A stretch of 64,000 bases of DNA from Hyphomicrobiales bacterium (GTDB lineage Bacteria > Pseudomonadota > Alphaproteobacteria > Rhizobiales > Xanthobacteraceae), in NCBI GenBank assembly GCA_017305715.1, contig JAFKKG010000008.1, positions 62,001 to 126,000 on the forward strand. Reading direction: 5' to 3'. Both the position numbers and the translations under genes were made by a program. The notes beneath the pieces are model-generated. The model did no database searches. It saw only the letters and a list, made by a program, of their open reading frames with translations, and had not been told where the DNA came from. Numbering within the stretch: the stretch's first letter is position 1; every line of letters starts with the position of its first letter. Below, piece by piece: positions 1 through 64,000 of this stretch.

Positions 1-213
1 TGCCGGAACTATTGGTAGTCCTCCTGATTTCCGACCGATCGACTTGGCCTCGCCCATAGTGCGCGTGACTTACGAGCCACAGCCACTCTCGACCAACATC
101 GTCCGGCCTTTCAGCAGGTCTTTAACCGGTGGATGCGATCATCACCTCATCCATCATCCGTCAGTCATGCTTGGGAGACGCCGGCATGCGCCAGGGAGCC
201 GAGTACGTCTTAG

Positions 214-1380
214 ATGTCCCAACACCCCGATAATGCCGACGCGCGCACCGACGACGCACATGACGACATCATGTATCCGTCCACGCTGCCCTTCATCCTG
301 TTGCACCTCGGCTGCTTTGCGGCGTTCTGGTCCGGCATCACCTGGCAGGCCGTTGCGATCGGCGTGACGCTGTACTGGCTGCGGATGTTCGCGATCACGG
401 CGGGATATCACCGCTATTTCTCGCACCGCGCCTATTCGACCAGCCGGCTGTTTCAATTCGTGCTGGCGTTTCTCGCCCAGAGCACCACCCAGAAGAGCGT
501 GCTGTGGTGGGCCGCCAAGCACCGCCACCATCATCTGCATTCCGATACGGCCCATGACGTGCATTCGCCGCGCCATAAGGGCTTCTTTTACAGCCATGTC
601 GGCTGGATTTTCTACCGGCAGCATGATCTGACCGACCTGGTCAAGGTGGCGGATTTTGCAACCTTCCCGGAATTGAAATGGCTGCACCGGTTCGAGCAGC
701 TGCCGGGAGTGATCCTCGCTTTCATCTGTTTCCTGATCGGAGGATGGTCCGGGCTCGTGGTCGGTTTTGTCTGGAGCACGGTGCTGCTCTATCACGCGAC
801 CTTCTGCATCAATTCGCTGGCGCATGTTCACGGCCGCAAGCGCTACGTCACCGGCGACGATTCCCGCAACAACTGGCTGCTGGCGTTTTTCACCATGGGC
901 GAAGGCTGGCACAATAACCACCACGCCTATCAGAGCAGCGCCCGGCAGGGTTTTAGATGGTGGGAAATCGACGCCACGTATTATATCCTTAAAGTCCTGT
1001 CTTGCGTCAGCGTGGTCTGGGATCTGAAGGCGCCGCCTGCCGAGGTGCTGCGCAACGAACAACGGCTCGGTTCGCGCGTCATCAATCGCGCCGCCGATGA
1101 ACTCGTCGCATGGTATAATCCTGAGCGGATTGCGCTCGCCGTTTCGGCGGCGCTGCACTCGTCCGAGCTGGTGGCCCTGCAGGAGACGCTGAGCCAGGCC
1201 CGGTCGCAAACCGCCGAGATACTGGCGTCCTTCCATCCGAGGATACCGACGCGCGACGAGTTGTTCGCCCAGGCGCAGGCCATGTTCGCGCGCACCCGCT
1301 CGCTCGACGAAATCGTCGATCGTGCGCACCAGATCCTGCTCGGTGCGGTCGGCTCGCGGCTGATTGCGGTGCGGGCGTAG
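214..1380 (+). CDS. acyl-CoA/fatty acid desaturase, membrane di-iron type
   Basis: Predicted stearoyl-CoA-like delta-9 desaturase that would introduce a double bond into membrane acyl chains. The three histidine boxes of the membrane desaturase family are all visible: HRYFSH at residues 66-71, HRHHH at 103-107 and HNNHH at 233-237, separated by hydrophobic segments around residues 25-60 and 165-195. The last ~110 residues form a hydrophilic, probably helical tail outside the catalytic core. The ATG at 214 follows GGGAG about 15 bases upstream, so the ribosome site is only fair. It stands alone; the upstream 213 bases contain no convincing gene. Substrate position specificity is inferred from family only. 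Confidence 0.88.
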   Translation: MSQHPDNADARTDDAHDDIMYPSTLPFILLHLGCFAAFWSGITWQAVAIGVTLYWLRMFAITAGYHRYFSHRAYSTSRLFQFVLAFLAQSTTQKSVLWWAAKHRHHHLHSDTAHDVHSPRHKGFFYSHVGWIFYRQHDLTDLVKVADFATFPELKWLHRFEQLPGVILAFICFLIGGWSGLVVGFVWSTVLLYHATFCINSLAHVHGRKRYVTGDDSRNNWLLAFFTMGEGWHNNHHAYQSSARQGFRWWEIDATYYILKVLSCVSVVWDLKAPPAEVLRNEQRLGSRVINRAADELVAWYNPERIALAVSAALHSSELVALQETLSQARSQTAEILASFHPRIPTRDELFAQAQAMFARTRSLDEIVDRAHQILLGAVGSRLIAVRA

Positions 1381-1396
1381 CTGGATTTCTCTCGTC

Positions 1397-1416
1397 GTCC
1401 CGGCGAACGCCGGGAC
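1397..1416. repeat. REP-like short palindrome
   Basis: A perfect 20-base inverted repeat (9-base arms GTCCCGGCG/CGCCGGGAC around AA) lies 17 bases after the desaturase stop. Palindromes of this form are dispersed through Bradyrhizobium and related genomes and can also act as transcript ends. There is no T-run, so it is called a repeat and not a terminator. Confidence 0.6.
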
Positions 1417-1460
1417 CCATACCGTCTGCTGTTGCCCCATCATCCAAAACACGGATTCGC

Positions 1461-1976
1461 ATTCTCGCGACGCCTTGCGCCCGAGCTTTGCTGGAAACTT
1501 CCCGCCCTCCAATTCAGAGGGCGCAGGGAATGCCGGATGCGCGCTGCACCCGCGGTCTCATGTGCAATGTGCACAAAAGAGTGCGCACATGAGCATACAG
1601 GGCAGCGGAGAACATCCGACATTCCCTGCGCGATGGTTTTACGGCTTATCACGTGCTCTCCCCGGAGAACGGCTCTTTTGCCTCCGTTGCGCCCTGGGAA
1701 GTCGAACGCCCCCCGGTGCATGGACGCCAGCGTCGCGGCGTCGGGACCACACGTCTTTACCGTACGCTTCAGCCGCGCGCGTCAAGCGCAACTGTCACGT
1801 CCACCGCTCCCCGCCCAACGTCCGTGACGACGGCCGACGCCCTTCTGACCAGGACGGGATGGGCAAACATGTGCCAGTGATTTGCCATTCTTTAAAACAG
1901 AAATATTTTTTACTCCGGGACTTGACATGACTTCCGCAAATCGGAATTCGTGATTTGCCCGTCGGGTCAGGATGCC
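1461..1976 (+). repeat. dispersed ~0.5 kb repeat, copy A
   Basis: This stretch recurs at 63001-63518 in the same orientation. The 180 bases after position 1521 differ from the other copy at only about six places; the remainder diverges more, with small indels. Frames are open across it in several directions but without codon conservation between copies, so ORFs inside it are likely spurious. It ends in a small imperfect hairpin (ACTTCCG, 1930-1936) followed by an AT-rich tail. It resembles the unnamed intergenic repeat family I recall from Bradyrhizobium genomes. Confidence 0.75.
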
Positions 1977-2023
1977 GCAGGCAGGCCGTCATTGCGAGTG
2001 AACGGCATCCAAATTAAGCCGTC

Positions 2024-2091
2024 ATTCCGCGGCTCGCGAAGCGAGAACGCGGAATCCATCGAGCAACGGCGTGCGCGGGCCGATGGATTCC
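2024..2091. repeat. double-hairpin REP-type element
   Basis: Two nested inverted repeats adjoin. The first pairs ATTCCGCG (2024-2031) with CGCGGAAT (2048-2055), with an inner GCTCGC/GCGAG stem. The second pairs GGAATCCATC (2051-2060) with GATGGATTCC (2082-2091). Because they share GGAAT they are mutually exclusive folds. With the palindrome at 1397 and the repeat at 1461 they fill the gap between the desaturase and the DUF4394 gene; no gene is seen there. Confidence 0.55.
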
Positions 2092-2171
2092 GGGCTTGCG
2101 CCAAGAGGCGCGTTCCCAGACGCGCAATTGCGCATCGTGGAACGCCGGGGTTCTTGGCAGCAAGCGCGCTG

Positions 2172-2948
2172 CTACATGCCCATAATCGCGATATCCTTCA
2201 CCGCGCCGCTGACGCCGGTGATCTTGGCGGCCTCGGTGGCCTTGCCGGTGGCGAGATCGACGCTGTAGAGCGTACCATCCGCCATCAGCCAGGCTTCGTT
2301 CTTGCCGGCGCCATCGGACCAGATGTCGAATGCGACGCTGGTCGGCTTGATGCCGAGCTTGCCGATGGCACCGAGCACGCCGTCGTTCGGCGGCGCCTGC
2401 TTGATCAAGCCGCCGATGGTGGCATCGATATTGAACAGCGCCGTCTCCTTCGCGCCCTTCACCGAATTGGTGTAGGCGCCGGCGACGATGTTCGGCTTCT
2501 CGCCCTTGTGCATGTCGGCGTCGGCATATTTGTGATCGCCGTCTTTCGTCACCTTGCCGTCATCGACATTGGCCCGCAGGTTCATGCCGTCGGCGCCCAT
2601 CACACGCAAACGATCCGCCACCGGGTTGAAATCGACCGTCGCGGCCACGCCCTTGGCAAGCATGGTGTCGAGCTTCGACTTCACCGTCGCCTTGCCGTCG
2701 GCCGCGATGGTCACCACGGTTCCATCGTCGACGAGGCCATAGAGCAGCCCGTCGGCCGGGCGTATGTCGATGCCGACCAGCACGCCGGAGATACCGGTCA
2801 CCTTGACGGAACCGGTGGCTTTCTTCTGCGCGGTGTCGACCATGGCAATCGTGTCGCCGCCGATCAGGGCTGCGACCTGGGCGGCATTGGCGGCGGCGGA
2901 CGACAGCAGCAATGCGGCCGAAGCGGCGAAAATCGAGCGAATAATCAT
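2172..2948 (-). CDS. DUF4394 secreted protein, probable ECF sigma target
   Basis: A 258-residue exported protein with a cleavable signal peptide (residues 1-22, hydrophobic ASAALLLSS core ending in ANA). The mature part has the repeated V/I-D-x-A-T-G-K pattern typical of DUF4394, a beta-rich, probably propeller-like family of unknown function. I chose the ATG at 2948 because AGGGAG lies just upstream and the signal peptide begins there; a longer open frame to 3056 would run through the predicted promoter. It is divergent from the sigma factor gene and shares a promoter motif with it, which suggests a periplasmic or surface stress protein under that sigma factor. The function is unknown. Confidence 0.82.
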   Translation of the reverse strand: MIIRSIFAASAALLLSSAAANAAQVAALIGGDTIAMVDTAQKKATGSVKVTGISGVLVGIDIRPADGLLYGLVDDGTVVTIAADGKATVKSKLDTMLAKGVAATVDFNPVADRLRVMGADGMNLRANVDDGKVTKDGDHKYADADMHKGEKPNIVAGAYTNSVKGAKETALFNIDATIGGLIKQAPPNDGVLGAIGKLGIKPTSVAFDIWSDGAGKNEAWLMADGTLYSVDLATGKATEAAKITGVSGAVKDIAIMGM

Positions 2949-2995
2949 CGAAAGGCTCCCTGTGTTCCGAGGGTCCTCATGGGACCAACACAGCG

Positions 2996-3023
2996 GGTAC
3001 CGTCGGCATGGCGAAACGGATGC
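2996..3023 (-). promoter_or_regulatory. candidate ECF promoter for the DUF4394 gene
   Basis: Read on the minus strand, GCATCC (3023-3018) is followed after 16 bases by GGTACC (3001-2996). The same pair faces the other way at 3053-3081. Transcription would start near 2989, about 40 bases before the DUF4394 ATG. This is inferred from sequence similarity between the two sites. Confidence 0.5.
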
Positions 3024-3052
3024 AGCATGCCGAAAATAAATTCTTGGCCCGT

Positions 3053-3081
3053 GCATCCAAATGCCGCACCGCGCCGGTACG
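3053..3081 (+). promoter_or_regulatory. candidate autoregulatory ECF promoter
   Basis: GCATCC (3053-3058), 17 bases, then GGTACG (3076-3081) mirrors the divergent site at 2996-3023. It lies 22 bases before the sigma ATG at 3104. Autoregulation is the rule for ECF sigma factors with linked anti-sigma factors. The CATCC -35 recalls SigK-type promoters, whose anti-sigma factor is RskA; this comparison is from memory. Confidence 0.5.
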
Positions 3082-3103
3082 ACAACTATGCAAGGGCATA
3101 GGC

Positions 3104-3682
3104 ATGACTGGACATGACACCATCACGGCGGGCACGCGCGCTCCCCCTCCATCAGATCAGGAGCGCGAGCTGCAACTTGCCGCCGCCTTGGTGCGCTGCG
3201 CCGCCGGCGACCGCACGGCGTTGCAGGTGATCTACGACAGCGAAGCGCCGCGCATGATCGGCGTCGCCCGCCGTATCCTGTTCCGGCAAGACCTGGCCGA
3301 GGAAGCGGTCCACGATGCCTTTATCCGGATCTGGCGCGGCGCTGCCGGGTTCGATCCGCACCGCGGCAGCGCCCGCGGCTGGCTCTATGCCGTCGTGCGC
3401 AACCGCGCGCTCAGCATCCATCGCGACGAACACCGCTATGAAACGGCAGATGAAAGCGCCGAACAGATCGACTGCGAAGCGACCTTGTCGCGGATGCCGG
3501 AGACCAGCGCGCTGCGCCGCTGCCTCGAGCGGATCGACCGCCCGCGGCGCGATGTGGTGGTGCTGGCCTACGTGCACGGCATGAGCCACGGCGAGTTGGC
3601 AGGAAAGCTCAGGGTTCCGCTCGGCACGGTGAAGAGCTGGGTGCGGCGCAGCCTGTTTGCGTTGCAGGAGTGCATGGGATGA
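3104..3682 (+). CDS. ECF-type RNA polymerase sigma factor
   Basis: A 192-residue group 4 sigma factor. Region 2 is seen in the AVHDAFIRIWRGA / RGWLYAVVRNRAL stretch, and region 4 in HGMSHGELAGKLRVPLGTV followed by KSWVRRSL, the usual helix-turn-helix for the -35 element. There is no C-terminal extension. The ATG at 3104 is preceded by AAGGG at seven bases and lies after the candidate promoter; an upstream in-frame start at 3008 would include that promoter. The stop overlaps the start of the anti-sigma gene (ATGA), so the two are translationally coupled and the factor is probably held inactive at the membrane. Confidence 0.92.
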   Translation: MTGHDTITAGTRAPPPSDQERELQLAAALVRCAAGDRTALQVIYDSEAPRMIGVARRILFRQDLAEEAVHDAFIRIWRGAAGFDPHRGSARGWLYAVVRNRALSIHRDEHRYETADESAEQIDCEATLSRMPETSALRRCLERIDRPRRDVVVLAYVHGMSHGELAGKLRVPLGTVKSWVRRSLFALQECMG

Positions 3683-4431
3683 CCGAGCCCAATGCCGACG
3701 ACGCCATGGCCGCCGATTACGTGATGGGCCTGCTGGAAGGCGCCGAGCACGCCGCCGCCGAACGGCGTGTCGCAACCGACAATGCCTTTGCGCAGGCCGT
3801 CAGCGCATGGCGCGAGCGGTTGGCGGACCTCGATGCCACCGCCGAGGAAATAACGCCGAGCCCTGCACTGTGGCGGCGGATCGCAGACGGAACAAAAATC
3901 GCGCCGATCGATGCCCTGCCCTCGGCGCGCGCGGCGCTGCGCGGCGCCACGCTGTGGAACAACATCCGGTTCTGGCGCGGGGCCGGCATCGGCGGCGCCT
4001 TCGCCACGCTGCTGTTCGCCTCGATCATGGTCGGCGCCCTGATCACCTCGCGCCAGCTTCGCCACGACATGATCGCGCTGGCGCAGCGCAAGCCGGTCTA
4101 CGTCGCCGTGCTGGTAAACGACACCACCAAGGAAGCCGGAGCCATCGTCAACGCCTTTGCCAACGGCCGCGTCGAACTGATCCCGCTGCGCCCGATCGAC
4201 GTTCCCGCCGGCCGCACGCTGCAGGTCTGGACCTTGTGGGACCGCGCGATCGGCCCGAAATCGATCGGCCTCACCGGCCAGTCGCGCACGCTGCAGCTCG
4301 ATCTGGAATCGCTGCCGGAAACCGTGCCGGACCAACTGTTCGAGATCACGCTGGAGCCGGCCGGCGGCTCGCCGATCGGCCGGCCGACGGGGCCGATCCT
4401 GTTCAAGGGGAATGCGGCGCGGACGTTGTAG
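3679..4431 (+). CDS. RskA-family anti-sigma factor, membrane anchored
   Basis: A 250-residue protein with an N-terminal anti-sigma helix bundle (YVMGLLEGAEHAAAERR), one membrane segment at about residues 98-118 (GGAFATLLFASIMVGALI), and a C-terminal RskA-type domain outside the membrane ending in the SPIGRPTGPILFKG signature of that family. It would bind and silence the sigma factor encoded immediately upstream until a signal releases it. The start at 3679 overlaps the sigma stop by four bases, with CAGGAG eight bases upstream. No zinc-binding HxxxCxxC motif is present, so it is not a ZAS-type anti-sigma. Confidence 0.9.
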   Translation: MTEPNADDAMAADYVMGLLEGAEHAAAERRVATDNAFAQAVSAWRERLADLDATAEEITPSPALWRRIADGTKIAPIDALPSARAALRGATLWNNIRFWRGAGIGGAFATLLFASIMVGALITSRQLRHDMIALAQRKPVYVAVLVNDTTKEAGAIVNAFANGRVELIPLRPIDVPAGRTLQVWTLWDRAIGPKSIGLTGQSRTLQLDLESLPETVPDQLFEITLEPAGGSPIGRPTGPILFKGNAARTL

Positions 4432-4689
4432 GGTGAATTTAAGCCCAACGGGTCCGCTCGAAGCGCGGCCCGATGAGAGGCTCCGGCGTAATCCGCGAAC
4501 AGCCAAGGTGGCGGAATACGCTACGCCATTCCATCTACGAGTTCGCGATGCAGATGGAGAGAGCGCGCACGTCCGCAAGATGGATTGAGCGGAGCGATTC
4601 CCACCGCGCACAGTTTTGCTGAATGAATTGGGTTGAATTGTCCTCACGTTGCTAATGAGGTCTTAAATCGCGCAAACCATCATGGGCGT

Positions 4690-4935
4690 ATGGAAATGCG
4701 CGGTGCCACTCGTTTCAATGTGTTGGGAGCCGGAACGATCGAGTTCGACGGCGCGGAGATCAACTGCGTGGTCCACGATATGTCCATCTTGGGCGCTGCA
4801 CTAGAGGTGTCGGGCTCTCGCAACATACCGGATCATTTCACGCTGGCACTGCGCGCCGACAGGCAACGGATACCCTGCCACATCGTCTGGCGCAAAGAAG
4901 GACGAATGGGCGTGGAATTTGATTGGGTCGCCTGA
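4690..4935 (+). CDS. PilZ domain protein, c-di-GMP receptor candidate
   Basis: A single PilZ domain of 81 residues. Both ligand-binding motifs are intact: RxxxR (R4-GAT-R8) and DxSxxG (D30, S32, G35), so cyclic di-GMP binding is expected. The C-terminus ends with the family's G-V-E-F strand. The ATG at 4690 aligns the domain start with known short PilZ proteins; an upstream TTG at 4633 would add 19 residues unlike the family. There is no attached output domain, so it probably acts by binding a partner. The 258 bases before it show no gene. Confidence 0.85.
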   Translation: MEMRGATRFNVLGAGTIEFDGAEINCVVHDMSILGAALEVSGSRNIPDHFTLALRADRQRIPCHIVWRKEGRMGVEFDWVA

Positions 4936-5140
4936 CCCTGCAAGATCGGTGACGGGAAGATGCGCGTTGCTCGTAGTGAAGGTGCTGGATTTCAGAAACA
5001 ACTCAATCTCGTCCTATAGGCTGTCTCAGCACGCGCCTAGGATGAGTGGAGAGCAGTGATACCCATCAGGTATATTGGCGATGGGTTTCGCGAAGCGCTC
5101 AACCCATCCCACGTACTGGAAGCGACGCAGGTGCGCCCGA

Positions 5141-5374
5141 TCAGGCGGCGCGCGATACCGAGCGAATGGGCTCCCAGATCATTTCATCAAGATTCGGCAC
5201 GATTGCCGGCGCCATTTCGCGATCCTGATCGGCCAGCCGATCGATCAGGACTTGAAGCCGGATGGGCAACCCAGCCATTTCGGGGCGCAGGACGGTGCGC
5301 AACCGCTCTCCAATCTCTTCGCAAATGGCACGGCAGTGCACGCTGTCGATTTGCAACCGGTGTGAACCGCTCAA
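5141..5374 (-). CDS. small conserved-looking hypothetical protein, TTG start
   Basis: A 77-residue soluble, acidic/helical protein containing HCRAICEEIGERLR. I do not recognise a named domain, but the composition is protein-like and I recall similar short ORFs in Bradyrhizobium. The start is the TTG at 5374: CGGGAG sits six bases upstream on the minus strand, a good ribosome site, and no in-frame ATG is near. It lies downstream of glnE on the same strand with a 175-base gap. A plus-strand frame over the same DNA looks like a shadow. Confidence 0.55.
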   Translation of the reverse strand: MSGSHRLQIDSVHCRAICEEIGERLRTVLRPEMAGLPIRLQVLIDRLADQDREMAPAIVPNLDEMIWEPIRSVSRAA

Positions 5375-5549
5375 CTTATTCTCCCGTAGTCCAAGTCTTC
5401 TTCAGGGACAATAAGCGTCAAATTTTAAGGGACCGAACGCGTTTCTTCCCGCATTTGAATGTCGAGCATTACGCAAGGTTAACTATAGGCGAATGAAGCT
5501 GTAAGATGGTTAGAGAACGGGTGGAGCGCAACGACACCATCCCGCCGCC

Positions 5550-8510
5550 CTATCCCCCACCCACCAGTGCCAGAAACACCCGCCGCACCTCGGCCTGCGT
5601 CTCCCTTACCCGCGCCTCCAGCGTCGAGAAATCCGGGGTGTCGCCGGCGCGCGCCATCACGCGCAGCAAGTCCTCGCCTGAGGTCTCCGGGTTGAATTTT
5701 CCCGTCACGCACAAGCGCAAGATCTGCGTCAGATCGTGATAGAGCCGCGCCGCGGAGCGCAGCACTTCGGCTTCGGCTTGCGGCAAGACGCCGAGCCGGG
5801 CGGCGTTGTCAAGCACCTGCAAGGTCGAGACGCTGAGGATTTCCGGCTTCCGAGACGCATGAGCCAGTTGCAGATATTGCGCGATGAAATCGATGTCGAC
5901 GAGGCCGCCGGCGGCGAGCTTCAAATCCCAGATATCGTCCTCGCCCTTTTCCAGCGCGATCGCCTTGCGCATGTCGGCGACGTCGGCGGCGGTGCTGGCG
6001 GGATCGCGCGGGCGCACCAGCACGCCGCGGATGATGTCCTCGATCTTCCTGCGGAACGCAGGCGAAGCCGAGATCACCCGCGCGCGGGTCAGCGCCATGT
6101 GCTCCCAGGTCCAGGCCTCGCGCTCCTGATAATCGGCAAACGCGTCGATCCGCGACGCCACCGGGCCGGCGCGGCCGGACGGGCGCAGGCGCATGTCGAC
6201 GTCGTAGAGCACGCCGTAATTGGTCCGCGTCGTGAAGGCCGAGATCAGGCGCTGGGTCAGCCGCGCGAAATATTGCGCGCCGTGCAGCGAGCGCTCGCCG
6301 TCGGAATCAGGCGCGTCCTCGTCGAAATCGTAGAGCAGGATCAGATCGAGGTCTGATGAGGCGGTCATCTCGCGGCTGCCGAGACGGCCCATCGCGAGGA
6401 TCGCGGTCTCCTGCCCTTTGATTCTGCCGTACTGGGTCGCGAACTGGCCGGTGACCAGGCCATGCACGGTGTGCACGATACCTTCGGCGACGTCGGCAAA
6501 GGCGACGCTGGCCTGCTGGGCCGACACCGTGCCTGACAGAATGCGCGTGCCGATCAGGAACAGGCTTTCCTGGCCGAACAGACGCAGCCGGTCGAGAAAA
6601 TCCTCGTAGGACGCCGCGTCCTCCAGCGTCGCTGCCAGCCGCGCCGACAATTCCTTCTGGTCCGGCATGGCGCCGAAGAAACGCGGGTCGATCAGCCCGT
6701 CCATGATCTGCGGCGTACGCGCCAGCATGTCGCCGAGCCGTGGCGCGGCGCCGAGGATCAGCGCCACCAGCGCCACCAGATCGCGGTTCTGGCTCAAGAG
6801 CGAGATCAGCCGTCCGCCGCGCTGCAAGGCGCCGAGGAAACGGTCGAACGCCGTCACGGCGTCGTCGGGGTCCTCGGCATGCGCGAGGCCGTCGATCAGG
6901 CCGGGGATGAATTCGAGGAACGCGGTCTTGGTGGCCTCGTTGCGCAGCGCGCGGTAATCGCCCGCGATCCATTGCTGCAGCGTGCCGGCGACCATGATCG
7001 GCTTCTTGAAGCCGAGCGAGCCGAGATGTTCGAGCAGCCGCTTGTCTTCCGGGCCGGCGCCATAATTGACGTCGGGCAGTTTCACGGTGCCGGTCGGATC
7101 GCCCTCGAACAGCTTGCTGTAATGGCCCTGCACTGTGTTGAGATGCCCGAGCAGGTCCTTTGCGAAGGCGGCGCGGCTCTCGTAACCGAAGAAATGTGCA
7201 AAGCGCTCGACCGCCGCCGGCTCGTCGGGCAGCGCATGGGTCTGCTCGTCCGCGATCATTTGCAGCCGATGCTCGACACGGCGCAGATATTCGTAGGCGA
7301 CCGTGAGTTCTTCCAGCGCCTGAAAGGTGATCCAGTTGCTGGTCGCCAGAACCTGCAGGGCCTGCAGCGTCGGCCGCACCCGCAGGTGCGGATGCCGGCC
7401 GCCCGCGATCAATTGCTGGGTCTGGGCGAAGAATTCGATCTCGCGGATGCCGCCGCGGCCGACCTTGACGTTGTGGCCCTCGACCGCGATCTCGCTCTGG
7501 CCGCGATAGGTCTGCATCTGCCGCTTCATGTCGTGGACGTCGGCCAGCGCCGCAAAGTCGAGATGCTTGCGCCAGACGAAGGGGGACAATTCGGCAATGA
7601 GCGCTTCGCCCGCGCGGGGATCGCCGGCGCAAGGCCGCGCCTTGATCATCGCAGCGCGCTCCCAGGTGCGGCCTTCGCGCTCGTAATAATGCAGCGCCGC
7701 CTCGGTCGACATCGCGACCTGGGTCGAGGCCGGATCCGGCCGCAGGCGCAGATCGACCCGGAACACATAGCCCTCGCCGCTGCGCTGTTGCAGCAGCCGT
7801 GCCAGGGCCTGCGTGACGCGCACGAAGAACGGCGCCGGCTCGATGTCGGCGACCAGCGACGTCGCGGCCGGATCGAAGAACACGATCAGGTCGATGTCGC
7901 TGGAATAGTTCAGTTCGCCGGCGCCCATCTTGCCCATCGCCAGCACGATGAGGCCGCAGCCCTCCTCGGGCTTTTCGTGGTTCGCCGCATTCATCCGGCC
8001 CCGTGTCACCTCCTGGCGGAGCAGAAAGCGCAAGGCCGCCTGCACCGAGGCCACCGCCAGATCGGTCAGCGCCGCCGTCACCCGCATCACCGGCCAGACC
8101 CCGCCGATGTCGCACAGCGCGATCATCAATGCGGCTTCCGCCTTCATCCGGCGCAGCAGATGCATCACGTCGGTCTCGCCGGGCGCATTGAACACGTCGT
8201 GGCCGGTGTTCGCGATCAGCGCCGCAAGATGCGACTCCGGGTCGCACGTCAGGAGCCGGATCAGCCGCGCCGCATCGGCGCGCACGAGATCGAACAGATA
8301 GGGCGAGAATTCCGCGATCCCGAGCAGGATGCGTCTCGCGAACGGCTGCTCCAGCAGCGCGTCGAGCGCAGCCGATTGCGCCGGCTCGAGGTCCGAGAGC
8401 CAGTCGTTCAAAACCTGTTCGGCATTGCTGGAAGCAGAGACAAAAGGCCCGTCCACGAAGCGCGTGGCGAGGCCCTGTCCTTCCGCGTTGCCCGGCGCGG
8501 ATGAGTTCAT
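5550..8510 (-). CDS. glnE: glutamine synthetase adenylyltransferase/deadenylylase
   Basis: A 986-residue bifunctional enzyme that attaches AMP to, and removes it from, glutamine synthetase in response to PII/glutamine. Two nucleotidyltransferase cores are visible: the N-terminal one with GELNYSSDIDLIVFFD and the C-terminal one with GRLGSREMTASSDLDLILL, each followed by helical PII-uridylyltransferase-like domains. Length is normal for the family (~950-1000). The start overlaps the stop of the upstream histidine kinase by four bases (ATGA at 8507-8510), so the pair is translationally coupled. This links nitrogen control to the kinase transcript. Confidence 0.97.
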   Translation of the reverse strand: MNSSAPGNAEGQGLATRFVDGPFVSASSNAEQVLNDWLSDLEPAQSAALDALLEQPFARRILLGIAEFSPYLFDLVRADAARLIRLLTCDPESHLAALIANTGHDVFNAPGETDVMHLLRRMKAEAALMIALCDIGGVWPVMRVTAALTDLAVASVQAALRFLLRQEVTRGRMNAANHEKPEEGCGLIVLAMGKMGAGELNYSSDIDLIVFFDPAATSLVADIEPAPFFVRVTQALARLLQQRSGEGYVFRVDLRLRPDPASTQVAMSTEAALHYYEREGRTWERAAMIKARPCAGDPRAGEALIAELSPFVWRKHLDFAALADVHDMKRQMQTYRGQSEIAVEGHNVKVGRGGIREIEFFAQTQQLIAGGRHPHLRVRPTLQALQVLATSNWITFQALEELTVAYEYLRRVEHRLQMIADEQTHALPDEPAAVERFAHFFGYESRAAFAKDLLGHLNTVQGHYSKLFEGDPTGTVKLPDVNYGAGPEDKRLLEHLGSLGFKKPIMVAGTLQQWIAGDYRALRNEATKTAFLEFIPGLIDGLAHAEDPDDAVTAFDRFLGALQRGGRLISLLSQNRDLVALVALILGAAPRLGDMLARTPQIMDGLIDPRFFGAMPDQKELSARLAATLEDAASYEDFLDRLRLFGQESLFLIGTRILSGTVSAQQASVAFADVAEGIVHTVHGLVTGQFATQYGRIKGQETAILAMGRLGSREMTASSDLDLILLYDFDEDAPDSDGERSLHGAQYFARLTQRLISAFTTRTNYGVLYDVDMRLRPSGRAGPVASRIDAFADYQEREAWTWEHMALTRARVISASPAFRRKIEDIIRGVLVRPRDPASTAADVADMRKAIALEKGEDDIWDLKLAAGGLVDIDFIAQYLQLAHASRKPEILSVSTLQVLDNAARLGVLPQAEAEVLRSAARLYHDLTQILRLCVTGKFNPETSGEDLLRVMARAGDTPDFSTLEARVRETQAEVRRVFLALVGGG

Positions 8511-9985
8511 GCCACCTTCTGTGGCACATCCTGCGTTTGAGCCGCAAGCCTGTCACCGGAGGCCGCCAGGGCCGGGATGACCAGGGTTGCGATCAACCCC
8601 GGATGGGCATCGCCGAGCCGGAGTTCGCCGCCATGCAGGGTGGCCACCGCCGAGGCCAGGCTGAGGCCGAGGCCGGAACCGGGCAGCGTCCGGCTGGCTT
8701 CCAGCCGCACGAAACGCTCCACCGCGTGCTTGCGGTCGGCTTCGGGAATGCCGGGACCGTGGTCGGTGACGCTGAGCAGCACGGAAGCCCCCTCGCGCCG
8801 CGCCTCGATCAGGATCTCGCGGGATCGCGCCGCCACGGCGGCGTCCAGCGGCTGCACCGCGGGATCCGGCTTGCCGTATTTGATCGCATTCTCGACCAGA
8901 TTGGCCAGCGCCTGGCTGATCAGTTCGCGGTTGCCATGGAGCCGCGCGGTTTCGGTCCTGACGCGCAGGGTCAGCCCGTCGTCTTCGGCCAGCGGCTCAT
9001 AGAGTTCGTGAATGCCCTTGGCGACGTCGGCGGCGTCGAAATCGTCCATGTTGTCGCGCGCCTGCCCGGACTCGGCGCGCGCGATCATGAGCAGCGCGTT
9101 GAAGGTGCGGATCAGGCCGTCGGATTCCTCGATGGTGCGTTCCAATGCGGCGCGGTATTCGGCCTCGCTGCCGGAACTCGCCAGCGCCTCCTCGGCGCGG
9201 TTGCGCAGCCGCGTCAGCGGCGTCTTCAGATCATGGGCGATGTTGTCGGAGACCTCCTTGAGGCCCATCATCAAAGCCTCGATGCGCTCCAGCATGGCGT
9301 TGAGGTTTTCCGCGAGCCGGTCGAGTTCGTCGCCGCTGCGCCCGACCGGCAGCCGGCCGGAGAGATCGCCCGCCATGATGCGCTGGGTGGTGCCGGTCAT
9401 GGCGTCGATCCGGTATAGCACCCGCCGCGCCACGAAGATGCCGCCGCCGAGGCCGAGCACGATGACGACCAGCAGCGACCATTGCGCGGCTTCGGCGACG
9501 ATGCCGAACAGCCGACGCCGTTCATCGAGATCGCGTCCGACCAGGAGCCGAAAACCGTTGTCGAGCTCGGTGACGCGCACCAGCGCGCGATGGTTGGCGG
9601 TGTCCTGCTCGTCGAGCCGGCGGTACGCGGTCTCGGACCAGCCCGTGGAGGCCATCACGCCGGGAGACAGCGATTCGACATTCCCGCCGAACGCCGTTCC
9701 GGCCGGCGTGGTGACGAGATAGAGATTGGCGCCGGGCCGCAGGGCGCGATAGGCGAGCGTGGTGGCAAGGCCGCGCAAGCCCCGGCGCGCATAGGTGGTC
9801 TCGATCTCGGTGATCTCGGCATTGACCGTCGTGGTGATCTGCTCGTTGATCAGCCGGCGCGTATTCCAGGCGAAATAGCCCAGCAACGAGGCGGCAAACA
9901 GCGCAAACAGGAACAGATAGGCCAGCGTCAGGCGGAACGCCGTGGTGCGGATCAGTTTACCGAATGCCGTCACGGATCGTTTCAC
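8507..9985 (-). CDS. HAMP-containing sensor histidine kinase, separated from its regulator
   Basis: An inner-membrane sensor kinase of 492 residues: TM1 at ~17-40, a periplasmic sensing region at ~41-165, TM2 at ~169-190, HAMP at ~190-243, phosphoacceptor H251 in NIAHDLKTPLTRLR, and a HATPase with GPGIPEADR and GSGLGLSLA. The GTG at 9985 has no clear ribosome site; a second GTG at 9973 would also fit. No response regulator adjoins it. The nearest OmpR-type regulator on the same strand is at 15544-16224, beyond a block of unrelated genes, which suggests the pair was split by insertion. Confidence 0.92.
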   Translation of the reverse strand: MKRSVTAFGKLIRTTAFRLTLAYLFLFALFAASLLGYFAWNTRRLINEQITTTVNAEITEIETTYARRGLRGLATTLAYRALRPGANLYLVTTPAGTAFGGNVESLSPGVMASTGWSETAYRRLDEQDTANHRALVRVTELDNGFRLLVGRDLDERRRLFGIVAEAAQWSLLVVIVLGLGGGIFVARRVLYRIDAMTGTTQRIMAGDLSGRLPVGRSGDELDRLAENLNAMLERIEALMMGLKEVSDNIAHDLKTPLTRLRNRAEEALASSGSEAEYRAALERTIEESDGLIRTFNALLMIARAESGQARDNMDDFDAADVAKGIHELYEPLAEDDGLTLRVRTETARLHGNRELISQALANLVENAIKYGKPDPAVQPLDAAVAARSREILIEARREGASVLLSVTDHGPGIPEADRKHAVERFVRLEASRTLPGSGLGLSLASAVATLHGGELRLGDAHPGLIATLVIPALAASGDRLAAQTQDVPQKVA

Positions 9986-10138
9986 CCGACATGTTGAATG
10001 CTGTCATGAACATTATCACGGGTATTTGGAGCGCCTGAAGTGACAATGCGTTCATGAACCGGAAGCGGCGAATGGTTCGTGAGCGTTATCCATTGCGAGC
10101 GCCGCCCCTGCGATCGCCGACTGTCGCCACGATCTTTA

Positions 10139-10157
10139 TTTCCTTTTGTTTACAATC
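10139..10157 (+). repeat. left copy of 19-base direct repeat bordering the 10-15 kb block
   Basis: TTTCCTTTTGTTTACAATC here recurs as TTTCCTTTTGTTTGCAGTC at 15322-15340 in the same orientation (17 of 19 identical). It sits between the kinase start and the end of the oxidoreductase gene. A small hairpin (GCCGC/GCGGC, 10163-10176) follows. It may be an insertion scar; chance similarity of pyrimidine-rich sequence cannot be excluded. Confidence 0.4.
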
Positions 10158-10218
10158 TATTAGCCGCTCTGGCGGCCATCATCCGTCGCAAGCATGTCGA
10201 TTCTGGAACGATCGACCG

Positions 10219-11829
10219 CTACGACTGGGCATCCGTGCCCAGGATGCGCGCCGCGGCGTGCTCGCCGATCATGAGCGACGCCGCATTCGTATTGGCGGAT
10301 GTGACAGTCGGCATCACCGAGGCGTCGGCTATCCGCAGAGATGATAGTCCGCGTACCCGCAAGTCTGGATCGACGACCGCCATGGCATCCGTGCCAATCC
10401 GGCAAGTGCCGCTCGCATGGAACACCGTACCGCCGCTGGATCGGACGAAATCGAGGATATTGGCGTCCGACTGCACCGATGCACCGGGCAGCACCTCCTC
10501 TTCCCAAAGATCGCGGAATGCCGGCTGGGCGTGGATTTCGCGAATGATCTTGACGCCCTCCACCATCGTCTTGCGATCGATTTCCGCCGCGAGATAATTA
10601 GGGGCGATCTCGGGCTGCGCGAAAGGATCGACCGACCGGATGCGCACGTGACCGCGCGATTGCGGGTGGCATTGCCAGAACGACGTGGTGAAACCCGAAT
10701 ATGAGTGGAGCGGCTCGCCAGGCTTGTCGACCGACAGCGGCATGACATTGAACTGGATGTCCGGCCGGCCGGGACGTGCATATCGTGTCATGGCCGCGCC
10801 CCCTACCTGACCTGCTCCAACTGTCAAGGGCCCGCGGCCGCGCAGCGCCCAATCCAGCCCCATCGCCGCCAGCTTCAATGGATTGCGCACATCATCGTTG
10901 AGCGACCGCTTGTGCTTGAGGCGAAGGATCGACCGCACCTGATAGTGGTCCTGCAGATTGGCGCCGACGCCAGGCAGATCGATGATTGGTGCAATACCAA
11001 GCGGTTTGAGAAGTGCAGCCTCGCCGATGCCGGAGAGTTGCAGAAGCTGCGGCGATTGCACCGCCCCCGCACAAAGAATGACCTCGCGCTCGGCATGCGC
11101 GGTGCGGACCTGACCTCCAACGATATACTGCACGCCCACCGCCTCCGCGCCTCGCAGGAGAATGCGGCTGACCTGTGCGTGCGTCACGATGGTCAGATTG
11201 GACCGATGCCGGATCGGGTGCAGGAACGCGGCCGCGGCGCTCGCGCGCCAATAGCGGCCGATGCTCAGCTGGTAGCTGCCGACGCCGTAGGTACTCTCCC
11301 CGTTGAAGTCCGGGTTGCGCGGCAGCCCGTATTGCACGGCCGCCTCGATCCACGCGCGACAATCGGGATGATCGTTGCGGAGATCCGACACATCCAGTTC
11401 GCCCAGCGCGCCGCGATACTGCGAAGCCGCGCCGTTGTAACGCTCGATCCGCCTGAAATGGGGCAGCACAGCACGCGAACCCCACCCGGTCCCGCCGAGC
11501 CGTTCCCATTCATCGAAGTCTTCGTGCTGCCCGCGGATGAAGATCAGGCCGTTGATCGAACTCGAGCCGCCGAGAACGCGCCCCCGCGGCCATGCAATCG
11601 CCCGGCCGCCCGAGCCTTCGCAGGGTTCTGTCTGGAAGATGCGCGAGAAGCGTTCGTCGTAAATCGTTCGAAAATACCCCACCGGGATTTTCAGCCAGAA
11701 GCTTTTGTCCTGCCCGCCTGCCTCAAGCAGGAGGACGCGGTGAGCCGGGTCAGCGGATAGCCGGTTTGCGAGCACCGAGCCCGCGGAGCCAGCTCCAACG
11801 ATCACGTAATCATAACCTTGTCCGCCCAT
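10219..11829 (-). CDS. GMC-family FAD-dependent oxidoreductase, alcohol/choline dehydrogenase-like
   Basis: A 536-residue flavoenzyme of the glucose-methanol-choline family. The dinucleotide site YVIVGAGSAGSVLANRL is at residues 8-24, GMC signature 1 (PRGRVLGGSSSINGLIFIRG) at about 88-107, and the catalytic His/Asn pair near the C-terminus in FHASGTCRIG and TSANTNAASLMIGE. It would oxidise a primary alcohol to an aldehyde; the substrate is not determinable. The ATG at 11829 starts the flavin fold; an upstream in-frame start at 11898 would lie in the operator region. It is divergent from the GntR regulator and shares a palindromic control region with it. Confidence 0.92.
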   Translation of the reverse strand: MGGQGYDYVIVGAGSAGSVLANRLSADPAHRVLLLEAGGQDKSFWLKIPVGYFRTIYDERFSRIFQTEPCEGSGGRAIAWPRGRVLGGSSSINGLIFIRGQHEDFDEWERLGGTGWGSRAVLPHFRRIERYNGAASQYRGALGELDVSDLRNDHPDCRAWIEAAVQYGLPRNPDFNGESTYGVGSYQLSIGRYWRASAAAAFLHPIRHRSNLTIVTHAQVSRILLRGAEAVGVQYIVGGQVRTAHAEREVILCAGAVQSPQLLQLSGIGEAALLKPLGIAPIIDLPGVGANLQDHYQVRSILRLKHKRSLNDDVRNPLKLAAMGLDWALRGRGPLTVGAGQVGGAAMTRYARPGRPDIQFNVMPLSVDKPGEPLHSYSGFTTSFWQCHPQSRGHVRIRSVDPFAQPEIAPNYLAAEIDRKTMVEGVKIIREIHAQPAFRDLWEEEVLPGASVQSDANILDFVRSSGGTVFHASGTCRIGTDAMAVVDPDLRVRGLSSLRIADASVMPTVTSANTNAASLMIGEHAAARILGTDAQS

Positions 11830-11849
11830 TTTCCCGCTAGCCAAACATT

Positions 11850-11894
11850 CTAAACATACTATAGTATCAAACGTACTATAGATAGGATGTTTAG
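11850..11894. promoter_or_regulatory. operator region between oxidoreductase and GntR genes
   Basis: An inverted repeat with 13-base arms (CTAAACATACTAT at 11850-11862 and its near-complement at 11882-11894, 12 of 13 pairs) encloses a perfect palindrome ATACTATAGTAT (11856-11867) and a second TACTATAG (11874-11881). The region is much more AT-rich than its surroundings. Its position, 21 bases from the oxidoreductase start and 26 from the regulator start, suits binding by the GntR/UTRA protein and dual control. Confidence 0.6.
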
Positions 11895-11920
11895 ACAAGC
11901 AGCCTCGCCGCGGACCCCTT

Positions 11921-12658
11921 ATGAACGAAACCGGTCACCGCATTTTCGGCTCGACGCCCATTCCACGCTACGTGCAACTGGCGGAGTTGTTCCGCCACCG
12001 CATGGACAAGGGCGAATGGAGACCCGGCAGCACCCTGCCATCGATCGACGATCTGATGGAACAGTTCGACGTGGCCCGCGTGACGATACGCCAGGCCATC
12101 GCGCTGCTCGCGGACGAGGGCCTGCTGTCGCCGCAGCGCGGCCGGGGCACGTTTGTCACCGAGAAGGCGGGCATGCGACGGCAGTTGCGCGTCGAAACGA
12201 CGCTCGCCGATCTCGTCCAAATGTATCGCGGCGACCGCCCGGAACACTCGACAGTCGAAGAAGGCGTGAGCAGTCCGGTGATCAAGGCCGCCGAAGGGAT
12301 GGCCGCGCCAAAGTACTTCCATATGCGACGCGTGCATTCCCGAGACGGCGAGCGCTACTGCGTCATCTCGATGTATATCGATTACCGCGTGTTCCGGCGG
12401 GCACCTGCGCGATTTCGCCGTGAACTGGTGCTGCCGCTGCTGACATCGCTGCCAGGCCTCAAAATTGCCTCGGGCCGTCAGACGCTCACCATCACAAAGG
12501 CCGACGTTGAGACCGCGCGCTTGCTAGGGATTGCCGTCAACACGCCAATGGCGGAGGTACGTCGAGTCCTTTGCGGCGCTGACGGCGCGGTCGTTTATCT
12601 CGCCGACGTGACCTATCGCGGGGACTACATCCACCTCGAGATGGATCTGAGGCCATGA
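11921..12658 (+). CDS. GntR-family (HutC/UTRA) transcriptional regulator
   Basis: A 245-residue regulator. The winged helix at ~14-78 includes LPSIDDLMEQFDVARVTIRQAI with the GRGTFV wing; the C-terminal ~140 residues form a UTRA ligand-binding domain (AxEVRRVLCGADGAVVYLADV). Such proteins are usually repressors released by a pathway substrate or product. The ATG at 11921 begins the normal family N-terminus. It is divergent from the oxidoreductase gene, with the palindromic operator between, and upstream of the binding protein and sulfatase genes, so it probably controls the whole block. The effector is unknown. Confidence 0.92.
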   Translation: MNETGHRIFGSTPIPRYVQLAELFRHRMDKGEWRPGSTLPSIDDLMEQFDVARVTIRQAIALLADEGLLSPQRGRGTFVTEKAGMRRQLRVETTLADLVQMYRGDRPEHSTVEEGVSSPVIKAAEGMAAPKYFHMRRVHSRDGERYCVISMYIDYRVFRRAPARFRRELVLPLLTSLPGLKIASGRQTLTITKADVETARLLGIAVNTPMAEVRRVLCGADGAVVYLADVTYRGDYIHLEMDLRP

Positions 12659-12833
12659 CGCAGCAATCCCGTGCGCACCGTGTCGTGCGGGCCCCTCAAC
12701 GACATCTGCGATGGGCGGGCAACACTGACTGAAAAGCCGGGTCTGGGCTTCGGAGACGACGATCTCGTCGCCATAGAGCGTTATCGCGTCCGGCACCGAC
12801 CGCGGCGCGGACAGAAAACAGGGAGGAGGAGAG

Positions 12834-13802
12834 ATGTCGTTCGTTCATCGGGTAATCACATCGGTTTGTCTGCTGTTTCTTTATGCGCCAACAGCCTTTG
12901 CACAGCCTTATCCTAGTCGGATCATCAAGCTCGTCGTTCCATATCCGGCCGGAGGTGCCATCGACATCACCGGCCGCTTGCTCGCCGAACATCTGCAAAG
13001 AGAGTTGAACGCCACCATAATCGTGGAGAACAAGGCAGGAGCCGGCGGTACGATTGGGGCCAATGCCGTGGCCAAGGCCGCGCCTGACGGTTACACGATC
13101 CTGTTGAGTGGCGCCGCCACGCACGCATTCGCCCCCTCGCTGTTCAAGACGCTGCCATACGATCCTCTCGCCGACTTCACGCCGATCACCCAGGTGTCGG
13201 AAGGCTACCTCGCCCTGACCGTGAAGGCCGACTCGGGCGTCAAGGATCTCGCCGGCTTCATCGCGACGATGAAGGACAAGGGCGCGTCCAGCAACTACGC
13301 CAGCAACGGCTTTGGCACCTACCCCCATCTGGCCATGGAACTCCTCAAGCAAACGGCTGAGATCGACGTGACACACGTCCCGTTCAAGGGCGGCAATGAA
13401 TCAGTGACGGCGCTGCTTGGAGGACAGGTGCAGGCGACCCTCAATCACCTGCCGGTAGTCCAACCGCAGGTCGACGCCGGAGCGTTTCGTATACTCGCAA
13501 CGTCGGGACCTGTGCGCGCCCGTGCGTTCCCTGACGCCCCGACACTGAAGGAATCCGGATACGACGTCGTGGCTTCCGCCTGGTTCGGCCTGTTTGCCCC
13601 TGCTGGAACGCCGCGAGAAATCGTCGAGCGGATTTCCACTGCCGTTGCCCGCGTCGCGAAGAATCCTGAATTACAGGAGAAGCTGCGCATCCAAGGCGAC
13701 GAGGTTCGCGTGGAGGGATCGGAAAATTTTCTGACGCTCCAGAAGAGCGAACTGGAGAAGTGGAAAACGGTGATCGAAAAGGCCAAAATCGTCATCAACT
13801 GA
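12834..13802 (+). CDS. Bug/TctC-type extracytoplasmic solute-binding protein
   Basis: A 322-residue periplasmic protein of the tripartite tricarboxylate transporter receptor family. The signal peptide is residues ~1-23 (ending AFA). The family core follows: YPSRIIKLVVPYPAGGAID, ENKAGAGGTIGANAVAKA-DGYT, HVPFKGGNESVTALLGGQV and APAGTPREIVERI. A strong GGGAGGAGGAGAG ribosome site precedes the ATG. No TctA or TctB membrane genes are near, so it is one of the many orphan Bug proteins and may serve a distant transporter or a sensor. The sulfatase gene follows after 10 bases and is almost certainly cotranscribed. Confidence 0.92.
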   Translation: MSFVHRVITSVCLLFLYAPTAFAQPYPSRIIKLVVPYPAGGAIDITGRLLAEHLQRELNATIIVENKAGAGGTIGANAVAKAAPDGYTILLSGAATHAFAPSLFKTLPYDPLADFTPITQVSEGYLALTVKADSGVKDLAGFIATMKDKGASSNYASNGFGTYPHLAMELLKQTAEIDVTHVPFKGGNESVTALLGGQVQATLNHLPVVQPQVDAGAFRILATSGPVRARAFPDAPTLKESGYDVVASAWFGLFAPAGTPREIVERISTAVARVAKNPELQEKLRIQGDEVRVEGSENFLTLQKSELEKWKTVIEKAKIVIN

Positions 13803-13812
13803 AAGTGCCCCG

Positions 13813-15276
13813 ATGAGTCTACCCAACATCATTCTCATTATTACCGACCAGCAGCGCGCCGACACCATCGCGGCATTGGGCGCCCCCTGGATGCACACGC
13901 CGCATCTCGACCGGCTGGTACGAGAAGGCACTGCTTTCACCCAGTGCTTCGTCACCTCACCCGTTTGTGTTGCCTCCCGCGCCAGCCTGTTCACCGGCAA
14001 GTATCCGCACAGCACGCACGTGTTCACGAATTTCGAACCATGGCAGCCGACGTGGGTCCCGTCGCTTGCCGCGCAGGGCTATCACTGCGTCAACATCGGC
14101 AAGATGCATATCAACCCGTACGATGCCGCCGGCGGCTTTCATCAGCGTTTCGTCGTGGAGAACAAGGACCGGCCGCTTTTCCTGGAGGAACGCGATCGCG
14201 CGATCTACGACGAATGGGACAAGGCGCTGCGTGTGCGTGGCCTGACCAAGCCATCGCGGTTCAACCGCCATGCCGGCGACCCGGAAGGTTACAAGCGCGC
14301 GCTCGGTGCGTTCGCCTGGCATCTCGATGCCGACATGCACCCTGATAATTTCGTTGGGAATACTGCGTGCTGGTGGATCGAAGATCGCAAATGCCCGGAC
14401 CCTCTGTTCCTTCAAATCGGCTTTCCGGGCCCGCATCCGCCTTACGATCCCCTGCCCGAATGGCTTGACCGGTACGCTGAAGCCGATATCCCCGTGCCGG
14501 ATGTCAGCGACTCGGAGCTGGAACACCAGCCGCGCGCTCTGAAGATGTTGCGCGAGAACATGACGCGCTTGAACTTCGACTCCGTAAACTGGCGAACCGA
14601 CGCGAGCCACGAGGACTTGCTGCGGCTGCGCCGCCATTACGCCGCCAATGTCTCGATGATCGACGAACAGGTCGGGCGGATCATGGCAGCGCTCGATGCA
14701 AAGGGTTATCTGGACAATGCAATCGTGATTTTCACGTCCGATCATGCCGATGCCCTCGGCGATCACGGTCATATCCAGAAATGGACGATGTACGATACCG
14801 TGCTCCGTGTTCCGCTGGTGTTGTGGTCGAAGGACCGGATAGCTGCCGATCGCCGTCGTGACGACCTGGTGCAACTCATCGACATCGCTCCAACCATATT
14901 GGAAGCGGCCGACGTGCCGGTGCCGCCCGACTTCGAGGCCCGCTCGCTATGGGGAGCACTCGAGGATCGTGCAGGCTATGTACCGCGCGATACGGTCTAT
15001 TCTGAAGTCGCGCGCGACCACGTGCAAACCGGTGCGGAATTGATCGTCATGCGACGCTGCCGGGACTGGAAGCTCGTCGTCTATCTCGATGACGAGGAAG
15101 GCGAACTCTACGACCTCCGTGCCGATCCCGACGAGAAGCGCAACCTGTGGCACGAGCCCGGAGTTCGCGATCGACGAGACAAGATGATCGGCGAGACCCT
15201 GCGCTGGTCCGTGGGAGGCTCCCTAAAGGCACACCGCCGCCCAACCCGAGCACCACAGAAGGCGATGCCGGTGTAG
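13813..15276 (+). CDS. type I sulfatase, formylglycine-dependent
   Basis: A 487-residue alkaline-phosphatase-superfamily hydrolase with no signal peptide. Metal ligands start at TDQQRAD (D12), the catalytic C52 lies in SPVCVASRASLFTG (the C-x-P/A-S-R type needing conversion to formylglycine), and a second metal site appears in TSDHADALGDHG. Size and cytoplasmic location resemble choline-sulfatase, but phosphonate/phosphate ester hydrolases share these motifs. The Ala at the usual Pro position is an accepted variant. Neighbouring oxidoreductase and binding protein suggest use of a sulfated alcohol: import, desulfation, oxidation. No sulfatase-maturing enzyme is in the window. Confidence 0.9.
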   Translation: MSLPNIILIITDQQRADTIAALGAPWMHTPHLDRLVREGTAFTQCFVTSPVCVASRASLFTGKYPHSTHVFTNFEPWQPTWVPSLAAQGYHCVNIGKMHINPYDAAGGFHQRFVVENKDRPLFLEERDRAIYDEWDKALRVRGLTKPSRFNRHAGDPEGYKRALGAFAWHLDADMHPDNFVGNTACWWIEDRKCPDPLFLQIGFPGPHPPYDPLPEWLDRYAEADIPVPDVSDSELEHQPRALKMLRENMTRLNFDSVNWRTDASHEDLLRLRRHYAANVSMIDEQVGRIMAALDAKGYLDNAIVIFTSDHADALGDHGHIQKWTMYDTVLRVPLVLWSKDRIAADRRRDDLVQLIDIAPTILEAADVPVPPDFEARSLWGALEDRAGYVPRDTVYSEVARDHVQTGAELIVMRRCRDWKLVVYLDDEEGELYDLRADPDEKRNLWHEPGVRDRRDKMIGETLRWSVGGSLKAHRRPTRAPQKAMPV

Positions 15277-15321
15277 ACCCTGGTAACACGGCTGCACCTA
15301 GCGACTTCCTGAGTATTGTTC

Positions 15322-15340
15322 TTTCCTTTTGTTTGCAGTC
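15322..15340 (+). repeat. right copy of 19-base direct repeat
   Basis: Partner of the copy at 10139-10157, 46 bases past the sulfatase stop. It overlaps a hairpin (GTCGGGC/GCCCGAC, 15338-15357). Position at the other edge of the foreign-looking block is its main interest. Confidence 0.4.
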
Positions 15341-15409
15341 GGGCGTCACTGCCCGACCGGCGGCAGTTTCCTTATGCGCTCGCCATTTCGCGAAGCGCGA
15401 TCAACGGAG

Positions 15410-15440
15410 AAAGCCCCGCTCGGGCGGGGCTTTTGCTTTT
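15410..15440 (+). terminator. rho-independent terminator after the sulfatase gene
   Basis: A 9-base stem (AAAGCCCCG/CGGGGCTTT) with a six-base loop is followed by TTTTGCTTTT on the plus strand. It ends the binding protein-sulfatase transcript. On the minus strand the stem is followed by TTTCTCC, so it may also stop the response regulator transcript, separating it from the block. Confidence 0.75.
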
Positions 15441-15543
15441 CGGTGGCGCTGCGGAACGCAACTGACGGCCAGGAGACGCGGTAAATGGAAATAGCAGGCG
15501 ATCCAGAGCAACACGCCTGAACAAGCACAACAATTATTGCAGC

Positions 15544-16224
15544 TTATCTGATGCCGTCCCGGATCATGTAACCCGCGCCGCGGATCGTATGCAGCAGGGG
15601 GCGCTCAAAGCCCTTGTCGATCTTGGAGCGCAGCCGCGAAATGTGCACGTCGATGACGTTGGTCTGCGGATCGAAGTGATAATCCCAGACGTTTTCCAGC
15701 AGCATCGTTCGCGTCACCACCTGCCCCGCATGCTTCATCAAATACTCGAGCAGGCGGAATTCGCGCGGCTGCAGCGTCAGTTCGTCCTTGCCGCGGGCGA
15801 CGCGGTGCGACAGCCGGTCGAGTTCGAGATCGCCGACCTTGTAGGTGGTCTCCTCGGCCGGACCGCCATGGCGGCGCGACAGCACTTCGACGCGCGCCAG
15901 GAGTTCGGCGAATGAATAGGGCTTTGGCAGATAGTCGTCTCCGCCGGCGCGCAGGCCCTTGATGCGGTCGTCGACCTGCCCGAGCGCGGAAAGGATCAGG
16001 ACCGGCGTGCGGTCGCCCTTGTCGCGGAGCGCGCCGATCAGGGACAGGCCGTCGCGCTTGGGCAACATGCGGTCGACCACCAGCACGTCGTAATCGCCGC
16101 TGTCGGCGAGCGACAGCCCTTCCTCGCCATCGCTGGCGAGATCGGCGACATAACCGACTTCACGGAACGCCTTCACCAGATAGTCGGCGGACTCGCGGTC
16201 GTCTTCGATGATCAGAATGCGCAT
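15544..16224 (-). CDS. OmpR-family response regulator, separated from its kinase
   Basis: A 226-residue two-component regulator: receiver domain with acidic pair D8/D9, phosphoacceptor D51 (VLVVDRMLPKRDG) and K near 100 (YLPKPYSF), then a winged-helix domain (PREFRLLEYLMKHAGQVVTR, DVHISRLRSKI). The start is uncertain: the ATG at 16224 begins the receiver exactly as in the family but lacks a ribosome site; a GTG at 16245 would add seven residues. No kinase gene adjoins. The likely partner is the kinase at 8507-9985 on the same strand, 5.5 kb downstream beyond the inserted block. Confidence 0.93.
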   Translation of the reverse strand: MRILIIEDDRESADYLVKAFREVGYVADLASDGEEGLSLADSGDYDVLVVDRMLPKRDGLSLIGALRDKGDRTPVLILSALGQVDDRIKGLRAGGDDYLPKPYSFAELLARVEVLSRRHGGPAEETTYKVGDLELDRLSHRVARGKDELTLQPREFRLLEYLMKHAGQVVTRTMLLENVWDYHFDPQTNVIDVHISRLRSKIDKGFERPLLHTIRGAGYMIRDGIR

Positions 16225-16330
16225 TTGGGGGGCAGTTGCGGTCACGTGATTGGCTTTCTCTCACCATGGCGCGGGCCGCATGCCGATGCAAGGCGACCGG
16301 GAACCCTCGCGATCTTTTGTAGGGATCTGG

Positions 16331-16384
16331 AAAAAAAGCGGGCGGCGAGGCTGGGGGACCCCGCCGCCCTTTTCCCTTCCGACG
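16331..16384 (-). terminator. terminator after the Do-family protease gene
   Basis: Read on the minus strand, GGGCGGCG/CGCCGCCC arms (16379-16372 and 16347-16340) are followed by GC and seven Ts. This is a strong intrinsic terminator just before the response regulator gene, so the protease and regulator genes are at least partly separate transcripts. The plus strand also has TTTT after the stem. Confidence 0.75.
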
Positions 16385-16497
16385 GAGGGGGGCGAATTCC
16401 ATCGAAAGGTACTTTGAGGGAGCGAGCTTTGGACCCGCTCCCCGGAAGGAGCCGTCGGCGGGGGCGACTGATGCCGGCGAAACCCTCCATCTGGTAT

Positions 16498-18102
16498 TTA
16501 ACCCTTGGCTACCGGAACCGCCACAAACCGCGACGAACCGCCGCTCTTCACGCGCATCAGCACGCTGTTCTTGTTGTCGGTGCGCGCCGCGTTGATCGCA
16601 TCGCGGACTTCGCTGGCGGTGGCGACGCTCTTGCCGCCGACTTCCAGGATCACGTCGCCTTCCTTGAAGCCGCGCTCTGCCGCCGCACTCTTCGGGTCGA
16701 CGTCGGTGACCACGACGCCTTCCTTGCCGGCGCCGGCAACGCTGTTGGCGGGGGCGACGGTCATGCCGAGCTTCGGCACGTCGGTTCCCTTGTTCGGCGT
16801 GGCCTTGTCGCCATCGTCGAGGCTGGCCTTGGCCTCAACCGTGTTCGGCAGCTGGCCGAGCGTGAGGTTGACGACCTTGTCCTGGCCCTTGTGCAGCACG
16901 TTGAGTTTCACGGCAGCCCCCGGCGCCAATCCACCGATGGTGCGGGCGAGTTCGCGCGCATCCTTGACCGTCTCGCCGTTGACCGCGGTGATGACGTCAC
17001 CGGATTCGATGCCGGCCTTGGCCGCCGGACCGTTGGCCTGCGGTTCCGCCACCAGCGCGCCTTCCGCCTTCTTCAGGCCGAGGCTGTCGGCGATATCAGA
17101 CGTCACCGGCTGAATCTGGACGCCGATCCAGCCGCGGGCGACCGAACCCTTGTCCTTGAGCTGGGCAACCACGTTCTTCACCGTGGAAGCGGGGATCGAG
17201 AACGCGATGCCGACGCTGCCGCCGGACGGCGAATAGATCGCGGTATTGACGCCCATCACCTCGCCAGCCGTATCGAATGCCGGTCCACCCGAGTTGCCCT
17301 TGTTCACGGGCGCGTCGATCTGGATGAAATCGTCATACGGACCGTTGCCGATGTCGCGGCCGGAGGCCGAGACGATGCCGGCGGTCACGGTGCCGCCGAG
17401 GCCGAACGGGTTGCCAACCGCGAGCACCCAGTCGCCGATCCGCGGCTTGGAGTCGGAAAGTTTGGCGAACGGGAAGTCGGTGCGGCCGGCGACCTTGATC
17501 AGCGCGAGATCGGTGCGCGGATCGGTGCCGATCACCTTGGCGGTATAGGTCTTGCCGTCGTCCATCGTGACCTCGACCTTGTCGGCGCCGTCGACGACGT
17601 GATTGTTGGTCACGGCATAGCCGTCAGGCGAGATGAAGAAGCCGGAACCCTGGCCGGTCACGGGACCACGGCCGCCACGCGGTCCGCCGCGCAGGCCCGG
17701 GGGCAACCCATCCGGTCCGCCGAAGCGGCGGAAGAAGCGTTCCATGGGCGAGCCCGGCGGGAACGGCGAGTCCTCGTCCTTGTTGGCGCTATCGTCCCTG
17801 TCCTTGCTGGCGAGCTTCTCGGCAATGTTCACCTTGACCGAAATCACCGACGGCTTTACGCGCTCGACGATGTCGGCAAAGCCGATCGGCCGCTCAACCT
17901 TGCGAACTTCGTTGTTGACCTGCGCGTGCGCCGCGCTGGTGAAAATATCGACCGGTCCCTGCGAGGGCGTGAGGCCATAGACCGCGACGCCGAGGCCGGC
18001 GACGACGGAGGCCATCAACGCGAATTTGCGCGCCGAGAACAGCTGACGGCGCGGTGCGCCATAGGACGGAAGCGAGGAAAGATCGACGGGACGTTCGGTC
18101 AT
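16498..18102 (-). CDS. Do/HtrA-family periplasmic serine protease with two PDZ domains
   Basis: A 534-residue envelope quality-control protease. An N-terminal signal or anchor lies at ~26-44, a Gly/Pro-rich loop at ~112-148, the trypsin-like domain has H168 (NNHVVDG), D198 (TDLALIK) and S271 (GNSGGPA), and two PDZ domains follow (~300-400 and ~430-530). The ATG at 18102 has GGAGA nine bases upstream; a further in-frame start at 18150 has none. It lies upstream of the response regulator gene but a terminator intervenes. HtrA linked to a two-component system fits envelope-stress sensing. Confidence 0.95.
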   Translation of the reverse strand: MTERPVDLSSLPSYGAPRRQLFSARKFALMASVVAGLGVAVYGLTPSQGPVDIFTSAAHAQVNNEVRKVERPIGFADIVERVKPSVISVKVNIAEKLASKDRDDSANKDEDSPFPPGSPMERFFRRFGGPDGLPPGLRGGPRGGRGPVTGQGSGFFISPDGYAVTNNHVVDGADKVEVTMDDGKTYTAKVIGTDPRTDLALIKVAGRTDFPFAKLSDSKPRIGDWVLAVGNPFGLGGTVTAGIVSASGRDIGNGPYDDFIQIDAPVNKGNSGGPAFDTAGEVMGVNTAIYSPSGGSVGIAFSIPASTVKNVVAQLKDKGSVARGWIGVQIQPVTSDIADSLGLKKAEGALVAEPQANGPAAKAGIESGDVITAVNGETVKDARELARTIGGLAPGAAVKLNVLHKGQDKVVNLTLGQLPNTVEAKASLDDGDKATPNKGTDVPKLGMTVAPANSVAGAGKEGVVVTDVDPKSAAAERGFKEGDVILEVGGKSVATASEVRDAINAARTDNKNSVLMRVKSGGSSRFVAVPVAKG

Positions 18103-18349
18103 TGTTGGAAATCTCCAGATCCATAATCGACGGTGCGGGGGGCTGGGCACCTGACAGGACTGAAGATGGGGTTTGCCGCCTTACAGCGGGCTGGCGAGGG
18201 AATTAAACTTTTGTAATGGAGGGGGTTATGACTGCGGCAGTTTAGCGCAGGCAATCAATGGCTTAACGGGAACGAAAAAGTCCTTTTGCGCAATCAGCCA
18301 TGGAATCCCGGGAAGCTGGTTCCCCCGGGGCGATTTGCGGCCGCAGCGA

Positions 18350-19249
18350 TCAGCGATTGCCCGACAAGCCCGGATGAAAGGAGAATCCAATGCCGGCGCC
18401 GGGATACCAATGCGCGGCCGGCTCTTCCTTGAAGAAGATGAAGTTTCTTCCGCTGCGTTCCGAAAAATCCGCCAGGGACGGCGAGCAATGCGCGTTGTCG
18501 CCCAGGATCACCGACCGGTCCGACAGCTTGGCTCTTATTGCCTCATATTCCCGGGCCTCGTAGTCCATCGAGTGGTCGGAATCGTTGATGAAGAGATCGA
18601 TCGGTCCGGCCAATTTGCCGAGCGATTCCAGCGAATCTCCGTACCGGATTTCACCGACCGTATTGAATGGAGCGGTGAAGATCTGCCCTGCACCGGTGCG
18701 CAATTCGATCCCAATATAACGGCCGGGCGAACCCTCCCCGGCATTACGCAGCAGCGCCGCGCACAGGACGCAGCTGCCCAAACCGTAATCCACGCCGGTC
18801 TCCACGATGGTGGCCGGCTTCATGATACGCGCAACGGCGTACCAACCCAGCCGGCGGCCGATGGAGAACGACGAAACGCCCGGAAGCAATGCCTTGAGGC
18901 TTTGTGCGACGTGCTTCTGAAAGACTTCGTCATTTTCGATCTCCTCGAACAGGGATCGAACCAGCGCGGGCGTGACGCCAAAAACCGTTGCGATGGTATG
19001 GGCGAGGCTAAGCCTGCTGAGAGGCGTCAGAGCATAGAGGAAGTTGCTGCTCTCGCTGTCACTCAGAGCCCATGACTTCGCAAGATCGACTTGCGGCTGA
19101 ACATACGCCATTGCGAATTTCAGTCGGCGCCGCTTATCGACCGGCCTGCCAAACTGCCTGTCGATGCGTCTGAGGCCCAGATACAGCGATCCAAGATGGG
19201 GACGCAGCCACGCGGGCGATGACCGTTCAATAATGGACTTTACAGACAT
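18350..19249 (-). CDS. class I SAM-dependent methyltransferase
   Basis: A 299-residue protein whose C-terminal ~170 residues hold a Rossmann methyltransferase fold: motif I TIVETGVDYGLGSCVL, acidic YIGIEL after strand 2, and IDLFINDSDHSMDYEAREYE resembling Methyltransf_24 enzymes. The N-terminal ~110 residues are basic and helical and not recognised. The ATG at 19249 has GGGAGG four bases upstream. Substrate is unknown; the DNDSDH-like acidic cluster is reminiscent of metal-dependent O-methyltransferases and of glycan-modifying ones. It lies between the ccm operon and the protease gene without clear functional linkage. Confidence 0.78.
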   Translation of the reverse strand: MSVKSIIERSSPAWLRPHLGSLYLGLRRIDRQFGRPVDKRRRLKFAMAYVQPQVDLAKSWALSDSESSNFLYALTPLSRLSLAHTIATVFGVTPALVRSLFEEIENDEVFQKHVAQSLKALLPGVSSFSIGRRLGWYAVARIMKPATIVETGVDYGLGSCVLCAALLRNAGEGSPGRYIGIELRTGAGQIFTAPFNTVGEIRYGDSLESLGKLAGPIDLFINDSDHSMDYEAREYEAIRAKLSDRSVILGDNAHCSPSLADFSERSGRNFIFFKEEPAAHWYPGAGIGFSFHPGLSGNR

Positions 19250-19342
19250 CCGGCCTCCCAGCAGCGACAACGATCTCCCGAACGCGGAAAATGTGTCCCG
19301 CGCATCATGGAGACACCGTCCCCTCCCTGCCCCGATGTGGCC

Positions 19343-19864
19343 TCAGGTCTTCAGCTTCAGGCGACCCATGAAATCACGCTTGCCGAGGGGTACGCCGTTG
19401 GTGCGCAGGATATCGTAGGCCGTGGCGGCGTGGAAATAGAAGTTCGGCAGCGAGAACGACATCAGGAAACCTTCGGCCGTAAACGGCAATTTGCGGTCGC
19501 CGAGCGCGAAGATGACATCCTTGCCGCCGAGCGCATTGACGGCTTCGGGTGTCAGCGCCGACAAGGCCTCGCGGGCTTGCGCCACATGTCCCTGCAACCC
19601 TGCGAAATTGAACGCGGTCTTGAACGACGGCGGATTGAAGACGCCCTGTTGCACGCCCTCGATGGCGCCGCGGGAATGCTGCACGACGGAGATGATCTGG
19701 AAGCGGAACGGCAACATATCCGCCGCCAACCGCGTCTCGACGATCGCTTCCGGATCGATGTTGTTCTCTTCAAAATGGCCCAGCGCGCGGTCGAGGAAGC
19801 CACTGACGGCGCCGAGGGTTTGCAGATAATTCGCCACGCTGGCGTCATAGAGCGAAAAAGCCAT
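19343..19864 (-). CDS. DUF1993 family protein
   Basis: A 173-residue helical protein typical of DUF1993, a DinB-like four-helix family of unknown function: N-terminal SLYDASVANYLQTLGAV and the C-terminal SLPNFYFHAATAYDILR, where H in FYFHAATAYD is conserved. AGGAGG lies eight bases before the ATG at 19864; a TTG two codons earlier is less likely. It follows the ccm operon on the same strand after 76 bases and could be read through from it. Confidence 0.88.
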   Translation of the reverse strand: MAFSLYDASVANYLQTLGAVSGFLDRALGHFEENNIDPEAIVETRLAADMLPFRFQIISVVQHSRGAIEGVQQGVFNPPSFKTAFNFAGLQGHVAQAREALSALTPEAVNALGGKDVIFALGDRKLPFTAEGFLMSFSLPNFYFHAATAYDILRTNGVPLGKRDFMGRLKLKT

Positions 19865-19940
19865 GTTCAACTCCTCCTGTGAAATTTTCTTCTAGCCGGA
19901 ACTCTTAGCGGAAACTGATCCGCTTGCAATCGGAGGATGC

Positions 19941-20441
19941 TCAGGCCGGCCTTTCCGGCGACGTTTCGGCCGCGATCAGGCGCTCCAGGCGGGCTTCTTC
20001 CTCCGGCGTCAGCTTGAGCAAATCGCGGTCTTCCCTATCGGGAAATTTCGAACGGCGCCGGCCGGCAGTCCACAGCGCCAGACCGCCGCCCACGAGCGCC
20101 AGCGGCGGCAACAGCCACAGCAGCAGCGTATGCGGGTTGAAGCGCGGTTTCAGCAGCACGAACTCGCCATAGCGCGCCACCAGGAAATCAATCACCTGAG
20201 AGTCGCTGTCGCCGGCTGCGATGCGCTCGCGTACCAACAACCGCAGGTCACGCGCCAGCGGCGCCTCGGAATCATCGATCGACTGGTTCTGGCACACCAT
20301 GCAGCGCAGTTCGCGCGACAGATCCCGCGCACGCGCCTCCTTGGCCACGTCCGCCATGATCTCGTCGGGCTGCACCGCGTGGACGGCCGGGCATCCGATC
20401 CAGAGGAACGCGGACAATGCGCCGGCGAGGAGTTGCTTCAT
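19941..20441 (-). CDS. ccmH: cytochrome c maturation protein CcmH (CycL)
   Basis: A 166-residue periplasmic thiol oxidoreductase that keeps apocytochrome c heme-binding cysteines reduced. Signal peptide ~1-22, redox motif LRCMVCQ (C47, C50), and a C-terminal membrane anchor ([19 protein letters not shown], ~104-123). It is the last gene of ccmI-ccmE-ccmF-ccmH and begins four bases after the ccmF stop. The order equals cycHJKL of Bradyrhizobium. Confidence 0.96.
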
Positions 20442-20445
20442 CGGC

Positions 20446-22428
20446 TCACTCCGCCGGCTGCAACGCGCGCGAGGCCTTGGCAGGCTTCGGCGCGCCGACG
20501 CGCAAGCGGCGGTCCGACAGCGACAGCAGGCCGCCGAACGCCATCAGTATGGGCCCCCACCAGATCAACAGCACCAGCGGCTTGTGATAGATGCGCACCG
20601 CGACCGCGCCTTCGTTCGTGGTCTCGCCGAGCGAGATATAGAGCTGACTGGCGCCGCGCGTCAGCAGCGCGGCCTCCGTGGTCGAGGACGCCCGCGTGGT
20701 GAAATTGCGCTTCGACGGCATCATCACGCTGAGTGTCTTTCCGTCGAGCGTGACGGTGAACGGCACGATCATCTCGCGGTAGTTCGGACCCTGCCGCTGC
20801 GTGACGCCGTCGAGCTTCAATTCGTAGCCGGCGACCTTCGCGACGTCGTTTGGCTTCAGGGTCCCGATATATTCGCTGTTCCAGGTGGTCTCGCAGACGA
20901 TCCCGATCAGGGCGACACCGACGCCGGCATGGGCGAACGCAGTGCCCCAGGTCGCCCGCGGCAACCCGCGTGCGCGTTGCATGGCGGTCGCAAAGGGTAC
21001 GCGAAACAGCGCCATGCGCTCGGCAAGATCGGTGATGGCGCCGGCGATGACGAAGATCGCAAGGCCGATCGCGAGCGGCGCAAACGTGCTGCCGCCATAG
21101 GTCCATGCGTAGATGACCGCGATCGCGATCAGCGCGGCAATGCCGGCCGCCGTCAGCCGCTGCGCCGCCCCCAGCAAATCGCCGCGCTTCCATGCCAGTA
21201 GCGGCCCGAACGACATCGCCATCATCAGCGGCACGAACAAGGGGCCGAAGGTCAGGTTGAAGAACGGCGCACCGACCGAGATCTTGTCACCGGTCAGGAC
21301 CTCGAGCGCCAGCGGATACAGCGTGCCGATGAACACCGTCGCGCAGGCCGTGGTCAGGAACAGATTGTTCAGCACCAGCGCGCCCTCGCGCGAGATCGGC
21401 GCGAACAGCCCGCCCTGCTTCAGCGCCGACGCGCGCCAGGCGTAAAGCGAAAGGCTGCCGCCAATGAACAGACACAGGATCATGAGGATGAAAACGCCGC
21501 GCGTCGGATCGGTCGCAAATGCATGCACCGAGGTCAGCACGCCCGAGCGCACCAGGAAGGTGCCGAGCAGCGACAGCGAGAAGGTCAGGATGGAAAGAAG
21601 GATGGTCCAGACCTTCAGCGCGTTGCGCTTTTCCATCACGACCGCGGAATGCAGCAGCGCGGTGCCGGCGAGCCAGGGCATCAGCGAGGCATTCTCGACC
21701 GGATCCCAGAACCACCAGCCGCCCCAGCCGAGCTCGTAATAGGCCCAGTACGACCCCATCGCGATGCCGAGCGTGAGGAATATCCACGCCACCAGTGTCC
21801 ACGGCCGCACCCAGCGCGCCCAGGCTGCATCGATCCGGCCCTCGATCAGGGCGGCGACCGCGAACGAAAATGAAATCGAGAAACCGACATAGCCGAGATA
21901 GAGCATCGGCGGATGCACCGCGAGGCCGATATCCTGCAGCACCGGGTTGAGGTCGCGGCCTTCGATCGGCGGCGTCGCGATGCGCAGGAACGGATTCGAG
22001 GTCACCAGGATGAACAGATAGAACGCCGCCGCGATCCAGGCCTGCACCGCCAGTACATGGGCGCGCAGCGACAGCGGCAAATTGTTGCCGAAGGCCGCAA
22101 CCAGGCCGCCGAACAGCGCCAGGATCAGCACCCACAGCAGCATCGAGCCTTCGTGATTGCCCCAGACGCCGGTGATCTTGTAGATCAGCGGCTTGGTCGA
22201 GTGCGAGTTCTCGAAGACGTTGACGACAGAGAAATCGGAACTGACATGGAGCATCACCAGCGCCGAGAACGACACCGCGACAAACAGCAATTGCGCCAGT
22301 GCCGTCGAACGCGCAACGTTCATCAGTGCGGCATCGCCCCAGCGCGCGCCCGCGATCGGCACCGTCGACTGGATCAGCGCCAGCGCCAGCGCCAGCACCA
22401 GCGCGTAATGTCCGGCTTCGGTAATCAC
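20446..22428 (-). CDS. ccmF: cytochrome c heme lyase subunit CcmF (CycK)
   Basis: A 660-residue polytopic membrane protein, the heme handling core that transfers heme from CcmE to apocytochromes. The periplasmic tryptophan-rich WWD motif ([19 protein letters not shown]) and conserved His regions ([33 protein letters not shown]) are intact. Its ATG overlaps the ccmE stop (ATGA, 22425-22428), and ccmH follows four bases after its stop. Length is normal. Confidence 0.97.
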
Positions 22429-22910
22429 TTCGAGGCCCCCTGCGCAGGCACCGCCGAAGCGCTCGGCTTGGCGCCGTAATCGTCCTTCCAGTGGCCCTGC
22501 TTCTTCAAGGCGTCGGCGACGTCCTTGGGCATGTAGGTCTCATCATGTTTTGCGAAGACGGTGTCGGCCCGGAACACGCCTGACGCATCGAGGGCGCCCT
22601 CGGCGACGACGCCCTGCCCTTCACGAAACAGGTCGGGCAGGATTCCCTTGTAGGCCACGGGCAATGTCGCAGCGCCATCGGCGACGCTGAAATTCACCGC
22701 CAGATTGTCGCCGCGCACGAGCGATCCCGGCTGCACCAATCCGCCGAGCCGGAAGCGCTTGCCGGTCGGAATCTGCTTCTCGGCCGCCATCGAGGGCGTG
22801 GAAAAGAACACGATGGAATCGCGCATCGCGTTCAGCACCAGCGCAGCCGCCACCGCGAGCACCGCGAGCGAACCGCCGATCATGGTCAAACGCCGCTGCT
22901 TGCGCGTCAT
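22425..22910 (-). CDS. ccmE: heme chaperone CcmE (CycJ)
   Basis: A 161-residue membrane-anchored periplasmic chaperone that carries heme covalently on a histidine. TM at ~9-28; heme-binding H122 and the nearby Y126 lie in AKHDETYMP. The ATG at 22910 is preceded by AGAGG. Overlaps ccmF by four bases. An upstream in-frame ATG at 22955 would overlap ccmI and add residues not seen in the family. Confidence 0.96.
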
Positions 22911-22944
22911 TGATAACCTCTGGTTCCCTGGGCGATCGCGCCCA

Positions 22945-24048
22945 TCATCCATCAAGCCCGAGATTCTTCAGGCCCTCATTGAGCTGGCGCAAGCGTTCGG
23001 CATCGTTGGCGACCGCCTGCCGCGCCTCGCCTAGCGCGCTCACCGCCTTGTCGCGCTCGCCCATCACCATATAGGCCCGCACCAGCCGCAGCCATCCCTC
23101 GACGTCGTCGCCGTTCTGCCTTAACCGCGTGGCGAGGCGGTCGACCATGCCGCTGATCATCGCACCGCGGTCAGCTTCGTTCATGTCCTTGGCGGCGGCC
23201 ATCGTATCGCTCGACAGCGCGGGCGCCGCCGGACCGCCGACCCGCACCAGGGCTGCCTGCACCAGCGGCCGCCACGGCGCATCGGGCGCGGCCTTGGCCA
23301 GCATCGCGCGCCAGATCGCGGCAGCGTCCGTGCCGCGGCCGTCCTGTTCGGCGGCAAGACCAAGGAAATAGCCGGCCTTCGGATCGTCCGCGTTCTGCGC
23401 CAACGCACGCTCGAATTCGGCCTTGGCCTCCGCCGTCACGACACCGTTTGCCGAAGCTGTCAGGGCTTCGCCGAGATCGGAGCGGCGCTCGGCGCTGTCG
23501 CCATTGTAAGTGATCGAGTTGCGATAGCTCCGGATCGCGTCATCGTAGCGGCCGAGCCGTCCCAATACCGGGGCGAGCACGCTCCAGCCGCGACCATCGG
23601 TCGGGTTCTTGTCCAGATGCGCCTCGACCTGCGCCACCAGATTGTCGAGCGGCTGTTTGGCATCGACGGCGCGGGTGCGGGAAGCGAGCGGGAAATCACC
23701 GAGCTGGGGCGATCCGACCGACAGATAGAAGGCAACCGCCGCGACCGGCAATCCAACCAGCGCCAGCACGGTCGACGATCGGCGCAGCCCGAGATTCGCC
23801 TGCGCCGGCTGATCGTTGTTGCCGTCGGCGGCCGCCAGCAGGCGGCGGCTGATCTCGACGCGCGCGGCCTCCGCTTCCGAGGAGCCAATCAGCCCGGCGG
23901 CGACATCGCGGTCGATTTCGGCGAGCTGATCGCGGTAGACGGCGGCCTCGCTGCCGCCGGCCGATGCGGCCGAGCCGCGGCCGAGCGGCCAGAGCACGGC
24001 AAAGATCGCCGCGACCGTCATCAGCGCGAACACAAACCACAGCGTCAT
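22945..24048 (-). CDS. ccmI: cytochrome c biogenesis protein CcmI (CycH)
   Basis: A 367-residue apocytochrome chaperone: two N-terminal membrane segments (~3-22 and ~95-115) flanking a cytoplasmic loop, then periplasmic tetratricopeptide repeats ([16 protein letters not shown] and following). First gene of the four-gene operon; ccmA, B, C, D and G are not in this window, as expected for Bradyrhizobium, where they form another cluster. The ATG at 24048 is chosen over the adjoining TTG at 24051. Confidence 0.95.
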
Positions 24049-24374
24049 CAAGCAGTTCCCGGCCGGAACGGCACCTTCAGGCAGGCGCCGATGCGCCGCT
24101 TTACACCACTGGCGGCAAGCCCGGCAATTGACATTTGCGGCAGCAAAACCGGCGAAAGCCGGGGGTAGCGGGCGGGCCGTCCGGCGCCGGATCGGGGTGT
24201 TTCACAGGCGCGACGTGCCAACCGATGGGACCTGCGCAGGCCGCCGAGAGCCGGAAACCCGCCGCAGGTGGCGGCGAGCTATAGTGTTTACACCAAGACG
24301 TAGGCGATGCTACAAAATGAGGTGAATACGTTAATCGCGGCTCCTCGCGAATTCTGGCTCCCTAGAGGCAATCG
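24049..24374. other. divergent promoter region of ccmI and exbB
   Basis: 326 bases without a gene. The centre is very G+C-rich with several overlapping stems (for example GCCGCC/GGCGGC near 24230-24275), but no T-run and no complete riboswitch core. The exbB side turns AT-rich and carries the palindrome described at 24296. Confidence 0.6.
24296..24317. promoter_or_regulatory. candidate MntR box upstream of exbB
   Basis: ACGTAGGCGATGCTACAAAA has the palindromic core GTAG-N6-CTAC (24300-24313). With its flank ACACCA it matches the site at 29673-29694 upstream of the receptor gene (GTAGG-N2-ATGCTAC is common to both). The arm pattern resembles the AACATAGC-N4-GCTATGTT MntR operator known from enterobacteria. 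It lies ~60 bases before the exbB ATG. Confidence 0.6.
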
Positions 24375-25205
24375 ATGCGAACCCGGACAGCATTTCGACG
24401 TGACGCCCTTCCCTTCAGCCGCGCCGCGTCGCTTTTATTCCCGCTGTTGCTGTCGTTTCCGGCTTGTGCCGAGGACGGGACGGAACGGACGGCGATCGGC
24501 GCTGCGATGCTGCTGCCCCGGGATCTCAGCCCTTGGGGCATGTTCCTGCAGGCCGACATCGTCGTCAAAGCGGTCATGATCGGCCTGGTCTTTGCGACCC
24601 TGGTGACCTCGACGGTATGGCTCTCGAAAACGATCGAGTTGATCCGCGCGCGGCGCAATGCCCGAAGCGCGCTGCGTAAACTCGCCAGCGCCCGGAGCGT
24701 GGATGACGCCGTGCGGCAGGTCCCCGGCGGCACGGTGGCCCAATTGCTCGAGGGCGCGCTCGCGGAATTGAAACTGAGCACCGACCGGATGGACAAGGAA
24801 GGGATCAAGGTCAGGATCACCTCGCGGCTGCAGCAGATCGAGGCGGCGGCAAGCAGGCGTATCGCCTTCGGCACCGGTGTGCTCGCGACCATCGGATCGA
24901 CCGGCCCGTTCGTCGGATTGTTCGGCACGGTATGGGGAATCATGAACAGCTTCATCGGCATCTCGAAATCGCAAACCACCAACCTCGCCGTGGTCGCGCC
25001 CGGAATCGCCGAGGCGCTGCTGGCGACGGCGCTCGGGCTGGTGGCTGCGATTCCCGCGGTGGTGATCTACAACCTGTTTGCGCGGCAGATCGCCTCGTAC
25101 CGGGCGCTGCTCGGTGACGCGTCCGCCGAGATCACGCGGCTGGTCGGGCGCGACCTCGACGGCGGCACCCTTCTGGTGCGGCGGCACCTGGCGGCGGCGG
25201 AGTAG
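24375..25205 (+). CDS. exbB: TonB-system energiser ExbB
   Basis: A 276-residue inner-membrane protein of the MotA/TolQ/ExbB family, which uses proton motive force to drive TonB. Signal-like N-terminus (~10-32), then TM1 at ~62-82, a cytoplasmic loop, and TM2/TM3 at ~155-180 and ~205-225 with the family signature TGPFVGLFGTVWGIMNSF and APGIAEALLATALGLVAAIPAVV. First gene of exbB-exbD-tonB; exbD begins five bases after its stop. A candidate MntR box lies upstream, so expression is probably metal-controlled. Confidence 0.95.
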   Translation: MRTRTAFRRDALPFSRAASLLFPLLLSFPACAEDGTERTAIGAAMLLPRDLSPWGMFLQADIVVKAVMIGLVFATLVTSTVWLSKTIELIRARRNARSALRKLASARSVDDAVRQVPGGTVAQLLEGALAELKLSTDRMDKEGIKVRITSRLQQIEAAASRRIAFGTGVLATIGSTGPFVGLFGTVWGIMNSFIGISKSQTTNLAVVAPGIAEALLATALGLVAAIPAVVIYNLFARQIASYRALLGDASAEITRLVGRDLDGGTLLVRRHLAAAE

Positions 25206-25210
25206 CAGCC

Positions 25211-25636
25211 ATGGCCGCCAGTGTGAACCAGGGCAACGGCGATCTCTCGGAAGTCCATGAGATCAATGTCACGCCGTTCATCGACGTCATTCTCGTTCTG
25301 CTCATCATCTTCATGGTGGCGGCACCGCTTGCCACCGTCGATGTCGCCGTCGATCTTCCGGCCTCGAACGCGCAGCCGCAGCCGCGGCCCGACAAGCCGG
25401 TCTACCTGACCGTCAAGCCGGACCTGTCGCTCGCCGTCGGCAACGAAACCGTGGGCCGCGCTGCGCTGCCCGGCGCACTCGATGCGAGCACCAGCGGCCA
25501 AAAGGATGCCCGCATCTTTCTGCGCGCCGACAAGCTCGTCCCCTATGGCGAGGTGATGCAGGTCATGAACCTGCTGCGCGCCGCCGGCTATCTCAAGGTA
25601 GCCCTGGTGGGAATGGAGCAGGCGTCATCGCCATGA
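25211..25636 (+). CDS. exbD: TonB-system component ExbD
   Basis: A 141-residue single-span protein. The proton-path aspartate D25 lies in the membrane helix VTPFIDVILVLLIIFMV, and the periplasmic domain follows. It overlaps tonB by four bases (ATGA, 25633-25636), so stoichiometry is coupled. Confidence 0.95.
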   Translation: MAASVNQGNGDLSEVHEINVTPFIDVILVLLIIFMVAAPLATVDVAVDLPASNAQPQPRPDKPVYLTVKPDLSLAVGNETVGRAALPGALDASTSGQKDARIFLRADKLVPYGEVMQVMNLLRAAGYLKVALVGMEQASSP

Positions 25637-26388
25637 TGCAGCTTGCGGCCGAAGATCGCTCCGACCTGCAACGATGGATGTTCTCGGGGCTTGCGGTGCT
25701 GAGCGTCTACGGCGCATTGACCGCCGCACTCGCCACGTGGCGCCCCGCGGATGATACCGTGGCTGCTGAACCGTCGGGCGCGATCGTGGTCGATCTGGCG
25801 CCGTTGCCGGCGGCGCCCGCAACCACGCCGAACGACGTCGCGCCCGGTCCGGAACAGGTGATGTCGGAGGCGCAACCGGTGGCGAAACCGGAGGTGACGC
25901 CGCCGGATGAAACACCTGAATTGCCCCCGGCTCCCAATCCGGATGCCGCAATGGCGCTGCACGCCAAACCGCAGCCCGAGGTAACGCCGCAGCAGCAGGC
26001 AGCCGCAAACACGACGTCAGCGCCGCCAGCGGTCCCGGAACGCATCGCGCCGGTCGCCGTGGCGCCGACCCAGGGTGCACCGGGCGCGCGAGAGTCGGAA
26101 GCCGTGGTGACATGGCGAACCAAACTCCTCGCCATGATCGAAAAGAACAAGCGCTATCCGGAAGCCGCGCGGCCGCGGCGCGAGCAAGGAACGGCGCAGG
26201 TGTCATTTTCGCTGGATCGCAAGGGCATGGTCGCAAACGCGCACGTGACGCAAAGTTCAGGTTCCAGCGCCCTTGACGCGGAAGCGGTCGCGCTGCTCAA
26301 GCGCGCGGAGCCGTTTCCGGCGCCGCCGGCGACTTTCCCGGGGGAATTCGTCGTCGTGCGGTTGCCGATCCGCTTCACCGTGAAATAG
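25633..26388 (+). CDS. tonB: energy transducer TonB
   Basis: A 251-residue protein with an N-terminal anchor (~14-34), a long Pro/Ala/Glu-rich periplasmic spacer (~45-150), and a C-terminal TonB domain (KNKRYPEAARPRREQGTAQV, SSGSSALDAEAVALLKRAEPFP). It contacts outer-membrane receptors; the receptor encoded convergently 50 bases away is the obvious partner. Confidence 0.95.
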   Translation: MMQLAAEDRSDLQRWMFSGLAVLSVYGALTAALATWRPADDTVAAEPSGAIVVDLAPLPAAPATTPNDVAPGPEQVMSEAQPVAKPEVTPPDETPELPPAPNPDAAMALHAKPQPEVTPQQQAAANTTSAPPAVPERIAPVAVAPTQGAPGARESEAVVTWRTKLLAMIEKNKRYPEAARPRREQGTAQVSFSLDRKGMVANAHVTQSSGSSALDAEAVALLKRAEPFPAPPATFPGEFVVVRLPIRFTVK

Positions 26389-26438
26389 CGCGGTCGACCG
26401 GAGGTACCTGCGGCCTTGTCGCCAAGTCCCGCTGGCCA

Positions 26439-29400
26439 TTAATCGGCAGCGATGACGCCGCCGGCGCCGAACTTGTAGTTCACCCCGACCCTGACGCCAT
26501 CGCTGGTCATTCTCGTGTTGGAGTCGAACGCGACCGCCGTGTTGGTGGCGGCCGGCGTGGTGCGCACCGAACCGAGATCCATGTGGAGATATTCGAGCCT
26601 GCCGGTCCAGTTGCCCGTCAGGCGGGTCTCCAGACCGCCTCCGACCACCCAGCCAAATCGGTAAGTGTCGGTATTCAACGCTGTCGTCGTAGCGGCACCC
26701 GCAGTGTCGAAACCGGCGACAGATGTTGAATTCGTTATCTTGCCGAACGGCACGCCTGCGGTGGCGTAGGCCATCAGGCCGGGTGTAACCAGCATCCCGA
26801 CGCGACCGCGAACCGAGGCGACCCAGCCCAGACGATAGTCCAGGCTTGCCCTCACCGTTGCGTCGAGCGGAGCGAGCGCCGCGTTGCAGATATCGCCAGG
26901 GCATATGGCGGCGCCGCGGCCGCGCTGGTTGCGATGATCGAAATCTCCCTCGATGCCGGCCACTATCCGGCCCGATACCCAGTTGTAGCCGGACTGAACG
27001 CCGAAGCTCGCAATGTCTTGGGTGGACGACGGACGGGCACCGGCGAGCGACGCGGCGGTTGCAACGTCGTCGAAGGCCGCGTTGGTGATCCCCTCACCCC
27101 TCAAATATCCGACATGGCCGCCGGCATAGAGGCCGGCCCAGTTCCATGCCGCGGCATCCGGTGCGGGACTCTTCTCGTAGCCGCCGGCCGCCGGTCGCCT
27201 GGCTCCGATGCCGGGCGGTCCGCTCGGCCGATCGACGCCGTATTTGACGTTCATGAACAGTTTGAAACCCCGTCCGGGCTGCAGGATCTCGTCCTTGTGG
27301 AATTGAACGGCGTTGCGAACGTCGGCGTTGAGCAGGTTGTCGCCAACCAGCCCGGTCGCGACCTCGACCGCGCCCCATGGCGAGTCCTTCCAGAACTTCC
27401 GATGTTCCACCTGCACCTTGACCAGATCATATCCGGCGGTCGGGGTGTCGAATTGCGGAATGTCGTTCTGCGCAAACGCATGCAGCCATCCTGCGCGCAG
27501 GAACCAGCCGTCGTTGCGCCAGTAGACGCCGCCGCCGAGACGCATCGGCGGAATCCGCGGCACGTTGCTGCCATCGGTGAACGTCGCTCGCACGACATCA
27601 TATTGGCCGTCGACGCCGAAAGTGCCGCTGGCGAGAGGCGCGACGTCCCATTGCCAGGCCAGTTCACCGCCGCGAAAGGTCGCATCGCGCTGATCGTAAT
27701 TGACCTGGATATAGTCGGTGCCGGCACCGCACGAGGCAAAGGTTTCCTGACAAAAGATGCCGGTCGCGCGCGAGAAGATGAACTTGTCGTACGACGTGTA
27801 ATAGGCGCTCGCGGCGAACCTGAAATCCCCGTCGGTGCGCTTCAGCCCGATTTCCGCGGTTTGCGCGGTTTCAATTCCGAGGTTTGCGTTACCGATCTTG
27901 AACGTCTTTTCCGAACCGTCGGGCCCTTGCGCAAACAATTCGAGGGCGCGCGGCGCCCGTTCGATGCGCTGCAACGTCAGGCTGGCGACCAGCGCGGACG
28001 GCAGATCCTTGAGGATGCCGAAACTGATGCTCTTGGGCAAATAGTCTAGCTTGGCGGCCCCCCTGCCGGGCTCGTCCGGCGGGGGCAGGAAAGTCGGCGG
28101 GAACGTAAAGGCCGTTCCCGCGACGTCGACCGCCTCGATGCGTCCCGCCAATTGGGTGCGTAACGTATCGGTGTGTCTCACTTCGTTGAGGAAGTACGCC
28201 GCCGCCGTTCGGGTCTGGGCCGGCAGCAGGATCGCCTGCCCGGCCGTATCCAGTTTCTGGTAGGCGCCCTGCGCACCGACGATGCTGGTCAGCGCACCCA
28301 GCGGCGTGGCGAACGGCGCGAGTTCGAATTCGAGCTTGCCCTCCGTTTGCCGGTTCTTGAAGGTGGCCGTGATCTCCTGAAATCCGGTCGCGGCGAGTAC
28401 GGTTTCGTCGTGCCGGTAGTCCGAATATCCCGTCCAGTACCTGACGGCCGCCAGCGCGCTTGCATCCGGACGATATTCGCCCTTGGAACTGATCTTGGTC
28501 TGCTCGAGGTCGTTGTGCTGCCGCGCATCGGCCGTCGCGATACCCGGCACATAATAGTCGCTGGTGAAGCGGGAGACGGCGATGCCGGCATAGCCGCCGT
28601 CGAACAGCCAGGAGCCGCCGACCGCGGCCCCCGCGCTTTGCGAGGCCGAGTTCGGTTGTTTCCCGTTGAAGGTGGGCGCGGGATTCGGCGGAACGAGATA
28701 GGGATAGCTCGGGACGCTGTAATCGCCGGAGGATCGCCCGTAGATGTCGGCGTGAACGGCGGCGTTGCGACTGCCCGCATCCAGCAAAAGACCGCTTTCC
28801 CATCCCCTGTTGACGCTGGTTATGCCCGATCTCAGTTCGGCCGCCACCCCTCCGGCCGGAGCGGCGGTCGGAATCCGGTTATTATTGACATCGACGATGC
28901 CGCCGACGGCTTGCGATCCGAAACGAAGCGCACCCGGTCCGCGGACGACATCAACCTTCTGGATCGCGAGCGGATCGATCGGCACCGCGTGGTCCTGCGC
29001 GATATCCGACACGTCGACCGCGCCAACGCCGTTCTCCTGAATGCGGACCTTGGCGTCCGACAATCCGCGCAGAACGGGGCGCGACGATTCCGTGGCGAGG
29101 CCCGCGGAGGTCGCACCCGGCATGGTGGCGAACAGGCTGCCAAACCCGCCATTGCTGCTGCCGGTCTGGATCTGATTGCTTCCGATGGTCGACAGGGGCG
29201 CAAACGGCGGGTTGAAGGGCGATGCGGGGTTGGCCGCAGGTGCGGGACCCGGCAGCGGCGCGGCGACCGCCGGTGCAGGTCTGCCGGACTCGCTGCGCCC
29301 CGCACGCCGCGCGGGCCGGGGCTGGCGTCCCTGCACGGTCACGAGCGGCATCTCCACTTCGGCCGGAGCATTCAGCGTGTCTTGCGGGCCGCCGGCCGTG

Positions 29401-29618
29401 GCCGGTTGCGGCTGTACCGCCTGCGATTGAACTGGCTGCGCCGGAGTTTGCCCGCTCGCCGGCGGGGCTGCCGCAGCAGGCGCTTCGCCAGGCGCCGGTG
29501 GCGCCGCTTCAGACGCCGGTGCTGCGGGTGCGGCCGTTTGCGCGAAGGCGGTCGCATGGCCCACACAGACCATTGCAAGTGTGGAGGTGCCGAGAAGAAC
29601 CATTCGTGTCGCGCGCAT
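26439..29618 (-). CDS. TonB-dependent receptor fused to an Omp25/31-like barrel
   Basis: A 1059-residue outer-membrane protein, longer than usual receptors (~650-800). Signal peptide ~1-27 (ending AFA), a low-complexity Ala/Pro stretch to ~150, plug (~150-260, including VDVVRGPGALRFGSQAVGG), and a receptor barrel ending near 795 (KLFMNVKYGVD). After a Pro/Gly linker, residues ~826-1059 form a second domain: WNWAGLYAGGHVGY, GVQSGYNWVSGRIVAGIEGDF, WTGRLEYLHMDLGSV and VGVNYKFG, as in Omp25/31 porin-like eight-stranded barrels. The plug text DHAVPIDPLAIQKVDVVRGP resembles ZnuD-like metal receptors. With adjacent exbBD-tonB and mntR it probably imports a metal, manganese by context. The fusion is in one intact frame. 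Confidence 0.9.
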   Translation of the reverse strand: MRATRMVLLGTSTLAMVCVGHATAFAQTAAPAAPASEAAPPAPGEAPAAAAPPASGQTPAQPVQSQAVQPQPATAGGPQDTLNAPAEVEMPLVTVQGRQPRPARRAGRSESGRPAPAVAAPLPGPAPAANPASPFNPPFAPLSTIGSNQIQTGSSNGGFGSLFATMPGATSAGLATESSRPVLRGLSDAKVRIQENGVGAVDVSDIAQDHAVPIDPLAIQKVDVVRGPGALRFGSQAVGGIVDVNNNRIPTAAPAGGVAAELRSGITSVNRGWESGLLLDAGSRNAAVHADIYGRSSGDYSVPSYPYLVPPNPAPTFNGKQPNSASQSAGAAVGGSWLFDGGYAGIAVSRFTSDYYVPGIATADARQHNDLEQTKISSKGEYRPDASALAAVRYWTGYSDYRHDETVLAATGFQEITATFKNRQTEGKLEFELAPFATPLGALTSIVGAQGAYQKLDTAGQAILLPAQTRTAAAYFLNEVRHTDTLRTQLAGRIEAVDVAGTAFTFPPTFLPPPDEPGRGAAKLDYLPKSISFGILKDLPSALVASLTLQRIERAPRALELFAQGPDGSEKTFKIGNANLGIETAQTAEIGLKRTDGDFRFAASAYYTSYDKFIFSRATGIFCQETFASCGAGTDYIQVNYDQRDATFRGGELAWQWDVAPLASGTFGVDGQYDVVRATFTDGSNVPRIPPMRLGGGVYWRNDGWFLRAGWLHAFAQNDIPQFDTPTAGYDLVKVQVEHRKFWKDSPWGAVEVATGLVGDNLLNADVRNAVQFHKDEILQPGRGFKLFMNVKYGVDRPSGPPGIGARRPAAGGYEKSPAPDAAAWNWAGLYAGGHVGYLRGEGITNAAFDDVATAASLAGARPSSTQDIASFGVQSGYNWVSGRIVAGIEGDFDHRNQRGRGAAICPGDICNAALAPLDATVRASLDYRLGWVASVRGRVGMLVTPGLMAYATAGVPFGKITNSTSVAGFDTAGAATTTALNTDTYRFGWVVGGGLETRLTGNWTGRLEYLHMDLGSVRTTPAATNTAVAFDSNTRMTSDGVRVGVNYKFGAGGVIAAD

Positions 29619-29672
29619 GCCGTCCCCAACCTCGATCGCGCCCCAGGAACACCCGAATAAGCCACGACACCA

Positions 29673-29694
29673 AAACGTAGGTAATGCTACATGT
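29673..29694. promoter_or_regulatory. candidate MntR box upstream of the receptor gene
   Basis: ACGTAGGTAATGCTACATGT, core GTAG-N6-CTAC (29677-29690), matches the site before exbB, including the preceding ACACCA. It lies ~60 bases upstream of the receptor start and between receptor and mntR, so it could also autoregulate mntR. Confidence 0.6.
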
Positions 29695-29834
29695 TAATGC
29701 TGAGCCGTTAACTGTCAAGACGCCTTGACCGGACGGCGCAGACCTGCGGTTTCGTGACGCGCCGCCAACTTGCAATGTGGTCGGCAGCGCGCCATGGTCT
29801 GCCTCTTCTCGACGGATTCGCCCGGAAAGGTGCA

Positions 29835-30311
29835 GTGTTGCGCAAGCCCTCGACAGATCGGGCCAAATCGGTGGCACCGCTCCCTGCGGAACAAACGCAG
29901 GCGCGCCGCTTTGGAAAAGCGCGATCGGCACGCTCGACCGCGGTTCTGGAGGATTATGTCGAGCTGATCTCCGACCTGCTCGGAACGACCGGCGAGGCGC
30001 GCCCGACCGATATCGCGCGCAGGCTGGGTGTCTCGCACCCGACGGCGATCGACACCATCGCGCGGTTGAAACGCGAAGATCTGGTGACCGCGCGGCCCTA
30101 TCGCGGGGTGTTCCTCACCGAAAAGGGCGAGAGTCTCGCCAAGCGCGTCCGCGCGCGCCACCGTCTGGTCGTGGAGGTCCTGCTGGCGCTCGGCGTCCCC
30201 CAGGAAGCCGCGGAGGCCGACGCCGAAGGCATCGAGCATCATGTTTCGGAAGTAACGATCAAGGCCTTCGCCGAATTCCTTCGCGAGACCAAGGATCGCC
30301 GCAAGGTGTGA
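29835..30311 (+). CDS. mntR: DtxR-family manganese-responsive regulator MntR
   Basis: A ~158-residue regulator. Winged helix: VLEDYVELISDLLGTTGEAR then ARRLGVSHPTAIDTIARLKR and GVFLTEKG; metal/dimer domain: RARHRLVVEVLLALGV and EADAEGIEHHVSEVTI. This is the short MntR type without an SH3-like domain. The start is uncertain: GTG at 29835 or TTG at 29838 follow GGAAAGG; an earlier GTG at 29754 would add 27 residues. It is divergent from the metal receptor gene. In this genus Mur also controls Mn genes, so assignment of the shared box to MntR is inferred from proximity. Confidence 0.9.
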   Translation: MLRKPSTDRAKSVAPLPAEQTQARRFGKARSARSTAVLEDYVELISDLLGTTGEARPTDIARRLGVSHPTAIDTIARLKREDLVTARPYRGVFLTEKGESLAKRVRARHRLVVEVLLALGVPQEAAEADAEGIEHHVSEVTIKAFAEFLRETKDRRKV

Positions 30312-30326
30312 TGGCGCTGATGCGCC

Positions 30327-31748
30327 CTACCCGTTACGGCCGGCCTTGCGTTCGGAGGATTTGCGCTCGCCGGTGACGGCATTTTCCGCCGCCCGGCTCA
30401 TCAGCGACGCATAATCGTGGCCGAACAGGACCTCGCAGAAGCGGATCGCCGCCTTGACCTGCGTCTGCCGGTAGGCACGCGCCTTGGCGTCGCCGCCGCG
30501 CAGCGACTGCACCAGCCCCTCGGTGGATTGCTCGACATAATGCTGCAGGTCGGAATAGGTCCGCAACGTGACCTCGTTGATCGCCAGTTCGCTGGCATAG
30601 GTTCGGCACACCGCGACGAAATCGATCAGGGCGGCGGTCTCCTCGACCTCCGTTTCGTCGATCTTGGGAGCACTCGAAATATCCTTGTCGGCGCGCTGAC
30701 GCAGGATGCGGCGGACGCGGCCGGGCACGCTGTCGATCTCCGACTGCAGCGAATTGGAAATGTCGGCGCGGATCGCGGTCAGCTGGCGGCCCCAGGTCGA
30801 ATCATTGCGCAGATCGAGTTCGGTGCGCAGGCCGCGCACGCCGTCATGCAGGATCTTCAGCTGCTCACCGACATTGTCGAGCTGGCCCCGTCTGATATCG
30901 GTGCGCAGACAGGCCGCCAGAAACGACAAATCATGCAGCGCCAGCGTGACGGCAATGCCGAAGGGCGTCGCGGCCACGCGGATTTCGTCATCGGATGCCG
31001 CCATCTTGATCGCCAGGCGAATGATCTGCCAGGGGGCGGCCAGCCGCTGCATGATCAGCGACAGCGCGAACGGCAGCAATTGCGGCGTTTGCAACGGGGG
31101 CGCATTCAGCGCCGAGGTGACCGAGATGATCTGGGAATCCGTGAAGGCCCGCAACTGGCTCGGCAGCCGGCCGCCCAGCGTTTCCATCGCCTCGCGCGCG
31201 CGCAGGACCGCGCCGATCGACAGCAGATCCTCGACGACGTTGGGCGGGCCGATCCGGGAGAGCGAACGGTGCCTGTCGTCGCCCGCCACCGGGGCCGCGA
31301 CCCTGGCGATCGCCTCCGCGACGGCAAGCTGGAATTTGCGTACCTCGGCTTCGAGTCCCGCGGTCGAGCCGCTCAACCTGATCTCGGCGAGCACCATCTC
31401 GAAGGCCCGCGCCTGCTCAGGCGCGCCTTCCCGGGCCAGCCATTGCCAGACTGGCTGCAGCGAGGTGCGGCGGACCTGTCCCGGCCGCATCGGAAAATTG
31501 CTTTCGATCAGGAACGGCTCGATCGGGCGGAACAGCAGCCGCGCCGGATCGTCGGAGCGCGGCCGAATTGCCTCGTCTTCCTCGGCCCCGCGCACGACCT
31601 TGCGCAATTGCTCAAGCACGAGGGTCGCGACGGCGAGGTCTTCGCCGCGCTCGATGGCACGCTCGAATCCCCGCATCAGCAGCGCCTGCGCCTGAGGCGG
31701 GAGCTGGGCGAGATAATCCCTCAGCCGCTCGGTCGATGTCTGGCTCAT
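30327..31748 (-). CDS. conserved-looking hypothetical protein, 473 residues
   Basis: I do not recognise a domain. The protein is soluble, strongly helical and rich in Leu/Ala/Arg, with no signal peptide or membrane span. The N-terminus SQTSTERLRDYLAQLPPQAQ and C-terminal half (TYASELAINEVTLRTYSDL) suggest a helical-bundle or scaffold protein. Codon use is normal for the window and it stops 15 bases from the end of mntR, tail to tail. The basic C-terminus (ERKSSERKAGRNG) could bind nucleic acid or membrane. Confidence 0.8.
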   Translation of the reverse strand: MSQTSTERLRDYLAQLPPQAQALLMRGFERAIERGEDLAVATLVLEQLRKVVRGAEEDEAIRPRSDDPARLLFRPIEPFLIESNFPMRPGQVRRTSLQPVWQWLAREGAPEQARAFEMVLAEIRLSGSTAGLEAEVRKFQLAVAEAIARVAAPVAGDDRHRSLSRIGPPNVVEDLLSIGAVLRAREAMETLGGRLPSQLRAFTDSQIISVTSALNAPPLQTPQLLPFALSLIMQRLAAPWQIIRLAIKMAASDDEIRVAATPFGIAVTLALHDLSFLAACLRTDIRRGQLDNVGEQLKILHDGVRGLRTELDLRNDSTWGRQLTAIRADISNSLQSEIDSVPGRVRRILRQRADKDISSAPKIDETEVEETAALIDFVAVCRTYASELAINEVTLRTYSDLQHYVEQSTEGLVQSLRGGDAKARAYRQTQVKAAIRFCEVLFGHDYASLMSRAAENAVTGERKSSERKAGRNG

Positions 31749-31903
31749 GCGCCCAGGTTGGATATGCGTGTGTCGTCCGGACGGTAAAGCCCGTCCACCG
31801 ACAAATCATAAAAGTGTGCGCGTTAAGAAGTCGTTTAGGAATAATGAAATCAGGGGCTGCGCGGCAGGCGCCGCCGGTAATACCTCTCCCCTTTCCGGGA
31901 CAT

Positions 31904-33280
31904 TCAGACGCCCGGAAGCACCAGTTCGGCCCGCAACCCGCCGATCGGGGCGTCGCCGAGTGCGAGGCTGCCGCCGTAAAGGCCCGCAAGATCGACCACG
32001 ATCGAAAGTCCGAGGCCGGAGCCCGGCTTGGATTCGTCGAGCCGCTGGCCGCGACGTGAGACTTGCGCGCGCTCGGCGGCCGATAGCCCGCGGCCGTCGT
32101 CGTCGACGATGATTCGCAAGCTGGGCCCGGCGCCGGGCTTCAAGGGCGGCTCGACCAGCACCTCGATCAGGACCTGCGAAGCGGCCCATTTGCAGGCATT
32201 ATCGACCAGATTGCCGGCCATCTCCTCGAGGTCCTGGCGCTCGCCGCGAAACTTCGCTTGCGGATCCGCCTTCAACTCGATGATGAGGCCGCGATCGCGG
32301 TGGATCTTCTCCATGGTCCGCCGCAATGCCTCGATCGCGGGCGCGACCTCGGTGACGGTGCCGACGACGGTGACGCGCGCGGCGATGCGGGCCCGCTCCA
32401 GATGATGGGCCACCTGATCACGCATGACATCGGCCTGCTCCAGCACCTTGCTGGCAAAGGGATCGACCGGATGGGCGGCAGCTTCGTTGACGATGACGGA
32501 CAGCGGCGTCTTGATGGCGTGGGCGAGATTGCCGACATGGGTGCGCGCGCGCTCGACGATTTCCCTGTTGGCATCGATCAGTGCATTGGTCTCGCGCGCC
32601 AGTGGCGCGATCTCGACGGGGAATTCGCCCTCGAGCCGTTCGGCACGGCCCGAGCGGATATCGGCGATCGATTCCGAAATGCGCTTGAGCGGCGCGAGTC
32701 CGAAGCGGACCTGGAAGATCGTGGTCAGCAGCAGCACGATGCCGAGCGCTGCAAACGTACCGCCGAGATAGTAGTCGAAGCTGCGCGTCTCATCGAAGAT
32801 CTCGCTGGAATCGCCGGCGACGCTGACGAGGAACTTGCCGTCGGCGCCGAGGTCGACCGGACGCTCCACCATCCTCAAATTCTGCCCCTCGGGGCCATCG
32901 ACATAGCCGAGACGGATGCCCGCCGCGGTCAGTTCAGCGCCATGTTCCTCGAGCTTCGGCAGCTTCTTGTCCCACAGCGAGCGTGATACCCGCGCCTCGC
33001 CTTTTTCGCTGTCGGTACGGACCACCTGCCAGTACCAGCCCGACAGCGGCAGTTCGAACAACGGCTCGCCGAGCGACTGGAACTGACGGTCGGGCGGCTC
33101 GTCCGGCGTTGCGACTTCGGCGATCAGGGTGCGCAGATAGAGATTGAGCCGGCGGTCGAATGCGCGCTCGGTCGCGTCGCGATAGACCGACGACAGCACC
33201 ACGCCGGTAATGACCAGGATCACCACCACCCACGCGGTCGCCGACAGGAACAACCGGGTGGCGAGCGAAGAGCCGCGCAT
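31904..33280 (-). CDS. two-component sensor histidine kinase, PhoQ/FeuQ-like
   Basis: A 458-residue membrane kinase: TM1 ~15-33, periplasmic domain ~34-170, TM2 ~171-192, HAMP-like segment, H254 in NLAHAIKTPLSVIV, and a HATPase domain with DDDGRGLS and GSGLGLSIV. HAIKTPL is the variant box of PhoQ/FeuQ-type kinases. Its response regulator gene lies 105 bases upstream on the same strand, forming a classical pair. Confidence 0.93.
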   Translation of the reverse strand: MRGSSLATRLFLSATAWVVVILVITGVVLSSVYRDATERAFDRRLNLYLRTLIAEVATPDEPPDRQFQSLGEPLFELPLSGWYWQVVRTDSEKGEARVSRSLWDKKLPKLEEHGAELTAAGIRLGYVDGPEGQNLRMVERPVDLGADGKFLVSVAGDSSEIFDETRSFDYYLGGTFAALGIVLLLTTIFQVRFGLAPLKRISESIADIRSGRAERLEGEFPVEIAPLARETNALIDANREIVERARTHVGNLAHAIKTPLSVIVNEAAAHPVDPFASKVLEQADVMRDQVAHHLERARIAARVTVVGTVTEVAPAIEALRRTMEKIHRDRGLIIELKADPQAKFRGERQDLEEMAGNLVDNACKWAASQVLIEVLVEPPLKPGAGPSLRIIVDDDGRGLSAAERAQVSRRGQRLDESKPGSGLGLSIVVDLAGLYGGSLALGDAPIGGLRAELVLPGV

Positions 33281-33385
33281 CAGCGCACGATCCCGAAAAG
33301 TGGCGGCCGGTCTTCAGACAAAAACATGCTCAAACAAAGAAGTAAGCGTGTTGCTTCGTCAACGCCTTTGATCAGGCGCCGGCAG

Positions 33386-34057
33386 TCACGCGCCGGACGC
33401 CGGCGGCGTCAAGAGATAGCCGAGCCCGCGCACGGTCTGGATGATATCGACGTCGAGCTTCTTGCGGATGCGGCCCACGAATACTTCGATGGTGTTGGAA
33501 TCGCGGTCGAAATCCTGATCGTAGAGATGCTCGACCAGTTCGGTACGCGATACCACGCGCCCGGTGTGATGCATCAGATAGGCCAGCAACCGGTATTCGT
33601 GCGACGTCATCTTGATCGGATTGCCCGACACGCTGACCCGGCCGGTGCGCGTGTCCAGCGAAACCGGGCCGCAGGTCAGCTCCGACTGGGCGTGGCCGGT
33701 CGAGCGGCGCAACAGCGCGCGGATCCGCGCCAGGATTTCTTCGAGGTGAAAGGGTTTGGCGACATAGTCGTCGGCGCCGGCATCGAAGCCCTGCACCTTG
33801 TCGCTCCAGCGGTCGCGCGCGGTGAGGATCAACACCGGCATCGCGCGGCCGTTGCGGCGCCATGCCTCCAGCACCGAGATGCCGTCCATCTTGGGCAGAC
33901 CGATGTCGAGCACCACGGCGTCATAGGGTTCGCTGTCGCCGAGATAGTGGCCCTCCTCGCCGTCGAATGCGCGATCGACCACATAACCGGCATCGGTCAG
34001 CGCGGTCGTCAGCTGACGATTGAGATCGGGGTCATCCTCAACGACAAGCAGGCGCAA
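33386..34057 (-). CDS. OmpR-family response regulator, PhoP/FeuP-like, TTG start
   Basis: A 223-residue regulator: receiver with D8/D9, phosphoacceptor D51 (AVVLDIGLPKMDG) and K near 101 (YVAKPFHLEE), then winged helix (TSHEYRLLAYLMHHTGRVV, EVFVGRIRKKL). The TTG at 34057 is preceded by GGAGG at five bases and starts exactly at the receiver strand; a TTG four codons earlier sits on top of that ribosome site. It forms a pair with the kinase gene downstream. Similarity to FeuP suggests envelope or osmotic/metal sensing, but the signal is not known. Confidence 0.93.
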   Translation of the reverse strand: MRLLVVEDDPDLNRQLTTALTDAGYVVDRAFDGEEGHYLGDSEPYDAVVLDIGLPKMDGISVLEAWRRNGRAMPVLILTARDRWSDKVQGFDAGADDYVAKPFHLEEILARIRALLRRSTGHAQSELTCGPVSLDTRTGRVSVSGNPIKMTSHEYRLLAYLMHHTGRVVSRTELVEHLYDQDFDRDSNTIEVFVGRIRKKLDVDIIQTVRGLGYLLTPPASGA

Positions 34058-34264
34058 GTTGGCCTCCAAAACTGATCTTCACAACACCTGCCCCAAGATG
34101 AGGCTCACCGGCGTGAACGGGCAATGAACAGGGCTCGCCGGGCATTGTTACTTTTTCGTCATAACGGATTGCAACGGCGCGGCGGTCCGTCGCAGGCCAA
34201 GGCCTAACATGCCGAATCGGAGGGCCCAAGGGCTTCTGAAACTGGTTGGCAGGTGAAAGGGCGG

Positions 34265-34933
34265 CTAGCGACCGGTCGCTCCCTGGACCACGATCAAATC
34301 GACGGGCCCGCCCGGCCGCTCATCATCAAAAACCCCGATCGTGAGCCGCCCGGTTTTCCAGGCGGCGGTGTCCAGATTGCTGCGGCCTCTCAGCAATTGC
34401 GGGCCGTCGGGATCATTGTCGTGGCCGTGCACCACGTGACGTTCGCCGAACCCGCCTGAATCGTCCTTCGGGTAGCGCTTCCACAACAGCGTTTCTTCGC
34501 TCTGCATCTCCAGCGGCGAGGCGGGATCAATGCCGGCATGCACGTAGAGGCGATGCGCATCGACATGGTACAGGCGCAGCCGGTCGAGCCATGCGAGATG
34601 GGTTTGCGGCACTAAAGCGGGATCGCCGCCATAGGATGCCAGCGCCGTATCGCCGCCTCGCGCGAGCCAAAAGGCCAGCTTGGCAGGGTCGCGCAGGCCC
34701 TCGATCATCATCGAATCGTGATTGCCCTTCAACGCGACGAAGCGCCAGCCGCCGCCGATACCGGGCAGCAGCCGCTCGATCACCTGCCGCGTCTGCGGGC
34801 CCTTGTCGACATAGTCGCCGATGGTGACGATGGTTCCGGCGGCCCCGGAGGCATGGGCTGAAATTTCGCCAAGCGCGCGGCTGAGCAGATCGTCGCGGCC
34901 GTGGATGTCGGGAATGACGTAGGTGAAGCTCAT
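34265..34933 (-). CDS. metallophosphoesterase, Ser/Thr protein phosphatase-like
   Basis: A 222-residue calcineurin-type phosphoesterase with all metal motifs: DIHG (residues 9-12), GDYVDKGP, GNHD, and later HAGID and VVHGHD. Small bacterial PPP/ApaH-like phosphatases have this architecture; substrate could be phosphoprotein or dinucleoside polyphosphate. The ATG at 34933 or one four codons upstream (34945) may start it; neither has a clear ribosome site. Confidence 0.88.
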   Translation of the reverse strand: MSFTYVIPDIHGRDDLLSRALGEISAHASGAAGTIVTIGDYVDKGPQTRQVIERLLPGIGGGWRFVALKGNHDSMMIEGLRDPAKLAFWLARGGDTALASYGGDPALVPQTHLAWLDRLRLYHVDAHRLYVHAGIDPASPLEMQSEETLLWKRYPKDDSGGFGERHVVHGHDNDPDGPQLLRGRSNLDTAAWKTGRLTIGVFDDERPGGPVDLIVVQGATGR

Positions 34934-35005
34934 CCGTGTGGGCATTCCCGGCTGCAGGAGGCGACTGTGCCCTTATTCCACCCGCACGTCACCTGCGGCC
35001 ATCGC

Positions 35006-35158
35006 TCAGGTCCGGAAGAACACGAACCAGACCACGCCCAGGATCAGGACCGCCAGCCCGGTCGAAGCCGTCAAAAGCGCAAGCACGGAAGGGCCGGGTT
35101 CAGCCTGACGGGCCTCGGTCGGGGTTTCTATAATCTGGCCATGTCGGCGCGTTGCCAT
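35006..35158 (-). CDS. small single-span membrane protein
   Basis: A 50-residue protein: hydrophilic N-terminus then a membrane helix (SVLALLTASTGLAVLILGVV) and a short aromatic/basic tail (WFVFFRT). GAGGT lies four bases before the ATG at 35158. Function unknown. A longer in-frame start at 35260 lacks a ribosome site. Confidence 0.6.
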   Translation of the reverse strand: MATRRHGQIIETPTEARQAEPGPSVLALLTASTGLAVLILGVVWFVFFRT

Positions 35159-35418
35159 GGGGACCTCATTTGCGTAAGTGTCTGTAATGCCAGCTTTTGC
35201 CGCCGCATCACCTGTCAAAAAGCAACGCTTGATGGGAGGTGATGTTCCGGAAATGCCCACCCCTCATTTTGCGGCCAAAAGGTCGCAGCCGAGCCTGCGG
35301 AACATGCGCTGCGGCCACAGTTAACGCCGTTGGCAGATTCTCTTCCCGCCATGTTTGAAAGCGGGTCCCCCGATGGTATTCTTGCCCCTTCGTCTGTTGC
35401 GTCTGTCGGAGTTTTCCC

Positions 35419-36429
35419 ATGGCCCCCCGCGCCAATTGGAAAGGCTTTTTGCGCCTTTCGCTCGTGACCTGCCCCGTCGCCTTGTATCCGGCGACCTCGG
35501 ACACCGAGAAGGTCTCGTTCAACCAGATCAACCGCAAGACCGGCCATCGCATCAAATACGCCAAGGTCGACGCCGACACCGGCGAGGAAGTCGCCAACGA
35601 AGACATCATGAAGGGCTACAAGGTCGACACCGACACCTATATCGAGGTGACAAAGGACGAGCTTGACGAACTCGCGCTGGAATCGACCCGCACCATCGAG
35701 ATCGACGAGTTCGTGCCGAGGACCGATATCGACAGCCGTTATGTGATCCGCCCCTATTATCTCGTGCCGGACGGCAAGGTCGGCCATGACGCGTTCGCGG
35801 TGATCCGCGAAACCATCCGTAACCTGAACAAGGTCGCGATCGGCCGCGTGGTGCTGACCAACCGCGAACACATCATCGCATTGGAGCCGCTCGACAACGG
35901 CCTGATGGGAACGCTGCTGCGCTACCCCTACGAGGTCCGCAGCGAGAAGGAATATTTCGACGACATCCAGGACGTGAAGATCACCAAGGACATGCTGGAT
36001 CTGGCCAAGCATATCGTCGAGCAGAAATCCGGCTCCTTCGAACCGGAGCAGTTCGAGGACCGTTACGAATCCGCGCTGATCGACCTGATCAACCAGAAGC
36101 GCAACGGCCTGAAGACCACGGCAAAGGCAGCGCCGAAATCCGGCGGCAACGTCATCAACCTGATGGACGCGCTCAAACGCAGCCTCGCCAATGAAAAGCA
36201 GGCCGCTCCCGCCGCCAAGGAAAATGGCAAGGCAGCCGGCAAGGAAACCGTGAAGGTCAAGGAAAACACCAAGGGCAAGAAGCCGCGCAAGGTGGCCGCC
36301 GGCCAGCGCGAAATGCTGCTGCCGATCTCGGGCAGCGGCAAGCGCGCCGCCAAGGAGACGGTCAAGGAAGCGCCGAAGAAGGCCGAGAAGCCGGTGCGCA
36401 CGTCCGCACGCACGAGGAAGGCCGGCTGA
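35419..36429 (+). CDS. ku: DNA end-binding protein Ku
   Basis: A 336-residue bacterial Ku that binds double-strand ends for non-homologous end joining. The core beta-barrel (ANWKGFLRLSLVTCPVALYPA, KGYKVDTDTYIEVTKDELD, IDEFVPRTDIDSRYVIRPYYLVPD) spans ~5-250; the last ~75 residues are Lys/Ala-rich, like the DNA-retaining tail of other Ku proteins. No ligD is in the window; rhizobia often carry several ku and ligD genes. Confidence 0.96.
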   Translation: MAPRANWKGFLRLSLVTCPVALYPATSDTEKVSFNQINRKTGHRIKYAKVDADTGEEVANEDIMKGYKVDTDTYIEVTKDELDELALESTRTIEIDEFVPRTDIDSRYVIRPYYLVPDGKVGHDAFAVIRETIRNLNKVAIGRVVLTNREHIIALEPLDNGLMGTLLRYPYEVRSEKEYFDDIQDVKITKDMLDLAKHIVEQKSGSFEPEQFEDRYESALIDLINQKRNGLKTTAKAAPKSGGNVINLMDALKRSLANEKQAAPAAKENGKAAGKETVKVKENTKGKKPRKVAAGQREMLLPISGSGKRAAKETVKEAPKKAEKPVRTSARTRKAG

Positions 36430-36458
36430 TCGCGCACGCGCCCGGCAGATAGCGCGCG

Positions 36459-36701
36459 ATGCCGTGGTCGACGCCGTTCGATGAGCCGATCGCGCTGCGC
36501 GGCGGCCGCAAGCTGACGACGCTGCAGCAAGCCGCCGATTACATCATGAAGCTGCCGGAAGCCGAGCAGCACGAAGCGCGCTGGCAAACCGCGGTCGAGA
36601 ATTTGATCAACGCCGCGGAGGCCGGCGGCGGCTGGCTGATGTTCGCGCGGATCGGAATGATGCAGGCGCTTTATTCGAAAGAAGACAATCGGGAAACCTA
36701 A
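36459..36701 (+). CDS. small hypothetical protein near ku
   Basis: An 80-residue soluble protein (LTTLQQAADYIMKLPEAEQH) beginning 29 bases after ku, probably cotranscribed. I recall similar short proteins in Bradyrhizobium but no named function. Its stop overlaps that of the convergent gene by four bases. Confidence 0.65.
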   Translation: MPWSTPFDEPIALRGGRKLTTLQQAADYIMKLPEAEQHEARWQTAVENLINAAEAGGGWLMFARIGMMQALYSKEDNRET

Positions 36702-36922
36702 TCCCCTCCCCCGTCCCCGTCTCCACCGCCGAAATCCAGCCCACCCAATTCGAGGCCGTCGCCTGCACCGGACGCGCGCTTCCTGAACATCAGATCCATC
36801 AACAGGATCACGACCAGCACCGCGGCGAAAACGCGCCACGGATATTGCAGGGTCCAGGCGACGATGTGCCGGCTGAAGCCGATGAGTTGCGGGCCCCAGC
36901 TCCCGAACAGCAGCTCCTGCAT
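36698..36922 (-). CDS. small membrane protein with acidic Gly-rich tail
   Basis: A 74-residue protein: aromatic N-terminus, one membrane helix (WRVFAAVLVVILLMDLMF) and a tail GGLDFGGGDGDGGGD. Function unknown. It follows the Flp pilin gene by 21 bases on the same strand, so the two may be one transcript. Confidence 0.5.
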   Translation of the reverse strand: MQELLFGSWGPQLIGFSRHIVAWTLQYPWRVFAAVLVVILLMDLMFRKRASGAGDGLELGGLDFGGGDGDGGGD

Positions 36923-36943
36923 GATACGAGCTGCCGATCCGCG

Positions 36944-37108
36944 CTATTTGATCGCGGTGCTGACGGCGTCGAACTTGGCGTTGACCGCCGTACCAACGCC
37001 GTTGACCGCGGCGAGGATCACAATGCTGATGCCGCACGCAATAAGAGCATATTCGATCGCGGTTGCGCCGGATTCATCTCTGAGAAAATTCTTCAACAAT
37101 CGACTCAT
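36944..37108 (-). CDS. Flp-family type IVb pilin
   Basis: A 54-residue prepilin: basic leader SRLLKNFLRDESG, cleavage G14/A15, then ATAIEYALIACGISIVILA with the essential Glu at +5. It would be the major subunit of Tad/Flp adhesion pili. The ATG at 37108 has AGGAG five bases upstream. No tad/cpa genes are near, so this is an orphan pilin copy; the assembly machine must be elsewhere. Confidence 0.9.
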   Translation of the reverse strand: MSRLLKNFLRDESGATAIEYALIACGISIVILAAVNGVGTAVNAKFDAVSTAIK

Positions 37109-37325
37109 GAAAAACTCCTGTCGACGCTGCCGGGATTCTTCCCGCGTCATCCTTCAAATGGAACCGTAGATTGCAATGATTGAGGGCGTTTTGACGAACA
37201 GGATGAACGAATGATTAAGCCGGAGCCGGAACGGCGCCGGTATTCCTACGGTACCAAAAATTTACTCTGAATTGTGCGGCGCCCGCCATGGTCGGCCGGT
37301 CGGCGTCGTCCGGGAGCAAGCGCGC

Positions 37326-37496
37326 ATGCCCATGCAGAAGCGTGAAACGGGAAAAAACTACATCAGCCTCTTGAGCAACGAGGGCGAGGAGCCGCGCGCC
37401 GTCGAGCTGCAGTCCGCCGCCGATCGTCGCATGAAGGAGTTTTTCCGCAGCCTGATGGCGGCCATGTTCAACCGCCGCCGCAGCGAAGCGCGGTAA
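37326..37496 (+). CDS. small hypothetical basic protein
   Basis: A 56-residue ORF (PMQKRETGKNYISLLSNEG...) ending in a basic helix rich in Arg. GGGAG precedes the ATG by about nine bases. No homology is recognised; coding status is moderate. Confidence 0.4.
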   Translation: MPMQKRETGKNYISLLSNEGEEPRAVELQSAADRRMKEFFRSLMAAMFNRRRSEAR

Positions 37497-37523
37497 CGCC
37501 TGGCAGCCGCCCGCCCCCGCCGA

Positions 37524-39116
37524 TCAGAAGTTGCGCTGGGCGCGAAACTCCAGCTGAAACGCGTTCTGATCCCTGAATTCGTAGACGGTGGCGGGCTTCG
37601 GCGCGGCCGCCGCGAGCGTGGCTGCACCCGTGAACTTCTGGTCGAGGTGGAACCACTGCACTTCGGTAGAGAACGTCAGGTTCTTGACGGGAGTCCATCG
37701 GGTCACCAGACCGAACTGCGAGACATTGTAATCGGGATTGCAGCTGTAATCGGCGCTGACAGCCTTGGCCGGCGTCGTGTAATTGGCGCAGATGAAGGCC
37801 TTTGCCATGCCGTCATAGCGGACGGACGAATAGCCGCCGAAAATGCTCGACGACCAGTACGGATCCCAGTTGTGGTTGAACGCGCCGCGGAGGCCGTAAG
37901 CCTTCGTCAGGTGCAGCGAACCGTCGCCGCCATTGATCAGCGGCAGATACACCGCGTCCGTGGTCGCACCGAAACCCACGCTCTGGTAGGCGCCGGCGCG
38001 GCTGGTGCCGCCAAACATCGCAAAGCTCGGCGAGGCCGCATCGGTCGAGATGACGTATTTCGTCGCTCCCTGGGCGTAGCTCGCGTCGAACTTGATGTCG
38101 TCGCCGGCACCGGTCGGGATGTTCTTGATGTTCAAGACCGCCATCACGGCGCCACCCCATTTGGTGTCGGGATGTCCGGAGATTTCCGACAGCGCCGTCG
38201 GCGCCGCGCCGGCGACGCCGACCCCGCCTGCCGGCGCACCGACCGTGTTGAGGATGTTATAGGAGCCGGAGACTTCATGCGCCGCGGCCGAAAGCTGGAA
38301 CAGGCCCCACGCCTGGTCGACGCGGATATTGCCGACGACCTCGGGAGCATGAACACCGGCATAGGCATTGCTGCCGCCGAGCGTGGCATTCAGCGCGAGC
38401 GCCAGATTGTAGACGTTGGTGCGATCCCAGATGACGGGATCGTCGAGGCCGATGGTGGCCGACACACCGCCGCCGAACTGCGCCGTGTACTGGATGTTGT
38501 TGGGCCCGGTGTTATCAGCGCTGTGACCGCCCATCAGGAACGCGGAGAAGTTGCCCAAAGTACCCTGCCAGGGCGACGCGTAGGCGGAAGCCGACTTGCC
38601 AAAGGTGAATCCGGCGAACTGCAGGAAAAGGTCCTGAATGGCGACATAGCCCTCGCCCGGCCCGTTCAAGAGGCCGGTATTGGTGCCCACGCTTGGCGAT
38701 CCCGTGAAATTGACCGGATTAACGGTGCCCGCACCTTGCGTGGTGAACTGTATCTTGGCCGAACTGAAGGTTCGGACCACGCCATATTCGGTGGCCGTGC
38801 GGGTATCAACCGACAGCAGCCAGCGCGAGCGGTCGACGAAATAGTTGCGATAGCGGTTCTGCTGTCCGGTATCGCCGCTCCAGGCGGGCTGGCCGTGGGC
38901 GCCGGCGACGTTGAAGGCAACGTCGGCGCGCACATAGCCGCCGATCTTCAGGCACGTATCGGTGCCGGGGATATAGAAGAAGCCTGCGCCATAGGCGGAA
39001 CAGATCCGGACATATTCGACCGCCTTGGCCTTGACTGGAAGGTCCGCCGCCTGCGCCCCGCTCAAGGCGATCAGGCTGGCCGCCGAACCGAGAATGAGTG
39101 TCCGAGCTGTCATCAT
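37524..39116 (-). CDS. outer-membrane porin, rhizobial Porin_2 family
   Basis: A 530-residue trimeric-porin-type protein. Signal peptide ~1-22 (ALSGAQA), then the family N-terminus (CSAYGAGFFYIPGTDTCLKI, GGYVRADVAF) and a C-terminal strand QLEFRAQRNF ending in Phe, as needed for outer-membrane insertion. GGAGG lies five bases before the ATG at 39116. Single gene with its own promoter; general diffusion of small solutes is expected. Confidence 0.94.
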   Translation of the reverse strand: MMTARTLILGSAASLIALSGAQAADLPVKAKAVEYVRICSAYGAGFFYIPGTDTCLKIGGYVRADVAFNVAGAHGQPAWSGDTGQQNRYRNYFVDRSRWLLSVDTRTATEYGVVRTFSSAKIQFTTQGAGTVNPVNFTGSPSVGTNTGLLNGPGEGYVAIQDLFLQFAGFTFGKSASAYASPWQGTLGNFSAFLMGGHSADNTGPNNIQYTAQFGGGVSATIGLDDPVIWDRTNVYNLALALNATLGGSNAYAGVHAPEVVGNIRVDQAWGLFQLSAAAHEVSGSYNILNTVGAPAGGVGVAGAAPTALSEISGHPDTKWGGAVMAVLNIKNIPTGAGDDIKFDASYAQGATKYVISTDAASPSFAMFGGTSRAGAYQSVGFGATTDAVYLPLINGGDGSLHLTKAYGLRGAFNHNWDPYWSSSIFGGYSSVRYDGMAKAFICANYTTPAKAVSADYSCNPDYNVSQFGLVTRWTPVKNLTFSTEVQWFHLDQKFTGAATLAAAAPKPATVYEFRDQNAFQLEFRAQRNF

Positions 39117-39379
39117 GGCCGCCTCCGATCCTAAGCCGTCTCCGATCCCAGTACCGATGACTGAATTGCTAATCCAAAAATTCCCTTCGGTAACGGCCGA
39201 ACCGTCGAACCTCTCCACTTGGTCCGCGGCTGTGCTTTTTTAGCCACGGCCATCTGGCCGTGAACGCATATCAGCACTTCCCGGAGCAGGCGCTTGCTGC
39301 GCTTTACCGGGCGGGAAAATCCTGTTCCAACTAATCGAAATCGGCCGGGCCAACCGGCCTGCAACAAGGGGAGACGGTC

Positions 39380-41014
39380 ATGAAGCTCGGCACCGCGATT
39401 GCGGAAATCATGAAGCGCGAGGGCATCGAGATCCTCTGCGGCTATCCGGTCAATCATCTGATCGAATATGCCGCCAACGCCGACATCCGCCCGGTGATGG
39501 TCCGTCAGGAACGCATCGGCGTCCACATGGCGGACGCGATCTCCCGCGTCACCTCAGGCCAGTCGATCGGCGCGTTCTGCATGCAGCACGGGCCCGGCGC
39601 CGAAAACGCCATGGGCGGCGTGGCGCAGTGCTACGGCGAATCCGTCCCCGTGCTGGTGCTGCCGATGGGCTATGCGCGCAGGCTCGCCAATATCGACCCG
39701 AACTTCAATTCCAGCCAGGCCATGAAGGCATTTTCCAAGTCGTCGGAGCCGATCAACATCGCGGCCGAAGTCTGCAACATCTTCCGGCGGGCCTTTACGA
39801 AACTCAAGAACGGCCGCGGCGGGCCTGTCATCGTCGAAATTCCGGCCGACATGTGGAACGAGGAAGTGCCGGAGCCCTTGAACTACACGCCGGTGCTGCG
39901 CACCCGCTACGGCGCCGACCCCGTCCATGTGAAGGAAGCCGCAGGCCTGCTCGTCTCCGCCAAGCGGCCGGTGATCTATGCCGGCCAGGGCGTGCATTAC
40001 GCCAAGGCCTGGCCGCAGCTGAAACGGCTGGCCGAGCTTCTGGCCATCCCCGTCACCACGAGCCTCGGCGGCAAATCATCGTTTCCGGAAACGCATCCGC
40101 TGTCGCTCGGTTCGGGCGGCCTTGCCGTGCCGCGCGCGGTGCCAAAATTCCTCGGCGAGGCCGATGTGATCTTCGGCATCGGCTGCTCCTTCACCGAAAC
40201 CTCGTTCGGCATCGCGATGCCGAAGGGCAAGACGATCATCCATTCGACGCTCGATCCCAATCACCTGAACAAGGATGTCGAGGCCAAAATCGGCCTGGTC
40301 GGCGATGCCGGTCTGGTGCTGGACGCCCTGCTGGAGGAAATCGGCAAGAGCGTCACGAGCAATCGTGATGCGACCTCCGTCGCCGCCGAGATCGCCGCCT
40401 CGCACAAGGAGTGGCTCGCGAAATGGATGCCAAAACTCACCCATAACGAGGCGCCGCTCAATCCCTACCGCGTCTTGTGGGACCTGCAACACACCGTCGA
40501 CATCACGAACACCATCATCACCCATGATGCCGGCAGCCCGCGCGACCAGCTGTCGCCGTTCTGGAAGGCGGTCGAGCCGCTGTCCTATATCGGCTGGGGC
40601 AAGACCACGCAGCTCGGCTATGGCCTCGGCCTTGCGATGGGCGCCAAGCTGGCAAAGCCCGACAAGCTCTGCATCAACGTCTGGGGCGATGCGGCGATCG
40701 GCTTTACCGGAATGGATTTCGAAACCGCGGTGCGCGAGCGGATTCCGATCATGTCGATCCTCTTGAACAATTTCTCGATGGCGATCGAACTGAAGGTGAT
40801 GCCGATCTCCACCGAGAAATACCGCTCGACCGACATTTCCGGCGACTACGCCGCGATGGCGCGCGCCTTCGGCGGCTATGGCGAACGGGTGACGAAGCCC
40901 GAAGACATCATTCCCGCGATCCAGCGCGGCATCGCCAAGACCCGGGAAGGCATCCCGGTGCTGCTGGAATTCATCACCAGCAAGGAGACCGAGGTCTCGC
41001 GACCGGGGACCTGA
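39380..41014 (+). CDS. thiamine diphosphate-dependent enzyme, acetolactate synthase-like
   Basis: A 544-residue three-domain ThDP enzyme. The Pyr-domain catalytic Glu is likely E44 (VRQERIGVHMADA), the central domain spans ~190-325, and the PP domain has the Mg/ThDP motif VWGDAAIGFTG...LLNN at ~433-465. This family contains acetolactate synthase, glyoxylate carboligase, benzoylformate decarboxylase and oxalyl-CoA decarboxylase; the exact reaction cannot be read. No small regulatory subunit adjoins, arguing against biosynthetic acetohydroxyacid synthase. GGGGAG lies about nine bases before the ATG. Confidence 0.88.
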   Translation: MKLGTAIAEIMKREGIEILCGYPVNHLIEYAANADIRPVMVRQERIGVHMADAISRVTSGQSIGAFCMQHGPGAENAMGGVAQCYGESVPVLVLPMGYARRLANIDPNFNSSQAMKAFSKSSEPINIAAEVCNIFRRAFTKLKNGRGGPVIVEIPADMWNEEVPEPLNYTPVLRTRYGADPVHVKEAAGLLVSAKRPVIYAGQGVHYAKAWPQLKRLAELLAIPVTTSLGGKSSFPETHPLSLGSGGLAVPRAVPKFLGEADVIFGIGCSFTETSFGIAMPKGKTIIHSTLDPNHLNKDVEAKIGLVGDAGLVLDALLEEIGKSVTSNRDATSVAAEIAASHKEWLAKWMPKLTHNEAPLNPYRVLWDLQHTVDITNTIITHDAGSPRDQLSPFWKAVEPLSYIGWGKTTQLGYGLGLAMGAKLAKPDKLCINVWGDAAIGFTGMDFETAVRERIPIMSILLNNFSMAIELKVMPISTEKYRSTDISGDYAAMARAFGGYGERVTKPEDIIPAIQRGIAKTREGIPVLLEFITSKETEVSRPGT

Positions 41015-41062
41015 TCGCGGACCCGTGCGCCGGCCACTTGGCCTGGCTCGCAATTCGACGCG

Positions 41063-41085
41063 CCCGGCTTGCAGAAAAAGCCGGG
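41063..41085 (+). terminator. weak terminator-like hairpin after the ThDP enzyme gene
   Basis: An eight-base stem CCCGGCTT/AAGCCGGG with a seven-base loop lies ~50 bases past the stop. No T-run follows, so termination is only possible. Confidence 0.35.
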
Positions 41086-41193
41086 ACGGCGCTGGCTCGA
41101 ACGCGCCCGGAATGGAATAATCTGGCACACTGATGCGCGTGGATGGCTTGCGTCATCAGCCAGCAGGGCTTGCCGTGAAATGGATTTGAATAA

Positions 41194-42744
41194 ATGACCG
41201 CGCTCCCCCCGGACGCCGTGGCCGATCTTTACAAGCTGGTCGCCGAGCTCGAGCAGCGGCTCGAATCCAGCTTTGCCGCCCACGACGAGGCGATCGCGCG
41301 CCAGGCGGCGACGGACGCGGAAAACGGCCGGCTGATCAGCGAGCTGAGCATTGCACGCGAGCGCCAGAATGCCACCGCCGATATCCTGCGCACCATCGCC
41401 AATGCTTCGGGCGATGCGGAAGGCGCACTGGTCCAGATCGCCGAAGCCAGCGCGCGTCTGTTCGGCGCCCCCAGCGCCACCATCCATATCGCCGAGGGCG
41501 ACGGATGGGCCAGAACCATCCGGGTCGGCGAAAGCTCGAAGCTCGTTGGCGCCGGCGTTCCGGAAACGCAGCTCAAGATCGGCGGCCACAATATGCCGGG
41601 CACCATCGTGGGCGACAACCGCCAGGTTCACGTGCCCGATGTCGACAATGTCGATCCCGAAATCGCGGATTGGCCCGGGTTGCCATATGTTCGGGAGGCC
41701 GGCACACGCTCGATGTCCGGATCGCCGCTGCGGCTCGACGGCAAGGCGATCGGCGCGCTGATCGTCTATCGCGACTACCTTGCGCCTTTCACCGACGACG
41801 AACTGGCGATTCAGCAAAGTTTCGCCGACCAGGCCGCGATCGCGATCGAGAACGCGCGGCTGTTCAATCAGGTGCAGCAACGCACCCGCGAACTCGCCGC
41901 CTCCCTCGACGACCTGCGTACCGCGCAGGACCGCCTGGTGCAGACCGAGAAGCTGGCCTCGCTCGGCCAGCTCACCGCGGGCATCGCGCACGAGATCAAG
42001 AACCCGCTCAACTTCATCAATAATTTCGCAGCGCTTTCAGCGGAACTGACCGACGAACTGAACGACGTATTGAAGCCTGCCGATCTCACGGAAAAGATCC
42101 GCGAGGAAGTCGACGAACTGACCGGCTTGTTGAAAGGCAATCTGCAAAAGGTCGTTCAGCACGGCAAGCGCGCCGACTCCATCGTCAAGAACATGCTTCT
42201 GCATTCGCGCGAAGGTTCGGGCGAACACCGGCCCGCCGATATCAACGCGCTGATCGACGAGAGCCTCAACCTCGCCTATCAAGGTGCCCGGGCCGAGCGA
42301 CCCCATTTCAATGTCACGCTGCACCGCGACTTCGACCCCAGCGCCGGCATGGTCGAACTGTTCCCGCAGGAAATCACCCGCGTGTTCCTCAACCTGGTCT
42401 CGAACGGCTTCTATGCGGTGGCCAAGCGCAAGGGCGAGGATGCCGGTTCCGGCTTCGATCCGATCCTGAGCGCCACCACCCGCAATCTCGGCGACACCGT
42501 GGAGATACGCATAAGGGATAACGGCACCGGCATCCCGCCCGAGATAAAGGACAAGATGTTCAATCCGTTCTTCACGACAAAACCCGCGGGCGAAGGCACC
42601 GGGCTTGGCCTGTCGATGAGCCACGACATCATCGTGAAACAACACGGCGGCACGATCGACGTCGATACCGAGCCCGGGCAATTCACCGAATTTCGCATCG
42701 TGCTGCCGAGAACCAGTAGTCCTGCGAACAAGAACCGAGGTTAA
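41194..42744 (+). CDS. GAF-domain histidine kinase, soluble
   Basis: A 516-residue kinase without membrane spans: N-terminal coiled coil (~10-60), GAF sensor (~65-222), coiled linker, H266 in TAGIAHEIKNPLNFINNF, and a HATPase with RDNGTGIPPEIKDKMFNPFF and GEGTGLGLSMS. The expected response regulator gene immediately downstream survives only as a short remnant, so this kinase is orphaned locally. The GAF ligand is unknown. Confidence 0.93.
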   Translation: MTALPPDAVADLYKLVAELEQRLESSFAAHDEAIARQAATDAENGRLISELSIARERQNATADILRTIANASGDAEGALVQIAEASARLFGAPSATIHIAEGDGWARTIRVGESSKLVGAGVPETQLKIGGHNMPGTIVGDNRQVHVPDVDNVDPEIADWPGLPYVREAGTRSMSGSPLRLDGKAIGALIVYRDYLAPFTDDELAIQQSFADQAAIAIENARLFNQVQQRTRELAASLDDLRTAQDRLVQTEKLASLGQLTAGIAHEIKNPLNFINNFAALSAELTDELNDVLKPADLTEKIREEVDELTGLLKGNLQKVVQHGKRADSIVKNMLLHSREGSGEHRPADINALIDESLNLAYQGARAERPHFNVTLHRDFDPSAGMVELFPQEITRVFLNLVSNGFYAVAKRKGEDAGSGFDPILSATTRNLGDTVEIRIRDNGTGIPPEIKDKMFNPFFTTKPAGEGTGLGLSMSHDIIVKQHGGTIDVDTEPGQFTEFRIVLPRTSSPANKNRG

Positions 42745-42746
42745 GC

Positions 42747-42832
42747 GTGAACGTTCTGGTGCTGGTGGTCGACGACGGACCCGACGCCCTGTTTCGCCAG
42801 CAATTCCGCAAGGATTTGCGCGCGCGCTCGGC
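42747..42832 (+). pseudogene. 5' remnant of a response regulator gene
   Basis: Two bases after the kinase stop a GTG opens a frame reading NVLVLVVDDGPDALFRQQF then RKDLR, which matches the first ~25 residues of the receiver that normally follows such kinases (VLVVDDEPD pattern). It then breaks off at the 3' end of the convergent MFS gene. The acidic pocket is altered (DDG for DDE) and two residues are inserted, consistent with decay. Phosphoacceptor and all output regions are missing. Confidence 0.7.
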
Positions 42833-44416
42833 CTACTCCGCCATCTCCGCCGGCGGCGCTACGCCCGGCCCTGCCAGCGGGCGCTCTTCCATCAGGATCA
42901 TGCAGAGCGTGGCGCCGGCCATCAGGATGGCGGCGGCGCCGAACACGTAACGGAACGCCGTGATCATGTTGGCTGCCGGTATCGAACTCGCGGCACCATG
43001 ATGCTCGCCGACGATCGAGGCGTCGGCGCCCAGCACCATCAGCAGGATCGCGGTGAAGGCGGCGACCGTGAACGACGACATCAGCGAACGGAAGAAATTC
43101 ATCGCACCGGTGACCGTGCCGATCTGCGGCCGCGCCACCGAGTTCTGCAGCGAGACCACGCTGACCGGAAACGTCGTGCCGAGGCCGAGCGCGAACACCG
43201 ACAGCAGCACCAGCAATCCCCACAGCGGCAGCGTCGTCAGCGCCAGCGCGCATCCGGAGATCGCGGCGATCGAGGTTCCGGCGATCGCGACGCGCTTATA
43301 GTGCCTGGCGCGCGCCATGGTGCGGCCGGCAATCGCCGCGCCGCAGGTCGAGATCGCCGCCAGCGGGATCAGCGCAAGCCCCGCCTCGCTGGCGCTGAGA
43401 TGATAGACCGCCTCGTAGTAGAGCGGCAGACTGACGGTCAGCCCGGTGATGGCGCCGAGCGCGCAGCCGCCGGCCGCCATCGCGTAGGGCACCACGCTTC
43501 CGCCCAGCAACTGCAATGGCAGGAACGGCTCGTCGGCCTTGCGCGCGTGCCAGACGAAGCTGAACGCCAGCGCCACCGAGGCGCCGAGCATCGCGATGAT
43601 GGCCGGCGACAGCCAGGGATAACGGTTGCCGCCCCAGGTCAGCACCAGCATGAACACCACGGCCGACGCCATCAGCAACACGCCGCCGAGCCAGTCGACC
43701 TTGCGCCGGCGGTGGAACACCGGGATCTTGCCCATCTTCGGCAACAGCAGCGCCAGCGCCGCGAGCGCGAGCGGCACGTTGATCCAGAAGATCATCGACC
43801 AGTGCAGATGCTCGGCGAACACGCCGCCGACGATCGGGCCGCTGATCCCGGCCGCGACCCACACGCCGCTGAAATAGGCCTGGTACTGGCCGCGTTCGCG
43901 CGGGCTCACCACGTCCGAAATCACCGTCTGCACGACCGGCATGATGCCGCCGCCGCCCAGCCCCTGCAGGCCACGCGCCAGGATCAGGATCGGCATGTTC
44001 GGCGCCAGGGCGCACAGGATCGAGCCCGCGATGAACAGGCTCAACGCCGCGATGATCATGGCGCGGCGGCCGTAGATGTCGCTCAGCGTGCCGAACACCG
44101 GCGCGACCGCGGTCGATGCCAGGAGATAGGCCGTGATCACCCAGGAGAGACTGGAGACGTCCTGAAACTGGCGGCCGATGGTCGGCAGCGCCGTCGCGAC
44201 GATGGTCTGGTCGAGCGCGGCCAGAAACATCGTCAGCATCAGGCTGATCAGGATGGTGCGGACCTCGTCCTGGGTCAGCGGCGCCCGCGGCGCAATCGGC
44301 GGCGCATCGCTGACATCGATGACCTCGGTCGTGATGTGCGAGAGTTCGCCTGAAATTTCGTCGGTTAATGTATCCTGGTCGGCAGGTTGACGGCCATGCC
44401 GTTCGAACTTGTTCAT
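42833..44416 (-). CDS. DHA2/EmrB-type MFS drug efflux transporter
   Basis: A 527-residue permease with ~14 membrane helices. Motif A is seen as GTLSDIYGRRAMI, motif B/C regions in ARGLQGLGGGGIMPVVQTVI and GPIVGGVFAEHLHW, and the family signature LDQTIVATALPTIGRQF at helix 1. The first ~50 residues are a hydrophilic extension. It would extrude hydrophobic drugs by proton antiport; no membrane-fusion partner adjoins. Its 3' end abuts the truncated response regulator. Confidence 0.93.
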   Translation of the reverse strand: MNKFERHGRQPADQDTLTDEISGELSHITTEVIDVSDAPPIAPRAPLTQDEVRTILISLMLTMFLAALDQTIVATALPTIGRQFQDVSSLSWVITAYLLASTAVAPVFGTLSDIYGRRAMIIAALSLFIAGSILCALAPNMPILILARGLQGLGGGGIMPVVQTVISDVVSPRERGQYQAYFSGVWVAAGISGPIVGGVFAEHLHWSMIFWINVPLALAALALLLPKMGKIPVFHRRRKVDWLGGVLLMASAVVFMLVLTWGGNRYPWLSPAIIAMLGASVALAFSFVWHARKADEPFLPLQLLGGSVVPYAMAAGGCALGAITGLTVSLPLYYEAVYHLSASEAGLALIPLAAISTCGAAIAGRTMARARHYKRVAIAGTSIAAISGCALALTTLPLWGLLVLLSVFALGLGTTFPVSVVSLQNSVARPQIGTVTGAMNFFRSLMSSFTVAAFTAILLMVLGADASIVGEHHGAASSIPAANMITAFRYVFGAAAILMAGATLCMILMEERPLAGPGVAPPAEMAE

Positions 44417-44540
44417 TTGAGAGGTAATATTTTTCTTCGCAGCCCAAAGCCGCCGAGATGGAATCGCTATATCGGGCGCACTCTAAAGTTCAAACCCCTC
44501 CCGCGGCAGACCTTTGAGCGCATGGGAGCATCCCGCGAGC

Positions 44541-44570
44541 GCCGCTTCGCAATCGCGTGATCGAAGCGGC
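44541..44570 (-). terminator. hairpin downstream of the YcgN gene
   Basis: Nine-base perfect arms GCCGCTTCG/CGAAGCGGC with a 12-base loop lie nine bases after the YcgN stop on the minus strand. No T-run is present, so this could be an mRNA 3' stabiliser or factor-dependent end. Confidence 0.4.
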
Positions 44571-44578
44571 CCGAAAGG

Positions 44579-45094
44579 TCAGGATTTCGGCCGCTTCTTC
44601 AGCCGCGCCCGCTTCGGCAGCAGCGCCGGCCATTGCACGATGTGATCCTCGAGATCTTCATCGGCAATCTCGTTCTCGGTGCCCTGCACCCGCCCGCGCA
44701 CGGAGACGCCGGCTTCATGCACGGTATCGGGATCACCCGAAATCAGCGGGTGCCACCAATAGAGATCACGGCCCTCGGCGACCAGCCTGTAGCCGCAGCT
44801 TGGCGGCAGCCAGTTCAGCGTGCGAACATTTTCCGGGGTCAGCCGGACGCAGTCGGGAACCTTGGCGGAGCGGTTCGGGTAGTCCTTGCAGCCGCAGGAG
44901 GCCGAATCGAGCAGTTTGCAGGAGACATGGGTGAAATAGATCTTGCCGGTGTCCTCGTCCTCGAGCTTCTCCAGGCAGCAGCGCGCGCAGCCGTCGCACA
45001 GGCTTTCCCATTCGGCGCTGGACATCTCTTCCAACGTCTTGGTTTTCCAGAAGAATCCCTCCTGGGCAGAAACCGGCTTGGGCGGTGCGGTCAT
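44579..45094 (-). CDS. YcgN/UPF0260 family cysteine-cluster protein
   Basis: A 171-residue protein with the Cys clusters of this family: [29 protein letters not shown] and [11 protein letters not shown], likely binding metal or an iron-sulfur centre (CxxCxxCC arrangement). Function is unknown. The ATG at 45094 begins at the usual family N-terminus; the frame is open further upstream but without family resemblance. Confidence 0.9.
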
Positions 45095-45389
45095 GGATCG
45101 GCGAACATTCCGGATTGGATCGGGCTTGCGTCCTTCTAGGAGGTGCAGTGCCCGGCGTGCAAGCGGGCCGGCTACAGGCCTGTATAATACCGGGGGCAGG
45201 TTAGCCCTGACCACGAAAATGGTGAGCCAGACCATTGGTTTATGGCGCCTGCTCGGATAGAACAGCCGCGAGTCCCCAAGGTGCCGAGTGAGCCGTAAAA
45301 GCGCCTTGGGTTTGCCGCAACATGGAAGCAAGACGTCTCGTCAGCGCCGAGCGGGCGCTTGAGCGCCTACGAACCGACCAAGGGCCCCG

Positions 45390-47675
45390 GTGCGCCAGAT
45401 CATTCCCGCGCGATGGAAGAAGAAGCTCCAGCACGTCATGCTGGACCTCGACGCGCGCATCGACTCGACGCTGTTCTCGTCGGGCAAAGGCTTGCGCGAA
45501 CTCTATGAGCGCTTCTCGACCTTCATGGACCGATTCTATGTCGGCCGCTGGAAGCGCTGGGTGTTCATCGAGCCGATGTCGGAAGCCGCCACCATGGGGC
45601 TAGGCGGCATGCTGCTGATGCTGGCGCTCGCGGTGCCCGCGTTTCGCGAAACCGCCGACGACGACTGGCTGAAGAAATCCGATCTCGCGGTCACGTTTCT
45701 CGACCGTTACGGCAATCCGATCGGCAGCCGCGGCATCAAGCACAACGACTCGATCCCGCTGGAAGATTTTCCGGACAATCTGATCAAGGCGACGCTGGCG
45801 ACCGAAGACCGCCGCTTCTACGACCATTTCGGCATCGACTTTCCAGGCACCGCGCGCGCGCTCGTCACCAACGCGCAGGCCGGCGGCGTGCGCCAGGGCG
45901 GCTCGTCGATCACCCAGCAGCTGGCGAAGAACCTGTTCCTCAACAACGAGCGCACCATCGAGCGCAAGGTGAAGGAAGCCTTCCTCGCGGTGTGGCTGGA
46001 AACGCGTCTCACCAAGAACGAGATTTTGAAACTCTATCTCGACCGCGCCTATATGGGCGGCGGCACTTTCGGCGTCGACGGCGCGGCGCATTTCTACTTC
46101 AACAAATCGGCGCGCGACGTCAATCTTGCCGAATCCGCGATGCTGGCCGGCCTGTTCAAGGCGCCGACCAAATACGCGCCGCACATCAACCTGCCCGCCG
46201 CGCGCGCCCGCGCCAACGTGGTGCTGGACAACCTCGTCGACGCCGGCTTCATGACCGAAGGCCAGGTGTTCGGCGCACGGCGTAATCCCGCCGTCGCCGT
46301 CGACCGCCGCGACGAGAACTCGCCGAACTATTATCTCGACTACGCTTTCGACGAGATGCGCAAGCTGGTCGACACATTCCCTAAATCCTACACCGAGCGC
46401 GTCTTCGTGGTCCGCACCGCGATCGACATGACCGTGCAGCGCGCCGCGGAAGCCGCGGTCGAAAACCAGCTGCGCCAGTTCGGCCGCGATTATCACGCGA
46501 CGCAGGCGGCAACCGTTGTCGCCGACCTCGACGGCGGCGTCCGCGCCATGGTCGGCGGACGCGACTATGGCGCCAGCCAGTTCAACCGCGCGGTTGACGC
46601 CTATCGCCAGCCGGGCTCGTCGTTCAAGCCGTATGTCTACACCACCGCGCTGCTGAACGGGTTCACCCCGAACTCGAAAGTGGTCGATGGCCCGGTCTGC
46701 ATCGGCAATTGGTGCCCGCAGAACTACGGCCACTCCTACTCGGGCTCGGTGACGCTGACGCAGGCGATCACCCGCTCGATCAACGTCGTGCCCGTGAAGC
46801 TGTCGATCGCGCTGGGCGGCAAGTCGCCGAACCCGGCCAAGGCCGGCCGCGTCAAGATTACCGAAGTGGCACGCCGCTTCGGCCTCACGGCGCCGCTGCC
46901 GGACACGCCGTCGATGCCGATCGGCTCCGACGAAGTCACCGTGCTCGAACACGCCGTCGCCTACGCGACGTTTCCCAACAGGGGCAAGTCGGTCAAGCCG
47001 CATTCGGTGCTCGAAGTGCGCACCGGCGCCGGCGATCTGGTCTGGCGCTTCGACCGCGACGGCAAGAAGCCGCTGCAGGCCATCCCCGCCTCCGTCGCCG
47101 CCGACATGGCCGGCATGATGAGCCACGTCGTCAGCGAAGGCACCGCGCGGCGCGCCGCGCTCGACGGCATTCCGACCGCGGGCAAGACCGGTACCACCAA
47201 CGCCTACCGCGACGCCTGGTTCGTCGGCTACACCGGCAACTTCACCTGCGCGGTCTGGTACGGCAATGACGACTACTCGCCGACCAATCGCATGACCGGC
47301 GGCTCGCTGCCGGCGCAGACCTGGCACGACATCATGGTGGTCGCGCACCAGGGCGTCGAGGTGAAGGAAATCGCAGGGATCGGCATGGGCACCAAACTTC
47401 CGCCGGCCGCCCAGCCCGCCAACGTCGCCGCCAACGGTGCGCCGAAGATCCTCGAGACCAAGCCGGGGCCGCCGCCGGTGCTGACCAAGCGCGGCGCCGA
47501 CATTCTGGTGCGCGTCGAAAAACTGCTCGACGAAGCCGGCAAGACCGCGGGCAAGACATCGGCGAGCGAACCTGCAAAACCGGGCAAGCCGACATCGTCG
47601 AGCGCGCTGGCCTTCCCGGACAATTACGTCGCGGCCGCCGGCGACCAGGCTCCGACGACGCAGCGGAAGAACTAG
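45390..47675 (+). CDS. class A penicillin-binding protein 1A-type
   Basis: A 761-residue bifunctional peptidoglycan synthase: membrane anchor (~66-86), GT51 glycosyltransferase with catalytic E139 (ATEDRRFYDHFGID) and GGSSITQQLAKNLFL, then transpeptidase with S410-xx-K413 (PGSSFKPY), SxN in ITRSINVVP and KTGTT. A Pro/Ala-rich C-terminal tail of ~100 residues follows. The GTG start has AAGGG six bases upstream. Its own promoter must lie in the 295-base gap before it, where I see no gene. Confidence 0.96.
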   Translation: MRQIIPARWKKKLQHVMLDLDARIDSTLFSSGKGLRELYERFSTFMDRFYVGRWKRWVFIEPMSEAATMGLGGMLLMLALAVPAFRETADDDWLKKSDLAVTFLDRYGNPIGSRGIKHNDSIPLEDFPDNLIKATLATEDRRFYDHFGIDFPGTARALVTNAQAGGVRQGGSSITQQLAKNLFLNNERTIERKVKEAFLAVWLETRLTKNEILKLYLDRAYMGGGTFGVDGAAHFYFNKSARDVNLAESAMLAGLFKAPTKYAPHINLPAARARANVVLDNLVDAGFMTEGQVFGARRNPAVAVDRRDENSPNYYLDYAFDEMRKLVDTFPKSYTERVFVVRTAIDMTVQRAAEAAVENQLRQFGRDYHATQAATVVADLDGGVRAMVGGRDYGASQFNRAVDAYRQPGSSFKPYVYTTALLNGFTPNSKVVDGPVCIGNWCPQNYGHSYSGSVTLTQAITRSINVVPVKLSIALGGKSPNPAKAGRVKITEVARRFGLTAPLPDTPSMPIGSDEVTVLEHAVAYATFPNRGKSVKPHSVLEVRTGAGDLVWRFDRDGKKPLQAIPASVAADMAGMMSHVVSEGTARRAALDGIPTAGKTGTTNAYRDAWFVGYTGNFTCAVWYGNDDYSPTNRMTGGSLPAQTWHDIMVVAHQGVEVKEIAGIGMGTKLPPAAQPANVAANGAPKILETKPGPPPVLTKRGADILVRVEKLLDEAGKTAGKTSASEPAKPGKPTSSSALAFPDNYVAAAGDQAPTTQRKN

Positions 47676-47700
47676 TGCAGATTTTGCGGAGCACTGGCCT

Positions 47701-48279
47701 GTGCGGCTGATCTTCATCACGTTGCTGGCGCTGGCGCTCGCCACCGTCGTCGGTCTGGGCTCGACCTATGTGACGGCGACGCGCGGTACCGATCTCGGCA
47801 CGCTCACGATCGGCGCGTGGACGGCGCGGCCCAAGAGCGGCACCGCCGACGTCGATCCCTATTCGCGCGCCTCGATCGCCCGCAGCGGCGAATTGCCGAT
47901 CGGCACCGGCGACGGCATCGCCTTCTCGGCGACGTCCGACGACAAGAACAAGCCGCTCGACGGCCGCTGCGACGTGGTGGTCAGCGGCGTGACGCCGGCG
48001 GCGCGGTTCTGGACGCTGACGCTGTTCGACCGCAAGGGACATCTGGTCGCCAACTCGTTGCAGCGCTACGGCTTCACCAGCCAGGAAATCATCCGCGGCT
48101 CCGACGGCGCCTTCGAAATCCGGATCGCCTCGCGTTCCCGCGCCGGCAACTGGCTGCCGACCGGCGGCATCGAGCGCTATGCGCTGATGCTGCGGCTCTA
48201 CGATACGCCGGTTGGGGTCGCGACACGGACCCAGCGCGACGCGCCGATGCCTTCGATCACCACGGTTGGCTGCCCATGA
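47701..48279 (+). CDS. DUF1214 domain protein
   Basis: A 192-residue exported or anchored protein (hydrophobic ~4-24) with the DUF1214 region (FWTLTLFDRKGHLVANSLQR, NWLPTGG). DUF1214 and DUF1254 usually occur together, as here; function unknown. GTG start at 47701, 25 bases after the PBP gene, so possibly the same transcript. It overlaps the next gene by four bases. Confidence 0.88.
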   Translation: MRLIFITLLALALATVVGLGSTYVTATRGTDLGTLTIGAWTARPKSGTADVDPYSRASIARSGELPIGTGDGIAFSATSDDKNKPLDGRCDVVVSGVTPAARFWTLTLFDRKGHLVANSLQRYGFTSQEIIRGSDGAFEIRIASRSRAGNWLPTGGIERYALMLRLYDTPVGVATRTQRDAPMPSITTVGCP

Positions 48280-48890
48280 TCCGGCTGGTGTTCACGATCA
48301 TCGCGGGCGTGCTGCTGGGCGGCGTGGTGCATCTTGTCAGCGTGCTGGCGCTGCCGCGCATCGCCACGCAGGACGCCTATTCCCGGCTGACGGCGATGAC
48401 CCGGCTCAATGCCGTGACGCCGCTGGCACTCGCCGATCCCAACAACGCGCCGATACCGTTCATGGACCCGGCATTTGCGATGGCGATCTGCCGTTACGAT
48501 CTGTCGAGCGGCCCGCTCAAGCTCACGGTGCCGGTCAGCCAGGCCTATACGTCGGTGTCGTTCTACACCCGCAACGAGGTCGCCTATTACGCCATCAACG
48601 ACCGCTCCGCCGGCCGCAAGGTGATCGAACTCGATCTGATGACCACCGAGCAGCATGGCCAGTTGCCGGAGGACGAGGAAGTCACCGCGGCCGACCGGCT
48701 GATCATCGATTCCCCGACCACGACCGGATTGATCGTGCTGAAGGCGCTGGCGCCGGAACCCGGCCTGATGCCGCAGGCGCAGGCGTCGCTGGCGGCATCG
48801 CGCTGCACGCTGCAGACCGAAGCGCCGCCGCCCAAGCAACCCGAACCGGCTCCGCCCCCGCCGGCGGCCGCGCCGAAGGGCAAGCGATAG
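48276..48890 (+). CDS. DUF1254 domain protein
   Basis: A 204-residue partner of the DUF1214 protein: N-terminal membrane segment (~4-24), DUF1254-type body (FMDPAFAMAICRYDLSSGPL, SVSFYTRNEVAYYAINDR) and a Pro-rich tail. Starts inside the ATGA overlap. Convergent with the lipoprotein gene, four bases apart. Confidence 0.85.
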   Translation: MIRLVFTIIAGVLLGGVVHLVSVLALPRIATQDAYSRLTAMTRLNAVTPLALADPNNAPIPFMDPAFAMAICRYDLSSGPLKLTVPVSQAYTSVSFYTRNEVAYYAINDRSAGRKVIELDLMTTEQHGQLPEDEEVTAADRLIIDSPTTTGLIVLKALAPEPGLMPQAQASLAASRCTLQTEAPPPKQPEPAPPPPAAAPKGKR

Positions 48891-48894
48891 ACCC

Positions 48895-49668
48895 TCAGCC
48901 CTTCACGGTGACGGCGCGGCCGATCACGGGCTGTGCGGCGAGCGGTGGATTGGCGGTTTGAGCGGCGAGTTCGCCGATCAGGCGATCGGCATCGGCGGCA
49001 ATCCCGTCCGGCGTCTGGATCACCAGCCGCTCCAGCGCCCAGCGATAGGAGGAGATCCGCCGCTCCAGGCACTGCTGCACCCATTGCACGATCAGCGTGT
49101 TCTCTTCCATGCGGGCGATTGCGTCGGCCTGTTCGCGCGGCGACAGTTCCGACACCATTTTGAGGCTGGCGCTGCGCTTGCGGTCGAGTTCGATCACGCG
49201 AATGGCGGAGGCAAAGAACGGCTCGAACCGCGTGATGTCGTTGCGCACATCCTCGATCAATTGCTGGTAGCGCGAGGTATGCGAGCGGTGCGGCTCGTCG
49301 ATCAGCGCGCGGCCATAGCTGGTGCGGTCGAACACGACCTTCTGCCGCCAGGGCGAGGGCAGCGGCTGATAATCGCCGAACACGCTCTTCCACGCCGGGC
49401 GCGAGAGTGGCGGCTCGATCAGGGGATAGGCGAGATCGCGAAGCTGGCGCTCATGTTCGGAGAGCTGGAACGCCGAGGCCTTGAGGCCGACGCTGCCGGT
49501 CGCTTCTGCGCCGAGCCAGCGATGCATGTCGTCGTTTCGGAAATCGCCGCGGGTGCGGCCGAAATCCCCACCGCTGCAGCCGCCGAGGGCTGCACCAATC
49601 AAAATAAACAGCAGAGCCGGGAGTGACCGAACCCCGGCGGTCTGGATCGGATGGCGCATCTCCGGCAT
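48895..49668 (-). CDS. hypothetical lipoprotein
   Basis: A 257-residue protein with a lipobox (AALGGC, C31; signal to ~30). The rest is helical with many charged residues, giving no recognised domain. The start could also be an ATG three codons in (49659). It follows the small gene at 49684-49875 by 15 bases, so both are one operon downstream of a CtrA-type box. Envelope location and cell-cycle control are inferred. Confidence 0.8.
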   Translation of the reverse strand: MPEMRHPIQTAGVRSLPALLFILIGAALGGCSGGDFGRTRGDFRNDDMHRWLGAEATGSVGLKASAFQLSEHERQLRDLAYPLIEPPLSRPAWKSVFGDYQPLPSPWRQKVVFDRTSYGRALIDEPHRSHTSRYQQLIEDVRNDITRFEPFFASAIRVIELDRKRSASLKMVSELSPREQADAIARMEENTLIVQWVQQCLERRISSYRWALERLVIQTPDGIAADADRLIGELAAQTANPPLAAQPVIGRAVTVKG

Positions 49669-49683
49669 GTCAAACGTCCGCTG

Positions 49684-49875
49684 TCAGGGGCGCCGACGGC
49701 GACGGCGACCGGGGGCTGTACCTTCTTCCGGTCCGCGCCCGCCGCTCTCGTCGGTTGAACGCTCGATCCGGACAACGGGAAGGATCAGGACGGTCCCCAT
49801 GCCATCGCACGAAGCGCCATCCAGGACCGGGCGCCGCGAGGCTGCATCCGCCGGAAATTCAATGATGGTGCCCAT
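49684..49875 (-). CDS. small conserved-looking protein
   Basis: A 63-residue protein with MGTIIEFPADAASRRP at the N-terminus and a basic RRRRRRP end; I recall relatives in Bradyrhizobium starting MGTVIEFPADAA. No function known. The ATG at 49875 has AGAGAG upstream. First gene of the lipoprotein operon. Confidence 0.65.
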   Translation of the reverse strand: MGTIIEFPADAASRRPVLDGASCDGMGTVLILPVVRIERSTDESGGRGPEEGTAPGRRRRRRP

Positions 49876-49947
49876 ATTCCATTCTCTCTGGTTGCCGGCG
49901 GACCATGATTTGGCCGGCGACACGCGATCATTCAGAGCAGAACGTGG

Positions 49948-49962
49948 TTAACGGCATCTTAA
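49948..49962 (-). promoter_or_regulatory. perfect CtrA-type box
   Basis: TTAACGGCATCTTAA matches TTAA-N7-TTAA exactly, 73 bases before the start of the small protein-lipoprotein operon. A second box lies at 50051. Confidence 0.6.
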
Positions 49963-50050
49963 TCCCAGCCCCTGGGCCCGGCCACGGGACCGCCGCTGTG
50001 GACTATCGAACACCCGTAAAATCGCAGCATCTTTTCACGCCTTGTTTTCC

Positions 50051-50065
50051 TTAACCAACTCTTAA
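50051..50065 (+). promoter_or_regulatory. perfect CtrA-type box
   Basis: TTAACCAACTCTTAA matches TTAA-N7-TTAA, 52 bases before the DUF2336 start, a typical activating position. Two perfect boxes within 120 bases of intergenic DNA are unlikely by chance in G+C-rich sequence. Confidence 0.65.
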
Positions 50066-50116
50066 AGCGCCCCGCGTAGGGTCGGGGCGGGGATTTCCAA
50101 ATCGCGTATACCTGAC

Positions 50117-51091
50117 ATGACCGCAGCACCATTATTTCCGGGCTTCGATGGGCTGATGACGCTCTCGCGCCGCGAGGGCGTCGATATCCGCCCCACTCTG
50201 CTGCGCGTGCTGACAGACCTCTATGTCCAGGCCAGCGCGCATTCCATCGACGAGGAACGGCAGTTCGTCGAATTGACCTCCCGCCTGATCGACCAGGTCG
50301 ACGACGCCACCCGCGCCGCCGTCCGGGGCCGGCTCGCCGTCTATCCGGCGACACCGCCCGAGATCATGCGCAAGCTCGGATTACAGCGTGCCCATCCCGG
50401 TCAAAAGGTGCCGCTCGCGCCTGCGATTGCCGCACCGCCCGCCGCAGCGCCGGCCCGGGTGCCGACCGAAGCGGAATTGCGGATGGCCTCCAGCCTCGCG
50501 ATGCGGCCGAACGATGCCGCCGAAATCAGCGATATGTTCTTTGCCGCCAATGCCAGCGAGCGCGCGCTGATCCTGCACAATCTCAATGAAACGCCGCTGA
50601 AGGCCTCAGCACGGATTCCGGCGGCGCGCGCCAAGCGCGCGATCGAAACACTGGAAATGGCCGCATATGCCGAAGACATCGACAGTTTCGCGATCGAGAT
50701 CGGCGAGGCGCTGATCCTGCCGGCGCGGATCGCCACGCAAGTGGTGACCGATCCCGGCGGCGAGCCGCTGGCCTGTGCCGCGCGCGCGCTCGACATGCCG
50801 AGTGCCGCGTTCCAGCGGGTATTGATGTTCCTCAATCCGCAATCCGGCGTCTCCGTGCAGTACGTCTACCGGCTGTCGCGGCTCTACGACCGGCTGACCG
50901 AACGATCGGCGCTGGTGATGCTGGCGGCATGGCGCGGCTCGACCATGGCGGTTACCCGCGCCAAATACCGCGCCTCGCTTTACGACGACGAACGCAACCG
51001 CACCCGCTCCGCCCCATCCCAGACGCGGCCCGTGGTGCAGCCCGGCAGCGCACCCATCATGCGCACCGGTACCGACGGTTCGAAGCGGTAG
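50117..51091 (+). CDS. DUF2336 domain protein
   Basis: A 324-residue cytoplasmic helical-repeat protein. DUF2336 is widespread in alphaproteobacteria with unknown role, and several members are linked to cell cycle or development. The repeats are seen as helical pairs (RQFVELTSRLIDQVDDATRA, DMFFAANASERALILHNL). A CtrA-type box precedes it, so expression in a cell-cycle stage is plausible. Confidence 0.88.
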   Translation: MTAAPLFPGFDGLMTLSRREGVDIRPTLLRVLTDLYVQASAHSIDEERQFVELTSRLIDQVDDATRAAVRGRLAVYPATPPEIMRKLGLQRAHPGQKVPLAPAIAAPPAAAPARVPTEAELRMASSLAMRPNDAAEISDMFFAANASERALILHNLNETPLKASARIPAARAKRAIETLEMAAYAEDIDSFAIEIGEALILPARIATQVVTDPGGEPLACAARALDMPSAAFQRVLMFLNPQSGVSVQYVYRLSRLYDRLTERSALVMLAAWRGSTMAVTRAKYRASLYDDERNRTRSAPSQTRPVVQPGSAPIMRTGTDGSKR

Positions 51092-51109
51092 GGACGAAGC
51101 GCAGGGCGC

Positions 51110-51454
51110 TCAGGCCTTCGCCAGATCCAAAAAATGCCGTCCTGCCCGATCCTCGGTCTCGACGATCCAGGTGTCGGGATCGAACTTGATTTCCTTGGCC
51201 AGGCGCTCTTCCACCGACTGCTCGGGCACCGGCTGCGGCGAGGTCGCGACGAACAGCCGATCGGACGGTCGGCTCTCGTCATAGACGGTCTGCGGCGCCG
51301 GTCCGTACAGCATGGCGTTGCCGTCGAGGTGGGCCACCTTGACGAACACCGCGCCGGCTTCCTCCGCGCCACGCCGGCGCACGGCGCCAAAAATTCCTTC
51401 GGTCTGGCAACGGCGCAGATAGGCCGCCACCCAGATACTTGATTTCAATCTCAT
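51110..51454 (-). CDS. DUF1491 family protein
   Basis: A 114-residue protein with the DUF1491 pattern: RLKSSIWVAAYLRRCQTEG, GAVFVKVAHLDGNAMLYGPA and the C-terminal D-P-D-T-W-I-V-E-T-E-D-R motif. Function unknown. ATG at 51454 begins the domain. It converges on the DUF2336 gene with an 18-base gap. Confidence 0.88.
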   Translation of the reverse strand: MRLKSSIWVAAYLRRCQTEGIFGAVRRRGAEEAGAVFVKVAHLDGNAMLYGPAPQTVYDESRPSDRLFVATSPQPVPEQSVEERLAKEIKFDPDTWIVETEDRAGRHFLDLAKA

Positions 51455-51684
51455 GCGCCGACGATAGGCCAGGAGCGCGGCAACGTCCAATCGTTGCGGC
51501 GATTTCAGCCGGCCACGAGGCCGGTTGACCGGCGGCGAGCCCGTCCATATTCTGACGCTTGCGGTGCAAGCCGCACCCGGGTCCGCGGGAAGGGTCGAAC
51601 CCACTTGCAAAGTCACGCCGCCATCACAGCCTTTGTGCAGCCGGTATTGCGGACCTTCGGCGATTCCACGCACGGAGGTTTCCA

Positions 51685-53328
51685 ATGGAACGATCGCCCG
51701 CTCGGTTGAATCTCGAACACCTGAAGAAGCAGGCCAAGGACCTCATCCGCCGCTATCGGCAGCGCGACAACGACGCCCTCGCCCGGTTTCGCGAGCACCT
51801 TCCCGCTGCACACGGGCGAGGCGACGACGAGATCGTTGAACTCGATCTGCGGCTTCACGATGCACAATCCTGCATCGCCCGCGAGCGGGGTTTTGCATCA
51901 TGGCCGGACCTGCGCCGGTACATCGAAGCGCAATTGGCCGTACGCAACGCGGGGGCCGAGCACGCGCGCCACTGGCTCGAACTGGTCTATGCCGGGGACA
52001 TCAGCGGGACCACCAATCGCGCCAATCCGCGCATCGCCTTGCGGATGCTGGCCGAACGGCCTGAGCTTGCCGCCGGCAGCGCCTACCTCGCCTGCGCCAT
52101 CGGCGACGAGGCGGCGCTGCGGCAGGCAACGGCGGACGATGCCGGCTGGATCCATCGACCCGGCGGACCGCTGCGTCTGCTGCCGCTCGTCGCCGTCAGC
52201 CATTCCAGCCTGCTGCGCGTTCCGGAATTCCGCGCGCAACTGCATCGCTGCGCGCGATTGCTGCTCGAAGCCGGCGCCGATCCGAACCAGCATGTCTCCG
52301 GCCGGTGGCCGCCGGGATCGTTGCGTGAACCGGACGATCGCCATCAATTGTCGGCACTCTATGGCGCCGCCGGACAGAACCATGACCGCGAGCTGACGCA
52401 GTTGCTGCTCGAGGCCGGTGCCGATCCCAATGACGGCGAGTCGCTGTACCACTCGCTGGAAACTTTTACCTGCACGTCGCTGTTGCTGGAGCACGGCGCG
52501 CGCGTGGCCGGTGGCAACGAAATTTATCACGCCCTCGACTTCGAGAACCCCGACGCCGTTGAATTGCTGCTGCGGCACGGCGGCGACCCGAACGAACCTG
52601 CGCGCAACGCGCCATTGGACGAATGGGGCTCGCCGCTGCTGTGGGCGATCCGGCGACGCCGTTCGCGTCGCTGCATCGAACTGCTGCTCGACGCCGGGGC
52701 CGATCCGCGTGCCGTCACGCCGAACGGCGTCAGCGCTTACCGGCTGGCGCTGCAGTCAGGGCTCGAAGACATCGCCGGGCTGCTGCGCATCAGGACATCA
52801 CCCGAGATGCTCTCGATCGAGGAAGCGTTCGTTGCAGCCTGCGCGCGCGGTGACGCGGCCGAGGCCCGGCGCATCCAGGCGACGCGGCCGGATCTGCCCG
52901 GCGCACTCGCCGGGCATCATCTGCGGCTGCTGCCGGACCTCGTGGCCGAAGGCGCCGATTCCGGTGCGCGCCTGATGGTCGAACTTGGCTGGCCGATCGC
53001 GACGCGCGGGGGCGACTGGGATGCATCTGCGCTCAATCACGCGGTGTTCCGCGGCAACGCCGGATTGACGCGGTTCCTGCTCGAACACGGCGCAAGCTGG
53101 ACCGAGCAACACGGCTTTGGCGACAATGCCTGCGGCTCGCTGTCATGGGCCTCCTGCAACGAGCCGGTCGAAGGCGGCGACTGGGCCGGCTGCGCCCAGG
53201 CGCTGCTCGATCACGGCCTGCCTCCTGCCGAGCCCGATCGCGACGAGCCGGACTGGCTACTGATCGACGGACGCAGGAAGTTGTTTTCCGACGAGGTCAG
53301 CGAGGTGTTGCTCGGTCATACGGCGTGA
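51685..53328 (+). CDS. ankyrin-repeat protein
   Basis: A 547-residue soluble protein with at least six ankyrin repeats (LLLEAGADPN at several places, LLEHGA, LLLRHGGDPNE, LLLDAGADPRA). The N-terminal ~90 residues (LEHLKKQAKDLIRRYRQRDN ... SWPDLRRYIEAQ) form a domain found before such repeats in related bacteria. Likely protein-protein interaction; no secretion signal visible. GGAGG lies seven bases before the ATG at 51685. A short hairpin (CCGGCC/GGCCGG, 51509-51524) lies in the upstream gap. Confidence 0.9.
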   Translation: MERSPARLNLEHLKKQAKDLIRRYRQRDNDALARFREHLPAAHGRGDDEIVELDLRLHDAQSCIARERGFASWPDLRRYIEAQLAVRNAGAEHARHWLELVYAGDISGTTNRANPRIALRMLAERPELAAGSAYLACAIGDEAALRQATADDAGWIHRPGGPLRLLPLVAVSHSSLLRVPEFRAQLHRCARLLLEAGADPNQHVSGRWPPGSLREPDDRHQLSALYGAAGQNHDRELTQLLLEAGADPNDGESLYHSLETFTCTSLLLEHGARVAGGNEIYHALDFENPDAVELLLRHGGDPNEPARNAPLDEWGSPLLWAIRRRRSRRCIELLLDAGADPRAVTPNGVSAYRLALQSGLEDIAGLLRIRTSPEMLSIEEAFVAACARGDAAEARRIQATRPDLPGALAGHHLRLLPDLVAEGADSGARLMVELGWPIATRGGDWDASALNHAVFRGNAGLTRFLLEHGASWTEQHGFGDNACGSLSWASCNEPVEGGDWAGCAQALLDHGLPPAEPDRDEPDWLLIDGRRKLFSDEVSEVLLGHTA

Positions 53329-53337
53329 GCGGCAGGC

Positions 53338-54087
53338 CTACTCGATCGGCCGGCCGGTCATCGCCGTGAGTTCGCGTACCAGACGATCCGACATCTGTCC
53401 GGTCACCGGCAGCTTGCGGTCGCGCTCGAATTTCGCGATCGCGGCCTGGGTATCGGCGCCGACGGCGCCGGTGGGCTTCAGCTGGCCGTAGCCATATTCG
53501 GTGAGCGCCCGCTGCACCGACGCGACGCGGCGCGCGCCGGCCGATTGTGACGCAGCCGGGATCGGCGCCGGAGGCCGCATCGCATGAGAGGGCGCGGCCG
53601 CGGCGACGCTGGGCGGCTTGGCCGCCGGCGCTGCAACGCTGGAAGCGGCTGCGGGCGGACTGATCGACTTGACCACCAGATTGGTCATTGGATCAGAAGA
53701 CTTGAGATCAGAGGCCTTGAGATCAGAGGTTTTGGAATCAGCGCCCTTTGTTTCGACCGGCCTCACGTCTGCCGGCGCCGGTTCGGTGGGACGCGAGGCG
53801 AGTTCAACCGGGCGCGGGCGCGGCAGCGGGTTCGACGTCGCCGGCGCGGGCAGCGTCACAACCGAACCGAACATCGGCGACGGATGACGGCCGGCCTGCA
53901 GGAACAGCGCGTTGGTCAGGATGGCAAGGATGGCGGCAACGGCGAGCGCACCGGCCAGCATGTCTTTCGGACTGTGCAGCAGGATGCGCATCGCAAATCC
54001 GCGCTCCTCGTCCGCTTCGACTGCCATGGCCTTCGCGCCACGCCGGCGGCGCGGCATCTCGTCATCCTCGATCGTCCGTTTAGGCAC
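53338..54087 (-). CDS. peptidoglycan-binding domain membrane protein
   Basis: A 249-residue protein: basic cytoplasmic N-terminus, one membrane segment (~45-65), a Pro/Ala/Ser-rich spacer with the short repeat SKTSDLKASDLKSSDP, and a C-terminal PG_binding_1 domain (VQRALTEYGYGQLKPTGAVG, KFERDRKLPVTGQM). It starts eight bases before the end of the kinase gene, so the two are coupled and may act together at the envelope. Confidence 0.88.
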   Translation of the reverse strand: MPKRTIEDDEMPRRRRGAKAMAVEADEERGFAMRILLHSPKDMLAGALAVAAILAILTNALFLQAGRHPSPMFGSVVTLPAPATSNPLPRPRPVELASRPTEPAPADVRPVETKGADSKTSDLKASDLKSSDPMTNLVVKSISPPAAASSVAAPAAKPPSVAAAAPSHAMRPPAPIPAASQSAGARRVASVQRALTEYGYGQLKPTGAVGADTQAAIAKFERDRKLPVTGQMSDRLVRELTAMTGRPIE

Positions 54088-55912
54088 TTTTCTTCACCTG
54101 ATGGGCTTGCTCTTGTAATCCCGATCGCAGCGCCGGCTTCAGCGTCGCGACATTGCTTGACGGCGCCTGGCTCGACGGCACTTCCGCCGACGGCGGCGTG
54201 AACGAAAGCGGCAGCGCCACGGTCACCGTGGTCCCTTCGCCCACTTTGCTCTGCACGTCGAACTCGCCATGATGCAATCCGACCAGGCCTTTCACGATCG
54301 ACAACCCGAGGCCGGTGCCCTCGTGCTTGCGCTGGTAGGTCTTGCCGGCCTGGAAGAACGGGTCGCCGATCCGCTTGAGATCGTCGGACGCAATGCCGAC
54401 CCCGGTGTCGGTGACGCGAAGCATCAGGCGCGATCCCTCGACCGCGGCCGAGACCATGACACTGCCGCCGCGCTCGGTGAATTTGATGGCGTTGGCGACG
54501 AGATTGAGCGCGATCTGCTTGAACGCGCGCGGATCTCCGGTCATCACGGGCAGGTCTTCCGCTGCGCGGGTGGCAAGATCGACGCCGTTTTCGCGCGCCT
54601 TGAGCGCCAGCAGATTGCAGCAATTGAGCAGCGCCGCACGCGGCGCGAACGGCTCCGGCGTAATCTCGAACGTGCCGGATTCCATCTTGGACATGTCGAG
54701 GATGCCGTTGACGACCGACAGCAGATGCTGGCCGGAATCGTTGATCAGCTGCGCATATTCCTTGCGACGCGCCGCATCGATCATCAGCACGTCCTCCTGG
54801 ACGATCATCTCGGAGAACCCGATGATGGCGTTGAGCGGCGTGCGCAGTTCATGGCTCATGGTGGCGAGGAAGCGGGTCTTCGACGCGTCGGCCTGCTCGG
54901 CGGCGGTGCGCGCCATCTCCAGCGCCTGCTCCTGCATCTTGCGGTCGGTGACGTCGCGCATGACGGCGACGACCTCGGCCTCGGGCGACGTCTGCTCGAG
55001 CGGCCGGCAACGCATCTCGACCCAGATGAAATCGGCCGAATGGTTCTGGCCGCGAATCGGATCGCGCCGCAGCCGGAACTCGACGCTGCGCGCTTCGCCG
55101 CCACGCGCGGCATCCGACAACGCGGTGAGATAGGCCGGCCGATCGGCCACGTGGACGCGATCGAACAGGCCGTGGCCGGCGAGCCGGGTCGCCGACGTGC
55201 CCAGCATGGCTTCCGCCGCCGGCGAGATGAATTGCACCGCGCCGTTGCGGCTGTGGCGTGAAATCACGTCGCTCATGTTCAGCGCCAGCAGGCGGTAGCG
55301 GTCTTCCTCGACATAGAGCAGCGACACGGTGGTGCGCGCCAGTGACTCCGCGCCGAAGGCAAGGCCCGCCGCGTAGAAGATCGCCGACACCAAACCGAAC
55401 CCGATCAGCGCGCTGTGCAGCGCCGGGCTCAGAACCGGCGCCGGCAGCATGTGATAATGTCCGAACACGATCAAAAGCGCCGCGCACGACATCGCCAGCG
55501 CGAAGGCAAACGCCACCACGCGGCGCGAAGCCGAGAGCGCCGCTTCGAGCGGAATGACGATCAGCCAGACCGCGACAAAGGATCCGATGCCGCCGGTCGC
55601 GACCGCGACCATCATGATGAAACCCGCCAGCGCCAGCGATGACAGGATATGCGCACCGTCGTAACGGCCGGTGCGCGAAAGGAACCATGACAGCAGGATC
55701 GGCGCGATCAGCCAGGCGAAGGCCGCAACCTCGAGCGCAGTGGGCGCGCCGCGCATCGCCAGATAGACCGGAAACGCCGCAAACGCAGCCAGGCTGCCGA
55801 GCAGCCGCGGCGCCATGAAGGCGCGATGCCGCGCGCGCGTCAGCGCGTCATATCGTGCCGACGGATGCAGCAACGCATCGAGACAATCGCGGATGATACT
55901 CAAAACACTCAC
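54080..55912 (-). CDS. PAS-domain membrane histidine kinase, DivJ/PleC-like
   Basis: A 610-residue kinase: five to six membrane helices (~33-190), PAS domain (~205-325), H354 in TMSHELRTPLNAIIGFSEMI, HATPase with TDTGVGIASDDL and GTGLGLSIVKGL, and a Ser/Pro-rich tail. HELRTPLNAIIGFSE and the multi-span N-terminus are typical of DivJ/PleC kinases acting on DivK, which feeds CtrA control. No receiver is fused. GTG start at 55912. A near-perfect CtrA-type site is ~85 bases upstream. Confidence 0.9.
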   Translation of the reverse strand: MSVLSIIRDCLDALLHPSARYDALTRARHRAFMAPRLLGSLAAFAAFPVYLAMRGAPTALEVAAFAWLIAPILLSWFLSRTGRYDGAHILSSLALAGFIMMVAVATGGIGSFVAVWLIVIPLEAALSASRRVVAFAFALAMSCAALLIVFGHYHMLPAPVLSPALHSALIGFGLVSAIFYAAGLAFGAESLARTTVSLLYVEEDRYRLLALNMSDVISRHSRNGAVQFISPAAEAMLGTSATRLAGHGLFDRVHVADRPAYLTALSDAARGGEARSVEFRLRRDPIRGQNHSADFIWVEMRCRPLEQTSPEAEVVAVMRDVTDRKMQEQALEMARTAAEQADASKTRFLATMSHELRTPLNAIIGFSEMIVQEDVLMIDAARRKEYAQLINDSGQHLLSVVNGILDMSKMESGTFEITPEPFAPRAALLNCCNLLALKARENGVDLATRAAEDLPVMTGDPRAFKQIALNLVANAIKFTERGGSVMVSAAVEGSRLMLRVTDTGVGIASDDLKRIGDPFFQAGKTYQRKHEGTGLGLSIVKGLVGLHHGEFDVQSKVGEGTTVTVALPLSFTPPSAEVPSSQAPSSNVATLKPALRSGLQEQAHQVKKSA

Positions 55913-56334
55913 GGCTCTTGCGCTTCGGCTTGTTCGTCGTACTGACGCGCCGGAACGCCCCCTTATCTTTGGCCCACCGTGTCAGAGCGAACTTAAGCGA
56001 ACGCTAAGGCACGGCGGCTGCCCCGCGAACACCGTGCATTCGCGGGGCTTTGGCCCGTTCCACGGCACTCATTCGACGCGGATGGTGAACGATAGGTTTC
56101 CAGCCCGATCGATCTATGGTTTCGAAAGGGTGGACGCGCCGAACATGCCCGCTTTTTCGTGCTTGCCGGCATCAATCGAATGTTTACGCCGAATCGAATC
56201 ATTCGAAATTTCAGCGAATTTTCGCCGAGTTTAGTTCAATGCAAACACTTGCGATTTATCGACGGCTGATAGTCAGGAGCAAAGCTGCGGGCCTAACCGC
56301 AACGGAACCAAGAAGAGACGACCGGGGTCGCGAT
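55913..56334. other. divergent control region of the kinase and DUF5330 genes
   Basis: 422 bases without a convincing gene. The kinase-proximal part holds the CtrA-like site at 55993; the other side is AT-richer and contains repeated TCGAAT/GAATC strings around 56155-56225. Confidence 0.5.
55993..56007 (-). promoter_or_regulatory. CtrA-like site upstream of the DivJ/PleC-like kinase
   Basis: TTAAGCGAACGCTAA fits TTAA-N7-TTAA with one mismatch (C for the first T of the second half), 81 bases before the kinase start. Confidence 0.4.
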
Positions 56335-56745
56335 ATGTTTTTCCTGCTTCGCATGGCGTTCTGGCTCGGGCTGGTGCTCGTGCTGCTGCCCAGAGACAAG
56401 ACACCTGAATCGGACAAGCTGCCGCAGATCGGCGCGTCCGAAGCGGTATCGGCCGCGACCGCGGCCGTTTCCGACATGGGCCAGTTCTGCAAGCGTCAGC
56501 CGGCGGCCTGCGAGGTCGGCGGCCAGGCCGCCACCGTACTCGGCCAGCGCGCACAGGACGGCGCGCGCAAGCTCTATCAGATCATCACCGACAAGCCGGA
56601 CAAGCCTGACAAGAAGGCCCCCGACCACACCGGCTCGATCGGCGAGTTGGACAATGCGGAAGCGGCGCTGTCGGAAACCGCGCCGCGCGACACGCTGACC
56701 CAGGACGATCTCGTGACGGAATGGCGCGGCACGTCCGCGCGTTGA
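56335..56745 (+). CDS. DUF5330 family protein
   Basis: A 136-residue protein: hydrophobic N-terminus FFLLRMAFWLGLVLVLLP, then Cys-containing segment MGQFCKRQPAACEVG typical of DUF5330. Probably exported or anchored; role unknown. The ATG at 56335 begins the hydrophobic stretch; an open frame extends upstream without likely coding. Confidence 0.82.
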   Translation: MFFLLRMAFWLGLVLVLLPRDKTPESDKLPQIGASEAVSAATAAVSDMGQFCKRQPAACEVGGQAATVLGQRAQDGARKLYQIITDKPDKPDKKAPDHTGSIGELDNAEAALSETAPRDTLTQDDLVTEWRGTSAR

Positions 56746-56847
56746 CCGGAACATGGCTGGAAAATAGGCCGGGAACCGGTTCCATTTTCGTCGCTTTCGC
56801 GGTGCCCGCGCCCTATATAAGCGCTTGAGCAAGGGACGCGGGCCACG

Positions 56848-57279
56848 ATGACGACGATCGACGAGATCAGGGAAAATTTTGCGCTGCTGGACGAGTGGGA
56901 CGACCGCTACCGTTACGTCATCGAACTCGGCCGCACGCTGGCGCCGATGCCGGAGGCCGAGCATTCCGCAGCCAACAAGGTCAATGGCTGTGCCAGCCAG
57001 GTCTGGCTCTCCAAGCAGATCGACCGCAGCGCCGGCAGCGAACCGCGCCTGAACTATCTCGGCGACAGCGACGCCCACATCGTGCGCGGCCTGATCGCGA
57101 TCCTGCTGACGCTCTATTCCGGCCAGACGCCGCAGCAGATCCTGTCGACGGACGCGATCGCGGTGTTCGACGAATTCGGATTTCGCGAGCATCTGACGCC
57201 GCAGCGTTCCAACGGCCTGCGCTCCATGGTCGAGCGCATCCGCTCCGATGCGCGCGAAGCGCTGGCCGCGGCTTCCTAG
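56848..57279 (+). CDS. sufE: SufE family sulfur-acceptor protein
   Basis: A 143-residue protein that takes persulfide sulfur from a cysteine desulfurase (SufS) for iron-sulfur cluster assembly. Catalytic C48 lies in NKVNGCASQVWL, and GLIAILLTLYSGQTPQQIL is the usual helix. No suf genes adjoin, as often for the second sufE copy. Convergent with mucR, three bases apart. Confidence 0.95.
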   Translation: MTTIDEIRENFALLDEWDDRYRYVIELGRTLAPMPEAEHSAANKVNGCASQVWLSKQIDRSAGSEPRLNYLGDSDAHIVRGLIAILLTLYSGQTPQQILSTDAIAVFDEFGFREHLTPQRSNGLRSMVERIRSDAREALAAAS

Positions 57280-57282
57280 AAG

Positions 57283-57696
57283 TTACTTGCGCTTGCGCGC
57301 CTGCTGGCCGAGGCCCATCTTCTTGGCGAGCTGCGAGCGGGCGACCGCATAATTCGGCGCGACCATCGGATAATCGGGCGGCAGGCCCCATTTGTCGCGG
57401 TACTGCTCCGGGGTCATGTTGTACTGCGTGCGCAGGTGGCGCTTCAGCGACTTGAAGCGCTTGCCGTCCTCCAGACAGACCAGATATTCGGGCGTCATCG
57501 ATTTCTTGATCGACACCGCCGGCTTGGCCGGCTCCAGCGGCGTGTCGGCGCGCCCGGTCGAGACCCGCAGCAGGGCGGCGTGCACCTGGCTGATCAGGTT
57601 CGGGATTTCGGACGCCTGCGTCGGATTATTGCTGAGATAGGCCGATACGATATTGGCGGTCAGTTCGACGGGCGTTTTGCCGGCGGAATCGGTCAT
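57283..57696 (-). CDS. mucR: MucR/Ros-family transcriptional regulator
   Basis: A 137-residue regulator of exopolysaccharide, motility and cell-cycle genes. N-terminal oligomerisation domain (TANIVSAYLSNNP), then the Ros-type finger EYLVCLEDGKRFKSLKRHLR and PEQYRDKWGLPPDYPMVAP. Only C74 and H87 remain of the C2H2 ligands; the second position is D77 and the last is Q91, so a zinc-free variant like Mesorhizobium Ml proteins is likely. In other rhizobia MucR acts together with CtrA-type control. Confidence 0.95.
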   Translation of the reverse strand: MTDSAGKTPVELTANIVSAYLSNNPTQASEIPNLISQVHAALLRVSTGRADTPLEPAKPAVSIKKSMTPEYLVCLEDGKRFKSLKRHLRTQYNMTPEQYRDKWGLPPDYPMVAPNYAVARSQLAKKMGLGQQARKRK

Positions 57697-57890
57697 GGCT
57701 CAATCTTCCTGGAATCACGAATGCTGTGAATCGCGAACGCGAATGGCGTTACGGTGCTGTAAGTATCCGGCTGCGGCTATACGCAATTAGAATCCGATAC
57801 GACTTGGCGAATATGAACGAATTACCGGGAATCTGACAAGAACAGCGGCGTTTTATTTTCAGGCCGGACAGCAAGCCAAGTATTGGCGTT

Positions 57891-58766
57891 TCAGGGCCGG
57901 TGATCGAGGTGCGCGCGCAGCTCGTCGATCGACGCAAAGCGCATCATGCCTTCGGGCATCTGGGCCTCGATCGAACCGTCCGAATAAAGCGAATAGGCCA
58001 TGCCGTCGACGACGCCCGACTTCAGCACCGTCACCGCCGGCTGTTCGCCACCGCGCGCGACCGCGCCGTTGGATTCGGGCGGGCGGAGGGGCCGCCGCTG
58101 CGGCGGCACTTCGGCCGCCTTCGAACGGTCCGGCTTGGGCCAGGCATCGTCGAACGACGGCGGCGGCGGTTCGGCCAGCGGCAATGGCGGCGGCGGTGCC
58201 GCCGGCGGATTGGGGCGAAGGTCCGGCGACAACAGGTCCGGCGGCAGCGGCTCGCTGGTCCGCGCCTGCGCGCGCTCGCGCTCTTTTCGCGACGTCGAGG
58301 AAAACAGCAGATTGCGCTTTGGCTTGGCCGGGGCGGCCTCGGCCGGCGCGACTTCCGCCGGGGCATCGACCTGCGGACGCTCACGCGGGGCGGACTCATC
58401 CTGCCAGGGCGGCGGAGACGGCGGGGCGGCGGGCTCGACGCCGGCAGGCTGCGCAGCGTCCGGATTGAACGGGAAAGGGGTCTCGGCGGATGCAGGTTCG
58501 CGCGACAGGCCCGGCGGAAGCACCGGCCGTGCTGCGACCTCGCCGCGGGCCTGAGCAACATCCCCGCCGAGCCGGCGCGCGATGTTCTGCAGTTCCCGCA
58601 CGGCGACCGCGAGCCCGACCATGATCGCGCCGGAGCAAACCCCGATCACGCCGGAGGTAATCAGCGTGCTGCCGGTGCTGAAATCCCTGATCGTGAATCC
58701 GTAGCCGACCGCCAGCAGGCCCGCCACGACGAGGCCAATAGCGGCGACCAACATGCCAACCATCAT
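57891..58766 (-). CDS. membrane protein with Pro-rich region and conserved C-terminus
   Basis: A 291-residue protein: two membrane helices (~4-24 and ~36-57), a long Pro/Ala/Glu-rich cytoplasmic or periplasmic stretch (~80-240), and a compact C-terminal end (VLKSGVVDGMAYSLYSDGSI ... FASIDELRAHL). I recall this C-terminal pattern in Bradyrhizobium membrane proteins of unknown role. ATG at 58766 or one codon on. No function assigned. Confidence 0.75.
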   Translation of the reverse strand: MMVGMLVAAIGLVVAGLLAVGYGFTIRDFSTGSTLITSGVIGVCSGAIMVGLAVAVRELQNIARRLGGDVAQARGEVAARPVLPPGLSREPASAETPFPFNPDAAQPAGVEPAAPPSPPPWQDESAPRERPQVDAPAEVAPAEAAPAKPKRNLLFSSTSRKERERAQARTSEPLPPDLLSPDLRPNPPAAPPPPLPLAEPPPPSFDDAWPKPDRSKAAEVPPQRRPLRPPESNGAVARGGEQPAVTVLKSGVVDGMAYSLYSDGSIEAQMPEGMMRFASIDELRAHLDHRP

Positions 58767-59119
58767 CGAACTAACCCCCCGGCTGCGCCCGAAATGCTCG
58801 CAAACCGCCAATGCCACGATACCGTCATAATGTGTGCATCGCCAACCAGCAATTGTGCACAGAGTTCCTCAATAATCTGTCCGCGACACAACCATTTCCG
58901 ATCAAAAGCCGGGCGCCGGCCGCCCCGTTCACGCCGCGTTCAGCCGCATGCCGTATATCTACGTCCCTACCAAAGGATGCCAAATTGTTGCGTTGCATCA
59001 GGGAATTACGTCACAATTACTTATTACTTGTAAATGGAACTGCGCTATATGGATGCCGGGGAATGAGGCCCACAAGCGCAAACGCTGGGCCATAGGGGAC
59101 ACCGGGTTAGCCAATAGCC
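58767..59119. other. intergenic region before the glycosyltransferase gene
   Basis: 353 bases without a gene. The stretch 58980-59045 is notably AT-rich (ATTACTTATTACTTGTAAAT), which in a genome with MucR could be a MucR/Ros-type binding and promoter region. No terminator or repeat is seen. Confidence 0.4.
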
Positions 59120-60769
59120 ATGTCATCGATCACGACATCTGCCCTCGATACGCCCGCGCGGCGCTCGGTGGAGCGGACCTGGGACGACCTTGCCATGGTC
59201 GTACTGGCCGCCGTCACCCTGGTCGCCGGCCTGACCTTCCGTGACTATGGCCTCGGCTGGGACGACTACACCCATGCCGAATATGCCGACCTGCTGCTGC
59301 GCATGTACGGTTCCGGCTTCAGGGATACCCACGCGCTGTCGTTCGCCAATCTCTATATGTATGGCGGCGGCTTCGACATGGCGGCCGCCCTGCTGCACAA
59401 AATCATTCCGCTCGAACTGTTCGAAACGCGCCGGCTGCTCGGCGCCGTGGTCGGCGTGATCGGCCTTGCCGTGACCTGGCGGCTGGCGCGGCGCGTCGGC
59501 GGCCCGCTGGCCGGCCTTGCGACTCTGTTGCTGCTGGCGCTGTGCCCGACCTTCTACGGTCACATGTTCATGAACCCGAAGGATGCGCCATTCGCGGTCG
59601 CGATGGTGATCCTGATCCTGGGCCTGGTGCGGCTCGCCGAGGAGTATCCCTCGCCCTCGCCGCGAACCATCCTGATCGTCGGATTTGGCGCCGGCCTTTC
59701 CATCGGCTGCCGGATCCTCGGCGGACTGGCGCTGGTCTACGCCGTCGTCAGTTTCATTCCGCTGCTGATCGAGGAATATCGCACGCAGGGGCCGCGGGAA
59801 GCCGCGCACCGCTTCGGCCATGTGGTCTACGTCCTGCTGCCGGGCCTCGTGTTCGGCTACCTGCTGATGGGCCTGGTATGGCCGTGGTCGATCATCGAGC
59901 CGGGCCATCCGTTCCAGGCGCTGACCTATTTCTCCCATTTCTTCGAAAAGCCGTGGAAGGAAATGTTCGACGGCGCGCTGGTGTCGGTGCCGGACATGCC
60001 GTGGTCGTATCTGCCGACGCTGTTCGCGCTGCAGCTTCCCGAAGTGCTGCTGGTGCTGCTGTTCGCCGCCATCATCGGCACCTTCATGTCGCTGTCGCGC
60101 AAGGACGTGCCCGCCCGCCGCAAGACCATCATGTTGATGCTGACGATGGCAGCGACGCTGCCGCTGGTGATCGCGATGGTGAAGCGGCCCGCGCTCTATA
60201 ACGGCATCCGGCATTTCGTGTTCGTGATCCCGCCGATGGCGGTGCTCGCCGGCGTCGCCTTCGGCCGCGGCATGGCCTGGCTGAAGGAAAACGGCCGCGC
60301 CTGGCAGCCCGCGGCGGTTGCGGCGTTCGCGTTCGGCCTGTTGCTGCCGCTCAGCGAAATGATCCGCCTGCATCCCTATGAATATACCCACTTCAACCAC
60401 ATCGCCGGTACGGTTCGCACAGCCGACAATCTGTTCATGCTGGACTATTGGGGCCTGGCGCTGAAGCAGGCCTCCGACGGCCTGCGCGAGGAACTGGTCG
60501 AGCGGCAGGAAGCCGCGCCGAACGGGCGTAAGTGGAAGGTTGCGGTGTGCGGCCCGCAACGTCCGGCACAGGTCGCGCTCGGCCCGGATTTCACGATCGG
60601 CTGGGACAGCAACGCCGCCGACTTTGCGATGACGCTCGGCGAGTTCTACTGCAAGGGCCTCACCGCGCCGGTGATGGTCGAAATCAAGCGCGACGACGTC
60701 GTGTTCGCGCGCGTCTACGATATTCGCGGCCGCGCCATTTCCTCCCTGCTGGCCATTCCGGCGCCGTAG
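59120..60769 (+). CDS. GT39-type membrane glycosyltransferase
   Basis: A 549-residue polytopic protein (about 11 helices) of the ArnT/PMT superfamily using a polyprenyl-linked sugar donor. The N-terminal catalytic acidic region after TM1 is DYGLGWDDYTHAEYADLL with the typical D-D pair, and the family's first periplasmic loop continues to TFYGHMFMNPKDAPF. The acceptor is unknown. Standalone gene. Confidence 0.85.
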   Translation: MSSITTSALDTPARRSVERTWDDLAMVVLAAVTLVAGLTFRDYGLGWDDYTHAEYADLLLRMYGSGFRDTHALSFANLYMYGGGFDMAAALLHKIIPLELFETRRLLGAVVGVIGLAVTWRLARRVGGPLAGLATLLLLALCPTFYGHMFMNPKDAPFAVAMVILILGLVRLAEEYPSPSPRTILIVGFGAGLSIGCRILGGLALVYAVVSFIPLLIEEYRTQGPREAAHRFGHVVYVLLPGLVFGYLLMGLVWPWSIIEPGHPFQALTYFSHFFEKPWKEMFDGALVSVPDMPWSYLPTLFALQLPEVLLVLLFAAIIGTFMSLSRKDVPARRKTIMLMLTMAATLPLVIAMVKRPALYNGIRHFVFVIPPMAVLAGVAFGRGMAWLKENGRAWQPAAVAAFAFGLLLPLSEMIRLHPYEYTHFNHIAGTVRTADNLFMLDYWGLALKQASDGLREELVERQEAAPNGRKWKVAVCGPQRPAQVALGPDFTIGWDSNAADFAMTLGEFYCKGLTAPVMVEIKRDDVVFARVYDIRGRAISSLLAIPAP

Positions 60770-60880
60770 CGCCCCCCACGCCTCACGGCATGTCAGCCAC
60801 GCCGCGACCGCGCCTTGCTGCGGCGCGGGCGCAGGGCTAAACTTGCGCGCCTCCATCCGAACGCACGAGAGAGACCGATC

Positions 60881-61660
60881 ATGTCGCCAGCCGAAGCACG
60901 CCTGAAGGAAATCCCAAACGGCATGACCGACGCCGAGTGGAACCAGCGCGTCAATCTCGCCGCCGCCTATCGGCTGGTCGCGCTGTATGGCTGGGACGAT
61001 CTGGTCGACACCCACATTTCGGCGCGGGTGCCCGGCCCCGAGCATCACTTCCTGATCAATCCCTACGGCCTGATGTTCGACGAGATCACGGCCTCGAGCC
61101 TGGTGAAGGTCGACCTCGACGGCAACCAGCTCACCCAGAGCGACTACAGCATCAACCCGGCCGGCTTCACCATCCATTCGGCGATTCACGAGGTCCGCGA
61201 GGACGCCGGCTGCGTGCTTCACCTGCACACGGCTGACGGCACGGCGGTGGCGAGCTGCATGGAAGGCCTGCTGCCGATGAACCAGACCGCGCAATTGGTC
61301 ACCCACGACCTCGCCTATCACGACTATGAGGGCATCGCGCTGGACCATGACGAGCGGCCGCGGTTGCAGAAGGACCTCGGCAACAAGAACCACATGCTGC
61401 TGCGCAACCACGGCACGCTGACCGTCGGCCGTTCGGTCGCCTCGGCCTTCGAGCGCATGTATCATCTGGAGCGCGCCTGCACGATGCAGGTGCGCACCCG
61501 CATGCTCGGCCCGACCGCCTATCCGGTCGAAGCGGCGGTGGTCGACAAGAACGCAGCATTGTTCAGCAATCCCGACCGCGCGGAAATGCGCTCGACCAAC
61601 CTCGTGTGGCCGCCGCTGCTCCGCAAACTCGACAGGCTCGATCCGAGCTATCGGACCTGA
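60881..61660 (+). CDS. class II aldolase/adducin family protein
   Basis: A 259-residue zinc-dependent aldolase-fold protein: DDLVDTHISARVPG, metal ligands in HLHTADGTAV and RNHGTLTVG, and a further His. Fuculose-phosphate aldolase and ribulose-phosphate epimerase relatives and many of unknown substrate share this. GAGAGAGA precedes the ATG at 60881. Followed by an epimerase/dehydratase gene after 39 bases, hence probably an operon. Confidence 0.92.
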   Translation: MSPAEARLKEIPNGMTDAEWNQRVNLAAAYRLVALYGWDDLVDTHISARVPGPEHHFLINPYGLMFDEITASSLVKVDLDGNQLTQSDYSINPAGFTIHSAIHEVREDAGCVLHLHTADGTAVASCMEGLLPMNQTAQLVTHDLAYHDYEGIALDHDERPRLQKDLGNKNHMLLRNHGTLTVGRSVASAFERMYHLERACTMQVRTRMLGPTAYPVEAAVVDKNAALFSNPDRAEMRSTNLVWPPLLRKLDRLDPSYRT

Positions 61661-61699
61661 CGCCCGTACGAGGTCGAACACCGCGAAAGGTTGAGTGAC

Positions 61700-62683
61700 A
61701 TGACTATTCTGGTGACCGGCAGTTCCGGCCATCTGGGCGAAGCTTTGCGCCGTACGTTGCAGTCTGAGCGGCGCGACAGCCTCGGCATCGACGTTCGTCC
61801 CGGCGCATTCACGCAGCGGATCGGCTCGATCGCCGACCGCCGCTTCGTTCGGGATTGCATGAAAGACGTCACCGCGGTGCTGCATACGGCGACGCTGCAC
61901 AAGCCGCATGTGGCGACCCATAGCCGACAGGATTTTGTCGACGTCAACATCACCGGCACGCTCAACCTGCTCGAAGAGGCCGCCGCGGCCGGCGTCACCG
62001 CGTTCGTCTACACCAGCACCACCAGCGTGTTCGGCGACGCGCTGGTGCCGCCGCCGGACGAGCCGGCTGCCTGGGTGACGGAGGACGTCGTCCCGGTGCC
62101 GAAAAACATCTACGGCGTCACCAAGGCGGCGGCCGAGGATCTGTGCCAGTTGTTTTCGCGCAACCGTTCCCTGCCCGCGGTCGTCTTGCGCACCTCGCGC
62201 TTTTTTCCCGAGGAGGACGACAATCGCGCCGTCCGCGAAGGTTTTGCGGACGCCAACACCAAGGCCAACGAGTTTCTCTATCGCCGGGTCGATCTCGAGG
62301 ATGTGGTGAGCGCGCATCTCGTCGCCATCAGCCACGCGCCATCTGCGGGCTTTGCAAAATACATCATCAGCGCCACGACGCCGTTCTCGCATGGGGACGT
62401 CGCGGAATTGCGCCGCGGCGTCACGCTTGTGCTGCGACGCTACCTGCCCGATTTTGAACTGGAATATGCCCGGCGCGGCTGGCGCATGATCTCCGGCATC
62501 GACCGGGTTTACGTCAACGACCGAGCGCGCGCCGAGCTCGGCTGGCGGCCGCGCCACGATTTCCGCGCCCTGCTGGCGCGGCTGCAGGCCGATGACGACA
62601 TCCGCAGCCCGCTTGCGCGCGCCGTCGGCAGCAAGGGCTATCACGACCGGACTTTCCGCGACGGCCCCTATCCGCTGGAGTGA
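61700..62683 (+). CDS. NAD-dependent epimerase/dehydratase, extended SDR
   Basis: A 327-residue sugar-nucleotide-type oxidoreductase: GxxGxxG at residues 7-13 (TGSSGHLG), catalytic YxxxK in NIYGVTKAAAEDL and STTSVFG before it. Substrate unknown. ATG at 61700 starts the Rossmann strand; a TTG three codons before is possible. A strong terminator follows at 62774. Confidence 0.9.
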   Translation: MTILVTGSSGHLGEALRRTLQSERRDSLGIDVRPGAFTQRIGSIADRRFVRDCMKDVTAVLHTATLHKPHVATHSRQDFVDVNITGTLNLLEEAAAAGVTAFVYTSTTSVFGDALVPPPDEPAAWVTEDVVPVPKNIYGVTKAAAEDLCQLFSRNRSLPAVVLRTSRFFPEEDDNRAVREGFADANTKANEFLYRRVDLEDVVSAHLVAISHAPSAGFAKYIISATTPFSHGDVAELRRGVTLVLRRYLPDFELEYARRGWRMISGIDRVYVNDRARAELGWRPRHDFRALLARLQADDDIRSPLARAVGSKGYHDRTFRDGPYPLE

Positions 62684-62773
62684 ACGCCGCGCCGGCATTC
62701 GCCCGTCTTCTGAATTGAAAATTGAAGGCGTTTCGTGTAAATTCTCCTGCAACGACCTCTGCACGACCGAATC

Positions 62774-62809
62774 AAAACGCTGCCCAATTCCGGGCGGCGT
62801 TTTTATTTG
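62774..62809 (+). terminator. rho-independent terminator after the epimerase gene
   Basis: Stem AACGCTGCCC / GGGCGGCGTT (one T-G pair), loop AATTCC, followed by TTTTTATTT. It lies 91 bases after the stop. Confidence 0.85.
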
Positions 62810-62870
62810 GCACCCTCGCCTCATGCGTTCCAATTCAAATTTCAAACAACAGAACGATTTCAGTTCAACA

Positions 62871-62952
62871 CCCGTCATTGCGAGCGCAGCGAAGCAATCC
62901 ATCTATCCGCTTGCCGAGGCGTGGATTGCTTCGCTGCGCTTGCAATGACGGG
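62871..62952. repeat. long near-perfect inverted repeat
   Basis: Two 31-base arms (62871-62901 and 62922-62952) are complementary except at one base, with a 20-base loop. The arm core CGAGCGCAGCGAAGCAATCC is a dispersed palindromic repeat known to me from Bradyrhizobium and relatives. It directly precedes copy B of the 0.5 kb repeat. Confidence 0.75.
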
Positions 62953-63000
62953 GCAAGGTATCGGATCCAGCGGTCGAACACCGGGAGGATGCGAGTCAGC

Positions 63001-63518
63001 GTTCTCGCGACGCATTGCGCCCGGAGTTTTTCATTTCGTTGTCCCTCTCCTAAACAGAGGGCGCAGGGAATGCCGGATGCGCGCTGCACCCGCGGTCTCA
63101 TGTGCAATGTGCACGAAGAAATGCGCACATGAGCATACAGGGCAGCGGAGAACATCCGACATTCCCTGCGCGATGGCTTTACGGCTTATAACGTGCTCTC
63201 CCCGGAGAACGGCTCTTTTGCCTCCGTTGCGCCCTGGGAAGTCAGACGCCTCCCAGGTGCATCGACGCCAGCAACGCGGCGTCAGGACCACACGTCTTTG
63301 CCGTACGCTTTGGCCGCGCGCGTCAGGCGACAACCTCCACGTCCACCGCTCCCCGCCCAACGTCCGTGACGACGGCCGACGCCCTTCTGACCAGGGCGGG
63401 ATGGGCAAAGTCGTAGCCCTGATTTGCCATTTCTGAAAAGCAAAATATTTTTAATTTTGGGGCTTGACACGACTTCCGTAAATCGGAAGTGATGATTTGC
63501 CCGTCGGGCCAGCGTGCC
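63001..63518 (+). repeat. dispersed ~0.5 kb repeat, copy B
   Basis: Matches 1461-1976 in the same orientation. It ends in the hairpin ACTTCCG/CGGAAGT (63472-63490), perfect here and decayed in copy A. No conserved reading frame is evident. Confidence 0.75.
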
Positions 63519-63727
63519 GCCCTCGCCCCACTACGGTGCCGCCAGCGCAGGGCGGGTTCACTTTGGGACTACGGCGCCAGTGCCGCTCAGTTAACGATGG
63601 CTCAATTAAATGAGCCGCACCGTCATCCGGACATCAACCAAACGGCCCGCGCCGAATCCGTTGAAAATGACCCGGATCTTCCCGCAGCGCGTTTGTGCCT
63701 TCAAATCGATTTCGATACACATGCATC

Positions 63728-64000
63728 ATGGTCATTGACGAGCGGATACGCCTCCTGATCCCGAGAATCCTGGCCTTCGCCGTGATCAGCGCGGCGATCG
63801 GAGCCGGTTACGGATATGAGACGTCGTTTGCCACTGCCGCCGGACTGCGGGGCCTGGTCCGCGGCGCCCTGACCGGTGCGCTCATTGGCGCCGCCGTGAG
63901 TTCGCTCGTCGCCTTTGTCCTGGAGGCGCCCGGTGCGCGACTCGCTCGGGCATCGTTTATGGTCACCGTCGCGGTTCGCTCCCTCGTCTATCTCGTGATT
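63728..64000 (+). CDS. N-terminus of a membrane protein, cut by window end
   Basis: An open frame from the ATG at 63728 to the end (91 residues). It contains hydrophobic stretches (RILAFAVISAAIGAGYGY, GALIGAAVSSLVAFVL, FMVTVAVRSLVYLVI). This layout is reminiscent of the multi-span N-terminus of class III adenylate/guanylate cyclases in Bradyrhizobium, but no catalytic part is in view, so that is only a guess. An inverted repeat GGCTCA/TGAGCC (63599-63616) lies upstream. Confidence 0.5.
   Translation, partial: MVIDERIRLLIPRILAFAVISAAIGAGYGYETSFATAAGLRGLVRGALTGALIGAAVSSLVAFVLEAPGARLARASFMVTVAVRSLVYLVI

Follow-up and report, generated by a model that had tools for sequence, protein, structure and literature searches.

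The junction of a response regulator gene and a histidine kinase gene as a probable recurrent site of island integration in Bradyrhizobium

The locus examined here raises the question of why a histidine kinase (HK) gene and an OmpR-type response regulator (RR) gene are kept apart by a 5.5 kb block encoding a GMC oxidoreductase, a GntR/UTRA regulator, a TctC receptor and a sulfatase. Positions refer to the window, that is, the whole 64,000-nucleotide stretch of DNA analyzed. A sequence-only reading had placed HK at 8507-9985 and the RR start at 16224 with four genes between them, and all were located there:

5550-8510, minus strand: glnE (Pfam GlnE, GlnD_UR_UTase), final gene of the RR-HK-glnE unit
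8507-9985, minus strand: open frame of the histidine kinase HK (HAMP, HisKA, HATPase_c)
8507..9973, minus strand: HK from the conserved GTG, start refined by orthologue alignment
10219-11898, minus strand: GMC oxidoreductase (Pfam), cargo
11921-12658, plus strand: GntR/UTRA regulator, cargo
12834-13802, plus strand: TctC-type receptor, cargo
13813-15276, plus strand: sulfatase, cargo
15544-16224, minus strand: OmpR-type response regulator RR (ATG at 16224; open frame to 16245)
16498-18150, minus strand: htrA/degP-type protease, 5' of RR, with which it stays in relatives

The coupling of glnE to HK that the same reading described is present as a 4 bp overlap. In nearly all HK orthologues the alignment begins at residue 3 to 5 of the frame that opens at 9985, and the GTG at 9973 sits within a conserved core; for both reasons this GTG is probably the conserved HK start. 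The GMC oxidoreductase, which is choline-dehydrogenase-like but under the NCBIfam cut-off, starts divergently from gntR with 22 bp between them, and TACTATAG half-sites (read by eye) recur between and around the two starts, in agreement with the divergent organization proposed earlier. In 1-kb windows, the GC content of the block is 0.60-0.64, compared with 0.66-0.69 for glnE/HK and 0.655-0.666 for htrA; since values of 0.59-0.60 also occur outside the block (5000-5999 and 18000-18999), GC alone is weak proof that the block is foreign.

A draw of 146 genomes from the same genus (denoted by G numbers) contained 143 that were assessable, after leaving out G090 and G097, where neither gene has an orthologue, and G137, which has RR only. 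By coordinates alone the two genes are adjacent in 107/143, and they are together in 108 once the G016 junction was read; G016 was rejected as a split because its junction sequence is intact and the apparent separation a contig-edge artefact. RR and HK are split in the other 35/143, the window genome among them, a count that includes one clade (G037, G073, G081 and G144) scored as split despite gaps of just 81 to 843 bp. With 107 of 143 genomes adjacent and 97 of 143 sharing an RR/HK overlap of exactly 17 bp, the split is not chance, and adjacency in relatives, as for a cognate pair, points to RR and HK being partners. The two sampled genomes nearest to the window in HK and RR identity, G085 and G012, are both intact. 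Relatives therefore show the adjacency without the block that the sequence-only reading had suggested looking for, and the block, judged by its sulfatase, lies at RR/HK in the window genome only, rather than in most relatives. Sulfatase matches (E 1e-40) occur in 18/146 genomes, with the window's alone positioned between RR and HK and the nearest, in G020 (93% identity), 174 kb away from the G020 RR/HK. The proposal of a foreign module inserted into an RR-HK-glnE operon is thus supported, the genes being together in 108/143. Beyond what a sequence-only reading could show, insertion here is not a single event, and the junction is a hotspot served by an integrase of its own.

The interruption is largely confined to one junction. 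Among 80 named loci, many from the same genomes as the 146, a gap above 400 bp occurs in 1/71 between htrA and RR (428 bp) and in 1/77 between HK and glnE; the RR-HK gap exceeds 1 kb in 6/72 loci having RR, and 8 more show no RR within the DNA examined upstream of HK. Outside the genus, too, there are loci without RR beside HK, as would be expected if separation were ancestral and the 17-bp overlap derived. That history is scarcely credible, given that the standard spacing is the commonest in the genus and is also seen in 10/23 other-genus loci, and that the inserts are unlike one another in size and content.

Different as they are, the inserts all meet at one core, ATGATCCGTGACGG, which covers the RR end together with the start codon of HK. 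Both sides of the insert have a copy of this core with no more than two mismatches in 35/35 split genomes, and with no more than one in 30/35; the RR-side copy is exact in 21/35 and the HK-side copy in 26/35. The RR C-terminus still reads G-I/M/L-R-stop in 33/35 split genomes (G-I-R in 27, G-M-R in 3, G-L-R in 3), mostly via other codons, and the 12 nt of the RR end take 20 spellings altogether. This end is as in intact relatives, or changed in the stop codon alone, in 4/35 (GGCATTCGGTAA once, GGCATTCGGTAG three times) and is not restored in 2/35. One conserved target, closed in relatives, and a core repeated in direct orientation at each end are the marks of site-specific islands, and by these sequence features the junction is a site-specific integration hotspot that has been used repeatedly. 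Terminators in the RR direction were rejected as a general trait of the inserts (2/35, with 1.0 expected).

Both ends of the window insert resemble the ends of other inserts, and the following sites were defined:

9967..9980, minus strand: HK-side core copy ACGATCCGTGACGG, including the HK start codon, 1 mismatch to ATGATCCGTGACGG
10034..10054, minus strand: motif TGAACGCATTGTCACTTCAGG, in a 105-bp spacer
10059..10091, minus strand: degenerate (fossil) HK-side core, from alignment, coordinates derived
10087..10171, minus strand: HK-side island end, displaced 105 bp, homologous to other inserts
10145-10155: candidate arm site TTGTAAACAAA, within the HK-side island end
15398..15539, minus strand: island end on the RR side, similar to the G145 insert end (71.5% over 144 nt)
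15554..15567, minus strand: RR-side core copy ATGATCCGGGACGG, followed by GGCATCAGATAA, the re-encoded RR end

Including the RR end, similarity of the RR-side island end extends to 75% over 187 nt. The window's core copies carry one mismatch per side, and in addition a fossil HK-side island core survives in degenerate form, displaced by 105 bp. Judged by these ends, the window insert is an integrase-less relic of an island. The direct repeat D8 (10136-10157 and 15319-15340) was considered as a pair of arm sites and rejected, its RR-side copy being without parallel elsewhere; its HK-side copy holds a motif common to 11 other elements. A one-off insertion through illegitimate or homologous recombination, with the position at the core coincidental, would fit the absence of an integrase from the block, the lack of any match to the integrase described below in the window genome at E 1e-30, and the occurrence of part of the block as a chromosomal cluster in G020. 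However, the likeness of both block ends to those of other inserts at this junction and the 34 other genomes split at the same core make this course of events very unlikely.

On the HK side, some of the inserts carry a P4-type tyrosine integrase (Arm-DNA-bind_3, Phage_int_M and Phage_integrase domains). Across the 146 genomes it has 11 matches of at least 63% identity. Every one of them belongs to a split locus and lies towards HK, and the next match falls to 39%. Against the reading favored below, two integrases stand well away from HK, by 2.1 kb in G007 and 7.6 kb in G053. Within the fetched insert ends this integrase cluster is present in 12 split genomes, in some as fragments, and the remaining split genomes therefore need decay or other recombinases. 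A search of 296 genomes of the wider family gave no integrase matches at E 1e-90, a result that shows little as this draw held no known positive. It could be argued that the hotspot is real and mostly filled by other means, either by a number of unrelated recombinases or by the exchange of whole inserts between species through homologous recombination in the conserved RR and HK flanks, as most split genomes lack the cluster in their fetched ends and other types of HK-side end occur in several inserts (G007/G058/G068; G073/G081/G144; G075). We regard this as improbable, because the core is retained even in integrase-free inserts and broken integrase pieces in several inserts suggest decay.

Two further identities for the inserts were considered, of which the first was rejected. 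As integrative and conjugative elements (ICEs), they would be expected to carry a VirB4/TrbE-type ATPase, and a search for PF03135 at E 1e-10 in 18 split genomes other than the window genome gave no chromosomal match and a sole match on contig C2 of G145; the sensitivity of this search is uncertain, its positive control having been found in 1/14 genomes. As symbiosis islands, they would be expected to carry nif or nod genes, and nifH lay inside the insert in 0/12 genomes with the insert in order on one contig; six other genomes, with the insert inverted or broken over contigs, are undecidable, and one of these six, G111, has a nifH copy on the insert side.

Grouping the inserts via shared proteins gave 15 components in 33 genomes, one of them an 18-genome lump linked by common genes, and an HK tree was therefore used instead. 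On this quick tree (540 nt; 119 rows enriched in split genomes; 49 of 116 inner branches open), the split/intact label changes 24 times, at least 12 of these being forced by starred branches, and the window's starred set of 11 rows comprises 9 intact and 2 split. The label is also clustered, with 24 changes compared with 33.3 in shuffles and 0/500 shuffles as low, indicating that part of the split state is inherited; the changes may include losses as well as gains.

We therefore favor, at a probability of about 0.84, the reading that the RR/HK junction is the attB of an island family using a P4-type tyrosine integrase and that the window holds a shrunken descendant. The core would span the overlap where RR stops and HK starts, with strand exchange inside it presumably catalyzed by the integrase under study. 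RR would keep a complete C-terminus because the island supplies the final codons in a form of its own, and HK would retain its GTG start. Integration would shift HK and glnE off RR, leaving island DNA directly upstream of HK. In the window, the order of events that we infer is that a shrunken, integrase-less island with a four-gene sulfatase module came to adjoin a scar left by a different and probably older event.

The dusA-associated islands (Farrugia et al. 2015, PMC4482086) likewise have a tyrosine integrase clade devoted to them, a single protein-coding target and very diverse cargo, and likewise swap one end of the target gene for a workable substitute. In contrast, they hit the dusA 5' end, whereas the target here is the RR/HK junction and not dusA, its core spanning two genes so that partner genes are separated. 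In the same genus, the Bradyrhizobium symICEs at tRNA-Val and ybgC (PMC9239051, PMC9174649) also have an integrase adjoining the att site, use a protein gene (ybgC) for one of their att sites and include some large inversions; they differ in their targets and in being associated with a type IV secretion locus, whereas the search of 18 split genomes for a VirB4-type family found nothing on their chromosomes. SGI1-type islands likewise integrate at a protein-gene 3' end (trmE), with a different target and host group (PMC8409611). The Mesorhizobium ICEs and IMEs, with 16 integration sites (PMC8627217), are similar in that numerous elements of a rhizobial genus use common sites, the protein genes radC and guaA among them; the terms response regulator, histidine kinase and two-component are all absent from the main text of that account.

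Islands in protein genes are known; here the target is an RR/HK overlap, and an operon is cut with both proteins left whole. Because the split, which affects roughly one sampled genome in four, is often paired with an intact close relative, the genus offers a natural experiment on the value of RR-HK-glnE co-transcription. The junction should also repay a search for islands that have escaped annotation, and the integrase and its short core together make a possible insertion tool for the genus.

HK and glnE would now be transcribed from island or scar DNA, and the earlier suggestion of a new promoter with altered nitrogen control is a fair one. A sigma-70 scan for such a promoter was uninformative (2 hits, both on the opposite strand, with 1.7 expected). 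The spacer motif, which occurs in 5/146 genomes and every time just upstream of a displaced HK, is a candidate for the end of a second element or for part of a portable promoter. More tentatively, and as less likely than not, TGAACGCWTTGTCACTTYWGGC might be a portable promoter part fixed upstream of the orphaned HK in three separate lineages, making the islands a heritable two-component switch: integration would keep both proteins whole, remove HK and glnE from the RR transcript and place them under promoters of the incoming DNA, and island loss would re-couple them. In G037, sister to one motif lineage, the motif is gone and the RR-HK gap is just 81 bp, so that read-through could serve HK.

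The window (G000:C1:62001-126000, in a genome of 7.45 Mb and 51 contigs) is taken to come from Bradyrhizobium because nearly all of its nearest named loci belong to that genus. The histidine kinase gene (HK), the OmpR-type response regulator gene (RR), glnE, htrA and the genes separating RR from HK are present as the sequence-only reading had listed them, with the HK start probably at GTG 9973 rather than at 9985. The separating block holds four genes:

GMC oxidoreductase, choline-dehydrogenase-like, below the NCBIfam cut-off
GntR/UTRA regulator
TctC receptor
sulfatase

The GC content of this block is 0.60-0.64, with glnE, HK and htrA higher, and other nearby stretches match its low value. By eye, repeated TACTATAG half-sites lie at 11849-11890, where GMC and gntR begin in divergent directions, and are likely to be an operator.

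We searched for HK and RR in 146 genomes of the genus, the window's own included, using the best match per genome; 143 were assessable after G090 and G097 (neither orthologue) and G137 (RR only) were left out. By coordinates, the two genes are adjacent in 107 of the 143, overlapping by exactly 17 bp in 97; a further 30 carry them separated on one contig and six on different contigs. The same orientation is kept in 28 of the 30, with gaps from 81 bp to 174 kb. About 16 of the 107 adjacent genomes, all scored by coordinates, were also read at the junction, and the junctions of all 35 non-adjacent genomes other than the window's were fetched for reading. One of these, G016, was rejected as split as its junction reads intact at a contig edge, giving a final tally of 108 together and 35 split; the adjacency without the block by which the sequence-only reading had proposed to recognize an insertion is thus borne out in relatives. 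As a control, 80 named loci (many being the same genomes as the 146) were measured at each gene boundary. An RR-HK gap above 1 kb occurs in 6 of 72, with 57 at standard spacing and eight further loci having no RR upstream of HK, and a gap above 400 bp occurs once in 71 between htrA and RR (428 bp) and once in 77 between HK and glnE. That sole far-apart HK-glnE case is L168 (Bradyrhizobium sp. CCBAU 43298), at about 7 kb.

The split genomes share an insertion site. Intact junctions read GGATACATGATCCGTGACGGCATTCGGTAAACTGATC or nearly so, with an RR C-terminus of GYMIRDG-I/L-R-stop and HK starting at a GTG within CCGTGACGG. In all 35 split genomes ATGATCCGTGACGG is present on both sides with at most two mismatches (at most one on both sides in 30); the RR-side copy is perfect in 21 genomes and the HK-side copy in 26. 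Past this core, which spans the RR end and the HK start codon, the RR-side sequence differs, and the RR end is still encoded with a stop in 33 of 35 (G-I-R in 27, G-M-R in three, G-L-R in three), G053 and G057 being the two where it is not restored. The 12-nt RR end has 20 spellings across the 35, and in four it matches intact relatives or differs in the stop codon alone. On the whole, the incoming DNA supplies its own version of the RR end. At eight named loci (L141, L149, L163, L164, L171, L181, L182 and L195) the junction is 20 nt above the usual length, with the RR stop followed by a separate GTG as HK start; several of their RR ends carry the island-like spelling ATCAGGTAG, and such junctions could be deletion scars.

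A recurrent HK-side protein of about 410-450 aa, a P4-type tyrosine integrase (14 frames in 12 genomes), carries Arm-DNA-bind_3, Phage_int_M and Phage_integrase domains, the last below cut-off in G088. Across the 146 genomes, 11 matches reach at least 63% identity, every one on the HK side of a split locus (G088, G128, G104, G028, G019, G053, G052, G145, G033, G007 and G057), and the next best stands at 39%. The integrase points away from HK. The distance between its 5' end and the HK-side end is 184-258 nt for G104 (a copy with an early stop), G128, G088, G019, G028 and G033 and about 100 nt for G052, rising to 2.1 kb for G007 and 7.6 kb for G053. It is broken in G145 and G057 and a fragment in G056; G060 keeps an N-terminal piece (Arm-DNA-bind_3, E 1.4e-5, just under cut-off), and pieces were recognized by eye in G107 and G123. 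No strong match occurs in 296 family-wide genomes, a draw without a known positive. In G019:C1 and G145:C1, RR and HK occupy different strands at distances of 2.2 and 3.2 Mb, and island ends are present on both; the arrangement looks like an inversion between islands or an element made of several parts. A 476-488 aa protein adjoins HK, with a common HK-side end, in L066, L067 and L086 (G068, G058 and G007); in G007 it lies between integrase and HK, suggesting tandem accretion.

Among the best-ranked matches in open-licence PubMed Central literature, no paper was found on integration at this RR/HK junction, and neither PMC11476347 nor PMC8627217 uses the terms response regulator, histidine kinase or two-component in its main text. 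PMC9239051 and PMC9174649 give tRNA-Val, ybgC, tRNA-His, tRNA-Ile and tRNA-Pro among Bradyrhizobium integration sites. The nearest parallel in mechanism comes from the dusA islands, whose integration substitutes island sequence for the 5' end of dusA (PMC4482086).

The split state recurs across a quickly built tree of 119 HK fragments of 540 nt, with 39 rows split and 80 intact, where the label changes 24 times, at least 12 of these forced by starred branches; the window's own starred set holds nine intact and two split rows. The label is clustered (24 changes vs 33.3 in shuffles, with 0 of 500 as low), and the changes may include losses as well as gains. Clustering, possible losses and rows enriched in split genomes all count against full independence of the events. 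In other genera of the family, 10 of 23 loci have standard RR-HK spacing, four have other spacings (64, 76, 152 and 1015), and nine have no RR motif within 1.5 kb upstream, the motif used being one that could miss RR. The last include L212 (genus g46) and five loci of genus g26 (L207, L208, L210, L211 and L213) with CCGTGACGGCTATCGG at the HK start. Because these five of six g26 loci have the same HK-side sequence, the sixth (L206) not being properly located, their state looks inherited.

The window's insert resembles the other elements at both ends. Its RR-side end matches G145 at 75% over 187 nt (E 1e-27 within a set of 35 ends), the non-coding part at 71.5% over 144 nt (E 7e-9). On the HK side the similarity is to G057 (75.6% over 86 nt) and also to G111, G034 and G019. 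In 11 other elements a candidate arm site, TTGTAAACAAA with at most two mismatches, precedes the HK reference point by 103-107 nt, and in the window the distance is 212 nt; the shuffle expectation is 0.7 genomes in 35. In order, the alignment runs through a degenerate core at about 10091-10059, a spacer and the HK core at 9980-9967. The block retains no integrase, and none of this integrase clade was found in the window's genome at E 1e-30. We read the insert as a relic, probably no longer mobile, that lies next to the scar of a separate event; which of the two came first is inferred. Bradyrhizobium sp. AUGA SZCCT0176 (L122), among the nearest named relatives, is also split and by eye has a shortened integrase frame. 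The window's spacer contains TGAACGCATTGTCACTTCAGGC, which at one mismatch or fewer occurs once in its own genome and once each in G073, G081, G144 and G075 (5 of 146 genomes), always oriented like HK and 48-71 nt ahead of the HK match. Since G073, G081 and G144 form one clade of the HK tree with G037, which has no match and an RR-HK gap of 81 bp, the motif represents three lineages. It could mark one end of a second family of elements, or belong to a travelling promoter.

As read from the sequence, HK and glnE in the split state now have foreign DNA upstream of them. Between htrA and RR, a terminator-like hairpin (16369-16340) suggests RR-HK-glnE as the interrupted transcript, in a scan that overall is no richer than shuffles (6 vs 5.5). 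Part of the cargo occurs elsewhere: G020 carries GntR, TctC and sulfatase genes in the window's order at 82-85% nucleotide identity, 174 kb from its RR/HK, and G073 has a sulfatase at 59% with a GMC-like stretch (66%) nearby. A search for VirB4-type genes in 18 split genomes other than the window's had no chromosomal hit, and nifH lies inside none of the 12 inserts that run in order on one contig. In G111, one of six further genomes whose inserts are inverted or broken over contigs, a copy sits past HK towards the insert, at a distance of about 27 kb (G111:C10:281778-282590), and a second nifH is present elsewhere in that genome.
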